Notes under the pieces: generated by a model
Told to the model about the DNA's origin: nothing
The model's database searches: none
Seen by the model: only the letters and a program-made list of their open reading frames with translations
From: Liolophura sinensis
Taxonomy: Eukaryota > Mollusca > Polyplacophora > Chitonida > Chitonidae
NCBI RefSeq assembly: GCF_032854445.1
Contig: NC_088301.1
Span: 27,758,402-27,822,401, forward strand
Length of the DNA: 64,000 nucleotides
Reading direction: 5' to 3'
Shown: in pieces, positions 1 through 64,000 of the stretch
How positions within the stretch are numbered: position 1 is the first letter of the stretch
How the letters are laid out: every line of letters starts with the position of its first letter
Program-made: the position numbers and the translations under genes

Positions 1-852
1 CGTGACTAAGTTACACATTTTATCTATCTCTGGGAGCTCTGTTGATGTTAGAAAGGTATTTTGAGGTTTGTTTGGAAGGTAGGATGATAATGTAGTGGAA
101 ATGAACTTGCAAAAAAAAGATTTTTTTCGGCCTCGAAAAATGCACATTTTTGTTAAACTTTTAGATTATGTATAGTATGTCACACGTGGAAATGTTTGTC
201 AGTAACTTGCTAAAAGTCGGTTTTCTCTGAACATTCTGGCTTCCTTCACGCATAAAACTGGCCACCAACAAGCACTATTCAATAGCGAAAAACCTCGGCA
301 GAGTGCACTGCCATTCTCAAAGAGCTTAATAGCCTATCACAGGTGGCTTAAAACATTTGAATACATTTAGAAATAGCTCAAGATTATGACTTGACACAAC
401 AGTCGAGTTGAGTTTACTTGAGTCTTAGTCACATGGGTGAAAATGTTTGATATTTCAAGCTCTTTGGAGTGATAGCGCGGACACTTCCAGTATGATTTGA
501 TGGTGTAAAATGTATTGGATTCCATCTAACCAACATAGAAATGTAAGTGAGTCGGTGAGTGGATGTGTGAAGGAGATGGCCTCAAGGAAGATCAGCTGCT
601 TGTTGACAATCTGTAAAGAAGTGGTTGAAGTACAACAAATGATCATTTATGTGTCTTAAATTGTGAATATTTGCAGTATTCAAAGTCATCTTAGTTATAA
701 TGTGGCCTGAATTTGTATTTTGACCCTTGTCTTGACTGTTTTGGGTACTTGGTCTTTCACATATGCATACTGTTACCTATAGTATTGGTTATTCAGTGAA
801 CTGCACAATAAAGCTGTTGTCACTCATGCCCACTTGAAGCCCTTGTGATTGA
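1..852 (+). other. possible 3' UTR / polyadenylation region of an upstream gene
   Basis: No coding exon is visible here. An AATAAA at 807-812 is followed by a GT-rich stretch (gttgtcactc), the usual arrangement of a metazoan polyadenylation site on the + strand. The region could therefore be the 3' UTR of a gene starting left of the window. A chance AATAAA in AT-rich DNA is equally possible. Confidence 0.25.
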
Positions 853-1109
853 TTTATTTATTTATTTGATTGGTGTGTTATGCCGTACTCAAGAATATTT
901 CACTTATACGACGGTGGCCAATATTATGGTGGGAGGAAACCGGGCACAGCCCGGAGGAAACCCACCGCCATCCGCAGGTTGCTGTCAAACCTTCCCGGAG
1001 AGGAAGCCAGCATGAGCTGGACTTGAACTCACAGCGGCCGCATTGGTGAGAGGCTTCTGGGTCATTATGCAGCGCTAGCGCGCTGACCAACTGAGCCACG
1101 GAGGCCTCC
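853..1109 (-). mobile_element. tRNA-derived SINE, near full length
   Basis: Read on the - strand it starts GGAGGCCTCCGTGGCTCAG. The RNA polymerase III A box (TGGCTCAGTTGG) and B box (GAGTTCAAGTCC) follow, then the central domain (GCAACCTGCGGATGG, TTTCCTCCCACCATAAT) and the 3' end ATTCTTGAGTACGGC with an (AAAT)n tail. It is flanked by a 12-bp perfect target-site duplication CCTTGTGATTGA at 841-852 and 1110-1121, so it is a genuine retrotransposition event. Confidence 0.9.
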
Positions 1110-3365
1110 CCTTGTGATTGAGGCTTGGCATCAAGCTAATGTATGTAAATGTAGGACTGTATTCAGTTTATGGTAGGGAATTCTGTGTTATGGTCATTGA
1201 AATTAACTGGTTGTGAAACAGCAAACATTAGAAGTATGTGGACAAGTATTGCAGACTGTAGACCCTTATATAATTCTCATATGATTTCTCGGGTCTAATT
1301 ATCTGTAATATGCAAACGTGTTTGTTTTCTAGGAGTTTATTGCTTGTTATAAAATGTAATATGTAGAACAATCAAGCATTTATGTTTATCTTTAGGAAGG
1401 GGAGCGATTGTATGCACCAATCTTCTGTTGTCCATGAAGAAGACATACTTTTGACAAGGTTCCATTGAGAGAGGAAGTAAATGTATACAAGGACATGCGT
1501 CTATGAATTAAACCATTCTTCAAGGAACCTAGTAACAGACTTTATCGGATCAAATTGTAGTCAGTTGGCTGGGAGTACATTTCCAAGTTAATTGCAGCAT
1601 TTTGTCTCATTAGTCACCTTTCCCTATCCATTTCTCTCCAACTGATAGCCGGGCGATTTGGTAATGTCCTTCAATTTTCTCAGTGAGCAGTGTGTATTAT
1701 GGCTACATGTATTATGTACGCTTCGTCCAACGTGATTACCCAGTCAGCGACTATGGTCTTTAGGGCTGTTGAATAAGAGACCTCTAGGTGTGTGTGTGTG
1801 TGTGTGCATGGTAACACTGTCATTAACAGACACATGTTCCTGTATCATAGGAGAACCATCACAGCTGTGACAATGTGATTAGCACTTATTTATTTGTGTG
1901 CTCGCTGTCCTCAGTATAATGACTGCAACCAGCTGGAATCTTCCAGGCAGTAGTTCTGAACATATTTACTCCTCAGCCTGTTTGTATTGAAATTGAAATG
2001 GTAGGAAACGTAGTATTGAGGATATTGTAAAGATTCATTCAAATACATGTAGCCTGAAAATGATTCGAGTGAAAGGTGAAAGATGACCCATGAGAAATCA
2101 AGCTGCTGGCTACACTCAGATAAATGCTGACGATGTTTGAACGTCACTGTGCAGTGTGCTAGGCATTACGTGTGTATAAGCTGTTTTGTCTGAATAAAAG
2201 AAAATAAGATATGATGTTTTTAAAAATTTCTTGCTTAAGGGAATATAGGCAATCAACATTCATTTCAGTAGACCAGTAACTGATCTGAGGGATTTCTTTT
2301 CTCTAATAATAGGAATATGTGCAGAGATGTTTTTTGTGTTTTGCAATATATATATAATAACCTGGTGAGTGAGGGTATGTATATATATATATATAATACT
2401 ACAGAATATCAGCCTTGGCTGATCTGTAATTATGTGTTCAGTGACTTTGTACCTTCACTCACCAGGTTTTATTTTAAGCAAGAACATGCATGTATAATAT
2501 GTATAGACATGCTTGAACCGTAGTCCCACCCATTCAGACATCATGATGGGATTACATTTTTCCTAACACTGATTAGCATGTCGGGATGTGCTCTCGACTA
2601 ACTTGCCATGTACAGCCCGTCTCGTGGTCAAATCTCACCTGGGTGTAAAATTTCACAAACGTTTATTCTCGAGTCCATGCCAATGTTTGGTATACACTGA
2701 TTCTGTTAAAAGACGCCAAAAATATGCACCAGTAAAACCCTTTTTTGAATGATAATCCAGTTGATAAGAAGTTTTGAATTGAGAAGTGCAACTGTTGTCG
2801 GCCATGTTTCATGCTCGAACCCCGTGGAAGGTATGTACTGGCTCCTTGAATGATAAACTGTTGACAACAAAATCCAGTGACTAGAGTTTCCTTATACTTG
2901 AAAGCCTCCCCAAAAAAAAATTCCCAAGGAAAAATATCGTTTGAAGAAACTTGAACTCAAAGCATGGCAGATGTGGGTTTGACGTTTGGGAAGTCTAAAC
3001 GGCTGGATTACTGTTCAAACATAGTTTAGCGACGCTGGCTTTGACAGGTATATTTGGATGACTTCGGAAATCGGTGTATACCAAATGTAAGGACAGGCCA
3101 AGCAATAAAAACTAGGTAAATGTATTGTATGTTTCGGGATTAACAAGCCATTTTTAACACGGGCAGTAGTCTTACTTTCAATGACCCCTCTTGATGGTTG
3201 CATATTAGGCAGGGCAAGGTTGCAGGAGATCATTTATTCATTGAACTGTCCTGAGGACGTGGAAACCTCTAAGAATGCATACATTTTTGAGTGAGTTTTG
3301 TTTCCAGTCATTATGGTACGTGTGCATGAAGAGGAAATTGTATATAGCATATATTGTATATAGGT

Positions 3366-3426
<61 letters not shown>
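3366..3426. repeat. (TA)n microsatellite
   Basis: About 60 bases of nearly pure TA dinucleotides with one interruption (ATTATA). Open frames crossing it read as YIYIYI and are not genes. Confidence 0.95.
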
Positions 3427-3428
<2 letters not shown>

Positions 3429-4428
3429 AAGTCCTGTCATAGAAAGAAAATATATATTGGGCTGAGACATTACCCCTTCCCCACTTAACATTTAAATCAC
3501 TTTTATTATGGTGCTATAGCAATGTAATGTGAAAATATTATTGTCTTAATAGGATCTAGATGCGCAGTATAATTGCCATAGTTTGTTTTATTTGTAGGTC
3601 AGTGAAATGAAAATTTCCCTGGGCTAGATGTGTGTAAGCTACACACATGTAGCTGACCAACATGCAAAGCTACTCACAAATACAAATACATCTAGATGTA
3701 TATACCCTAATACTTGTAAAATTTAGGACAGATATTTGTAGTATTGAAAGTAGAATATTACATTTCTTTATCAGTCTTTTGGAAAAGTCAAGATATGATT
3801 ATGTTGTTTATAAGATAGTCTAACCATGTGAGATGAGCAGACCTGGTGTCCCAAATTTGAGAAGAAATAGGGTATGTAGGCCTACATGAACATTTTTGTT
3901 GCATATAAAGGATTGGAGAGACGAGATGTGAAACAGTTGTTTGAATACAACTGGCCTGCCTACCAGAATCCTGTTTATTCTCTCTTGGGAGCCCACTGTG
4001 TGAGACAAACTTCCTGTATGACATGTGGCCCTGGGATGTTTAGCTGATGTCAGCTGGATGAAGGGTCACAGACATGAGCATGTATTTACTGTACACTGTG
4101 TTTAGGAACAGGAGTAGCAATATTCGGGCTAGAAATTCTTCATGTTTTTCATACATCAGTTTTAAATACATACTGCAGGTAATTTCATTGCATGCATCCT
4201 AATTATTAGGTTGAATTTGGTTATAAAAATACATTAGGTTGTCAGCCTTCAAGAAACATAATAATTATAGGTATGGATTGTTAATTAACACAGACTAATT
4301 CTCTATGTCTTATTATGCCCCGCATATGAATTATATGACCAGTACCTAAAAAAAAGTATAACAGTTAATTATTTTGTTTGTTTGTGTGTATTTGTACATA
4401 TGTGAACACCGTTTGTTATTAAACAGTA

Positions 4429-4706
4429 GGGGCCTCCGTGGCTTAGTTTGTTAGCATGCTAGCGCAGGATGGTGACCCAGGAGCCTCTCACCAATGCAGT
4501 TGCTATGAGTTCAAGTCCAGCTCATGCTGGCTTCCTCTCTGGCCGTAAGTGGGAAGGTCTGACAGCAGCCTGCGGATGGTCATGGGCTTCCTCTGAGCTC
4601 TGCCTGGTTTCCTCCCACCATAATGCTGGCCGCAGTCGCATAAGTGAAATATTCTTGAGTACGGTGTAAAACATCAATCAAATAAATAAGTACATAAATA
4701 AATAAG
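4429..4706 (+). mobile_element. tRNA-derived SINE, full length
   Basis: It has the head GGGGCCTCCGTGGCTTAG, a B box (GAGTTCAAGTCC), the central GGTTTCCTCCCACCATAAT block and the 3' end ATTCTTGAGTACGG with an (AAAT)n tail. No clear target-site duplication was seen. Confidence 0.9.
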
Positions 4707-5129
4707 GTAGGTTTATCCCTAGAGAAAACCTGGTTAGGAATTTTGAAATCCGGACTAAGCCATGGGGATAATTTGTTTGTGCCTAAGAACTCTATACACG
4801 TACATGTAATTGTACATAGCAGAGCTTAACATAGCTTTTTAAGAGTGGGTATGACATGGCGGTGGTACGTATAGCAAAAACAGTAAGTCAGCTGATGTCA
4901 ACACAACAGACTTGCACCAGAACATGCCTGGGAATATATGTTAGGTGATTATGTTACTGTCGCATGTTCTTGTCACTCCTGGCAGAGGTATTTTAAATGT
5001 CACAAAAACAAAGCCATGTGGTTGTTTGGGTACATGCTTGTATCCATGTCATCATATCCAGGTACAACATGTACACTGTGCAGGCATGAGTTTGGTCTCG
5101 TGTCACACAGCTGACATAACAGACATACC

Positions 5130-5340
5130 TTATTTCTTAAGTCTTTTTGCATGTTCATTTAATGTAGTTTTTAAGTATATTTTTAAGGGCATTTTTCTGC
5201 CTCGATGGAAAAATTCAATTTCTGTGAAGCCTCGATGTTGGCAATCCACCAAAAACGTAAACTCTCAACAAAGAAATTTAGGTGGATACATCATGTGCTA
5301 AAACTGCCCTTCAACATGCAAAAAGGTTGAAGAAATACAT
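5130..5340 (+). repeat. diverged dispersed repeat (copy 1)
   Basis: It shares scattered blocks with 15040-15245 and 23040-23240: TATTTCTTaAGTCTTTT near the start, TTTCTGTGAAgCC in the middle and ACATGCAAAAAGGTTGAA near the end. Strongly diverged, with no terminal structure visible. The family is defined only by these internal matches. Confidence 0.4.
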
Positions 5341-6773
5341 GTGTGATTTGGTTTGAATCTGGTCCTAGGGTTATGAGTGATCTAACTAGACCAGTATAGC
5401 TTTTGACCTCCACTAGCTTACAGGATCAGGTACAGATCTCAGTATGTTTTGTATTTACATGTGTATTTAAGTATGAATACAATTACATGTATGTCAGGAA
5501 TTTTGTTAAGAAAATCCAAACTCCTTAAGCAGATAACAGCAGTCTGACTACATTACATATACATTTATGCTCAAGTGTTAAAAGTCTACTTGGTTTTTCA
5601 GCTTTTGCAATGAAGTTCAAGCTCTGCAAGGGGAAGTCACAGAAGAAATAAAAGCTGCCAGTACCTCAAGAAATATTTTTCTACCAAATTCAATTGATAT
5701 ACAGTCAGGACAGTATTCATTTATGGCATGAATGATAACCTAATTTACTTGCTTAAGTTTAGCGATGCCCTGATAATGTGTGAGCTTGCCTCAGCGCAAA
5801 TGCGAGAGACCATTGAAGATCACAGATCTGAGCAGTGTGACTCTTCAATTACTTATGAACGTGCTCCTGTAATTTGTGTCCAGATAGTATGATATGTGGT
5901 GGCTTGTTGAAGATCAGTGTTGTACAGTGATGCTTGATGCCCGGGGTTAGCTGCTGTGTTCACACTTTTACTAGCCATCCTGCCATAAAACATAGGATTT
6001 TCCCTGGGCCTTCATTGAGACATTGGGCATAACATTTTTAATGAGCAGGTGTTACTACTTACAGGGCTAATAATTTATGGCTGTATGAAGTCATAATAAA
6101 ACCCCTCAAACTTACATACCCTATCAAATTCCCATTTTTTAATTTTTTTTTATTTCAGTTGAATACCACTTGACACTCAGTGACAGGAGGTAGTAGAGCT
6201 TGAAGCTAATATGTCGTTCATCCGTGGCAAAACTTCATTCGCTTAATTAGTGATACGCCAGGTACTGGCCACCACCTAACTGATTATTGTCACTGATGAG
6301 CTGTTCAGTGTTGAGTTGAAGGCATTTTCTTGTAAGTTACTTCATAGCACAATGGAAGTTGCATATCAGGATAGCTGCCCTTACAGTGACTATGTGAGTC
6401 ATCTGGCTGAAGCATATGATAGCATTATATGTGTACGCATGTGTGTACATTGTACAGTGAAATTTGATTTACTTCTGCTGTCGTTCTTCAATAATATACG
6501 TGTTCGTGTATTGTTTACACTTAGAAAGTACACTTTATCTTACATAAACTCTATTTCTTCATCATTTTCACATATGAAAGAGCAACTTTCAGTGTGACTT
6601 GTACACCTTTTTAATTTGATATTGGAAATAAATATTGCCTTCTGAAGAAGATGTTAATGACAGTTGTTGGGTTCATGTTGGTGTTTGCTGCTGTGTTGAG
6701 CATATTATATATATTTATGTACATGTATTTATTATTTTTGTAAGCGTGAAATGTCAGGGTTTCCTTCACTGAT

Positions 6774-6813
6774 AAAAGTGATATATCTCTGGCTAGAGTT
6801 AGATATCACTTTT
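6774..6813. repeat. short inverted repeat (hairpin)
   Basis: Perfect 11-bp arms AAAAGTGATAT (6774-6784) and ATATCACTTTT (6803-6813) enclose 18 bases that hold a nested CTCT...AGAG. A wider weak pairing (TGTCAGGG to CAGCCTGACG) surrounds it, so it may be an end or core of a small DNA element. Confidence 0.6.
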
Positions 6814-7294
6814 GCTATTACACAGCCTGACGCCATGACGTCACAAAGAAATATTTTGTTTTACGACGTTCCAATCCGAGCCTAGCAGCATGGAGTCATA
6901 ATGCAAATTCAGTTAACTTTAATATTTCTTAACTTGCACAACAAGACACAACATCATACAAGATGTCATGTGTGACATCACGTTACATACACAAGTCTAT
7001 GAAGGCCTAGAGCTAAAAACATGGCTTAAACTGGTTCAAATACACAAAATCATGATATTGTCAAAATATAAATAATAAATAGAATATTCTCGGGAAAGAT
7101 GGAAATGATAACCTACTCGACACTTCGCGTCGGGTGATATTTATGATATTATATGATTAAATGATAATATATGATTTAACCTTCACTGTGCAATAGCCTC
7201 TATGTATATAATGCTATATATATATGGTGGTATATAATGTGTAAGACATAATCCCATTGTGTCATATTACATGTACGTGTATAATGCATGTAGT

Positions 7295-7561
7295 AGGGGG
7301 CCTCCGTGGCTCAGTTGTTTAGCACGCTAGCGCAGCGTTATGACCCAGGAGCCTGTCACCAGTGTGGTCGCTTTGAGTCCAGCTCAGCTCATGCTGGCTT
7401 CCTCTCTGGCCTTAGGTGGGAAGGTCTGTCAGCAACCTGCAGATGGTTGTGGGTTTTCCCCCGGACTCTGTCTGGTTTCCTCCCACCATAATGCTGGCTG
7501 CCATCGTATAAATGAAATATTCTTGAGTACGGCGTAAAACACCAGTCAAATAAATAAATAA
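7295..7561 (+). mobile_element. tRNA-derived SINE, full length
   Basis: It has the head GGGGGCCTCCGTGGCTCAG, the family central domain and an (AAAT)n tail. An imperfect 14-bp target-site duplication flanks it (ATAATGCATGTAGT at 7281-7294, ATAATACATATAGT at 7562-7575). The two mismatches suggest an older insertion. Confidence 0.9.
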
Positions 7562-10360
7562 ATAATACATATAGTTCGATTTCATACAGCAAAAATTTCA
7601 TAATTAGCTACACCATGCATACAGAAAAATTCTTTCTACAAAATGCTGGGTGTTGTGATGCCCCAAATCATCATGCCTGGGTCAGGTGTATGTTCTGGAA
7701 GATGTTGTCTAACCCTAAGAGTCCTGTCATAGAAGTCCTGTCTGTCGTGTCTGTTTACCAAGAATGTGACCCTGGGCAGAGTTCCAGTAATAGATTCACA
7801 TCTGTCTGCATTTCCTGGTCTCTCTGCCACTTGCAGGGTGTTACTGTAAATGGTTCAATATCATCACAAACCAACAGCTGTATTGATCAGTTTACACTAG
7901 CTAGCACAACCATCTACAGGACACAGTTCCATGTAACCAGAGCACCTGCACTGAGCCGTTGTTCAGTAACAACACTATAATTCCACATCATAACATCTAT
8001 AGCCTACAAGCTACAGCTTCACTCTGACATTTTCTTAGCGACAAGTTATTACTGTCCTCGGACACACAGCCAAAAATTATTTATCTGGCTTTCTACATAA
8101 ACAAGACATTTCTTTAGCCTGAAGAAATATTTTGACCATAAATATGTTGTGTGACTCACAACTCATTTATAATACCATACTTTTCTTGATTAAATCTGAG
8201 AATAGTAAATGGTTTTATACATATGTATGAGATTTACAGCAGTTAACCAGATTTGAATACTACGCTGTACATTTATATTTGATTACATAATACATCGCAT
8301 ATAAATGTCAGTAAATGTAAATAGAGTAGGTGAGGGTTGTTGAAGATGATGTATGGCATTTTACATGATTGTACATCATAACATTGAAAAAGTGTCAGAA
8401 ACCAGCCCTTTTTTTTCAGTTTGTTTGTGTCATGTGCATTAAAATTAATAGAATTGTATCAAATGTTCAAAATGATTTGTTTTGGTAATATAGATATATC
8501 ATATATTATATACATGTATTTATATATTTATGTGATTTGAAGAAAGTGGTAGTAGTAAGCATGCAAAAAATGTAGCATTTATAGTGTAAAAAGAACCCAC
8601 TATTCTTTTTATCAATTAATACATATAATAAATTATTCTATAAATGAAACGGGTATACTCCACGTTGTAATATTGCCCTAGTTATAAAAACACTTGGGGA
8701 AATCAACCTATTGAAATTCAGCTGTGTTCTAACAATTTTTAAGGAGTGTTTGTAGCGATAGGTGCTTTTCCAAAGGTTCATATATGCCGTCTGGACAGGC
8801 CAGTATGCGTCTAATAAAGAACACAAACTCAGTCTCTTTTTTTTTTTTTATTCAATACACTGTTTTCTAATGGCTTTCATGGTACAGTTCAGGGGATAAC
8901 TTTGGCGAGATGCTGACAGTTCACAGGCCATCTTTGATAGCATGTCTCACGTTTCTGCTGTTGTTTGCTTCCGAATGTTAAACTTTGTGCCATCTAAAAT
9001 CATGTGTATATGTTGTTTTGGATAAAAGTGAGGATTGGGGGGGAGGGGGGGGGGGGGAATGCTGCTGCCACTGTAGTACATGTGTCAAACTGAAGACACC
9101 AGTTATGACACCCAACTCATTCACATTATACTGACACTGGTGACTATGGCAGACCCATGTTATTGATGAAAATAAAGCTGGGAGCTACACTTGTGTACAT
9201 ATCATGGTGTTGCCAAAATTGCCTATTCTTGTTTATGTAGCTACGTATATTGGGATATTATTGTGATCATTTAACAAGCTGTATTAAATAATCGGTTTCA
9301 ATTAGTCTGCATGCATTGTGACTGTTAATGTTTTAACCTTGTTTATTAATTCATTCTGTCATTGGCTTTAATTCTTATACACGTGGTACATTTGTGTGGC
9401 AAAGAGACCAAGTAGTTTTAATGAGGTGTCATATTGGACATTCTCTGTCAAGACACAAGTTTTATTCTCGATGTTGGCAATGCTCCTGAGTGCTCTCTGA
9501 TGCCCATTATTATCAAACATTTCTTGGTTGACTATGCAGACTGAGCTCCTATCTGAGAAAGGTTCTACACAGTTGACTGTATTTAAATTATTTGACAGTA
9601 TCAAAGAAGTCCATATTTGATATAACATAACACTTTCAGTTGGTTGAATCTCTAGCTGTTACCGTCCAAAAATAGATGTTTAAATCTCACTGATATCAGC
9701 TGGTTTTAAAAATAACTTTCGTGATTTTAAGGTGTGAAATGCGTAAGCATTTTGGTTCATTCTGAGAAATGAGAAATTTTGCTTACACACATGTATCACC
9801 GTGTAAAATTGTATGCAGAATACACATTAGTGAGGATATTTCTTAATTGCTCAAAACATGGTTAGTCTCAGTATGGCAGATGTTGCTTATTTTTTGTATG
9901 GTAATAATTTTGGAGAAAGAGGTTTTTCTTGCAGATAATCATGCTTTAGTGTGCTATGCATTTCATCTACATGTACGTATATTTGTATTTTTGTACATAG
10001 CTTGTCCAGTCATTATCAAATGGACGCTGTTCAGTACACTGCTGTTGTTCATCTGCAGCTGTTGCAAGGGAGATAACTATGCTGAGGTTGTTTGATTGTT
10101 TTCATGGTTTTGTTTTATTCGTGTTACCTCCCTTGGATACAGTAGATTTTAAACCAGAACATTTTATCCGACTCTTTTGTTGACTTCATTGACTGACTTG
10201 AAGAATTAGTACTCAACATGTTGCAGACAAAGGAAGCAAAACTTATTTAGTTGATTTAACTACTGGCCATTGATTTAATTAGAATGGCATTTTAATTAAA
10301 TTTACCCATCATATTAATTTACAACTTTTTAAATGGAAATAAAATTTCTGTTTATTTCAG

Positions 10361-10479
10361 GTAAGCGGATCTCTACAGCCCCACAAGCATGCCCGCCCCA
10401 AAAAGCTGTTCACCAAAATTCCTGGTCGTTTGGGATTCGGTCTCAAATCCTTGGTCCCCCAGTCAGTACTGGATGAGGG
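10361..10479 (+). CDS. DCAF15: DCAF15-like exon (first found)
   Basis: Acceptor tttatttcag, donor GG|gtaagg. It starts in phase 0 with VSGSLQPHKHARPKKLF and ends DEG. The basic KHARPKK stretch and KIPGRLGFGLKSLV correspond to the start of the family's WD40-like region. Confidence 0.9.
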
Positions 10480-13400
10480 GTAAGGCAGCAGTGTCTTGCT
10501 AATTCTGTATATATCTTTTAACTAACAAGATTTCTTTGAATGGTTTAAGATAAATGTATGCTTTATTTGTGAGCTGTTAGAGATTGATGGTTTATTGTGA
10601 AGGACACGAATGTACTGCACTAATGAGATTTCTGGTTTGACAGCAATCTCATTGCTTCCACTGGTTTTAAGGTCGTGTAACACCAGTCAATAATTAAAAT
10701 AAATTTACACTTTAATATTTAAATTTTAAATCGTTAACAAGGAAACTAATGTGTAAACTACATCGTAATGTTGAGTATAATGTCAAACAAATGCCACTAA
10801 ATAACTTTCACTGGTAATGCACGTACATGTTCTAACTGACTTATCAGTGGTTTCATTTTTTTTCAGCCACGTGTTTCTGGGTTTCACAAAGAATGGCCAG
10901 TTTGTGATATCGTACACCCTGCACATTGAGGCAGATGACCATATAGCCTACCCTCTGTACACATTCAGGCTGCAATGGTGGCTTTTCCTCCCTCACAGGC
11001 CTCTCAAAAAGGTAGGTGATCGTGAAAGAAATATTCAGAATTTTGATCATATCCAAAGTTCTGTGAAGCAACATGTTTGTGTTATCTCCCTTGTTTGTGT
11101 TATCTCCCTTGTACAGAGATCTTCACTATCCTCAGCTTTGATCTGAGTTAAGAAGGCAATTTTTGGAGGTGGGGAGACGTACAGTAAGCTTTTTTGGTCT
11201 TTTCCAAATCGGTCCTCATGCCTAATTTGACCAACTTCTGTCTTTCAGTTGTTTTGTTTTGGACATTACTCATCAGGTGGCGGTAAAGCTTACGTTAATT
11301 TGGTCACGTGCATCTAAAATTCAACGCCACTTTCTTTTGACACTTTCGTGTCACTCATGAAAACCATTACATGTATCAGCTGGAATGATGTTAACTCACA
11401 AAGTAACTTTGGGAGACAAAATGAATACTTTGCAGTAAAATGCAGTAAAAATTTGGCCTCTTTATATTTTGGGCACACCCTAAGCCTTGTAAAGGCCTGA
11501 CACTACTGAATGAATCATTCATCTTGAAAGTTAAAAAATGGTGGAGAGCTGCTATGATGCCAGATATGCAGGTTCAGTGTATGGCTTGCACCTTTTTACC
11601 TAGCTTTAGTAACACCCAAACAGGGTGTAAGTGTATTGCCTTTTTGTTCTGGAAAGATGCCAGCTTATTCCTTGCACGTATCTGTGTCAGCTGACTTCAA
11701 GGTTCACTGTACTCCATATTACGAAGGGAAGTAACTGCTGCTAGCTTGTGGACCCTTGTTTATGGTAATTCTTGTTTGTGGACATTAAACATTTATAAGC
11801 CCTTTGTATGAATGTCATATCCTCTTCAATAAACATAAAGTACATAAAGTACATGTAACCAATGCGGTCGCTGTGAGTTCAAGTCCAGCTCATGCTGGCT
11901 TCCTCTCCGGCCGTAAGTGGGAAGGTCTGTCAGCAACCTGCGGATGGTCGTGGGTTTCCCCTGGGCTCTGCCCGGTTTCCTCCCACCATAATGCTGGCCG
12001 CTGTCGTATAAGTGAAATATTCTTGAGTACGGCGTAAAACACCAATCAAATAAATAAATAAAGTACATGTACATGTATCAACAGAGTGAGAGCAATGCCT
12101 TTGACAGTTCTAGATCAGGTTGCAGATTTTTGCTTCGGACAAGTACCTTCCAGATAATGAGCTGCTGTCGTATAAGGGAAATATTCTTGAGTACAGCGTA
12201 AAACACCAACCAAATTAGTCAGTAAATGTGGATAATGAATCATGTCTCAAGAGAAATGGGTTGTAAACTCAGACATTGAGGTTTGATATGACGTCTGATG
12301 GCAGGTGGCTGAAGTGCGTCTGTTTGAGGAGTCCGAGATTGAGCACGACCTCTTCCTGGCCGTTTGTGAGTGGCCTAGAGATAACAAAAAAATCCTTGTG
12401 TATGGACAGAGGTGAGTGATTCATTTCTGTGCTGACATTTGAACCATACCAGTTACATTGGTAGTGAACGGCTGCACCCATAAAAGTGACTGTTCTTATA
12501 CTGTTAAAAAATTCTTAAGCACAGCATCAAACATTATATATATTAATTAAATATTTATATGCGTCGTCATTTGTGTCAGAGATAATGAGAACTATCTGAA
12601 TGTCACGTGTAGAATTTTTGTGGTTCAGCATTTTACATAGTACATGTAAGTAGGTGGTCCAGTGACTTCTTCCCTTGAATGTTTGATCAGTGTTAAAATA
12701 ATATACAACTGACTTTGAGCTTGAAATTTGAACTTGATGTTTAAGTGAGAGATGATGTAAAAGTTGCAGTAACCAGCAAGATGCAGAGTTGCAAGAATCT
12801 TTTCAACATGTTGCTTCATTGAGATAATTGCAGGACTGTTTATATCATATACATTCATCTACATAAATTGAAATCTGATGTTGGTGAAAGATTATTAGAT
12901 TTAGTGGTGTAGTGGGAAAGTGTTTGAAATAGAACTTTTGTCTCTGAGTGAAATCCTGATGTCTCATCGCTGTTGTGTAGAGAACAATGAGTATGCTTGC
13001 GTTTCAGTTTGTCTGTGTGTACGGGTGAGAACTATCAGTGTTACATCACAGTGACAGCTGTGCCACCTCTAGTCCCCTGTGAGGAGTGCGTGGCCACAGA
13101 GGCTGTTCTACCCACAGAAACAGGTAGCACTCTCTGCCTTTATGGCCAGCTTTCAGTATTATTGCTTTATATGTATCTCATAGGGATCCATCTTAGATCC
13201 ATGCTAATTTATAGTGTAGTGTTTGGACAACATTTCAGTATTTTTGAGCTTGTTAATCATGCTTGAATTTCTATGAACAGTGTTAGTGGGTTTTATTAAT
13301 ATTCGAACATATACATATAAGTTAATCTACTACACTGCAGACGTGACCCTGCAGGATGTTCCGGAAGCCAAAATGTAATATTTCTCTTCACCTTCTCAAA

Positions 13401-16400
13401 AGCATAAAGCCCCAAATTTGTTTTAAATTAAATCATTGTGATTGGACAAAGTTTTTAGTGAGTAAAATTTTCATATAAATGATGTATTTGCAGGAGTTCC
13501 AGCCAGGTGTCTGGACCACGCCCTCACCTTCCACACCAGATATGACTTGGCCCCACCCTACCCCTCGTTCAGCCCTCAGGTGAAAATGAAATTGGATGGC
13601 GTCATCATACTAAATACGGGTCATTCCATTGTTACACTGGACATCTCAACTGGCCAGAGGCAGGACGAGGAATGGTCGGACTATACCAACTGCAGCACAC
13701 CCCTCATGGAACCTGAATCTCCCATGGAAGCAGTCATCATGGAAACCGAAGTATTAGAGGCAGACGTTGGCAACGTTTCGTCTGCAGCCTCAACCAGCTT
13801 TGCTAAATTCAACAGGGATGCAATCTTAGCTTTTCCTCAGGAATTCCTGCATGGTGACAGGGACCTCTCTGACTGTGATACGCTCAACCCCACCCCAAAT
13901 TGTTACTGCCCCCCACCCCCCGATGCTGCAGACAAACCTGACACTCAGACCTCGGACTCTCAGAAAAGTCGCTTGACGCTGTATGATTTTGCGGGATCTG
14001 ACGACGGCTCGATCGTCGACGAGGACACAAAGAGTGGTTTCGCACTTCCTCAGTACATCCCCAATAGCAGTGGCAAAAGCAATGATGACGCGGATGCAAA
14101 GTGCAACTGCGGTGATTCCAGATTGAGGTCAAAGTACTTGCGTCAGCAGTTGCAGCAATCCATGCGCTACTCCCATGGGTTTAAGTTTGGCTCACCTCAG
14201 GCCCTCTCTCCAGGCAGGTGCCAGTCGCTACGTAAGAGCCAGTCGCAGGACAATATACCTCATTGTCACACTGAGGGGTCAGGGCTGGGGGCTGGCCAGA
14301 GCAGCCCTGGGACAGAGCTTGTCCACCATGATAACTTGCCCTACCCTCCATGTGATAAAGAAAACTTCTGTATACCTCCTGCCTCACCAAACCAATGTGA
14401 TCTCAGCGTGGATTTGAAAAATACTCAGCATGGCTGTTCGTGTACCCTTAAGTCCGACCCCCTTTTGACAAAACCTGTGGGGGTAGAGGGCTCGTATGAG
14501 ATGCGTGCGTCGCAGCGCTCATTCTTTTCTCCCAGTATCAGTGGCAGTACAGGCAGCTGTGCCAGTAAGGCCTCCACAAGTCCCATCATCTATCTGGACA
14601 GCTCTCAGTCTGTTACCATGAATGTGCGTACCTTTACCTACCCTCTCCTCCCTGAGATGAACCCACCTGCCGAACCTGATGGTGAGCACTTCTGGCATGC
14701 AGATATCTTTGACTCAGTTGCCGTGCTGCTCATAAGTGTTGTTATTTAATACCTGTATTTCCTGTATTCTTGGCAACAATTTCGCTATTCTTCAGTCAAG
14801 TTGAAAGTTTGTATCTCATCATGGTTGAACAAAACTGATTAGTTGCTATCAGTGTAATGCCAGATAAATGTCATTTTCACATATACTTTGGTCCTAGAAT
14901 TTCCTATCATAGACAGATAATATTACCGGACTCTTTTGTTTTAATATTTATAACTTTATACAGAACTTGAGAGGGTTCATTTTTATCAGAAATTTTACTT
15001 AAGATATCTCAAGTGTATGTTTCTTGAGATAACCCTAATTTTTCAACATTTTCGCATATGAGAGAGCAACTTTCAGCGCAATTTACGCACATTTTTAATT
15101 TGATTTTTGAACTCAAAACTACATTGGTTGAGATAGCCATTTTCAGGGCTTCATCAAAAGTAAGATTTTATCAGTCTACACAGAATAATGCCTTCAGAAT
15201 ATGCTTGAAAAAACACCTCGAAAAACATGCAAAAAGGTTGAATAATTACACTATGTTCCCAGTTGAAGATTCCATAGTTATGATTACCTGTACACATGTA
15301 TGTTATTTGGTATGAGAATTTCCAAGCAATGTCTACCTGTGTGTTATCAGATGACTTGGAGATGGCGTACCACAGTCTGTTACCCCTGACAGTCATGGGC
15401 TCAGGTCATAGACCCATGACGGTTGTCAATCACGGATACAAGGCTCCATTACAGGTCAGTTATTGGCTCACATAAGTGCATTTTAACATTTCATGATAAG
15501 CCCCCATGATGTTTTTGTCATAGAGTATAAAGCAAGTTCGATTTTAATCAAAGACCAGGAAATAAATTTTGGTGAGATATATATCCAGTGGCTAACAACT
15601 TTCATAACTGTATAAATTTATTAGGGTTAATAGTGCAAGAGATAACGTCAAAACTAAATCAGAGTTAATGAGACAAGTGATGTAAGAATGAAATCATTCT
15701 GATGAAATCTGACAGATTTATGGTGTGAGTCGTATAGTATTACATGTAGACACACTACAGGCATTATTTTGAAGTTTGAACTTCAGATTTGATATATTGT
15801 GAACCATTGCATGGTATGTAACGCGTAAACACTAGTGTTGGTAAGATAACCTCAGTGTAAGAAAGTGGAGGGGGGAGGACAAAATATAGCAGGGTTATTT
15901 TTATGCTGCCATGGAAGAGAGATTGAATTTTTGTTGGTGTCCTGGGAAAAACAGAATCCTTCCAGACATACTTATATGCAGATTTCATCAAGGTCTTTCA
16001 CAGTTAACCTGATAAATTAGTTTCTCACTTTCACCAACAGCATGAAGTTACAGTTAAACAGATGACATTTGACGTGGAGCATTTTATCTGGGAGACGATC
16101 CGACACAAAGCGGATTGGGGTAATCGCTACATCGATGTGGCTGACTATGATGTTCAGGTGTTGGATGTAAGTGTTTGTCTTTCAGTGACGTTCTTATCGG
16201 TCAAATTTATTGCCATTAATTTTTCATCTGTATGCCAGTGAACAGTGTACCAGTATAATGGGGATTGTGAACGGAAAGAAAAGTACAAGGGATTAAGAAC
16301 TAAATGCTCGCAACCCAGATATGCTCTTTTATTCCAAAAATTTAACTGGACCATCAACCGTGACCAAACCCAAAAGTTGGTGGTTTTCGTGATCATGTTG

Positions 16401-19400
16401 ACATTATGAATGGTGTCTTTACTTTATCTTTTGATGCTTCTGATACAGGTATAGTTGATATAATATTTTTTCCTTTTTTTTTTTTTTTTTTTTTTTTTTC
16501 GCTCGAATCATATCAAATGTTAATATTGCCTCACTTATCCTTCAGGCCCTACAAAGGCGTTTCTCACTGGATAGCATAAACTGAATATTATTTTAACAAC
16601 TGTAAAGTTGCTCAACTACGGTTGTATTTTGCATAAAATACATGTACATTGTATATCATGAGTACGCTACACTTCACGTAATGATGATACATGTGCATCC
16701 ATGTAGTATGTTCATGAAAACAATGGATGACAAGGTTTGCCGGACAGTAGTAATTAATCCAAATGGAGTTTTCCAAAAAAATGGAATTAAAACTAAATCC
16801 TAGATTCTCAATCAATCGGAAAAGACAAAAAAAAGATATTTGTATTCACAGTGTAGTCACAGTTCAGGTCATCTTTTTTTTTTATTTCTTTTTTTTTTTT
16901 TTCAAATTGCTAGTCTTCTGATTTTACGTTATATATCACTAACAGGTGTGCCCGTCCAAATTCTGCCTTATTGCCAAAGTCACGTTATGGGTGCATGCCA
17001 GGCAAGAGCCAAGGTTATCGTTAGAAATGAAGAAAAGGTATGACGTTTAGTGTGTTGTAATGTGGGTAAAAATATGACAGCCACACGACCCTAGGTAAAT
17101 TCCAGTTCTAGAAGATCAGGTGTTATCGTTTGACATTAAATCCTGGAAAGATTAAATATGTGTACGTTGTCAGTCTATGCTGCCATGTGTAGAATGTGTT
17201 TTGAGTTTTGCAAGTTCATTCATTCCCTCAATGTTATCTCTGTTGTTCGTTTATTCATTTACATCTCAATTATGGTCAGCTTAATCTGCTTTTCACAAAC
17301 AGTATGTAAATGTGATAGATAAAACATCTTGACCTATTTTAAGGTAATTCGTACAAATATTGCCACATGGACATGGTCAGATAAAGGTAGTTTGACAGTT
17401 TTTGTACAGTGTATTATTCAGCACACATGCCTAGAAGACTCTCTGACATGTTGAATACTCAAGATGTACCTCAACCTTGGAGTATGAAGAACATTATAAT
17501 TTATGTGGTTACTTGCCAGCTCAAATTTAAACCAAAATGCTAATGATAATGTCCAACCATTGTGCCTTACAGGAAGGCGCTAGGTTTGTACCAGACCAGC
17601 TTTACCTTTGAATGGCAGCAAGACTCAGGTAACTGTCTACTTTAGGCTTTTTTTTTTCTTTTTGCAAGCACGAAGAAGAATGTGTATTTTTGTACTTCCT
17701 ACAAAGTTTTGGTAAGTGGGAAGATCTGCCAGAAACCTGTGGATGGTCATGGGTTTCCCCCGGGCTCTGCCCGGTTTCCTCCCACCATAATTCTGGCCGC
17801 CGTCATGTAAGTGGAATATTCTTGAGTATGGCATAAAACACCAATCAAATAAATAAATAAATAAACATAAAGTTTTGTTTGCACTTTTAGAAGCACATAA
17901 ATGATATAGCCTTAGAATGTTACTTTTGAGGGCAATAGTTAAGTTTTCCTGGTAAAATATTAATCAAAGTTCACAAAACACTCTTATGTGGCTACATTTA
18001 GTAATGAGAATCAAGCAAAATGTGTCTTTTAAAAAAAAACTAAAATTTAGATGAAGTACAGTATTGATCAGGGATGCATTTGTTTGAGTCCCATAAATCC
18101 ATACTGTGGATTCCCATTCAGAAACAAAGTGGAAGAAATGAGAGAAATAACAAAGTGTAGTCTCAACAGATATTCATATATTTTTAATACAGTAGAATGT
18201 AAATGTACATTGTTACTCTTCACGAAGTTATGAACATATAATCAGCCAGATCTGTTTACTTTAATATGCGTTAAAACCTTCATGTGGAGCGGCTGCTTTG
18301 TCGGTGGTAGAGGAAGAGTAGATTTAAGTGGATTCCCACTAAGAAAAGAAAAAATGATGAAGAGAATAATGCCCTGTTGATTAGATATTTGCATTGCATG
18401 TGGTAATCGGTCTAGACATCTGTTGAATTAGGCTGATATGATTGAAATGAAATATCTTTGACTACGGCATAGAACACTAATACAGTAAAATAAATCAATT
18501 CTATTAAATTAAGCCTGTGCAAAGGTAAGGCTAGCATTTGCATTTGCGACAATATATTTTGCCACTTTCTGTTTTGGAAACTTCACATTGTACATGTGTG
18601 CCCTCAATCTTCAACCTTTTCAACAGCCTGTGCAACCAATATTTTGAAAACATTCTGAGATTACTATGGGGTGTAGAGAAATAATTTGAACAGTTTTCTG
18701 AAGCTTGCATCTTTAATGACACACACAAATAATTCTAGTGTCATTTTCATGATAATTGTATACGTATGTATGTATGCTTCAGTGGTTGAAAAGGTTAAGA
18801 TTTACAGTATTTGTGTCTCAATTTACAATCAGGATGCACATGTTCTGGTAATGGCAGTATTATTGGTTGTAAACTTTGTGTCCAAAAAGGTCTGATCTAT
18901 GGTATTTACAAAGTGGCTCATTGGCATTGATGTTGTGTTTCAGGGGTGTATTCGACATTAGATATTGAAGATCTCAGAGAAATAGATGAAAAGAATATGA
19001 GAAAGTGAGTAAAACATGTATGATGGACGTCAGTACTATACGTCATCAGAACACTGCAGATTGTTTCATGTTACTTGACTTCATGCCTTTATTAAAGAAC
19101 AGTGCTGTTGTTGTTGATTCTAACATTTACTCTGCCATGGTGTTTTACCATAGAATCAGGTAAAGGTGTAAAGACTTTCACATTTGATGGGCACTAACTC
19201 AAGTCATAACTGACGCTTGTCATTTCCCCATGTTAACTTGGGAAATACATGTGAATACAAACATAGAAATCAATCATGAAGTCTGTACTTCCAAACACCA
19301 AATGAAAAACTACTAGAGAATGTTACAGTGTAGGATAGACATAATGAAATGTCAGCGGGATGTTTCACTTGACGGCAGATATAGGGGTGATTGGCAGAGC

Positions 19401-22061
19401 ATGACGGTTACTGCCTGTGTTGCTCAAACTCCCTTTTTTTTTTTCCCTCCAAAATGGATTTCCGTGTCAGTATAATATTAACTATTGGTAAATGGGTAAA
19501 TGTTTAAGGCTTACATTTCTGTAAATGTGAGAGCTTGTTATATACCGGCATGATTAGACCAACATCAGCTTGCATCTCTGTAAATGTGAGAGCTTGTTAT
19601 ATACCGGCATGATTAGACCAACATCAGCTTGCATCTCTGTAAATGTGAGAGCTTGTTATATACCGGCATGATTAGACCAACATCAACTTGCATCTCTGTA
19701 AATGTGAGAGCTTGTTATATACCGGCATGATTAGACCAACATCAGCTTGCATCTCTGTAAATGTGAGAGCTTGTTATATACCGGCATGATTAGACCAACA
19801 TCAACTTGCATCTCTGTAAATGTGAGAGCTTGTTATATACCGGCATGATTAGACCAACATCAGCTTGCATCTCTGTAAATGTGAGAGCTTGTTATATACC
19901 GGCATGATTAGACCAACATCAGCTTGCATCTCTGTAAATGTGAGAGCTTGTTATATACCGGCATGATTAGACCAAGATCAACTTGCATCTCTGTAAACGT
20001 GAGAGCTTGTTATATACCGGCATGATTAGACCAACATCAGCTTGCATCTCTGTAAATGTGAGAGCTTGTTATATACCGGCATGATTAGACCAACATCAGC
20101 TTGCATCTCTGTAAATGTGAGAGCTTGTTATATACCGGCATGATTAGACCAACATCAGCTTGCATCTCTGTAAATGTGAGAGCTTGTTATATACCGGCAT
20201 GATTAGACCAACATCAACTTGCATCTCTGTAAATGTGAGAGCTTGTTATATACCGGCATGATTAGACCAACATCAGCTTGCATCTCTGTAAATGTGAGAG
20301 CTTGTTATATACCGGCATGATTAGACCAACATCAGCTTGCATCTCTGTAAATGTGAGAGCTTGTTATATACCGGCATGATTAGACCAAGATCAACTTGCA
20401 TCTCTGTAAACGTGAGAGCTTGTTATATACCGGCATGATTAGACCAACATCAGCTTGCATCTCTGTAAATGTGAGAGCTTGTTATATACCGGCATGATTA
20501 GACCAACATCAGCTTGCATCTCTGTAAATGTGAGAGCTTGTTATATACCGGCATGATTAGACCAACATCAACTTGCATCTCTGTAAATGTGAGAGCTTGT
20601 TATATACCGGCATGATTAGACCAACATCAGCTTGCATCTCTGTAAACGTGAGAGCTTGTTATGTACCGGCATGATTAGACCAACATCAGCTTGCATCTCT
20701 GTAAACGTGAGAGCTTGTTATGTACCGGCATAATTAGACCAACATCAACTTGCATCTCTGTAAACGTGAGAGCTTGTTATTTACCGGCATGATTAGACCA
20801 AGATCAACTTGCATCTCTGTAAATGTGAGAGCTTGTTATGTACCGGCATAATTAGACCAAGATCAACTTGCATCTCTGTAAATGTGAGAGCTTGTTATGT
20901 ACCGGCATGATTAGACCAAGATCAACTTGCATCTCTGTAAATGTGAGAGCTTGTTATATACCGGCATGATTAGACCAAGATCAACTTGCCTCTCTGTAAA
21001 CGTGAGAGCTTGTTATATACCGGCATGATTAGACCAAGATCAACTTGAGAGCTTGTTATATACCGGCATGATTAGATCAAGATCAGCTTGAGAGCTTGTT
21101 ATATACTGGCATGATTAGACCAAGATCAAGATGAAAATACCATTGCTAGAGAGGGAGGTCAATGATATTTATGTTTTTTAAGTTACTCTGTTTGATTTCA
21201 GACAAACTTGGCAGCAAAGGAAGGAGCTAGTATCATTACGAAAACAGGCCTTCATACCACAGTCTTATTTCACATCTGTCCATTTTCTTACGAATGAAGC
21301 AGTTATTAAAGGTAAATAAAAATATATTTGAAAAGTCTACACTGTGCCTACATGGTACAAGTCCACATGGTATAATGTTTGGTATGGACAATTCCAACGA
21401 GAATGAGACAAACTTACGATTTCATGTAATTTGCAGCTTTGAGTAAAATCAGTAGTGCCTCAGTAAGTTCCTAGGTGAACATTTTGGTGAATTTGTAATG
21501 ACTAATCACACTGTGTGAACAAGGCAGAACTCTTCAACAACTCATGAGAAAAGAAGAAAATGAAGGTTTGATGTTGTAATATGAAATCACCTCTGTCAAT
21601 GAACATCTGATTTCATCTGACTGAACAGGTTGTTGTTTGAACTCCGTACTCAAGAATTCTTCACTCACACAATATCTGTCAGGTTTGTGACTGGAGGAAT
21701 GCATGGCGCTATAATGCTCTCATGCTTTTGTATGAACAGGAAGTTGTAGAAGCAGTTTGGGTGACATAACCCGATTATGAACTTTGAAATGCCTTTTTTG
21801 TGTGACAGACCTTCAAGCATGTGAAAGAGGTTATGGTATAAAATATATTTCTGTAAACATGATAACTTTGTCAGGATGAAAAAAAAAAATGCAGGGTATT
21901 TGAAGAATTATGATATGAATATAAACATAATCAAACCACATTTGATAAGGCGTATAACGTTAAGAAATCATCTGATTGTAACTCAGATTGTGTTTTTTTT
22001 TCCAGGAGAGTCATTAAAGATGTTGCTGGACCCCCATCACTATGTGGCCATACTTTTGTGA
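10361..22061 (+). CDS. DCAF15: DCAF15-like DDB1- and CUL4-associated factor, 12 exons, first exon missing
   Basis: Substrate receptor of the CRL4 (CUL4-DDB1) ubiquitin ligase; in vertebrates it is known as the target of aryl sulfonamides that redirect it to RBM39. Exons: 10361-10479, 10867-11011, 12305-12411, 13008-13123, 13494-14681, 15351-15454, 16041-16166, 16946-17037, 17573-17628, 18944-19004, 21202-21311, 22006-22061. All joints are GT-AG and in frame, giving 759 codons plus TGA. Family landmarks are GHVFLGFTKNGQFVISYT, AEVRLFEESEI...LAVCEWP, VTAVPP, the C-terminal MTFDVEHFIWETIRHKADWG, DYDVQVLDVCP and the final DPHHYVAILL, which matches the vertebrate tail ending WIVL. The N-terminal WD40-like half and the C-terminal half are separated by about 390 residues of low-complexity Ser/Pro/Asp-rich sequence, longer than in human (about 600 residues in total). 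The exon starting VSGSL matches the human exon boundary at ISGQL, so only a short first exon with the start codon is missing. Confidence 0.93.
10867..11011 (+). CDS. DCAF15: DCAF15-like exon: GHVFLGF beta-propeller strand region
   Basis: Acceptor ttttttttcag, donor AAAAAG|gtaggt. It encodes GHVFLGFTKNGQFVISYT and FRLQWWLFLPHRPLKK, the most recognisable N-terminal block of the family. Confidence 0.95.
11858..12059 (+). mobile_element. 5'-truncated SINE with 12-bp TSD
   Basis: It begins ACCAATGCGGTCGCTGTGAG just before the B box and is complete to the tail. A perfect duplication AAAGTACATGTA (11846-11857 and 12060-12071) flanks it. It lies in the DCAF15-like intron before the exon at 12305. 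Confidence 0.92.
12160..12215 (+). mobile_element. SINE 3'-end fragment
   Basis: GCTGTCGTATAAGGGAAATA and TTCTTGAGTACAGCGTAAAA with CACCAACCAAA. Only the last fifth of the element, 90 bases from a larger copy. Confidence 0.8.
12305..12411 (+). CDS. DCAF15: DCAF15-like exon: VRLFEE...AVCEWP
   Basis: Acceptor gatggcag, donor CAGAG|gtgagt. It encodes VAEVRLFEESEIEHDLFLAV and CEWPRDNKKILVYGQR, colinear with the vertebrate VRLFQDEEI...VCEWP block. Confidence 0.95.
13008..13123 (+). CDS. DCAF15: DCAF15-like exon: TVTAVPP and CxxC
   Basis: Acceptor gtttcag, donor ACAG|gtagca. It encodes YITVTAVPPLVPCEECVA. The VAVPPxxxCxxC-type pattern is present in the vertebrate protein. Confidence 0.93.
13494..14681 (+). 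CDS. DCAF15: DCAF15-like large central exon (disordered linker)
   Basis: This 1188-nt exon has acceptor tttgcag and donor GATG|gtgagc. It begins GVPARCLDHALTFHTRYDLA, the last conserved propeller strands, then VVLLN-like VIILNTGHSIV. It continues into about 370 residues rich in Ser, Pro, Asp and Gln with no detectable fold. The open frame continues 68 bases past the donor to a TAA at 14747-14749, so intron retention would give a C-terminally truncated protein. Confidence 0.93.
15040..15245 (+). repeat. diverged dispersed repeat (copy 2), intronic
   Basis: It contains AGAGAGCAACTTTCAGCG, also found near 6573 as AAGAGCAACTTTCAGTG, and AACATGCAAAAAGGTTGAA, shared with 5310 and, diverged, 23217. 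It lies in the DCAF15-like intron after the large exon. Confidence 0.4.
15351..15454 (+). CDS. DCAF15: DCAF15-like exon
   Basis: Acceptor gttatcag, donor TTACAG|gtcagt. It encodes DDLEMAYHSLLPLTVMG and the basic HRPMTVVNHGYKAPLQ, aligning with the vertebrate stretch between the linker and the C-terminal domain. Confidence 0.9.
16041..16166 (+). CDS. DCAF15: DCAF15-like exon: C-terminal domain core
   Basis: Acceptor accaacag, donor GGAT|gtaagt. It encodes MTFDVEHFIWETIRHKADWG then NRYIDVADYDVQVLD, the best-conserved C-terminal motif of the family (vertebrate [20 protein letters not shown]). Confidence 0.95.
16946..17037 (+). CDS. DCAF15: DCAF15-like exon
   Basis: Acceptor actaacag, donor AAAAG|gtatga. 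It encodes VCPSKFCLIAKVTLWVHARQ, colinear with vertebrate VCPETNQVLINIGLLL. Confidence 0.9.
17573..17628 (+). CDS. DCAF15: DCAF15-like exon
   Basis: This 56-nt exon has acceptor gccttacag and donor CTCAG|gtaact. It encodes KALGLYQTSFTFEWQQDS, matching vertebrate TYHTSLKVAWDLNTG. Confidence 0.9.
17712..17868 (+). mobile_element. 5'-truncated SINE (headless), intronic
   Basis: It begins GTAAGTGGGAAGATCTG, lacks the tRNA-like head, and carries the central domain, 3' end and (AAAT)n tail. A 9-bp duplication AAAGTTTTG (17703-17711 and 17869-17877) flanks it, so it inserted in the truncated form. Confidence 0.85.
18440..18490 (+). mobile_element. degenerate SINE 3' end
   Basis: GAAATATCTTTGACTACGGC followed by ATAGAACACTAAT resembles the SINE 3' terminus (GAAATATTCTTGAGTACGGC...AACACCAAT). 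Short and diverged. Confidence 0.5.
18944..19004 (+). CDS. DCAF15: DCAF15-like exon
   Basis: This 61-nt exon has acceptor gtgtttcag and donor GAAA|gtgagt. It encodes GVYSTLDIEDLREIDEKNMR, matching vertebrate GIFETVSVGDLTEVKG. Confidence 0.9.
19505..21128 (+). repeat. 59-bp minisatellite, about 27 copies, in a DCAF15-like intron
   Basis: The unit reads CTTGCATCTCTGTAAATGTG, AGAGCTTGTTATATACCGGC, ATGATTAGACCAACATCAG. Copies are nearly identical apart from a few variant sites (aaatg/aaacg, catcag/gatcaa, tata/tgta), and the last two lose about 20 bases. The variant pair GATCAACTTG...AAACGTG recurs 413 bases apart (19971 and 20384), exactly seven units. The array fills most of the intron between the exons at 18944-19004 and 21202-21311. 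Confidence 0.97.
21202..21311 (+). CDS. DCAF15: DCAF15-like exon
   Basis: Acceptor gatttcag, donor TAAAG|gtaaat. It encodes TWQQRKELVSLRKQAFIPQS then YFTSVHFLTNEAVIKG, matching vertebrate YVNRMTNEALHKG. Confidence 0.92.
21638..21680 (-). mobile_element. SINE 3'-end fragment
   Basis: ACTCCGTACTCAAGAATTCTTCACT matches the reverse complement of the SINE 3' end with some changes. Very short. Confidence 0.4.
22006..22061 (+). CDS. DCAF15: DCAF15-like terminal exon
   Basis: Acceptor ttttttttccag. It encodes GESLKMLLDPHHYVAILL then TGA. The hydrophobic C-terminus is typical of the family. Confidence 0.93.
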
Positions 22062-23039
22062 TGACAGTCCAGACAGTACCTACATCTTCAGAGTTGACAG
22101 ATCACTGAAATCATATTAAGCCCAAAGTTAATGTTCAGGGTTCAACTCCGTAGTGTGCCAACAAAGATTTTAGAAGGGCCGTTGTAAAGTTGTTTTTTAG
22201 TTTGTTTTTTTTTGTTTGTTTGTTTTTTTTTAAGGGATTGCCTAACAGTAGATTTGTTCATGTTGATGTTTAGCTTGATGGCTTTTTTAAAAAATAGTTG
22301 AACAAATTCCTCAAGAATTATTTAGTTACAAAGAATCTGCCAGTAAAGAGGTAATTCATGTGCATTGTCACAGTGATGGGTGTAGCACATTCAGAATTCT
22401 GAAGACAGTTCTGGTCACAGAATTGTCTTTGACTGTGCAACAGTTTTATAGCATTTCATGGAATTTTGGCAAACCCACATTACAAATCCCATACCGTTAG
22501 CAGTCCCTTAATAACAGTGAATAACAGGATATGTTAGAGAACATTTTGACCAAACTATGCACTTTAAGTTTGAAAATGTTCAGGACCAATTATGTGAAAG
22601 TTATGTTTATGAATTAGTATGAATGTGTTTTTTTTTTATGTTTTATTTATGATACCCCTATCTGACTGAAGACAAAATTTGATTTTAGGAAAAGAGAATC
22701 AATATTTCTGCTAGTCAGCAGGTAATCATTTGTAGCTGATGTAGCCGACTTCTGTTGTATTAAGGAAGCTGTTCTTAAAAGCTAGTTGTTTTGGTTTTCA
22801 ACATGACCTTGAACATTTCCATTTTGTACAACCGATCAGTCCGCTGAAATCAGTGGCATTGTGGTCACGTGATAATAATAGTAAACATTTGTGACATGAA
22901 CAGCTGTGTCACATGAACAGTTGTGTGACACAGCCAGTAGTGAACTCAAGACTTGTTGAATAGAATGTTGTATTGCATTGTGTCAAGGGATTTTGTGCTA
23001 AACTACAGCAGTGAGATTTTAGGTATTTCTCATAATACC

Positions 23040-23240
23040 GTATTTCTTGAGTCTTTTCATAACATCACCTGGTGGTGTTTTAAGCATATTTTGAGGACGT
23101 TTCTTGACATGCACTGAAAGAAATTATACTTTCTGTGAAACCATGATGTTAATTAACCCACAAACCATGAATAAACTGTTACCAGAGTAAAACTTTAAGG
23201 TGGATGAATTGCCCTGAAACATGCAAAAACTTGCAAAGAA
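23040..23240 (+). repeat. diverged dispersed repeat (copy 3)
   Basis: TATTTCTTGAGTCTTTTCAT, TTTTAAGCATATTTTGAGG, TTCTGTGAAACCATGATGTT and AAACATGCAAAAACTTG parallel the blocks at 5130-5340 in the same order. Confidence 0.45.
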
Positions 23241-24324
23241 ATAGGGCAGCGTGAAAATGGGATGCAGAAGTCGACAACTTAAGATTATTACCTCATTTTG
23301 AGAAGAGGAAATGTAAAGTGTTCCAGGAGAAAGGACTATGAAACGACCGTGTTCTGGAGCTACAAGTGTATGGCGTGACCGATAACGCACGTAGGATTTG
23401 GTTTGATTTGATTTGAAAGCTAACGTGTTCAGCATGTTATAACGCCGTAAACTCCTTGGCAGAAGATTACTTGAATAAATTTGTGTTGATGATTTGATAT
23501 GTTCACATTACATTACCTCCACGTATAATCATATCTCATACATGTATGTTTATTATATATTTTTTGTTTTCATGGAAAAAATGAATAGAGCTGTTAGGCT
23601 ATTTTGTTTTTTTTTTTTGAAACTTGGGAGTTTTAAGTTATGTAATTTATTAATGTTTAATATGTCCTCTGCATTTGTTATTTTGGTGTATTATAGTTGT
23701 TCTTAATTGTCCTTTTAGGTTCTCTTGACTTAAATTTTAAAAAGATTGTAAGTTTGGGTATTTGCATTGAAGAATTGCCATCAGTCTGATTTATGCACAG
23801 TAAATCAGACAGAAATTTCCCTTAAGGGTTTATTTTTTTTTTTCGTGGTTTCAGTTACGAAGATGCCTGCGGGCAAGGAAAAGCCTAACACATTAACTTC
23901 AGATGTTGATGGCTATTAGTTCAAACATAAGTTCAGATGACTATTGACAAAATGGTTGGGTTTGATTCTGAATTGCTGCATATGTACAGTAGTTCATAAA
24001 CACAATACATTCAAAGATATATGTGTTAAGAATGGGAAAAGTACACACTTAACCCTCTGCCAGGGTGAAACATGTTTGTGAACAGATTGATTTTTGCCAA
24101 TATACACGTACTTAAAGAGCCTAAATTTCTGCCTATGCTAAATATTTGCACCTCCCTACCTCCTTCGCCCAGTCCATCCATATATCTTGCTCACTGAACT
24201 GCTCACCAGAACTCACCAGAACTGCTCACCAGAACCCTGAAGCCTTCATTTGTATCACTGATTGACCTACTGCTCCTCGCTCACATGCATTACATTGTAC
24301 TGTAATTCGCCTAAAGGTTAGCAT

Positions 24325-24590
24325 TTTTCAAGTGACACGTTTCGTCTGATTCTGCTTCATCAACTGACTTTGCTTCATCTGATTTTGCTTCACTGACTGA
24401 TTTTGCTTCACCAACCTTATAGTGCCACCTAAGCATTTTTTTTTTGAAGTTCGATTAATTTCTTTATTAAATAAACACACACAAATGTTTGCATCAAAAG
24501 TATAATTTTAAGGTCTTCATGCGCTTCTGAAAGTGTATTTTAGGACACCAAACTTTAGGTGAAATACAGTATTCTGTAATCTCCATTTTT
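24325..24590 (+). repeat. dispersed repeat family B (copy 1)
   Basis: It contains CAAGTGACACGTTTCGTCTG, TAGTGCCACCTAAG, TTTTAAGGTCTTCATGCGC and CTTCTGAAAGTGTATTTTAG. The same blocks recur at 26590-26740 and 33020-33085, and in reverse near 42330-42370. Internally it has short TGATTTTGCTTCA direct repeats. Confidence 0.5.
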
Positions 24591-26589
24591 CAAGTCATGA
24601 ACTTGACAGTCTCTCTCTCTCTTGATTATATTAAACCTGATGCAGTTGAATGCAGTATGCTAAGTGAAATCTTCTTGGGAACTACAGATATGAGTTCACA
24701 TTTACAGCTGTTTGCTCAATAAGCAGAAAATTGCAGCATATAAAATGATTGGGCAAAGTTTGCTCGTTAACCTTGGAGGGCCTGAAATTATGCAAGGCTA
24801 AAACTATGTTCTAGAGCAACATTATGTAGCTGTGTCAATCCTATAGTGTTAAGGAAGATCTTTGCGTTTAATAATTTTCTCAGTACATGTGTATTCACCT
24901 AAAATCTAGGACACACTGTAGGGGGCAGTATGATACTGTAGAGGGTAGAAGAAATAAAGTGAACTAAATCCACTTCACTTACCTCCATTACGTCACTAAT
25001 TATTAGTCAACGTGTGTTTAATTGAGCCACAGCCCCTACTGCAACTCCATAGTCTCACCAAAGATGTTTTTTTTTTTTTCTTTTATTTTTCCTCGATGCG
25101 ACTACTAGATTTTTTCGCCACTGTAGGACTCTTAGTGTTCTTAAAATCACATGAGCTGATATGTTAAAGAGACAGGCAACTGAAGTGTTTAACTCTGTGG
25201 CCATAGTGGTACTACTGGTAGAGAATGGAACAAAATGCCAGTGGACTCTAGCTTCTGTCGTGGCCTCGTGAACATACATGGAACACTGCATTATGCCAGC
25301 AGAATCCTTATTTCCTGACCCACCGATTCTCATAACCTGTACCATGTGAGTGTTAGAGCACCAGAACTGCCAACATCACTTATATATCCATCACTGAAGT
25401 GCTTGATGTTACAAATCTGCCATAAAAAGGCCATACAGAAGAATATTTGGCAAAAAAAAAAATCAGTACTCGCCAATAAAATCAAATTTTCTTTATTTAC
25501 TAAGAAGACCTCAGATTATTTTTGTAAAAGGTAATTATTTGGACTATTCTAAAATAGCAAAACTTTGATTGGGTTTTGTGGTGATTGATTTTTGGCCAGA
25601 CATCAGTGGTATAGCCTCTTTAATGTTCCTCCGATATTTTGCACAACTTAATTGTTACCGCTAGCTTTCATGATTACTTTCCAGCATTTTGGCTCGATTT
25701 TGATGCTGAATATTTATTATGGTAACAGTTTCTTCAGTTGTTCTATTTTAGAATATACTGTTTTGCAGACATGAAAGCACATTGCTGACACAGTCACTGG
25801 ATCAACTGTACTTTTAAGATTACGGAGATGGTGTTGCTGGAAGTCTATTCATTTTAGGAATGCAGTTTGATTAAGTCAACCATTGTATGTTCATGAATTA
25901 TGTAGAATAGATGATCAGGACTTAACCATTTGGGATTTCCATTGTCCATCTTGTTTAAGACAAGAATTTAGCTTAAAAGAGGTCTCAGGAACTGCAGACC
26001 TGACTCGCTGTGGTGTTCACTGAAGGTTAATACTGAAAACACTATTTTTATATTTGTGAAAATAAATGTAAGCTTTGAAATAAAATTTAAATGTGAATTG
26101 AATATGATGAGGAGTTAATTGCTTATCCGGATGATGGGCCTGCATCAGCATTCAAGCCTGGTCAAGTGGTCAAAGCCAGTGTTACTGAGTGTCACATGTT
26201 CAGATCCAGCTTTCGCAGACATAGCTGTCATTTGTGATGTCACTTATGTACAGGGAAGAGTTTAGTGGATTCTCCATCAATATGCCAATCATTTGTAGGC
26301 GTACAGAATCGATCCTGATTGGTTGACAGTGGAGAGCATTCTGGCAGCCATGGTGACACTTGAATAAATCTGCCATATCTAAAACTCAGCCAGGATATGA
26401 CTATCTCTCACACCAGCCAATCAAAATCGATTCTGCATCTCTTTAATCAGAACTAGTGATAATAGCATGGTATAGCTCTGTCTATCCATCTGTCTGGCTC
26501 CCCTTCTCTCTCTAAAGTTTTCAGTCTTAATATTATTTGTAGAACCATTTCACATCGAACTTTTTAATGTGAAACTAGTGCAAAATTTT

Positions 26590-26740
26590 AGCACTATCAA
26601 GTGACACGTTTTGCTTATTTTCAATTGATCCATCCACTTTATAGGTATATAGGGCCACCTAGAGTGTGTGAAAAAATATTATACAGTATTGGCTTGAACA
26701 ATATCGTTTTAAGGTCTTCATCAACACAACAGATGTACAT
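26590..26740 (+). repeat. dispersed repeat family B (copy 2)
   Basis: CAAGTGACACGTTTTGCTTA, GGGCCACCTAGAG and CGTTTTAAGGTCTTCATC match copy 1 in order and orientation, with different spacing. Confidence 0.45.
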
Positions 26741-26767
26741 GTATCTCTTCAATTAGAGCTTTTCATT

Positions 26768-26895
26768 TTTTTTATTTGATTGGAATTATATGCTGTATTC
26801 AAAAATATTTCACTACGACAGCCAGCATTATGACAGGAAAATGGGCTGTCACATGGGCATATGAGAGGAAGCCAGCGTGAGCTGGACTTGTATGC
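26768..26895 (-). mobile_element. diverged SINE fragment
   Basis: TTTATTTGATTGGAATTATATG, ATATTTCACTACGACAGCCAGCATTATG and GAGGAAGCCAGCGTGAGCTGGACTTG match the reverse complement of the SINE, with an internal deletion in the central domain. Confidence 0.7.
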
Positions 26896-28221
26896 CCTTT
26901 TAGCTTCTGCCTGCTACTGGGTCATAAGCCTAGTAGAACAAGATCCCGACAGGCATATCTTGAGGTTTCGAAATCTTGTTTTTCACCTGAACTATTGGTT
27001 GTCATTGGATGCGCTTGACGCCTAGAGATGTAACTCATTCTCGAACAATTTTTAATTTAAGCCTGATTTTACCGCAACAACTGCTGGAGTCTGCCCATTC
27101 ACTATAAAGCATGCACATGTAGGCCTAGTTGCTCACATTATAATAATTACTTCCAACAATCATTTACATTTTTTTTACATATCACTTTATTATTATCTGA
27201 AAATCTCTAATGGCAGTTATATCAGGTGAAAAAACAATGGCAAAGAAAACATTATGTACACCTTTAAACTTGCAATGTGCATATGAATTAGGTGAGATAC
27301 ATACATACGTCAGAAATCACCAAGCTTGCATGTCGCCTTGTAAATAAAATAACACATTTTGAGTAAAGGCCTACAGTATCAACAAGATAATGATCCTAAC
27401 TCATTGTGAATATGTGGATCAACTTGGAATTGTAAGACCTTTCAAATGATCACTACCCATTACAATTTATTTCTATGCCCATCAAGTAAAGTGTACCATA
27501 TACATGTAGGAGATCCACACTGAACATTCACACATATCATTAAAGTATCACAAAGAGTTCTGTTTTTAATTTAAAGGGAGCAAGATACTAACACCTTATT
27601 TCTCAGCTCTATAACACAATTTTAGCCGAGTGTACACAAATAAAACTGATTTTGTATTTGACAGTAGTATAAAATTAAATATGCTCATAGGTCTATACAA
27701 AAAAAAAAAAAATCAAAGACATTTTGATTGGCTGTTGTAATAATGCACATAATACATGGCGATCAAGAAAATGTGATGTGAATTACTGATAAAACAATTA
27801 AGGTTGTTTTTTTATGTTCTACAACCACTACTGGTAAGCACTACAGTGATGGGAAATACACGTTTTCAGCCCTTAAGGAGGGCATCCATTGTACAAGCCA
27901 AACCAGTTACAGTATAAAACCACACACACATGCACACATCTAAGAAAACAATGACAACCTAAATACACTTTTCAAATGATACAGGTTGGTTTTTCACTTA
28001 TGATGAAACAATCCGCAAAGCACTCTCTATCTTCAAAATTGGACTATAATAATATAAAGAAAACACTAATTGGTTTGGTCAAGTAGTGGCCAGTGGTCAA
28101 TCAGCTGATAGCAATTAATCCCTCAGGATGTTCCATTCACTGGTAGACCTTGACTAGTTATGACAAATAACATGTTACATGTATTAACATCACGGTACTT
28201 TTCTTTCCTTGTTACATCAAT

Positions 28222-28488
28222 GGTGCCTCCGTGGCTGAGGAGGTAAGCCCGCCAGCACACCGCAGTGGCCCAGGAGCCTCCTACCAATGCGGTTACTGTG
28301 AGTTCAAGTCCAGATCATGCTGGCTTCCTCTCCAGCTGTACATCGGAGGGTCTTCCAGCAACCTGCGGATGGTCATGTGTTTCCTCCAGGTTCTGCTCGG
28401 TTTCCTCCCAAGTTAATGCTGGCCGCCGTGGTATAAGTGAAATATTCTTGAGTATGGCGTAAAACATCCATCAAATCAAATCAAAAAT
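28222..28488 (+). mobile_element. tRNA-derived SINE, full length, variant tail
   Basis: It has the head GGTGCCTCCGTGGCTGAGG, a B box (GAGTTCAAGTCC) and the central domain with GGTTTCCTCCCAAGTTAAT. The tail is CAAATCAAATCAAAAATC instead of (AAAT)n. More diverged than the other full copies. Confidence 0.85.
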
Positions 28489-29609
28489 CATAATGCTGAA
28501 GCCATTGTATTGCACCTATTTCAGCATTTCCACAAACAACTATGAAAAAACCCTGACTAAATTGACAAGAGGCTAGATTTCAATGGTGACCAATTGCCAA
28601 CAAGCACATTGCTATCTTGCGTTCTGCAATGGTGCACTGTCAGATTAAATGCTACCTCTCTTAAATTTGTCTGACATGGACACCATTAGAGCCGTATTCT
28701 GTTACTTCTGCTACTGATGTCGAAGTGGGGCAAAAAGACTTCACCGGTACAACACTACGTGAATAATGAATAAGTCATCTGACCTCATTGAAAACTGAAA
28801 AATATTTTTTTCATCTCGAGAGAAAAATGCTTTGCTAAGAAGAAAACATAACTTTCTTTGTCCAGCACAAAATGATTACAATTATTTTCTATTTAATTGG
28901 AAGGTTTTCTTTCCCTCTGTCATTTGTTAAATTTATTTGGTTCCAATTTATACAGATGTGCAAACATATACAGTGTATATAGTTTATGGACTGTAGAGTA
29001 CATGGCCAGCAGCATTATGCACTACACTACTGCAGGCCTGAAGCTCACGCATGCATTATTCCTTGTAGTTACATACCTGTACGCATGAATATACGCCGCA
29101 TCTGATGAAGCACCTACTGAAACAGCCTCACGAAACTCCGTATTATGTGACTCACTACAATAAAGTGGATAACAGCCAAACAGACTGGACTGATGAACAG
29201 GGTCTCCTTTATCTCCATTTCTCGAAAGCTTTCCCATCGTATGTACTAATCCACAACTTCACCCATGACAAATGTGGTTTGACAAACGTACACTTGAAGT
29301 CAATGTAATTTAAATTATGTCTGGAGCTAAGCCCATGGATAAGGCAACGGGCACACAAAAAGATGAACAAACGTAACATTCGAACAAAAATGTGTGAGGA
29401 TTTGTACATTAATGCGAATTTGTTCAAAATAGATGGCAGCAAATTGTGGGGAATAAATGAACATTTCATTAAATGTTGGAAAAAATGGGGAAAATAGAGC
29501 AATTCACCAAATATGTGTGAGCATTTAAAATACATGCAGTTCTGAGCCAAATGCACCCATCCAATGAATGACTTGAAATAAATAAACTTACTTTCTTTCG
29601 GACAATCAC

Positions 29610-29905
29610 ATATTAACCAGTACTTACAACCTCAATTAAATCAAATAATAATTAGCAATCTCTAAGCAATTAACCAGCACTTATAACCTGAACAAAATCA
29701 AATAATAACAAGCAATCTCTAAGCAATTAACCCGCACTTATAACCTGAACAAAATCAAATAATAATAAGCAATCTATAAGCAATTAACCAGCACTTATAA
29801 CCTCAACAAAATCAAATAATAATAAGCAATCTCTAAGCAATTAACCAGCACTTATAACCTCAACAAAATCAACAATAATAAGTGATCTCTAAACACCAAT
29901 AATCC
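29610..29905. repeat. about 57-bp tandem repeat, about 5 copies
   Basis: The unit is roughly TTAACCAGCACTTATAACCT, CAACAAAATCAAATAATAAT, AAGCAATCTCTAAGCAA. Repeat starts are near 29613, 29669, 29728, 29785 and 29842. The last copy decays. Intergenic. Confidence 0.9.
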
Positions 29906-31032
29906 TTTAACTTACAAAACTCAAACCGAATATTTCATCTCAACAATGTCGGAAACAATTCCATTTTCCTAAAAATACAAGCTTGAATATTTACTTTAAA
30001 CAAAGTGTCATAGCCTGCTGTTTCATTTTTTTTGTTTTGGGTCAATATACGTCATGCTTTCTGCTTGTAATTATATTTCTAAAGTAAATTCTCGGTGTGT
30101 TTTTAAACATTTAAATAATTACATTATGCATTCTAATCATGATGCTATTTTTCATTTTTTTGTTCTGAAATGACACAGATTGTTGGAATGTAAAGAATTT
30201 CAGTGAACACGCAAAGAAGAAAATAAAAAAAGAGAGAAAACTTGTACAGAATCAGTAACTAACACTTTCAATATTATCAATGAATGAAGTCCATCACAGA
30301 ATTCACATTTGAGGTAAAGCCCAAACCATACGTACCACTAGTTGAATGAATTTTATTCCGTTCAAGAAAAGTTTTAAAAGAAAAATGAAGGAATTTTCAG
30401 ATGTACACTTTCAGTCATGTGTCTTATGATGTGAGTCTTTTACCTTAAACTTTATTACCAGAAGTGAATAGCCCAGGTTTAAGATTTGTTATCAGAAATC
30501 TATTGCCAAGGATTTAGACGCGTTATCTTGCCAGTAAAGGGATTACCTGTCCTTGCTTATAAGGTCTTGTACAAATCTGATAGGTACAGATCTCAAAAAA
30601 AACATTAATTAACCCAATTTATGATTCAATACTCACCTATTCATGAAGAATGTGTATGATACATTAAATGCCTCAACTAAGAGCAGGGCTACCAGCAGAT
30701 GGATTACCTGCCCTTGCTTGTAAGGACTTATACCCCAAGTGTTATTAACATACTGTTTGCCCTTAAATGATGCCAAAAAATAAAACATTTAATTAACATA
30801 ATTCATATTTATATATCAGGAATTTATATGGATGAGCACGATAAAGTCATCTTGCATCTGGAAACCAGTATCATTTCAAATGCACATTATACAGAATTGC
30901 ACTACAATTGCATGATGACATAAACTCATGCATACATCAGTATAAATACAAGTACAGAATCAACAACATATATCCATTCACAATATAGGTGTACAATTCA
31001 TTCACAGAAATTCTGTGATCTGCTCAATATAC

Positions 31033-31037
<5 letters not shown>

Positions 31038-31080
<43 letters not shown>
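31038..31080. repeat. (TA)n microsatellite
   Basis: Pure TA run in the convergent intergenic or SNX 3' UTR region. Confidence 0.95.
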
Positions 31081-31083
<3 letters not shown>

Positions 31084-31291
31084 CATTTTGATCACCAACA
31101 TGTGAGATTAGAATCTGCATTTCTATTTCTCAAGCCAGCCAACCTGCAGCGCCTCATTTACCTCCAAGTACACACAACACACAATTTGTGTGTGAATGGG
31201 GACCGTTTTGTGCCTAGAGTAATTCGAGCCTAAATTCATTCCTGCCTTTGCCATGTTTATTGGTAATGAAACTGGTAAAGTACATGTAGAA

Positions 31292-31325
31292 CAATGATTA
31301 ATGATTAATGATTAATGATTAATGC
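31292..31325. repeat. 7-bp tandem repeat
   Basis: Four to five copies of ATTAATG/TGATTAA. Confidence 0.9.
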
Positions 31326-31579
31326 AGCTTGAACCCGAGTTGCCATTGTCCATTTACTTGAACACACTCAGCACGTCTTCTACTTTTTGACGAGTTCCTA
31401 TGCTATACATGAGACATAAACTTTGTATAATGATAAACCACAGATTTATGTCTGGTCATTTTTACTTGTAACAAAACAATGGAATTTTCAAACAGAACTT
31501 TGGTGCCTTGGACCAGCTATGACTACCACTATGCTGTACATACCATCACAAGTTACTTTTGAACTCTTAGAACCATAAC

Positions 31580-31862
31580 TGTACTAATACAAGATTTCTG
31601 TTTTATATAATTATGTTAATTGTTACACTTCACCTTGTGAGAACTGAAACTGTACTAATACAAGATTTCTGTTTTATATAATTATGTTAATTGTTACACT
31701 TCACCTTGTGAGAACTGAAACTGTACTAATACAAGATTTCTGTTTTATATAATTATGTTAATTGTTACACTTCACCTTGTGAGAACTGAAACTGTACTAA
31801 TACAAGATTTCTGTTTTATATAATTATGTTAATTGTTACACTTCACCTTGTGAGAACTGAGC
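31580..31862. repeat. 71-bp tandem repeat x 4 abutting the SNX stop codon
   Basis: The unit begins TGTACTAATACAAGATTTCT and ends CCTTGTGAGAACTGAAAC. Starts are at 31580, 31651, 31722 and 31793. The array ends within about 10 bases of the SNX stop codon (31867-31869), so on the - strand it opens the 3' UTR. Units are essentially identical, implying recent expansion. Confidence 0.95.
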
Positions 31863-31866
31863 TGCT

Positions 31867-31971
31867 CTAATCTATAGACCCGTGTCCTGAGTCCACAGCT
31901 TCTTGTTTCTCCACAATCATAGGGTCCGGGGCTTGCATTGTCCTAATGGCGTTCTCCCAAGCTGTTAAACA
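31867..31971 (-). CDS. SNX30: SNX exon 11 (terminal)
   Basis: The acceptor ttgttgtag gives [18 protein letters not shown]...SGHGSID then TAG. It aligns with human CLATWESFL. A closer AG (aacag) seven bases further in would break the frame. Confidence 0.93.
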   Translation of the reverse strand, partial: CLTAWENAIRTMQAPDPMIVEKQEAVDSGHGSID

Positions 31972-34900
31972 CTACAACAATGTTTATTACACATTATTAA
32001 TCAAGATGGGGTTTCGACTTCAAACTCTTTTATTTAAAAAAAAAAACTCGTAGTATATCACATGACCTGTTAGAAATGTTTAGAAAAATATTTTATGTTT
32101 AGATTTACTGTAACATGGGCATCTGAAAAAAGTTTCACAAACAGTTAGGGTAAAAAGAGAGAACTGTTTATTATACATTATTAATCAAGATGGGGGTTTC
32201 GACTTCAAACTCTTTTATTTAAAAAAAAAACTCGTAGTGTACCACGTGACCCGTTAAAAATGTTTAGAAAACTTATTTTACGTTTACATTTACTGTAACA
32301 TGAGCATCTGAAAAAAGTTTCACAAAAAGTTAGGGTAAAAAGAGAGAACTGTTTATTATACATTATTAATCAAAATGGGGTTTTGACTTCAAAAAACTTT
32401 TATTTTAAAAAAAAAAATCGTAGTGTACCATGTGACCTGTTAGAAATGTTTAGAAAACTTATTTTACGTTTACATTTACTGTAACATGGGCATCTGAAAA
32501 AAGTTTCACAAAAAGTTAGGGTAAAAAGAGAGAACAGTGTTCATTATACATTATTAATCAAGATGGGGTTTCAACTTCAAACTCTTTTATTTAAAAAAAA
32601 AAAAACTCGTAGTATACCACATGACCTGTTAGAAATGTTTAGAAAAATATTTTACGTTTAGATTTACTGTAACATGGGCATCTGAAAAAAGTTTCACAAA
32701 AAGTTAGGGTAAAAAGAGAGAACTGTTTATTATACATTATTAATCAAGATGGGGTTTCGACTTCAAACTCTTTTATTTAAAAAAAAAACTCGTAGTGTAC
32801 CACGTCACCTGTTAGAAATGTTTAGAAAACTATTTACGTTTTTACATTACTGTAACATGGGCATCTGAAAAAAGTTTCACAAAAAGTTAGGGTAAATGAG
32901 AGATAGAGAAAACTGACAAGCTATACATGTGTGAACATGTGGAGGTTCCTGGAGGGAACAGGTGTCATTTGCACCTCCGGAACACCTCAGGACATGAGAT
33001 TGGTGAATTAATGTCAACAAATGTATCACTTCAAGGCCATTATGTGCTTCGGAAAATGTATTTTTAATTGCCAAACCTTAAGTCTTTATCTTCATACTTA
33101 TAACTTTGTAAGGCTTTACTTGCCTATAACAATTTACATGCACCTTCCTAATGTATACTGAGGGGCCTCCATGGCTCAGTTGGTTAGCGCGCTAGCCCAG
33201 CGTAATGACCCAGAAGCCTCTCACCAATGCGGTCGCTGTGAGCTCAAGTACAGTTCATGCTGACTTCCTCCCTGGCCTTAATTTGGAAGGTCTGCCAGCA
33301 ACCCTGCAGATGGTAGTGGGTTTCCCCTGGGCTTTGCCCGGTTTCCTCCCACCATAATGCTGGCCGCCGTCGTATAAGTGAAATATTCTTGAGTATGGCG
33401 TAAAACACCAATCAAATAAATACACACTGTATGCTGTTTACTAAGCCTTGATCTACCTACTTACTGTTTAGTTTAAAACTGATCTGTCTACTCACCGTTT
33501 CATAATACTTGATCTCTCGATCACAAGTGGCCATGAACAGCTCTTTCATGTCCCGACGTTTGTTCTTGTGCCATCTTTCCATATCTGCCTTCAGATCTGC
33601 GTTGGCGATCACTGTTTTATCGTTGAGTTGCTCCATCTGAGTCGTCAGCTGAAACAATGAAGTGGACATTTATATTTAATTTGTTCACTTAATTGTTACC
33701 TAAAGATTTGAGATATTCTATTTAAGACATGGAGCTAAGGGGTGTGGTGCAATTTGCTACTATTTAAGCATGAGACACAGTGATTTTCTTTTGTCCCAGT
33801 AATATGTAATCTTTAGAAACAGTGTTGTACAGGCAAGGGAATGTTTCTTACTCCTGTATCAATGAGACCAGTTTCTCTCTTTCGACTTTGATGCCGCCAT
33901 TTTTCCCAGGTCACGTGCCTTCAGACAGTCACGTTATTTCTACACACCCGCTGTTTGACTACTTTCACTCAACTTGACTCAACTTGTTGATAAAAAATAC
34001 ACAGGCACATTTCTGATCCAATAACGTTGGAATGTGTTGAGTGTTGTTGAACGAAGTTGAAGAACCCGTCCACACTACTCAACACGGCTCAACTTGTTGA
34101 CTCAACTTCAAGTTGACTCTTGTTGAGTCAACAAAAGTTGAGTGATGTTGGATAGTCAGGATGGGTTTTGACTCTTATTACTCAGTATTCCTGTATACAC
34201 CAGCATTAAGCTGGTGGACTAGCCATCCCTGAGGCCTGCTTTAATGTTATTATACGTTACATGTGATGACAACACAGCATTTTGAGAAATTCTAGATCAG
34301 TTATGTCTAATAAATCGCAATTAACATCACTTCACTCTGTTTTTATTCTTCAGCCACGGTACAAGGGAGCATGTAATTAAATGTTACATAAACAGTTACA
34401 ATTAAACCCTAAATGAGGTAAAAAAAAACAGGCCTTATTTCACAATATGTGTGATCATTTGACAATGATCACACCGTCATTGCTGCTCTGGTTTTACTAT
34501 CTACGCTGTAAGTCTAAAATAATCTGCTAAAATATCAGCAAGAATTCAACTGGATTTGCACTGATCAATTTCTGGCCAAAAATCTCCGGTATAGCCTCTT
34601 AGACACTTACATCAAGGATTTGTTGTTCCAGCTTCTCTTGCTTCTGTTGCTTGACGTCTTCTGGATCTTTGCCAAGAAACGCCCCAAAAGAGTATGTCTG
34701 GTCAGATATCTTCAGCTGCAGGACATAGGGTTTTTCAAAATTCACCTTGGCTCTTTAACATCTAAGATATCACTTCCCAATATTTCTATATTTTGGAACA
34801 CACAAGTTCTTTAAAACATGGTGTTACCCATAATGTTCATTCTTTCATGCAGTCTGACATTGTGCTGTCCATTTAAAAAAGTATATCAAATCTAAATGCA

Positions 34901-37900
34901 AGCCAACACAAGCATTTATACATTACGCAAAGAAGATTTATACATTTATCCTTATCTTATAGGAAAAGACATTCCAACAATTTTTAAATATCGATGATGT
35001 ACAATATTCCATCATTACTAACAGTGAGTATTTTTTTTTTCTGCTCCACATCTTCACCAACCAAAAGACTAACATTTATATGCAGGCACACTTTCCTTCT
35101 CACCTCCACTCGGATTTTTTTTTATACATCTGCTTGTTCTTTAAATTTATTATAGCTGCTACTCCATTTGCTTTTTTTAATTCACATTCTGTCCGCATTA
35201 ATCCCGCAATATATTCTTCCATTTTAACATATTCCACTATTTTTTGAAGTAGATTTTCTATTATAGTCTTATTATTAGTATTGACATTCAATGAAACAAG
35301 CCTAGATTTGCAATAGCTTCGGCAATTTGCTATATTAAAGTCAACTATGTCTGTCACATCATGATGTGAATGGTCCATTATATAGGGTGACATCAATTCT
35401 TACTGACTAACAGACAGAGGGCCTTACAGCAAGGCTCACTGCAGATGTAAATAGAAAACCTACGTAATAATAAAACCCAAAATTGACTCCCACTGAAGAA
35501 CGAAGAAATTGACTTAATTGGCCAGCGTGTGAGAGTAAGGGAAGGTCCCTGAAACCAGTATTTTAACAACATTGCCAGAGCGAAAAAAACATAGAATGGG
35601 TTTTGTTTTCAGCTCACCAATTCCCTTTCATCTTTCCTCTTGTTCAATTCCTCCACTGTCATGTCATACTCCATCTGTATGGCATCTCTCCTCCGTAACA
35701 CAGTCTGAAATGGTAGTATGTATACTGATACATGGATTGGTGAATTGCTGGTACTGCAAAAATACTTCACTTATATAACAATATGGCTGACCACTTCTCC
35801 TTTGTAATCCATCTCTCATTTGTATATATGTGTACCTCATTGTGATGTCATTACGGTAATGTCTAAATGACCCTTAAACAAGTTATATGACAAATGTGTA
35901 GTTTGTGGGTGAAGGAGGAGAAATAAGAGAACCACCCCTTAACCTGGCAGATCTCTCAGCACAAACAACAGTAGAACAGCCTGGAGTTGGATTTGAACAC
36001 ACACCCTCACTGGGTAAAGGTTGTTGAGTGCGTCAGTCAAACCAAGTGATACAATAGCGAACAAATGTGACAACACGCACCTACATATGTGTATTTATTT
36101 ATTTTTGGGGTTGGTGTTTTATGCCGTGCCCTAGAATATTCAAATATATGTCAGAGACCAGCATTATGGTGGGAGGAAACTGGGCAGAACCCGGGGGAAA
36201 CCCATGACCATCTGCAGGTTACTGGCAGATCTTCCCACTTGCAACTGGAGAGGAAGCCAGCATGAGCTGGGTACATATGTGTAAGGAAATAATATTCAGA
36301 ACTGCTCGGACCTGCTCCATCTTAAGAAAAGACAACAATGCTGAAGTATTTTATTCGTTTACATCTTTTTTAAAATAATCAAAATTATCACCTCTCTTTT
36401 GATTAATTTATTTATTTGCTTGGTGTTTTAAGCCGTTATCAAAAATATATCACCTATACGATGATGGCCAGCATTATGGTGGGAGGAAACCACGCAGAGC
36501 CTGGAGGAAGCCCACGATCATTGCAGGTTGCTAGCAGACCTTCCCACGTACAGCCAGAGAGGAAGCCAGCATGATCTGGACTTGAACTTACAGTGACCGC
36601 ATTGGTGAGAGGCTCCTGTGTCATTCCGTCGCACTGTCACGCTAACTCCCTCTGACACGGAGGCTCCTACTTCTCTTTTGAGCTCTTAACACATCTTACT
36701 GTTAAACGTTACTGTCTTGGAAATACAAGACAACTCTAGCATGCTTCATCAGTAAAATATTTTTGTGAAAACGGCAGGGACCATGTGTTGTATTCTGTAC
36801 TTCATCAAGAATCACTACATATTAGTCTTCATTTAATACAATGTGCCATATAAACATAGGAATGAGTTTGATGCTGGATGATTAAAGGCACATACCGCCC
36901 CCACCCAAAAAATTTTGGTGTTATTTTAGACGTCATCTACATAAAGTTGATTCTTCCAGATGTCTGCTGACATGCGTCAGTGAACAATCGAACATTCAGT
37001 TTTAATTGGGGATTCCCTTCGACCATCAACTCACTCAAGTCATATTTAGAAAGCCTGACTTTTTATCAGTCAGTTACCTCCCATTGTTGTCTAGATAATG
37101 GAGAGGTTCAGCAAACTTGAAAATGTCAGACATGGTACTGTGTTGTAATTATATGGCCTACTTCATCAATTCAGTTCTGCGCTACATATCGCTGGGAATT
37201 ACAAATACTTTATACAACATTTTTGATAGAGTGTAAGATCATATTTGGTTTACTAGACTTATAATTTTGCTTTCAATCTATTTTATTGCTTACCTGTCAA
37301 ATCCACGAGTGTACGTTGCATTGGGGGAATCTTTGCGCTGCCTCATTTGCATGTTATCTTGTCAGGCGGACAGTTTACAACAGTGACAGATTTCCCCTTA
37401 TGATTCTCTTTCATTAAATTTTTTGAAATATTGACCCTGAGGCTTAAGACAGGTGTCAAATGCAACTCATTTTTATATTCAGCTGAACTCCAAAACTCTG
37501 AATTACTTTCGGCAGTATCATATCATCACTTTTGCTTAAAATGAATCATCACATAATACACAAGCCTCAGAATAAATGAATACAAAACCTGAGGGTTTCT
37601 TCATTGAAACTTGTTATAATGATGTAAGTTATACTAAGGGAGAGATGTGTTGTATTGTTGGTTGAATTAAGAGTTGCAAAATGTATTGGATCATAGGCTG
37701 GATGACTAAGATGTTAGTTTTTACCTTTACAGCTTCAGTATATAGTATATATTCTTTGAGGGGCTGAGTTAAACAATCGTCTGTGGAATCGATCTGTGAA
37801 TATCAAAACATTCACGTAGAATTATTAGCCTGTTAATACAATCAAAATTGTTTAACAGTTATGTAAGGAATTTAACATAACTATGCCTAATCACAGGGCG

Positions 37901-40900
37901 TTAGATGGAATCGGTAGTACGCCTATATCTGATGTTGTACTTGTACTTACATCAAATTTCAACAGCTTAGACTTGTTTTAAACTTACATGTACTCTTAAG
38001 AAATAACCATACTTTATTGTGAATAGTTAAAATTATGGGTTACAGCACATGATCAAAACTTATAGCTTGAATTGACACAGCTGCAGAATGTTTAATACCA
38101 CAGCCTGTGAGTTTTAAATGAAAATATCAGTTACCAGACTGGCTGTTGCGTGAGACTGACCAGCTCAGGTTATTCTCATTTATAAATACCGCCATAGTAA
38201 GCCTACTGTACGGTACAAAAAATGCTGCACACAGAACATTTTCACTGAAAGGGCGAGGTACAAATTTGAAATGCTGGCATTCTCAGCCAGTGAGCGATGT
38301 TTCAATGTGAAACTTTAGAAAACCTTTATCATTTACTGACCAGGTCTTTGAGGGCGGCAGAACACTTCTCCAAGGTGTGTGACATTGACAGTAGGGCTGG
38401 GGTTAGCTTCTCTTCTGAGTTAGACCACAAGGTGTACACGGGGCCCCAAGAGTACAGGTCCATTAGGTAATCTACAACAGAACCACAGGCTCAGAGACCA
38501 CCAGAATATCTACTAAGCCAACTCCAAGAGCAAACCTTTCCATTGACCCAAGGATTTATTTATTGATTTGATTGGTGTTTTACGCCGTACTCAAGAATAT
38601 TTCACTTATATGACGGCAGTCAGCATTATGGTGCGTGGAAACCGGGCAGAGCCTGGGGGAAACCCACGACTATCCGCAGGTTGCTGACAGACCTTCCCAT
38701 TGACCCAAGGAGCATTACAGTTAGTGAATATTCCATGTCTTTTCTGGATTACCAAATAAACTGCGCTAGAAAATAAAATATACACTGCTACTTTCCCATA
38801 ATTCTGTTTTATCAAAATGCACAACCCAACAGGACACGATACTGGTTGTCATCATTATGTGACTGTCCAGCTGTATCAGACATCTCACCAGTCTGTTCCT
38901 TGACTATGCGCTGTGATATTCGCTCCAGCACTCCCAGCTTGTCCGAGAAGGTGAGGATGTATTCCTGCATGGCGGTGAACTCTGGTTGCCTGGACTTCAT
39001 CATGTATGCAGCACCCATGTTGTGAAGGGAATCTGCCACACGGCTTATCAGACCAGACCCCTGCTTCTTGTGTGCAGCAAACTCCTACAAAACAACACAA
39101 TATCAATCTCTTACAATCATTTAGCTCCAATAAAGTGTTAAATTTAGAAACTTTGGTGTCACTCACAGTGTAGAAACTTAGGTGTAATTTACAGTGTAGA
39201 AACACGGATGTAATTCACAGTTTAGAAACTTGGGTGTAATTTACAATGTAGAAACATGGGTGTAATTTAGGTGTAATTCACAGTGTAGAAACTTGGGTGT
39301 AATTTACAGTGTAGAAACTTGGGTGCAATTCACAGTGTAGAAACTCAGGTGTAATTTACAGTGTAGAAACTTGGGTGTAATTTACAGTGTAGAAACATGG
39401 GTGTAACTTACAGTGTAGAAACTCAGGTGTAAAAACTTGGGTGTAATTTACAGTGTAGAAACTCAGGTGTAAAAACTTGGGTGTAATTTACAGAGTAGAA
39501 ACTTGGGTGTAATTTACAGTGTGGAAACTCGGGTGTAAAAACTTGGGTGTAATTTACAGTGTAGAAACTTGGGTGTAATTCACAGTGTAGAAACTTGGGT
39601 GTAAAAACTTGGGTGTAATTTACAGTGTAGAAACTTGGGTGTAATTCACAGTGTAGAAACTTGGGTGTAAAAACTTGGGTGTAATTTACAGTGTAGAAAC
39701 TTGGGTGTAATTTACAGTGTGGAAACTTGGGTGTAATTCACAGTGTAGAAACTTGGGTGTAATTCACAGTGTAGAAACTTGGGTGTAATTCACAGTGTAA
39801 TCTCCTAAAATGCATATGTGCATGGCATTCAACAAGAAGGCAAATCAACCTGGGCTTTGACGACTGGACATATGAACAGATGAAAATAGGGATTGAGGGA
39901 CTCATGCATGTCTAGGGGGACCCATGCATGTCTTGGGGGACTCATGTCTACGGGGACTCCTAGACTGTGATGAACAGGGAAATAGAAGACTAACCAGACA
40001 GACAGACTAACTTACCCATGCCTTAGCTGTTAAGAACACCTGGAAGTGTGTGTTGAAGGAGAGCACAGGGTGATCTGCTATTCGAGTGAGAAACTTCTGA
40101 AGTGCTCTTTGGCGTACGCGGATAAACTCTGGGCTGAACCTGTCCAGGCGCTTCAAGCTGTGTTTTTCAGGCAGGGGCTACAACAACAGAAAAAAGGTAT
40201 CTTCAGTTTACAACAGTGACGGATTTACCCTTATGATTCTCTTCAATTAACATTTTCGAAATACTGACCCTGAGGCTTTAGATAGGTGTCAAATGTAACT
40301 CATTTTTGCATTAACATTCAGCTGATCTCAAAAATACATGTTTAGCTGTTTTTTTTTTTATACAAGAGGCCCTTTTGTTGACATTTGTTGTACATATAGG
40401 CTTGGTAGTGCCTCTGCCATACATGTATTTATTTCTTTATTTTATTTGATCGTTTATTTATTTGATATAATGAAAGAATTTCATTATACACTTACTCAAG
40501 AATTTCCCACTTACATGTGTTCGATGACCTTCAATTTTACAGACAGAGGATAATGGAGCACCAAGAGTAAACTACCAACCTTTGATGAACTGCTTTCAAC
40601 CCTAAGTGCGTCTGGGTGACACAGAAGTGAAACTATTATCCTGCACTGTTACGAGGTAGTTTTGTTTATCAAAAATTCTATCTAGTGGAAGAGACCTGAG
40701 ACCAGAGAGTACACCATGGGTAAGTTACTGACTAACGACGTGATCTACAGGTATGCAGGTCATACAGCTGGAAGCATGGGTTGTCGGCCACTTATTGTCA
40801 TAACGTGGGGAGTCCAGCAAGTGTGAGATTTTTTTTTCTTTTTTAGAAATGGATGGATTGTATTTTTACTTATATCGTTACTTACATACACATGAACACA

Positions 40901-43900
40901 GAAATAGCTATTCTCTCTCCATAATGTACAGACTATGATGACATTTGCCGTGTCGTATTCAGTCATGACATATTTCACAACTTTAAGGACACTTTTTGCA
41001 AACAATGCAGCTAGCTTTTTTTACACACTGACGACTGATACTCCATGGCAGTAGGGGGTAACAACAAAATTTGAGGCTAGGCTTTGAGAACAGATCGGGC
41101 CATCCTCATAATCATTGTACAGTATCATTTTTGTACTTTCTACATTTATTTATTTATTTGATTGATGTTTTACGCCGTACTCAAGAATATTTCACTTATA
41201 CGACGGCGACCAGCATTATGGTTGGAGGAAAACGGGCAGAGCCCGGTGAAAACCCATGACCATCTGCAGGTTACTGGCAGACCTTCCCACGTACGGTACT
41301 TTCTACATACATTATACAGATGGTGCATACTGTGGTATGGAACATGAGGAATTGTCGGCTCTAAATGAATGATATTCACCGAAGCCGGTTGTGAACATCA
41401 CTTGTCGAGAGCTGACAATTCCTCATGTCCCATACCAGAGTATGCACCAGACATTTTATTATAGAGAGAAAACAGTGCACCTTTTCGGGTTGTGTTCAAA
41501 TCGCTGAAATTGTAGGCCAATAAGGGAGCTATAACCGTAAACCCTTTCTTTACTTTATGACCAAGCAGAGATCTGAGAGCTAACAAAGGCAGATAACTGC
41601 CGCGGAATCAAGGCAGGTGATCATTGGATATTAGCATGATATCACTGGATATTGCCTCGTGAACGTTGGATGTTAGCATGATATCGTTGGATATTGTCTC
41701 GTGAACGTTGGATATTACTTTATGAGTGTGACGTTGCATTCCTTAAGCGCGTGATCATTGTACATCATGGTTTGCGGAATATCATGTGACCGTCTCTCGA
41801 CCAATGGAAACCGAGAATAACCCTACGAGGTACATGTATAATAATGCATATTATTTCATGACTGACAGAGACTACACAATGTTATAATATGATATCATAG
41901 CAAAATATCATTCTGGTATTACATACATTATTCACAAGGGGAACAATAGATCCTATCCCTAGGGCTTGCATGTATGACATTTGCATACATACACTCATTA
42001 TTAGTACAGGCACATGCAACTGAATGCAGGTTATTTATTTATTTATTTATCTGATTGGTGTTTCACGCCATACTCAAGAATATTTCACTTTTACGACGGC
42101 GACCAGCATTATGGTGGGAGGAAAACGGGCACAGCCTGCGGGAAACCCACGACCATGAGCGGATGAATGCAGGTTAGCCCTCAATAGCATAAGGCTAGGC
42201 ATATTGATTATAGTCATTCATTAAAACCTGGACATCAGCCAGATGTTGGCTGTAAAAATTAATACTAATGATTGTATATTTAGCCATGTATGACATAAGT
42301 CAAAAAAATAGTTACCATTGATGTAAACTGTATCCTGTAAAAATGCACTTTCAGAAGCACATATAGGCCTTAAAATGATACATGAGTTTTTCTGATAATG
42401 ATACATGAGTTTTTCTGATAATGATACTAAGTCTTTTTGATAAGAAATTAATAAAATTTCAGAAAAAAAAACCCATTAAGTGAGTTTTTCTACAAAGTTT
42501 TTCCAAAAAAGTTTGTCACAGATGTGTAAGTCACATAATGCTATCATCTACACTGTAGAAATTCATGTGCTACAAGATTTGCTCTTCAAATCAACACACA
42601 ACTACATAATTTGGTTAAAATTTGTAGATCACAAAATTCCACTCTTTACTCCTCAGCTGAATGATGTGTTCCTCTGTGGGTCACATAAGAGAATTGAACT
42701 TACTAGAATCTCCTCATCAAACATCCAGCACACTAGCATATGAACTAAACTGGAACTGTCACTAGGTCTTCTTATCTCTAACAAAAACACTGGAAGGCTG
42801 CCCTCCCTTTACGACCATTCCCATCTCCGCAGGCCACATTTACATTTTACATGCTCACAGGCCTTGTATTCTAAAAGTTAGAACCTTTTTGGTCACGGTG
42901 CCAGTTTAATGGATGAAGGGTTTATCCAGTGGGCCATACCAGGGTATTCTTACAAGCTACAGCTAGTATTAGCACTGGACCATAGTTCCCATCACGAATA
43001 TGTGCAAGTACACAGTGCAACTTTAAACGTAATTTATGAATCATACTAATAATTTGTTAATGTCTGGCCTTCACTCAAAGTTTTATCAACCAACATTTAA
43101 AAAAAAAACACTGTAATGCTCTTGAAATATGTCAAAAAATGTACCATGTTACTATTATAAAAGGTTGGAGAATTTTCTTTGAAATTTTCCGCAGTGAATG
43201 CGTAGTGTAACTTACACGCGTAGTGTAACTTACATGCGTAGTGTAACTTACTGGCACTAAATGGGTAGGGTGTGACTCTTCCAACTTCTGTCGCAGCCAG
43301 AGGAAGTCATTGTATCGTCTTCTCACACAGTATTCATGAGTATCATATTCACTGCGAGTGGTCTTCAAAAAAGATGAAGAAAGCAAAAACTGGAAAATAC
43401 AATTCATACTCTCATACACGGTAAAAACAGAAAAATTTTTACAAACGTCAATATGCCAAACCTAAGGCCTATAAAGTGAATACTGGGATATAGTAATTGT
43501 AGCTCTCCAACAAATGGTATGCTGATCATTATATAGCAATATCTGTTTTAAATAAAGACATGTCTTGCACTGCCTTTCATTTATTTATTTATTCATTTGA
43601 TAGGTGTTTTATGCCCCTGCGCTGTATCTAAGTGAACAGTTTGTTTGTAATGTGTACACTTTCTTGCTCTATTGAAATTTACCAACAGAAATGATAAGGA
43701 CATTTACATGTAAGATTAAGACTTACTCATTCAGCTATGTCCTGAAATTGTAATAAACATTGAATCATTCTTTAACTTTAACTACATTTGCTCTTTATGG
43801 TTATCATTTGCAGATTTTCATTTACTACTTAACGAGGATGCAACTGTGGTAGAACATACCCTTGTAGTACATCTAAATGTGATATACGAGTCCATGGTGC

Positions 43901-44810
43901 CTGTGTGTTTTTCTGGATTGTCAACAACCACAAAGAGATCTCTGGTCTCCACATCGCACTCATCTTCCAGTTTAAAGGCAGCAATTAAACTGGAACTTCG
44001 AGAAATGTTTACTTCAGAATGAGCTGATGTGTCCAAGTCCAAACTTTCCAACTGCAAGAGGATTACAAGACTTTCATGGTCACTTTCATTGCAAAAAAAA
44101 AAAATCGGCTCATAACAAAAATTTATTTATCAGCATCAAAATACTAGTCAAATATGGGAATCATCAGGAAACAATTAGCCTAACCTGCAGACTAACTGAT
44201 TATATTTACCAAAGTATATAGTCCAAGCGCCTACCAGTATACTGAAAAAGATACCACATTCCAATATCATTACGACAAACATTTAGCCCTTAAAAGAAAG
44301 AAAATGGGGTACATTTACATAAACCAAATTATTACTAATTACTAAAACCAATATATTATTATTATAAACTGTCATGACGGTTTAGTCGAGAATCTAGAAA
44401 AAGAACAGATGATTTTTTCATTATTCCATTGTCGTCTTTCTTATTGGAATTCTTCAGATTAATCCAGATAGTCCCAACATTTCAATCTATGAATTAGCCA
44501 GTGATTGGAATTGTGTTCGTAAACATAAACATATAGCAGCGAGTACAATACATCAGATGCCATATCATAATAAGTGTAAAAGCGTTCCGCCCCCTTCAAA
44601 GTACATGTGTATCTATTTCCAAAACGTCAAACGTTGATGGAGGACATGAATGTGTGTTATTTACCAACACACAGAATACTATTCACTGACCTCTGCATCA
44701 TCGCTGTCCACATTGCTTGTTAACGGGTCCTTGAATTTCTGAGGTTCATCAGAGATCGGTGAAGTGTCGACTTCTTCTCCTAAACCGTCCGCATTCAGTG
44801 GATCCGCCAT
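31867..44810 (-). CDS. SNX30: SNX7/SNX30-like sorting nexin (PX-BAR), 11 exons, complete
   Basis: An endosomal sorting nexin of the SNX7/SNX30 (yeast Atg20/Snx42-related) group. The PX domain binds phosphatidylinositol 3-phosphate and the BAR domain dimerises and bends membrane. Exons, 5' to 3': 44810-44691, 44051-43860, 43362-43252, 40177-40016, 39084-38889, 38471-38341, 37793-37725, 35704-35618, 34715-34611, 33648-33496, 31971-31867. All joints are GT-AG and in frame, giving 476 residues (human relatives about 440-450). Residues 1-76 are acidic and disordered. The PX domain is about 77-190 ([44 protein letters not shown]). The BAR region is about 215-442 ([42 protein letters not shown]). 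The start ATG is in exon 1, 228 bases from the divergent INIP start. SNX7 and SNX30 are vertebrate paralogues; I chose SNX30 because of its INIP neighbour. Confidence 0.95.
31981..32905. repeat. about 185-bp tandem repeat x 5 in the last SNX intron
   Basis: Each unit starts TGTTTATTATACATTATTAA and runs through TCAAGATGGGGTTTCGACTT, an A-tract, CTCGTAGTGTACCA, TGTTAGAAATGTTTAG and TCTGAAAAAAGTTTCACAAA. Starts are near 31981, 32165, 32350, 32539 and 32723. Copies differ by a few percent. Confidence 0.95.
33020..33085 (+). repeat. dispersed repeat family B (copy 3)
   Basis: TCACTTCAAGGCCATTATGT, GCTTCGGAAAATGTATTTTT and GCCAAACCTTAAGT match the 3' part of 24325-24590. Confidence 0.4.
33162..33424 (+). 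mobile_element. tRNA-derived SINE, full length
   Basis: It has the head GGGGCCTCCATGGCTCAGTT with GGTTAGCGCGCTAGC, an intact A box, the altered B box GAGCTCAAGTACAG, a full central domain and the CAAATAAATA tail. It lies in the SNX intron between exons 10 and 11, antisense to the gene. Confidence 0.92.
33496..33648 (-). CDS. SNX30: SNX exon 10: BAR C-terminal helix
   Basis: Acceptor ttgtttcag, donor GAAACG|gtgagt. It encodes [20 protein letters not shown] and [16 protein letters not shown], aligning with human NALKADWERWKQN...YYEQ. Confidence 0.95.
33945..34160. repeat. TTGAC/GTCAA-rich inverted repeat cluster in an SNX intron
   Basis: Perfect 13-bp arms TTGTTGACTCAAC (34094-34106) and GTTGAGTCAACAA (34122-34134) lie within a longer stretch where ACTCAAC and GTTGAGT words recur at least ten times on both strands. 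This resembles subterminal repeats of a DNA transposon, but no terminal ends were defined. Confidence 0.6.
34611..34715 (-). CDS. SNX30: SNX exon 9: BAR domain
   Basis: Acceptor gtcctgcag, donor CTTGAT|gtaagt. It encodes [20 protein letters not shown] then [15 protein letters not shown]. Weakly conserved linker and start of a coiled-coil helix. Confidence 0.9.
35618..35704 (-). CDS. SNX30: SNX exon 8: BAR domain
   Basis: Acceptor catttcag, donor GAATTG|gtgagc. It encodes [20 protein letters not shown] then NKRKDEREL, matching human MKRRDQIQAELDSKVEVL. Confidence 0.93.
36094..36271 (-). mobile_element. 5'-truncated SINE
   Basis: It starts (minus strand) CCCAGCTCATGCTGGCTTCC just downstream of the B box and is otherwise complete. 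A 12-bp perfect duplication TACATATGTGTA (36082-36093 and 36272-36283) flanks it. Confidence 0.9.
36403..36671 (-). mobile_element. tRNA-derived SINE, near full length
   Basis: Head GGAGCCTCCGTGTCAGAGG, central domain and tail are present. A 10-bp duplication TCTCTTTTGA (36393-36402 and 36672-36681) flanks it. Confidence 0.9.
37725..37793 (-). CDS. SNX30: SNX exon 7: BAR domain
   Basis: This 69-nt exon has acceptor tattcacag and donor GTAAAG|gtaaaa. It encodes [20 protein letters not shown] then AVK, matching human LLPVVHEYVLYSEML. Confidence 0.92.
38341..38471 (-). CDS. SNX30: SNX exon 6: BAR domain
   Basis: Acceptor gttgtag, donor GACCTG|gtcagt. It encodes [20 protein letters not shown] then [20 protein letters not shown], matching human YFDEMKEYGPIHILWSASE. 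Confidence 0.95.
38555..38696 (-). mobile_element. 5'-truncated SINE (headless) with 15-bp TSD
   Basis: It starts (minus strand) at GGGAAGGTCTGTCAGCAACC and lacks the tRNA-like head. A perfect 15-bp duplication CCATTGACCCAAGGA (38540-38554 and 38697-38711) shows it inserted in this form. Confidence 0.9.
38889..39084 (-). CDS. SNX30: SNX exon 5: amphipathic segment and first BAR helix
   Basis: Acceptor gttttgtag, donor CAGACTG|gtgaga. It encodes [20 protein letters not shown], a likely membrane-proximal amphipathic stretch, then [20 protein letters not shown] and [10 protein letters not shown]. It matches human SSHKKQGPGLLSRMG and EFMEMNNFIELFSQKINLID. Confidence 0.95.
39135..39805. repeat. 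about 26-bp tandem repeat, about 25 copies, SNX intron
   Basis: The unit is AATTTACAGTGTAGAAACTTGGGTGT, with variants aattcac, ctcaggt and an interspersed short form GTAAAAACTTGGGT. It fills most of the intron between SNX exons 4 and 5. Confidence 0.95.
40016..40177 (-). CDS. SNX30: SNX exon 4: second half of PX domain
   Basis: Acceptor ttgttgtag, donor GCATGG|gtaagt. It encodes [20 protein letters not shown] then [20 protein letters not shown]. The proline-rich membrane loop and the basic [11 protein letters not shown] helix are the diagnostic PX features. Confidence 0.97.
41146..41295 (-). mobile_element. 5'-truncated SINE (headless) with 13-bp TSD
   Basis: It starts (minus strand) CGTACGTGGGAAGGTCTGCC and ends in the (AAAT)n tail. 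A perfect duplication GTACTTTCTACAT (41133-41145 and 41296-41308) flanks it. Confidence 0.9.
41321..41449. repeat. 42-bp-arm inverted repeat (long hairpin), SNX intron
   Basis: Arms 41321-41362 and 41408-41449 pair at 39 of 42 positions around a 45-nt loop. The left arm starts TGGTGCATACTGTGGTATGG and the right arm ends CATACCAGAGTATGCACCA. It starts 25 bases after a SINE. It may be a small palindromic element or a hairpin RNA source. Confidence 0.9.
41624..41715. repeat. 42-bp tandem duplication
   Basis: Two copies of TTGGATATTAGCATGATATC followed by TTGGATATTG and CTCGTGAACG. Confidence 0.85.
42034..42163 (-). mobile_element. 5'-truncated SINE with 13-bp TSD
   Basis: It contains the 3' half only, from GGTCGTGGGTTTCCCGCAGG on the minus strand to the tail. 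A perfect duplication TGAATGCAGGTTA (42021-42033 and 42164-42176) flanks it. Confidence 0.9.
43196..43252 (-). repeat. 18-bp triplication of the SNX exon 3 splice donor
   Basis: On the minus strand GTAAGTTACACTACGCAT is repeated three times directly from the exon 3 boundary. The donor GT of each copy is at 43251-43250, 43233-43232 and 43215-43214. All three are strong GTAAGT matches, and the 18-nt spacing preserves frame. Confidence 0.95.
43252..43362 (-). CDS. SNX30: SNX exon 3: PI3P-binding RRRY motif of PX
   Basis: Acceptor ttttttgaag, donor GTGCCA|gtaagt. It encodes [20 protein letters not shown] then [17 protein letters not shown]. The RRRYNDF arginine and tyrosine are the phosphoinositide contact residues of the family. 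Two further in-frame donors lie 18 and 36 nt downstream. Confidence 0.95.
43579..43617 (-). mobile_element. SINE tail fragment
   Basis: TTTATTTATTTATTCATTTGATAGGTGTTTTATGCC is the 3' end of the SINE reversed. Extremely 5'-truncated or a deletion remnant. Confidence 0.6.
43860..44051 (-). CDS. SNX30: SNX exon 2: start of PX domain
   Basis: Acceptor cctcttgcag, donor ACAAGG|gtatgt. It encodes an acidic linker, then [20 protein letters not shown] and ITFRCTTR, matching human RAQDLFVTVDDPESHVTTIETF. Confidence 0.95.
44691..44810 (-). CDS. SNX30: SNX exon 1 with start codon
   Basis: ATG in the context TCAGAATGGCG. It encodes [20 protein letters not shown] and [20 protein letters not shown], an acidic disordered N-terminus, with donor GCAGAG|gtcagt in phase 0. 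Confidence 0.92.
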
Positions 44811-45038
44811 TCTGACAGAAGAGCTGAAAACCACTGGCCGCTAACATCAATACTAAATTTCGGGACTGTCAATCCGAAAACGTCTGTTCCACGTTCTGAT
44901 TGGCTGATCTCTGATAGCGCACCATTTACAAAGTCTCTTACAACTGTTTTGGGAGGAAGTATTTGTTATTGATTGATGAACTGTCGAAAGGGTGAAATAT
45001 TGATTTTATGATAAATCAGAGATCGGGGAGAGACAGAG
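44811..45038. promoter_or_regulatory. bidirectional promoter region between SNX and INIP
   Basis: The 228 bases between the two divergent start codons must contain both core promoters and 5' UTRs. It has an inverted CCAAT box (GATTGGCT at 44898-44905), several CpGs and no clear TATA box, as expected for a housekeeping bidirectional promoter. Transcription starts are not determined. Confidence 0.8.
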
Positions 45039-45069
45039 ATGGCGTTCCAGGCCCCAACAGTCGGACAAG
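45039..45069 (+). CDS. INIP: INIP exon 1
   Basis: It encodes MAFQAPTVGQ plus the first base of a Glu codon, with donor CAAG|gtgatg. Reading through the donor gives only a 46-codon frame ending in TAA, which supports splicing here. Confidence 0.8.
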
Positions 45070-48052
45070 GTGATGAAAAGTGCCAAAGTTCAATCTTTTC
45101 TCCTATAATCGATGAAAAGGCCGACAAAACACTGGAGAGGGAACAACACGAGTCTGAAACAACAACAACACAATAATCCATTCATTCGTCTATATGATTG
45201 TACAAGAGCCTGTGTTTTCCGTCTTGTTCACTCATGGCAGTGCACTAAGTATTTATTTATTTGATTGGTGTTTTACGCCGTACTCAAGAATATATGGTAA
45301 AATTTTGTTTATGAAAGTTATCTTAATTTCCTGAAAAGACTGATGGATGACTAGTTCATTTTATTTGTATGATAACACATGCATGCAAAGGCCGAATTAA
45401 CATGATAAGGGTCTCCCGAACATATCACATCAGTGAAAGGATAATCCTTATTACACAGTATAGTATGCACAGCATGGATATAAAATGATCAGTAATTAAG
45501 ATTGACTTAAGTGACATATGCTAACTAAAAGACACAGGCCAAAACATTTAGGTGCCCTCCAAATTCTCGTATAAATGCGAAAATTATTATGAACAATAAT
45601 CTTGATGTGTGCCCTGCTATGTTTTTTGAAAGTATTCCAGTCTATACCGCTCAGTAAAGTTCAGCTTTAATTTTTTTTAATTGTTTCATGTTTAATATAT
45701 GTTGTGTAATGTTTAAGTGACTTAAACACGTGCTGATTTAAAACACGTGCTCATTTAAATCACGTGCTGATTTAAAACACACATGCCCATTTAGTAACAA
45801 GTTTATTATATGTAAATGAAACATGTTATGAAATTCTGATCAGTTTTCCCAATATGATGTACAAAGTTAAATTTAAAATAAGAAGTCTTCATAATTTTAC
45901 AGAAAGGGCCAATCGTAAGATATTAGAGCAGCTAGAAGAGCAGAAGAAAAGGTTGCGTTTGCAACACAATCCCCAGAACAACTCAGGAAGGTAATCATTG
46001 GTTTAAAAATTATTACCATTACACTTTGTGGTACATTTTTTCTACTGAATGGTGAGAAAAAGTTACGTTTCATTTTAGCACAGTACAAGACAGAAAGTTC
46101 ACTATTTAACATAACTTCTCTTGTGAGACATTTTCTTTTGTTCAGATACTAGGTGTATAATTTGACCCAGGAGCCTGCCAATAATGTGATTGCTGTGTGT
46201 TCAATTCCAGCTCATGGTGGCTTCGTATCAGGTCTACCAGCAACCTGAGGATGGTCGTGGGTTTCTTTGCAGGCTTTGCCCACTTTCCTTCCACCATATT
46301 GTTGCATGGTCATTGCCGAAACATGAAATATTTTTGAGTATGGCATAAAATAGTATAATAATTTAGGTCGAGTTTTAGGTTTTCTCAATTGAAAGTTTGG
46401 AATTATCAACTGAAGTTCAAAAGATCTGTAATTACCAGTATGCTTTCATGGTGGTATTTTGTGTATTAAAATTTGATCAATCGCATGGTTTAGTTTATAA
46501 ATACATTTGTCAAATTCACCTTATATAATGTATTACCTTATGCAAGCTACAGGATTTCTGTGGTACTCCTGTTTATTTGTCCATCATCATTTGACTGAAA
46601 GATTGTTAAGTATGATTTCTTTCAGAGGCATTTAGGAGCTAGGGTGGTATAGATTGACAGAGGCATTGTATCTCTGTATGTTCATATGGTTTGATAACGA
46701 TGTAAGAACCTACATCGAAACGTCACCAATACAATAAATCCAGGAGTTGTTATCCATAAGTAATGCCTCTGTCAGTCTGTTAAGTATGATGTTAAAACCC
46801 AAGAATACATTTTGTCTGTTAGAGATGTGCATGTTTGTTTTGTTGTAGTTCAAATTCCAGTAGCTCTGCAGCAGCCAATCCCGTGTCTTCAAACAGCGGA
46901 GCACCTGTTATTCATGTAAGTCAATGATGACATGTGAAATGGAAATATTCCTCATTGTAAGTTTAAACATCCCTTTTTGTAACTCTAGATGTACTTTCAG
47001 CTATCTGTATTTCATTAAAAATTCAGTAAAAGCTTGCTGGTGACCTAATGTCATTTTTATCATGAAGACCAGATAGTCAGATTCTTTTGCTGCTAGATTG
47101 CCAGGTCCAGTTTACCTAAATACTACCTTGTCAAATTAAACAGGTACAATCACATTCTTTTAGTTGTAGATGCATCATGCTTGGAATTGTCTCTATGGGA
47201 TCTTGGAATTGTCTCTATGGGATCTTGGAATTGTCTCTATGGGATCTATTTAGACATTTATACTAAGTACATATTTATATTTTATTCAGATGGCAATGGA
47301 CAGTCAGCAAATGACAGTTGCACAGAAAACAGCCATGCAGGTAGGACCATGTTCATGCACTCACTCGTGCAATTTTTTCTTTCGAAAAATAGAAACTGTA
47401 TAGAATAGAGCATTTTCTGTATTCTTCCAAATGTTGAATACAATAAGTTGATACTTGAAATTGTATCATGTAGTTTTAGAGGCCTTGTTCATAGATTTCA
47501 ACAAAACAGCAGGGTTAAGGATCACCTTAATATGGATATATTCTTGATTAATATTTTTGTTTTTGTATTTGGCAAATCTGCTATCTTTAGCCATGTTTAG
47601 CCTCTCTTTTGATAAAGCAATTCACTGAGGTTTATTTTGGAAGCATGCTGGTGCAAATTCCTTTTTTTTATTTTTGTGGAAATCCATTGTTAAGTCATAA
47701 GTATAAGTTTTGTTATTCCTTGTTGGAAGCTATCAAATAGTGACTCAAGGGGAGATAACCACAAATAAAGGTTAAAGTTTCCTTTTGCATGTCTTTTACC
47801 AGACAGCTTAATATGCATCTCCTCGTTAATTTTTACATACAAGTTTCTGTAATTTATGGTAGATGTATGCATTATCCATTAAGATATGGTTTATAACTTT
47901 TAACTGATCTGTTTTCATTTGCTACAAAGAAAATACATGCAGGCTTGTTTATTTTTCAGCATGCCATGGCAAACTCAGTTGGTTACTTCATTACACAAGA
48001 CTCTTCGTTCGGAAATCTGATTTTACCTGTGTTACCAAGATATGACAAGTGA
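45039..48052 (+). CDS. INIP: INIP, SOSS complex subunit C, 5 exons, complete
   Basis: Small subunit of the SOSS single-strand DNA sensor complex, with INTS3 and an SSB1/2-type OB-fold protein, acting in nuclear double-strand break repair. Exons: 45039-45069, 45903-45990, 46849-46915, 47290-47340, 47960-48052. The GT-AG joints are in frame and encode 109 residues (human 104). Diagnostic parts are the N-terminal basic helix RANRKILEQLEEQKKRLRLQ (human RVAILAELDKEKRKLLMQ) and the C-terminal GYFITQDSSFGNLILPVLPR, nearly identical to the human tail. Between them is a Ser/Asn/Ala-rich linker and the AQKTAMQHAMANS helix. Exon 1 is the least certain because it is short, but its ATG (GAGATGGCG) and donor CAAG|gtgatg give MAFQAPTVGQE directly before RANRK. 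AATAAA at 48488 is a possible polyadenylation signal. Confidence 0.95.
45250..45294 (-). mobile_element. SINE 3'-end fragment
   Basis: TATTTATTTATTTGATTGG, TGTTTTACGCCGTACTCAAG and AATAT match the SINE 3' terminus. The rest is absent, giving a very short insertion in INIP intron 1. Confidence 0.75.
45903..45990 (+). CDS. INIP: INIP exon 2: basic coiled helix
   Basis: Acceptor attttacag, donor GGAAG|gtaatc. It encodes RANRKILEQLEEQKKRLRLQ then HNPQNNSG. Confidence 0.95.
46158..46350 (+). mobile_element. diverged SINE
   Basis: GACCCAGGAGCCTGCC, AGCTCATGGTGGCTTCG, CAGCAACCTGAGGATGGTCG and GAGTATGGCATAAAA follow the SINE order with many substitutions. Intronic in INIP. Confidence 0.8.
46604..46790. 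repeat. inserted segment with direct and inverted repeats (MITE-like)
   Basis: A 13-bp direct repeat TGTTAAGTATGAT at 46604-46616 and 46778-46790 flanks about 160 bp. Inside, AGATTGACAGAGGCATT (46651-46667) and AATGCCTCTGTCAGTCT (46762-46778) are inverted at 16 of 17 positions. This is consistent with a small mobile insertion in INIP intron 2. Confidence 0.6.
46849..46915 (+). CDS. INIP: INIP exon 3: Ser/Asn-rich linker
   Basis: Acceptor tgttgtag, donor ATTCAT|gtaagt. It encodes SNSSSSAAANPVSSNSGAPV then IH. Low complexity. Confidence 0.9.
47180..47245 (+). repeat. 22-bp tandem repeat x 3
   Basis: CTTGGAATTGTCTCTATGGG plus AT, three near-perfect copies, 45 bases before INIP exon 4. Confidence 0.95.
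47290..47340 (+). CDS. INIP: INIP exon 4
   Basis: This 51-nt exon has acceptor tttattcag and donor ATGCAG|gtagga. It encodes MAMDSQQMTVAQKTAMQ, matching human HIAAQQKAALQ. Confidence 0.93.
47960..48052 (+). CDS. INIP: INIP exon 5: conserved C-terminus
   Basis: Acceptor atttttcag. It encodes HAMANSVGYFITQDSSFGNL then ILPVLPRYDK and TGA. The strongest family match in the gene. Confidence 0.97.
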   Translation, partial: HAMANSVGYFITQDSSFGNLILPVLPRYDK

Positions 48053-48180
48053 TTATGATTAGACTTTCGATTGCATTATCATGGATATTGTTGGTAAGAA
48101 CACATCTTGCTTCAATTATCATCATGGACTTCGGTTTGATCAGATGAGTTTATCATTTGGGGTGTGATCAATTCACATAG

Positions 48181-48298
48181 ATACTAGTAGTTAGGGGCAT
48201 GATCAAATCATACTAGAAGTTAGGGGCGTGATCAAATCATACTACTAGTTAGGGGCATGATCAAATCATACTAGTAGTTAGGGGCGTGATCAAATCAT
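48181..48298 (+). repeat. about 30-bp tandem repeat x 4
   Basis: The unit is TACTAGTAGTTAGGGGCATG followed by ATCAAATCA. Copies alternate GCATG and GCGTG. It begins about 130 bases after the INIP stop, so probably in its 3' UTR. Confidence 0.9.
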
Positions 48299-48719
48299 GG
48301 CAGATGCCATGGCCCAGAAAGAACAACTGACCCCACAACTTCACAAATTTACCAGGAACATTAATGGCATTTAGCATAGGTACAGATATAACGGAGAAGG
48401 CCTTGGCAGGATGGGTATGGTGCCTTTCCTTTCAGTTGCCAGAAGGCACAAGACACAGGATCCCAAAATTCTATTGAGTAGCAATGAAATAAATAATAGT
48501 TATTGTTCCCCCCATTCTTCAAGCGAATCTGAGACAGGCAAAGAAGGAATAAGATTTTCTCAGAAATTTGAATGTGAAAACTGTAGATTGCTGGCTCAAT
48601 CATTTGTACACCTCAGATCATTAGCCATTTAGGTTCCAATTTTCTTGGGAAGGCTTCAGTTCGCTCAAAAGTTGAGAGACCCAGAATCAAACCAGAATGA
48701 AGTCATACCAAAGACTTTA

Positions 48720-49003
48720 AAAAATGGTACTTGTTGCTGCCTCGCTTGGCGCTCAGCACTGAGAGGCTAGAGCAAGGAAACAGGACTGCTAGGCCCTCTA
48801 TCAGTATAATGTGACTAGGTGAGGGTGTCATGTCTGGTTAGCGGTGTCTTCGGCATGATACTTCAGTGGAGGCAGCACTTTGGCGGCATGGACTTGCCGT
48901 ACTACAAGATCGAGACACAGTATATGTGAACATGCCAAATGACACCTCGTCGTCATACACCTAAAAAATGATTAAATACAACGTTAAACCCCAACAATCA
49001 GTT
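48720..49003 (+). mobile_element. second dispersed element of mollusc type
   Basis: The ordered blocks TATCAGTATAATGTGACT, GGTGAGGGTGTCATGTC, GGTGTCTTCGGCATGATACT, GGAGGCAGCACTTTGG and a 3' end AACGTTAAACCCCAACAATC match a short interspersed element I recall as widespread in bivalves. The match is from memory and not verified. Confidence 0.5.
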
Positions 49004-49029
49004 ATTCCATTTTTTAATCCGTCCACAAC

Positions 49030-49165
49030 TTAAGCTGTGGCTTTATGGCTTGAAGCCTGTCAGTCACCTGGCAACGTTGTCATCTGCCTGGTTTTCCCAT
49101 CCCATTATTAGAACTCCCATCATGTAAATGAAAAATCATTGAGTATAGTATAAAAATTTCCATTT
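49030..49165 (+). mobile_element. very diverged SINE-like remnant
   Basis: GTCATCTGCCTGGTTTTCCCATCCCATTAT and CATCATGTAAATG...TTGAGTATAGTATAAAA recall the SINE 3' half. Weak. Confidence 0.3.
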
Positions 49166-49552
49166 TAATAAATTAAGAATTGCATCAGCAAGATTAACCA
49201 AGCCACCATCATGTAACTGTAAGGGAAATGCCCTTGAACATAACATGAAAATGCCAATGAAATAAATTAAAAAAGATGTGCATCAGAATATTGTAACGAC
49301 ATGGCATGGTTACATTTTTTTTGTTACACTGTAATGGCTCTTGTAATATATTTCGATTACCTGAAATACTTGGACTGGAACTTTCTTATTTAACTACTAG
49401 TTGTTGTTACACAAGTGGAGTCTGACTGTAGCTTTACTACAAGGTTCGTGGCTTACTGTCCCTTCTATGTCTAATTCTGATTGATGTGATTGAAGTTATG
49501 GTTCTGAGATTCCTACCAGACGAGTATTTCAGAAGATTTCTATTCACGTTCG

Positions 49553-50100
49553 CCATGGTGAATGAACTTGGTTTGGATGAAGATCACCATCAGGGTCGAT
49601 CCTCACGCGCGCACGTGTTTACATGGTGAATGATGGTTCGGGTGAACTTGGTTCGGGTGAAGATCACCATCAGGGTCAATCCTCACGCGCGCATGTGTTT
49701 ACATGGTGAATGACGGTTCAGGTGAACTTGGTTCGGGTGAAGATCACCATCAGGGTCAATCCTCACGCGCGCACGTGTTTCCATGGTGAATGACGGTTCG
49801 GGTGAACTTGGTTTGGATGAAGATCACCATCAGGGTCAATCCTCACGAGCGCATGTTTTTCCATAGTGAATGACGGTTCAGGTGAACTTGGTTTGGATGA
49901 AGATCACCATCAGGGTCAATCCTCACGAGCGCATCTTTTTCCATAGTGAATGACGGTTCAGGTGAACTTGGTTTGAGTGAAGATCACCATCAGGGTCAAT
50001 CCTCACGAGCGCACGTGTTTCCATAGTGAATGATGGTTCAGGTGAAGATCACCATCAGGGTCAATCCTCACGAGCACAAGCGTTTACATAGTGAATGACG
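49553..50100 (+). repeat. 80-bp tandem repeat x 7 with CpG-rich CACGTG core
   Basis: Each unit contains GGTGAACTTGGTTTGGATGA, AGATCACCATCAGGGTCAAT, CCTCACGCGCGCACGTGTTT and CCATGGTGAATGACGGTTC. CAGGGTC recurs at 49591, 49671, 49751, 49831, 49911 and 49991, and the last unit is shortened. Several units carry the E-box CACGTG next to CGCGCG, which is unusual in this AT-rich window. Confidence 0.95.
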
Positions 50101-51411
50101 CAATGCAGAATGGGTGTGACCGATACTATTGTTTGGATTGGTTGAATTAGGAGGTCACAGGTCGTGGCTGGGTACTATAAATATTGAGCCCACAAAGTAA
50201 AATATGATGGTTGTTCCAAAGTCTCTCTCGAAACATAGCAAAATAATCTTTAGTGTTTCCCCATCATGAAATTCGAGCAGTAAATATGCGAAATTTTTCC
50301 GTTTGATAGCTGGAGAGAGAAGAAAGTGGTGTCAATTGGCTGTTAGGAGTGACGGGAGTCCTTTTGTCAAGGCTCAAGTGACGCTGATTTTAGGCCGAGG
50401 GGCCTTATATACCCTTGGGCTGGGGGAAATTCTGTTCTAGAACAACAGATTTTGACACTGACGTAAATTCACAAATAAGTACATACAAAAAACAATAAAA
50501 ACGAAAACAAGCCTGTAGTCCTTTAATACTACTTTATTGTAAGAAAATAGCAAACATCTCTCATGAAATATACATATAGAGGAACATATGCATTTATCAA
50601 CATGTAAAATATGGCTTTGCAACAAATGCCTCTAAACAACAAATATATATATATACACATATAGATATATATATGTATACACCAAGCATTTACTTTCCAT
50701 TTTCGTTCCAACAAGTACTGTTATAAGAGACCGCATTATACTTATATATAGTCTTTATAAAATAACATGACATTTTCTGCTATTCAACCGATACATCCAT
50801 GAATGTAAAGCTGCAATTTGGAAGCAGAATTTAGCAGCACATGTAGGTGGCAGTTAATGTCAACTCTGTATCAAATATTTCCCATCCATTTCCTTTGCAA
50901 AGAGAACACTGAGTGTCCACATGTAGAAGAACAAGGTATAATCACAAACATCAAATAACACTGTAAACACTTAGGTCATCCAGAAAACTTTAGACCTATA
51001 AAACATCAGATCATTCTGGTGAAGATGACAAACTAAACAATGAGGTGTTGAACCATCTGTATGAAACTTAAATAATGTTTATGGTAATTTTGTGAATGAT
51101 ACTTCTTATGAAATGCCACTTCAGGTAATCTTTTAACACAACAACAGGTTACAAATAATTTTGGGAGACTAAACTTGACATTATGATCAGAAATGGCACT
51201 ATTGCCTGCTTGGAAAAACTCTACCAATATTTTCTGAATACCAATGCAAAGTAAATGGCACGTCGGTCCAGAGGCTCAAGTCACACTGATCCAGAGCTGC
51301 ATGTATTGGAGGGAGAGGGCAAATTGTCAGATTAAGTTATTTAGATATTTGTTTGCCACAAAGTTGACAAAAACTTCAGCAATAGAGTTCAACCACTGTA
51401 AACTTCAGGAT

Positions 51412-51551
51412 GTTTCTAGCAAAGCCTTTGAAAGGTGTGATCGAACAGACTGCAAATGGCATATGACACGGAATATGACATAAGTCTAGCAAAGCCTTTG
51501 AAAGGTGTGATCGAACAGACTGCAAATGTCATATGACACGGAATATGACGG
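51412..51551. repeat. about 70-bp tandem duplication
   Basis: TCTAGCAAAGCCTTTGAAAG, GTGTGATCGAACAGACTGCA and ATATGACACGGAATATGAC occur twice back to back with a single base difference (GGCAT/GTCAT). Confidence 0.95.
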
Positions 51552-53046
51552 ATATATATATATATCTTCGATAAACAAAACTGATTGACTGACTGATCAA
51601 CATCTGACAAATCTTACACATGGACACAATAAATATATCTGTATATTCCTACACTTGTTACAGTTTTAGAAATAGTTGCAGACAGCTGCCTCACACTTTG
51701 GTGACAGATTGGTAAATACTTCTTAACATGGACAGGCACACATATTTTAATATCACATACAACTGACCAGTATCATGACATTTAGCTTGAACAAATAATC
51801 ACTGGCCACATGTAGGCAATAAAAGATTTTATTATAAAGATGGCTTTAAATATACTGACGTCCAAAAGAAACTTTACCCAGGCTTTGAAAGACGACCGAA
51901 CAAAAGCAACCACATGTTGCATATGCAAGAGGTATGTATTCAAGAGAGTACACGTCAGTATATGTCTACCCTAAAAACGAAACATTTTGTCAACTGCATT
52001 TACATATACATTGAAAACTTCGTTCTCTTTAATAGACTAATTAAACAGACCTGCGCTACTTTTTTTTTTCCCTGTGCAAATTTTAATCATATCACAGACA
52101 TGGTAAAACACAAATTAAATGGGAGTAAACTTCATCAGACAAACAATACATAAAACATTAATATATAAAATATCTAATGCCAATAAAATAAAATGTTTCC
52201 TTCCTCGTTTTTCTTTTTTTTTTTTGTGCAAAGGTTTGCCAATTTCTCCATTAGTAGCTTGCAAAAGCATAAATCACTTCTCTTCTCTGAATATATTGAA
52301 ATACATGTAGTTTTATACGTTACATGTATATTTTAAAAACTCGCGCATACCCAACTTTGCCCTGCCAAATGAAAATTGAACGTCACAGAAAGGCTTCCTT
52401 GAAACAAGGGTAAGTGTATACTTTCAACATCAATACAAGTGTAAAAAAAATAAATTTTATCAAAAATGGATATACCCTGACCCAGGATGCAAATTTTTTT
52501 TTGTAGTCTCAAATGTTACACTTCACATCCCAAGATAACAAACAAATATATAAGCATCTTGATATTGTAATTCTACATTTTTGCCACACTTTGGATTTTA
52601 CCCATTCAAATACATTGACTGGACATCAATTATTCAATTTGTGTCTCGAGGTGTAAACCACATAAAACTGAATAAAATCTGAGAAAACCTTGTATGCTGA
52701 AATCTTGTATGTTTTAAAGTTTATGTATCTGAATTGATACAGATCCCTTGCTCACTTTTGGGACAGTATGACAAAAGTCTCTAACATAAATAACATGAAC
52801 TAATGAATTATAAGAAATGCTAACAACACCTTACATCCCACCCCACAATATCACAGGTGACTTCTAATGAAAGTGTAGTTAGTCAAAAATATGCAAAGCA
52901 GTACACATAAACATGTACTAGCTGTCATGTACTGAGATGACAACAAACAACAATCGTCTAGAGACTAACTACTAAAGGCACTAAGTTCAACAGTACTTTT
53001 TAGTGCCAGAAAAGAAAAGAAATATATGGTGAGCATACATTTGTAG

Positions 53047-53263
53047 ACATTTTTCTTTGGTTTGCATTCTCAAATTTGGTTACCAAGCCTTTTTATAAAG
53101 CTGATCATGTAATGCAATACATTTTTCTTTGGTTTGCATTCTCAAACTTGGTTACCAAGCCTTTATATAAAGCTGATCATGTAATGCAATACATTTTTCT
53201 TTGGTTTGCATTCTCAAATTTGGTTACCAAGCCTTTATATAAAGCTGATCATGTAATGCAATT
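53047..53263. repeat. 72-bp tandem repeat x 3
   Basis: The unit begins ACATTTTTCTTTGGTTTGCA and ends AAGCTGATCATGTAATGCAAT. Starts are at 53047, 53119 and 53191. Because 72 is a multiple of three it leaves a 65-codon open frame (LVTKPLYKADHVMQYIFLWF), a by-product of the repeat. Probably in the channel 3' UTR. Confidence 0.95.
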
Positions 53264-53503
53264 CTCAATGTAAATTTTCTTCAGACTGATAAGACTGACC
53301 TGTGCTATGTAATAAATAACTTGCAAATTTCCCTCTAAAACATGAGTTATTCTTACATGAATTTCAAGACTTATATGTATTGTCACTGATACAGGAGTAA
53401 GCTACCTGCTGGAGCAAAAGAAGTACCACAAAATTGTAGTTTCATAGTTTGGTACTTCTTCACACCACTAAAGGGTATATATAGGTGTGGTCTGTTGCCA
53501 TGG

Positions 53504-53545
53504 TTAGCACTCAGAGTTGGGGTCAACTCCAGCAGATTCCTCTCC
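53504..53545 (-). CDS. channel gene terminal exon
   Basis: Acceptor tttctttgcag. It encodes GEESAGVDPNSEC then TAA. Short, but the acceptor is strong and the phase matches. Confidence 0.8.
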   Translation of the reverse strand, partial: GEESAGVDPNSEC

Positions 53546-56500
53546 CTGCAAAGAAAGAAGACAACCTATTTTCACGAACATGTCAGAATGCTGCACAAGG
53601 AAAAATCAAGATTTCAAAAGTGAAAACTGAAAATCAACATTTAACACTATTAACCGTTTCCTTAAATGGCAAATAACCTAACATTTTGCCCATAAAACTG
53701 CATTTTGAAATGCAAATAAATGTTATAAAATATTATTTCTGTGCTAAATTTCACACTTTTCTTTCCAAACAAACCTCAAAATAGCTTATGTGATCAACAC
53801 ACCTCTCACAATCAAGCAAAATGTGCAATACAGTCATAGGCCAAATTCCAGATCATTTACCCTATGTCTGCAAACACCTAATTTTGTCATATTTTTCATG
53901 TTTCCATGCACACATTTCAAAAGCACTGCAATATAAACATAATTTAAACTTACAGACATTCTGTTATTCTCAGTAGTTGGATCAAACACAAGTTCTGATT
54001 TATTTCACACTGAAGAATTTTAACCGCAAGGGCAAACATATAACACTTACACACATTGAAGAATAATCAGAGCTCATATTTATATGTATTAAGTTTATCA
54101 ATGCTATTTTCAATACAAAGCCACATGCATAGTAACTAACCCAGAAGTCTCCTGTACGCAGCCTAACGGCTGGTTCAGCAAGAGAGCCCCTGTCCCGGGG
54201 AGATGAGGCGGTGAAAGCAGGGCTGCGAGAGTCCACAGATGTCACCTCTATCACAGGAGTGTACCCAGGTGGGGGATCTGTCAACAAGTCGCATGTTAAA
54301 CTTCAGGACATTTGTCAACAGAAAATGGTCAAATTCATGTACACATACATATACTGGTTGACAGCGCAAACGTAGACAAACTTACATGTATGACAGAAAA
54401 TTCAGGGAATTTATATTCAGTGCTGAATATTCTAAAATTATGCATGGATCAAGCTGGTTTTGAGGCACAAGGGCCACAAAATGAATCTGAATATAAAAAT
54501 GTATCAAAATCGAACAATATTTAAAGCAGCTATTGCTACAAAACCAACCACTGCATCAATACATCATATGACATTACCTAAAGCCACATTGCAATAAATC
54601 TGATTTATGAAGACACAGTACGTTATGCCCGACGCATCAAGTAACATTACAACCTAAAGCATTGAGCCGCATTTATTAAATCGCATGGCATTATTAGAGC
54701 CTACTGCTTCAAGCTACATTACACACAGCCGCTAGCCTATACTTGATTTGATTGATGGCTTTACGCCGTACTCAAGAATATTTCACTTATACAATGGCAG
54801 CCAGCATTATGGTGGGAGGAAACCAGGCAGCATGCGAGGAAAACCCACAACCTTCTGCAGACCTTCCATATGATCCAGTGCATAAATGTACCTGAGGGAA
54901 CAGCTGGTATCCTGGGTGGTAAACCAGTCACTGCATTATCTAGCACTGATGATGGTGGTCTTTTCTTTTTCTTGCGAGGTCTGTCCCGATTGTCTCTGAC
55001 AACATAAATTGTTTTTTGTTTTACATACACTTGCATACACAGCACTGAGTATACTTGATTACTTACCTGGCTACTGCAAGCTTCAATACAACTTTACTTA
55101 ATATATAATGTATATAAAGGATGCATAAAAAGTAAAACATGTATTTCAACAATATGTCATTTAATTACTCATGGAGAGCAGCCTGTAACCAGGTGGGTTA
55201 GGCACTTGCATTTCAATTACAGAAACAGTTTGGGCGAGAGTTCAACCCCAGCATTGGACATGGAATTAGTAGATTTCCCCACTCCTACTGTTTTTGATGC
55301 TTCAGTGACAATAAGCAGTTGTTACTGCTTGTGTGGTACTGTATTTTGCACAGTCTAACACCTGCTGAAGACCATGTGTCTGTCTTCCACCAATACGGTG
55401 TGCAGGTCTGTATGTCACAATGAACAGTGGAACAAATTGATTTGTTTACTCATTAATTAAGATACTTTGGTGCATGGGAAAAAATGGTACTTCACTCTGT
55501 ACTCACTCACTAGGAGTTACCTCCAAATACTCTACATGTACTCATCCAGTAGGAGACATATCCAAATTCTCTACATGTACTCACTCACCAGGAGTTCCAT
55601 CCAAATCCTCTACATGTACTCACTCACCAAGAGATACATCCAAATACTCTACATGTACTCATCCAGTAGGAGATACATCCAAATCCTCTACATGTACTCA
55701 TCTAGTAGGAGACATATCCAAATCCTCTACATGTACTCATCCAGTAGGAGATACATCCAAATTCTCTACATGTACTCATCCAGTAGGAGACATATCCAAA
55801 TCCTCTACATGTACTCATCCAGTAGGAGATACATCCAAATTCTCTACATGTACTCATCCAGTAGGAGACATATCCAAATTCTCTACATGTACTCATCTAG
55901 TAGGAGACATATCCAAATCCTCTACATGTACTCATCCAGTAGGAGACATATCCAAATCCTCTACATGTACTCATCCAGTAGGAGACATATCCAAATCCTC
56001 TACATGTACTCATCCAGTAGGAGATACATCCAAATTCTCTACATGTACTCATCTAGTAGGAGACATATCCAAATCCTCTACATGTACTCATCCAGTAGGA
56101 GACATATCCAAATCCTCTACATGTACTCATCCAGTAGGAGACATATCCAAATCCTCTACATGTACTCATCCAGTAGGAGATACATCCAAATTCTCTACAT
56201 GTACTCATCCAGTAGGAGACATATCCAAATTCTCTACATGTACTCACTCACTAGGAGTTACATCCAAATACTCTACACCTACTGATCCAGTAGGAGACAT
56301 ATCCAAATCCTCTACATGTACTCATCCAGTAGGAGATACATCCAAATTCTCTACATGTACTCACTCACCAGGAGTTCCATCCAAATCCTCTACATGTACT
56401 CATCCAGTAGGAGAAAACATCCAAATACCCTACGTGCTTACCTGGATATAGAATGATCCAGAAGACCTTGACCTTGTACAGAATGACTCTCTGACCTCTG

Positions 56501-59500
56501 ATCTGAAACATTTGTTTTCATTTTACAAGATAAATGAAACTTTTCAGTCTTGATATTGAGACAGATCCTGACACGTGCTAATTTGGCTTGTAAGATGTGC
56601 CTCCGCACATAAAATGACTTTAAACAATGAACTTCCTCATCTGTAAACTCAATGCCCACCTTTTGATTACCTTTCTTTCTATTAACTGTTATCCATTTCA
56701 AATTTATGCAATATTCGGGACAGTTTAGGTTGAGGAGGAGGTTCTTTGTTTATCAGTTATATATTAAATGTTTCAAATGGCACAGTTAAAATTAAATTTT
56801 CATAAAAGCCAATAAACCTATACCCTGCGAAATGTCTTGAATGCCTAAAAGTGCAATTGAACATACCTGCCATGCACCCAATGTTTTAATATTGGGATAG
56901 ATGTGAAAAAATTTATGAAAAAAAAAAAAGAAAGAAAGAAACAAACAAACAAAAACACCATAATTTCATCATAAACTTACGGGCACTGCAGGGGGAGCAG
57001 GAACCCACAGGTCTGATGCTCAAATAGTGGACACCTCCCACCAACAGTGCCATATACACTAGTCTACAGCCCCAAACGTGCATTTTTAGAGGCAAATAAA
57101 ATGTCATGGTGCTGAAATTTACATTTTTCTGATAGGATATCATCTTTTTATCATCCAAATAAAAATCAAACCACCTTTGTAAGATCAACGGAACTATCAG
57201 AATCGGGCAAAATGTCCAACTTTGTCATTTGCGAAATTTAGGTCATTTACGGCAAGAACTCACTCACCTGGTAAATGTATATCACCTCCCCCTGAATGTC
57301 CCGTCAGTTGTAAGAGGAGTGATTTGATGGTCTGCATATCATTCTGAAACTGATTACTCAGGTAATCCTGTCGACCACGCAGCTCATCGACGCTGTCTCG
57401 CAGAACGGCTAGTTCATCCTTCTCTGTCATTGTCATCCCACTTCCCACTATTGCCTTGGCATCGTTCTGAAGTTTCTTTGGGTTCCATTTTTCTTCCAAC
57501 TCATCCAGTTGATCCTAGGAAATATTTTCAGTTAAAGGCAAAGAAAACGCTAACATAAAGTATGTGTCAGATGAAACGACCATTAAACACTGTCCACAAA
57601 AATAGTTCCATATTGTTTTTTAACAAATTAACAACTTTTCAATCTAGTAAAATGCATTTGAAAGTTTGAATTCTACGGTGGTGTTTTCTGACAATATTGC
57701 AACCAGTGACATCACATCAGGTTTTTGTCACTGAACACCCACAGGCTGCTACATTTCATCAGTAAATTTATTTATTTATTTATTTGATTGGTGTTTTACG
57801 CTGTACTCAAGAATATTTCACTTAAATGACGGCAGCCAGCATTATGGTGGGTGGAAACAGGGCAGGACATGGTGGAAACCCACGACCATTCGCAGGTTGC
57901 TGGCATGACCTTCCCACGTACAGCCGGAGAGGAAGCCAGCATGAGCTGGACTTGAACTCACAGTGACCGCATTGGTGAGATACTCATCAATAAAAAATGG
58001 ACATACATGTACATTTATATAGACATTCACCGAACGGACCTTGAAACAAGGTATTTGATACGGATGTGATGTCACTGATACCCTCTGGTTCGTTACAGAC
58101 CATCGTAGAATCTGATGTTTTAAAACCATTTCATTCAGTCGGAAAAATGATAAAAAAAAATGTAAATCTAACTATTTTCTTGGACAGTTTTTAATGGTCT
58201 TTCATCTGACATATACTTTATTTTAGTGTTTTCTTTGACTTAAACATTTTGTTTTTTTGTCTCCTCTTTACCAAACTAGATGCTGCATTATGTGTTTACA
58301 AAACACATATGACCCCCCCCCCCCCAACTCTTTTGGGGAATATTACAACAAACTTCCACATGTACCTGATCACAGTTTAACACTTAAACCCAAGGAAAAT
58401 TTCCTTATGCTAAAATCTGTAAAAAAATGAACAATTGATGGGATTGTCCACATATCCCACAAATTAGATGATATTTCAGACATTAAGATTAATATTAAAG
58501 ATTTCAGACAGAAAAAGATTAATTCTGCTCATAAAATAAACTTTTAAATTGGTATGGCGAAAGGGGGCATAAAACAGTGATGCTACATGCGGCATGGTGG
58601 TTCACTGACATCCAATATTCACAGAAACGTGATTGTTTTCAGTCATGCTTCTTTGAGATTGCCTTCAAGGCATCAGCTGCTATAGTCTGTGTAAAGGAAT
58701 CCAGCTAACTGTGATGCACCTTAATCTGAATGGTGACTTTCTTCAGGTCCTCATCCCCGCTGATTGTCACATCATCGTCATAATCATCCTCGATGGGTTT
58801 CTTCAGTCGATCCAGAAACTTTCGCTTTCGTTTTTTCCCCAGTGAGTCCCAGATGGACAACACTGTGATAGCTTTCTGCATCACCGCATTAGCTTGGGCA
58901 TTGTCATAAACTCTGTACAAAAAGAACATTATAAGTCAGGTATTATATGTATTTACTTATCTACTTGTTTTTGGCTTTGAATCCATACCCCAGATTATCC
59001 CTCATCAGACAAAATACTCCGCTTTTCAATGGACAACAACAGTCATGTGGAGTACAGATATGTTCTTGTATCTTGCAGATGACGTCAAATGTGTCTGCTG
59101 AGTAGGTTATCTCCCTCCAACGATTTTCACATCTCAGAAGCGATTTACCTATACATCGGTCTTCTCCACTGAATTGATGGGTCTTGGCAGGATAAATTTG
59201 TTACATGGTGACTCACTGATAGGATATGCAAATATATGGTTTGAATAAGCTTGATGTTTGGCTTGGCTGATACCTCACCTAGTATGAGGATTATTGATCC
59301 CATATATCTCTGTATCCTACCCCTGACTAACTAATATTATTCTACCACTATGATGGGAGTCAGGTGTACGGGTGGAGGAAACAAGAGCCCCTATAAATAA
59401 CTACAGCGGGGTGGGGTGGTGGTGGTATGTGTGGGCAGCAGAAGTTCCTCATGGGCAGGTTCCTGGACAATTCCCTAATCTGATACTTAGATCACACGAC

Positions 59501-62500
59501 GTTAAACCACAAGCATTCACTGATACTTAGATCTATTAAGGACTAACTCTACTATCATTCAGTGCTCTAATTCATCAATCAAACCTGGTATGTAAAGTAG
59601 AACCAGTTGTATCTGGATTTGAGCAGGGAGCTCATTTGTTCAAAAGGAGAGCCAGTTGTATCAGGATCTAAGCAGGATGACCTCATTGGTCAAGGGCTGT
59701 AATTCAGTTATCAACCCTTGCACACACTAGATCAGAACATACAGCTGTAGTGTAATCCAGGAATCTGTAAACCATATTTCAACAATAATCCACCCGTTTA
59801 AATTTTTGAATTGAAGAAATCAAATTTGAATGTCCAGCAGGGTGAAAGGATAACATTTTATCCCAGTCAGCATTCTCTTTATAGTGCATGGAATTCTTAA
59901 AGAAAATGTTGGCTGGGATACATTTTATGTTAATAGTTGATACTCACCTTTGAAAGGTGTCTGAGAGCAATGCAATGAAGAGGTTGAGACACAGAATGGC
60001 AGATAGAGCAAACCAACTTCCCAGGAGAATGTCAGCCATCAAACTGTCCACCAGTTTCATGTTCTGAGAAAACAAAAAAATCAGAACAATGAAGACACAA
60101 TTTATTTATTTTTTTAATGCTTCACTGATATGATGTCAAGTTTATATGTGGAGAAAACCTCAGAGTCTGAAGTGCGCCACCATACATGTACCTGACACAC
60201 GCCACAGCCACGACAGCTATAGCTGGATCTGAACACGTCCTGATTTATTTATTTATTTATTTCATTGGTGTTTTTCGCCGTACTCAAAAATATTTCACTT
60301 ATACGACGGCGGCCAGCATTATGGTGGGAGGAAACCGGGCAGAACCTGGAGAAAACCCACTACCATCCACATGTTGCTGGCAGACCCTTCTGCACATGAC
60401 AGAAGAGGAAGCCTGCATGAGCTGGGCTTGAACTTGCAGCGACTGCATTGGTGAGAGGCTCCTGGGATATTACGCTGTGCAAGTGTGCAAACCAACTGAG
60501 CCAGGAGGCCCCCATCTCCTCACTGGTTAGATCTAGGAGCCTGATACTCGCAGCAAGACCAGTGCTTTAACCAGGCCTTAAGTCCCCAAACTTTTGATTT
60601 TATCCAGAGTGTCTTACTAGCACACTTCGACTTGATTTGTTTCAGGAGTGTGCTAGGAGTGTGAGTATGATTGCACACCTCAAATTCGAAGGCCTGTTTA
60701 ACATTTTGCTTTTGCCTGCAAAGTTTCCAGCAAATAAACCACCAACACCAAGAATCTTTAACATTTGCAGTATAACCTGCACATAAAGTATATTTACTGA
60801 ATACACCCTGACTGTATTATTTGGAAGGCTGGGAGATTTGAGATATCTGGTTTCAAGCTCCAATTTAATTATTTATTTGATTGGTGTTTTACGCCGTACT
60901 CAAGAATATTTCACTTATACGACGGCGGCCAGAATTATGGTGGGAGGAAACTAGGCACGGCCCAGCTCTGGTTGATGTTTTATACAATACTCATGGGCAG
61001 TCATGGGTTGAGGGAACAAGGAGTAAGACTGGTTAAAGATAATAGTATTTTTAGCCGGGGAGGAGAAGGGTAGGGTGACTTACATCATAATCGTACTCAT
61101 CCACAAGGGTCAGACGGAATAGAGAGAAGAGCACCTCATTTATATGCTGGAAGCGGTTCACCACAATCTCAGTAGCATTTGCGGTGCCTGCCAGGTCCTC
61201 GGGTAGTTTTTTACCTCCAAACATCATCCAGAATGCACATGCTGGAAGGCACAAAAAAAAAAAAATGCATTAGTATAATGGTAGGTGATATTATTAGCAA
61301 AAAGACATACACAAACATGTATAATGATGGGATACAAGCAAGTTTTGATACTATACACATACTAAAAATGACTTATGACTCTTAACAGTACTTTAATATC
61401 CCCTTACACAAATATATCCCCTTTGTAAAATAGTTTCTTGGGTTTACTGGTACCCATTCCATCTTACTCTCCAACTGTTACACATAAATGGAATTCATTT
61501 GATGCAAATGAGATAAAGCAAAAAAAACAAAAAAGTGACTCTTTTTAACAAATTACATACCAGTACTTGAATTTATTTTTTCACAATGATTTTTCAAGAG
61601 GCTTCCAAAGGTCACCTTTTCTGATTGTTTTCCTGTTTTAAGTGACAGTGGCTGAGAAATTTGTCTCCATCAGATTGTAACACTGAACAAAGGCTATTAG
61701 ACACACGGTGAATAATCAACCTTGTCAACCAACTAAGCATTTTTTTCAGTGCAATTTATCCATACATTTATTAGGCAAATGAAGCCACGCATTGTTTGCG
61801 TCATTAAAGATGCAAGCTTCATAAAACTGAGCCAAATTATTTCTCTACACCCTATAGTCTTCTCCAGAGTGTTTCAAAATACTGGCTGCAGAGAAAGTAG
61901 AAAATGTTAAAGAATGACGATAGTTCATTAATGTCAGAATTAATGTTTATTTATTTATTTATTTATTTGATTGGTGTTTTATGCCGTACTCAAGAATATT
62001 TCACTTATACGACGGCGACCAGCATTATGGTGGGTGGGAAACCGGGCAGAGCCCGGGGGAAACTCATGACCATCCGCAGGTTGCTGGCAGACCTTCCCAC
62101 GTACTGCCGGAGAGGAAGCCAGCATCAGCTGGACTTGAACTCACAGCGACCGCATTGGTGAGAGACTCCTGGGTCAATGCGCTGCGTTAGTGCGCTAACC
62201 AACTGAGCCACGGAGGCCCCAGAGAATTAATGTAAACTTGGCTGCTGAATCAATGCCATGTATCCAGATGAATTATACTCACCGTACGGTATGTAAAACA
62301 CAAGATACAGGAAAGCAAATTTGAACACATCACCGAACATGTGGGCTAAAATGACGATGAAGGGTCCTGAGGACACAAAGAAATATATAGCTTTACTGTT
62401 CCGGCCATCAAATGTTCAAATTCAATAAATCATTCATAAAAAATCTTGATGAAATTGATTGTAAAAGAATTTACAAGTATGAAGAATTGTCTCTTCTTGA

Positions 62501-63707
62501 AGACTTTAAGAATCAGAATTTTGAAGCTGGTGATTCTTGTATTAGTAGTTTTCATTGTTTCAGCTAAAATGGTATGTTTTAATCACATAAAATTATACAC
62601 CAATTCGTTACAGTATTATGGGACCAGTTGGAGACTTCCATGACGTTATAGGTGACTTCCTGAAACTTACCCAACCGTTCAAAAGCTCGAGCGTTCTTCA
62701 TGAGCCTTAACCAGAGGAGGATGATGGTGAAGGCTAGAATACGGATGTGCCAGCGTGCCAGAAGGTCAGAGTGAGCGGCGACGTCGGCGATGTGGGTGAT
62801 GATAGACGCCAGCAAGAGAATGTAACACACCCAGTCAAAGACATTCCTGTCAGAAAACAAAAAAAAAAAACAGAAAATCGCTAACAATTTGTGCACAATC
62901 CTGGTACTGTCATGTTAACATCATGACAACGAGTACCATGGAGTTCAGCCTAATTTGTGGAAAATAACTTAACCAAATCTCTACACCTTCACAACATCAA
63001 GAGTTCTAATACGAGGAGATCCTTCAATGCATCCAACACTACAACTTGTTCCAACCAATTACAGGTTAGTCTTAAGTGGGTTATCCACTCATATTTCTTA
63101 TCACCTATCTTCTCATAATGTTTTTTAAACCAATGTTGTGTGATCATGCAAGCTCAAGTCTGCCATGGATGCTTAAGACGGACAGTCTGATTGGTTACAT
63201 CAGTTAGCTCTTTCACTCTAGCACTTCACCAGTCAAAATGTTATGTATTTGAACAGAATTGAACACGCACTACCCACCATAAACCCACCCAGAGATGAAG
63301 GGATAAGGCCTATGGTATACCGGTAGTGAAAATGCAACAAACAGAAACTTCTATAGGACTCCCTGACTAAATCTGACTAATGGAGTACGTGGGAAGGTCT
63401 GTCAGCAACTCGCATACAGTCTTCCCCTGGGCTCTGCATGGTTTCCTCCCACCATGATAATGGTTGCCATCGTACAAGTGAAATATTCTTGAGTACCTTG
63501 TAAAACACCAATCCAATAAATAAAAATAAACATATAGTGTTTAGACCAGTTGTGGTCACAATCTTACCACCAGTCACTGAAGTACTTGGGGCGTATCTTA
63601 TCCAGATTCTCGGTCTCCCTCCACAGAAAATTAGCCTCTTCTGGCCACTGGGGGTGAGCGTATACCAAGTCACGCTCTATCTCCTTCTCCCTCCATGCCT
63701 TCCATTT
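53504..63707 (-). CDS. TRP-superfamily-like cation channel, 3' part (11 exons)
   Basis: A plasma-membrane-type six-helix ion channel of which the region from about S2 to the C-terminus is visible. Exons, 5' to 3': 63707-63568, 62846-62671, 62366-62283, 61241-61084, 60063-59948, 58912-58720, 57514-57268, 56502-56442, 54995-54892, 54277-54141, 53545-53504. All are GT-AG and in frame, giving 485 codons plus TAA. Hydrophobic segments are FDWVCYILLLASIITHIADV, HIRILAFTIILLWLRLMKNA, FKFAFLYLVFYIPYACAFWM, a pore helix with VLFSLFRLTLVDEYDYD, and S6 DILLGSWFALSAILCLNLFI. After S6, ALLSDTFQRVYDNAQANAVM and QKAITVLSIW recall the TRP-box region of TRPV-type channels (NMLIALMGET...LQRAITIL). S4 lacks regular arginines, so it is not a classical voltage sensor. 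The C-terminus has a coiled-coil exon, a KKKKR basic patch and a disordered tail ending GVDPNSEC. The N-terminus lies off-window. Family placement within TRP is uncertain. Confidence 0.88.
54141..54277 (-). CDS. channel gene exon: disordered tail
   Basis: Acceptor gttgacag, donor TTCTGG|gttagt. It encodes DPPPGYTPVIEVTSVDSRSP then AFTASSPRDRGSLAEPAVRL and RTGDFW. Pro/Ser-rich. Confidence 0.85.
54742..54870 (-). mobile_element. 5'-truncated SINE
   Basis: TTGATTTGATTGATGGCTTT, ACGCCGTACTCAAGAATATT, GGTGGGAGGAAACCAGGCAG and CTTCTGCAGACCTTCC. It lacks the head and breaks near the same GGAAGGTCTG position as other headless copies. No clear target-site duplication. Confidence 0.85.
54892..54995 (-). 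CDS. channel gene exon: basic patch
   Basis: Acceptor gttgtcag, donor CCTCAG|gtacat. It encodes DNRDRPRKKKKRPPSSVLDN then AVTGLPPRIPAVPS. RPRKKKKR could bind phosphoinositides or act as a trafficking signal (inference). Confidence 0.85.
55170..55400 (+). repeat. possible tRNA-like dispersed element
   Basis: AACCAGGTGGGTTAGGCACT and GGCGAGAGTTCAACCCCAGC have the look of degenerate A and B boxes, with a further 150 bases of non-coding sequence. No second copy was found in the window. Confidence 0.2.
55495..56440. repeat. 39-bp tandem repeat, about 24 copies, in a channel intron
   Basis: The plus-strand unit is CTCTACATGTACTCATCCAG then TAGGAGACATATCCAAATC. The length is a multiple of three, so two plus-strand frames stay open for 272 and 325 codons (13-residue units such as SSSRRHIQILYMY and TCTHPVGDISKSS). 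It begins directly at the 5' splice donor (56441-56440) of the exon 56502-56442 and fills most of that intron. Confidence 0.97.
56442..56502 (-). CDS. channel gene exon
   Basis: This 61-nt exon has acceptor aatgtttcag and donor TCCAG|gtaagc. It encodes DQRSESHSVQGQGLLDHSIS. Its phase fits the flanking exons at both sides. Confidence 0.8.
57268..57514 (-). CDS. channel gene exon: cytoplasmic coiled coil
   Basis: Acceptor atttcctag, donor CCAG|gtgagt. It encodes DQLDELEEKWNPKKLQNDAK and, later, EKDELAVLRDSVDELRGRQD and QFQNDMQTIKSLLLQL with heptad-like hydrophobic spacing, likely a multimerisation helix. Confidence 0.88.
57763..57980 (-). mobile_element. 5'-truncated SINE
   Basis: It starts (minus strand) TCTCACCAATGCGGTCACTG, upstream of the B box. 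The imperfect flanks TCATCAGTAAA and TCATCAATAAA are consistent with a target-site duplication. Confidence 0.88.
58720..58912 (-). CDS. channel gene exon: post-S6 region
   Basis: Acceptor ttttgtacag, donor ATTAAG|gtgcat. It encodes VYDNAQANAVMQKAITVLSI then WDSLGKKRKRKFLDRLKKPI, followed by an acidic DDYDDD stretch. Confidence 0.93.
59330..59515. repeat. possible degenerate dispersed element
   Basis: GGGAGTCAGGTGTACGGGTG, GGGCAGCAGAAGTTCCTC and ATCACACGACGTTAAACCAC have the flavour of molluscan short repeats (ACGACGTTAAACC is typical of their 3' ends). No second full copy is in the window. Confidence 0.3.
59948..60063 (-). CDS. channel gene exon: S6 helix
   Basis: Acceptor gttttctcag, donor CAAAG|gtgagt. 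It encodes NMKLVDSLMADILLGSWFAL then SAILCLNLFIALLSDTFQ. NLFIAL is the typical S6 end of TRP and related channels. Confidence 0.95.
60242..60512 (-). mobile_element. tRNA-derived SINE, near full length
   Basis: Reversed copy from the (AAAT)n tail to the GGGGGCCTCCTGGCTCAG head, intronic in the channel gene and in the gene's sense orientation. Confidence 0.92.
60866..60966 (-). mobile_element. 5'-truncated SINE
   Basis: The 3' third only, ending at GGGCCGTGCCTAG on the minus strand. Confidence 0.85.
61084..61241 (-). CDS. channel gene exon: pore helix and selectivity loop
   Basis: Acceptor ccttccag, donor TATGAT|gtaagt. It encodes ACAFWMMFGGKKLPEDLAGT, a turret with NAT sequon (NATE), and NEVLFSLFRLTLVDEYDYD. 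The filter region carries D, E, D, D in place of the usual TRP GMGD. Confidence 0.95.
61947..62222 (-). mobile_element. tRNA-derived SINE, full length
   Basis: Complete from tail to GGGGCCTCCGTGGCTCAG head. A perfect 11-bp duplication AGAATTAATGT (61936-61946 and 62223-62233) flanks it. The intact A and B boxes make this one of the youngest-looking copies. Confidence 0.95.
62283..62366 (-). CDS. channel gene exon: S5
   Basis: Acceptor gtcctcag, donor TACG|gtgagt. It encodes PFIVILAHMFGDVFKFAFLY then LVFYIPY. (G)PFIVIL after S4 is typical of TRP S4-S5 linkers. Confidence 0.95.
62671..62846 (-). CDS. channel gene exon: S2-S4 region
   Basis: Acceptor ttctgacag, donor GTTGG|gtaagt. It encodes WNVFDWVCYILLLASIITHI and HIRILAFTIILLWLRLMKNA. 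Confidence 0.95.
63386..63530 (+). mobile_element. 5'-truncated SINE (headless)
   Basis: It begins TACGTGGGAAGGTCTGTCAG, the same junction as other headless copies, and ends CACCAATCCAATAAATAAAA. No clear target-site duplication. Confidence 0.85.
63568..63707 (-). CDS. channel gene exon (most 5' in window): cytosolic
   Basis: Acceptor tgatggcag, donor TGGTG|gtaaga. It encodes KWKAWREKEIERDLVYAHPQ then WPEEANFLWRETENLDKIRP and KYFSDW. Tryptophan-rich and charged, leading into the membrane region. Confidence 0.9.
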
Positions 63708-63762
63708 CTGCCATCAGCAAAGAAAGTAATTATCACTTTTATAAGTCAAGCATGACAAGATT

Positions 63763-63896
63763 GATTTATTTGATTGGTGTTTTACGCTGTACTCAAGAAT
63801 ATTTCACTTCTACCATGGCGACCAGCATTATGGTGGGAGGAAACCGGGCAGAGCCCGGGGGAAACCCATGACCATCCGCAGGTTGCTGCAGACAGG
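63763..63896 (-). mobile_element. 5'-truncated SINE with 9-bp TSD
   Basis: It starts (minus strand) near CTGTCTGCAGCAACCTGCGG and ends in a short tail. A duplication ATGACAAGA (63754-63762 and 63897-63905) flanks it. Confidence 0.88.
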
Positions 63897-64000
63897 ATGA
63901 CAAGAAAACAGTAATCTAAATGTATGGGAACAACTGGCCCCTTCAGTATGTTTTAGTTGATTGAGCAAACAGACAACACTTTCCATCTAATCTCACTACA

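Follow-up and report, generated by a model that had tools for sequence, protein, structure and literature searches.

Closely spaced donors at a single exon are known as tandem alternative splice sites (TASS), and the best-studied donor kind consists of GYNNGY sites whose 4-nt steps break the reading frame (PMC8055015). Tandem duplication beside a splice site has also been described for intron sliding and intron gain in Drosophila, where one-sided or multiple-of-three shifts create alternative borders and where new introns arise from the duplication of coding sequence that contains a proto-splice site (PMC2891723). In structure-masked 5′ splice sites, such as those of tau exon 10 and SMN exon 7, the donor is held in pairing with some other sequence, thus affecting its access to U1 (PMC7404189).

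Herein, we describe a locus of the chiton Liolophura sinensis that shares, or in the case of masking is predicted to share, a feature with each of these systems and differs from all of them. As judged from sequence only, a single exon is followed by three donors (at 43251, 43233 and 43215; all positions refer to the window, i.e., the whole stretch of 64,000 bases analysed, C7:27758402-27822401). Instead of frame-breaking 4-nt steps, these donors form three near-exact repeats 18 nt apart that are in-frame, are predicted to insert residues and can pair with one another. Whereas the Drosophila events duplicate coding sequence, the chiton array repeats only the bases of an existing intron, and the predicted pairing partner of a masked donor is another copy of the donor itself. 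Among the titles in the literature searched (few subscription journals, with queries not worded for donor-donor pairing), none concerned mutually pairing donors or the tripling of a donor through tandem repetition. Splice sites within tandem repeats offer a simple route for a length mutation to change a protein in-frame, and the chiton array is short, found at one place in the genome, confined to one intron, situated inside a conserved motif and open to sharp predictions.

The array resides in a gene that, by its domain matches, is an SNX7/SNX30-type PX-BAR sorting nexin. The gene model spans 31867-44810 on the minus strand (whole coding span) and comprises 11 exons, the last beginning at 31971. 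In its 476-aa protein, residues 111-192 match the PX domain (PF00787, E 3.1e-21, 76.1 bits against a Pfam gathering cut-off of 21.6) and residues 207-449 the Vps5 C-terminal (BAR) region (PF09325, E 2.3e-8, 34.4 bits, cut-off 27). The closest solved chain is the PX domain of SNX7 (3iq2, E 2.4e-46), followed by SNX1 at 5.3e-26. Since the listing of solved chains (35 sequences) holds no SNX30, SNX2 or SNX4 chain and the comparison is one of E-values, SNX7 and SNX30 are not separable here. Compared with these sorting nexins, the one unusual feature of the chiton gene is the optional insert discussed below.

Exon 3 (43252-43362, minus strand, 111 nt, phase 0 at both ends) encodes the PX stretch TTRSEYD...THLVP, and exon 4 (40016-40177, minus strand) the remainder of the domain. 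Between them, the phase-0 intron 3 (40178-43251, minus strand, 3,074 nt, acceptor TTGTAG|CCCCTG) splits HLVP|PLPEK between its two prolines. With introns of 497 nt and 3,074 nt on either side, exon 3 is suited to exon definition. PX domains were located at 22 places in the 609 Mb assembly (632 contigs), two of which (L018 and L032) belong to the SNX7/SNX30-type gene. At 15 of the 20 others, the proline-loop stretch is unbroken in one open frame (as judged by eye), while the remaining five (L020, L025, L033, L034 and L035) do not cover the loop. We also considered that the position of intron 3 might be common to PX paralogues; inspected by eye, none of these 20 places has an exon end between the two prolines (15 covering the loop), leaving such a shared position unsupported. 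A search of the genome at the protein level gave 11 matches, all within the SNX7/SNX30-type gene, and thus no second gene copy or retrocopy that could show the state before duplication.

At the junction of exon 3 and intron 3, the minus strand carries three 18-nt units that together occupy 43251-43198, the first base lying at the junction itself. Copy 1 (GTAAGTTACACTACGCAT, 43234-43251) opens with donor 1 (CCA|GTAAGT), which is probably the site that intron 3 inherited. It is followed by copy 2 (GTAAGTTACACTACGCGT, 43216-43233), opening with donor 2 (CAT|GTAAGT), and by copy 3 (GTAAGTTACACTACGCAT, 43198-43215), opening with donor 3 (CGT|GTAAGT). The copies show 0, 1 and 0 mismatches, respectively, the one change in copy 2 giving GCGT. 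The tripled unit that the original prediction had placed at this boundary is thus indeed present, although the range given for it (43196-43252) encloses the array with 2 nt and 1 nt to spare. In the window, GTAAGTTACACTACGCAT is matched three times with at most 3 mismatches against 0.05 times expected, a count of 3 that none of 100 shuffles reached, and Tandem Repeats Finder assigns the array a period of 18, 2.9 copies and 97% matches. The unit is matched at 4 of 18 positions in the preceding 18 nt and at 3 of 18 in the following 18 nt, so the edges are sharp, and the array and intron 3 share their first base, with no copy in the exon. Given one donor, the chance of finding GTAAGT at both +18 and +36 is about 1.4e-7 (estimated from the window's own density of 48 GTAAGT on both strands), which makes the array a true tandem repeat. 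The units differ at 1 base in 54, suggesting that the array is young or has been homogenised.

With its head-to-tail, near-identical units and sharp bounds, the array fits the minisatellite class. Genome-wide, the 18-mer occurs with at most 1 mismatch at three places, all in the donor array (reversed control: 0), and the surrounding 391 bases have one match, namely themselves. Within the reach of these searches, which skip simple repeats and very common words, an origin of the unit from a mobile element finds no support, and the array is real, local and probably a recent tandem duplication rather than a piece of a dispersed repeat.

The gene model confirms the phase-0 junction, the 18-nt steps and hence the preserved frame that had been claimed for the three donors. 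The reading frame stays open for 39 codons into intron 3, and the unit has no stop. Splicing at donor 2 would add VSYTTH, and splicing at donor 3 would add 12 residues, in both cases inside LVP|PLPEK, exactly where the insert had been foreseen. This is the proline element of the PX domain, for which a membrane-facing role had been proposed as well. In agreement with that proposal, a survey of human PX domains counts the proline-rich element and the stretch after it, up to the second helix, among the predicted membrane-contacting sites, an assignment made by a docking predictor that agrees with lipid-bound structures (PMC8156045). Of 35 matches, the three whose alignments were displayed, human SNX7 (3iq2), SNX1 (23as) and a putative vacuolar sorting protein (6h7w), are ungapped across PPLPEK. 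Because these homologues are continuous there, splicing at donor 1 restores LVPPLPEK, which probably identifies this donor as the inherited one. The PX score of a fragment falls from 80.5 bits without an insert to 72.0 with 6 residues and 68.6 with 12; the domain is still recognised by its profile, which says little about folding.

The donors had also been called strong, and all three do carry the full GTAAGT, but none has a G at -1 (CCA, CAT, CGT). Their duplexes with U1 are nearly equal, at -5.6, -5.5 and -5.5 kcal/mol for donors 1, 2 and 3 in 11-nt windows and -5.6, -5.7 and -5.5 kcal/mol in longer ones, so that sequence alone does not choose among them; the donor of exon 4 pairs with U1 more strongly (-10.3 kcal/mol). 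On a scale of human base frequencies, donor 2 scores 5.4 bits, donor 1 3.4 and donor 3 3.1. The nine other donors of the gene model range from 2.5 to 5.8 by this measure, placing all three array donors within the working range, and a site of the same type as donor 2 (GAT|GTAAGT) is used at exon 9 in the model. For human genes, minigenes with two identical donors, 365-nt introns and exon definition are reported to use the upstream donor exclusively, whereas in about 60% of alternative 5′ splice site events the preference goes to the downstream site (PMC9225289).

The U1 5′ end used for these energies, ATACTTACCTG, is present at all three U1 loci inspected from a list of 41 matches. Most of the listed matches (34 of 41) lie on contig C10, where they form a U1 snRNA cluster (C10:30033968-30140539, L036-L038) with steps of mostly about 2 kb. 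Four more are found on the small contig C627, possibly a part of the same array.

A second property of the unit concerns RNA folding. The first nine intron bases, GUAAGUUAC, are self-complementary except for the middle G, meaning that any two copies can pair, and GTAAGTTAC is nearly self-complementary too. The predicted hairpin GUAAGUUACACUACGCGUGUAAGUUAC (43207-43233, minus strand) pairs donor 2 with donor 3 at -9.5 kcal/mol in isolation, compared with -5.7 kcal/mol for the isolated hairpin of copies 1 and 2, and the variant base of copy 2 contributes an extra C-G pair to it. When native flanks are included, the summed pairing in the predicted ensemble is about 0.8 for copy 2 with copy 3 and 0.01-0.04 for the other two combinations. 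Across 36 of 36 overlapping choices of flanks, donor 1 is predicted to be the least paired (mean 0.43 vs 0.80 and 0.82 for donors 2 and 3); these figures come from thermodynamic folding, which leaves out co-transcriptional order and proteins. When the segment running from copy 1 to mid copy 3 is folded in isolation, its best structure has copy 1 on copy 3 (-10.3 kcal/mol), a pairing that falls to 0.03-0.04 once flanks are included. A uniform array of three copies gives the same pattern less sharply (0.49, 0.80 and 0.79). Of 300 arrays whose unit tails had been shuffled, 99 had donor 1 as the most open, close to the expected one third, and 1 combined donors 2 and 3 at least 0.8 paired with donor 1 below 0.5, a bar derived from the true array with identical flanks.

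Taken together, we favour (with a probability of roughly 0.6) a minisatellite at the donor of an SNX7/SNX30-type gene in which donor 1 is dominant and donors 2 and 3 give leaky, minor in-frame isoforms. Tandem duplication of the first 18 bases of intron 3, in one or two steps, would have produced the short minisatellite, and since every copy brought a full GTAAGT, the transcript would offer three in-frame donors. The probably inherited donor 1 most likely still yields most of the mRNA, because it restores the conserved LVPPLPEK, lies nearest to the exon's acceptor and faces competitors that are predicted to pair with each other owing to the near self-complementarity of GUAAGUUAC. Such pairing would put donors 2 and 3 partly out of the reach of U1. 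Their leaky use would lead to minor isoforms in which 6 or 12 additional residues interrupt the proline motif of the PX loop. What counts against dominance of donor 1 is the top score of donor 2, the use of a donor of that type at exon 9 in the model, the downstream preference in human events, the best isolated fold, in which copy 1 pairs with copy 3, and the fact that donor 1 is itself about 0.4 paired. Should donor 1 alone be used, the locus would be a clean example of a spliceosome ignoring two nearby good donors.

The original prediction had instead seen a graded set of isoforms, with all three donors used at useful levels and tuning the membrane binding of the PX loop. That reading gains from the near-equal U1 pairing and the top rank of donor 2 on the human scale, as well as from a stop-free unit that keeps the frame and would place its insert in a membrane-facing element. 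In human coding regions, moreover, the relative expression of the minor tandem site is described as dominated by shifts of a multiple of three (PMC8055015). We nevertheless hold it to be unlikely. The insert breaks a motif that is ungapped in the three displayed homologues, and the near-uniform array at a single place in the genome gives no hint of having been maintained for long. In addition, this genome is rich in tandem arrays, human minigenes carrying two identical donors spliced from the upstream one (PMC9225289) and donors 2 and 3 are predicted to be buried. On balance, the earlier interpretation is partly supported: its three usable-looking in-frame donors stand as read from the sequence, while the weight of the evidence points to donor 1. 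The same broken motif, uninterrupted in the displayed homologues, also speaks against a one-sided intron sliding by which donor 2 or 3 would have become the principal donor and the insert a part of this species' protein. One-sided border shifts and distances of a multiple of three are among the signs of intron sliding reported in Drosophila (PMC2891723), and donor 2 scores best by the human base frequencies, but donor 1 is still fully formed and its two rivals are the ones predicted to be buried, making such a shift quite improbable. Finally, the assembly might misstate the copy number in either direction, given a HiFi depth of only 14x (PMC11068029) and a repeat that is short and nearly perfect. 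Since 54 bases are far below the mean HiFi read length of 8,347 bp (PMC11068029) and the middle copy bears a variant base of its own, we regard this as highly improbable.

Folding also raises the question of copy number. With flanks of 60/80 nt, the predicted mean pairing of positions +1 to +6 is 0.38 for a single copy, 0.82 and 0.83 for two uniform copies, 0.41, 0.81 and 0.82 for the three copies as found, 0.82-0.83 for four uniform copies and, for five, 0.50 at the first donor followed by 0.80-0.82. The alternation holds in three of three flank choices, the first donor being 0.36-0.62 paired with 1, 3 or 5 copies and all donors 0.78-0.83 with 2 or 4. A structural switch could therefore be imagined in which the first donor stays partly accessible at odd copy numbers and every donor is masked at even ones, so that length polymorphism would alter the splicing of exon 3. 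With an estimated heterozygosity of about 1.2% (PMC11068029), alleles that differ in length are plausible. Besides the alternation over one to five copies, the extra C-G pair that separates the two hairpin energies (-9.5 vs -5.7 kcal/mol) fits such a switch, as does tau exon 10, where a stem-loop embedding the 5′ splice site affects U1 binding (PMC7404189). The parity is, on the other hand, a pure folding model that helicases and co-transcriptional binding of U1 may override. The variant base sharpens the pattern without creating it, the first donor of a uniform three-copy array reaches 0.62 with flanks of 20/40 nt, and an ancestor with two copies would have been masked, which makes three copies difficult to reach if the effect is strong. 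We consider this switch rather improbable. More speculative still is its generalisation, namely a self-pairing donor array whose almost palindromic start would make each tandem copy the antidote to another and length polymorphism a parity switch for splicing. If true, donors that start with a palindrome would tolerate tandem duplication in places where other donors do not, and the self-complementarity raises the general question of whether duplicated donors persist more often if their initial bases are able to pair.

Returning to the preferred reading of a minisatellite with a dominant donor 1, its genomic surroundings show which part of the arrangement is special. Tandem arrays with a score of at least 80 number 19 in the window after merging (donor array included) and cover 6,305 of the 64,000 bases (9.9%); six of them, the donor array among these, lie inside the SNX7/SNX30-type gene. 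Pairs of GTAAGT 18 nt apart are not over-represented in the genome, with 199 places (79+120); the reversed pattern, a control that differs in composition, has 651 (290+361). Among the first 100 of the 199 places listed, 11 runs in nine regions besides the donor array hold at least three donors in step. Three of these regions (L039, L045 and L046) are long or interrupted arrays, and the other six hold 3 to 5 GTAAGT in step. Ahead of the first donor, the open frame of the best phase measures 12 to 61 codons across the nine, and the five stretches scanned, out of 27 (nine regions in three phases), gave no Pfam match at E 0.1. Within this scope (first 100 of 199 places, 5 of 27 stretches), no second exon with a tripled donor was recognised. 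Arrays carrying donor-like words are thus ordinary in this genome; the notable part is an array placed exactly on an exon's donor, in frame. In two of the six regions with 3 to 5 GTAAGT in step (L043 and L044 on contig C3), a unit common to both, GTAAGTATATGGTAACAT, is tandemly repeated after ...ATACAG, so that they look like copies of one dispersed element.

Some neighbours of the donor array deserve mention in their own right. Intron 4 holds a larger minisatellite (39145-39799) with a unit of about 26 nt, TGTAAATTACACCCAAGTTTCTACAC. The core TGTAA[A/G]TTACAC occurs 15 times on the window's minus strand, twice in the donor array and 13 times in intron 4, with none elsewhere, and its looser form TGTAANTTACA is expected 0.22 times by simple shuffles. 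The likeness suggests either a common origin of the two arrays or a chance similarity found after looking. The intron 4 core is nearly self-complementary as well and could pair with the donors. Further downstream, intron 10 contains five copies of a 186-nt unit (31981-32903), each with a pyrimidine run and TTTTTTCAGATGC(C/T)CATG, resulting in a tandem of acceptor-like sites just upstream of the last exon. Four perfect 71-nt copies then occupy 31577-31860, the first of them 7 nt past the stop codon of the gene model, and probably belong to the 3′ untranslated region.
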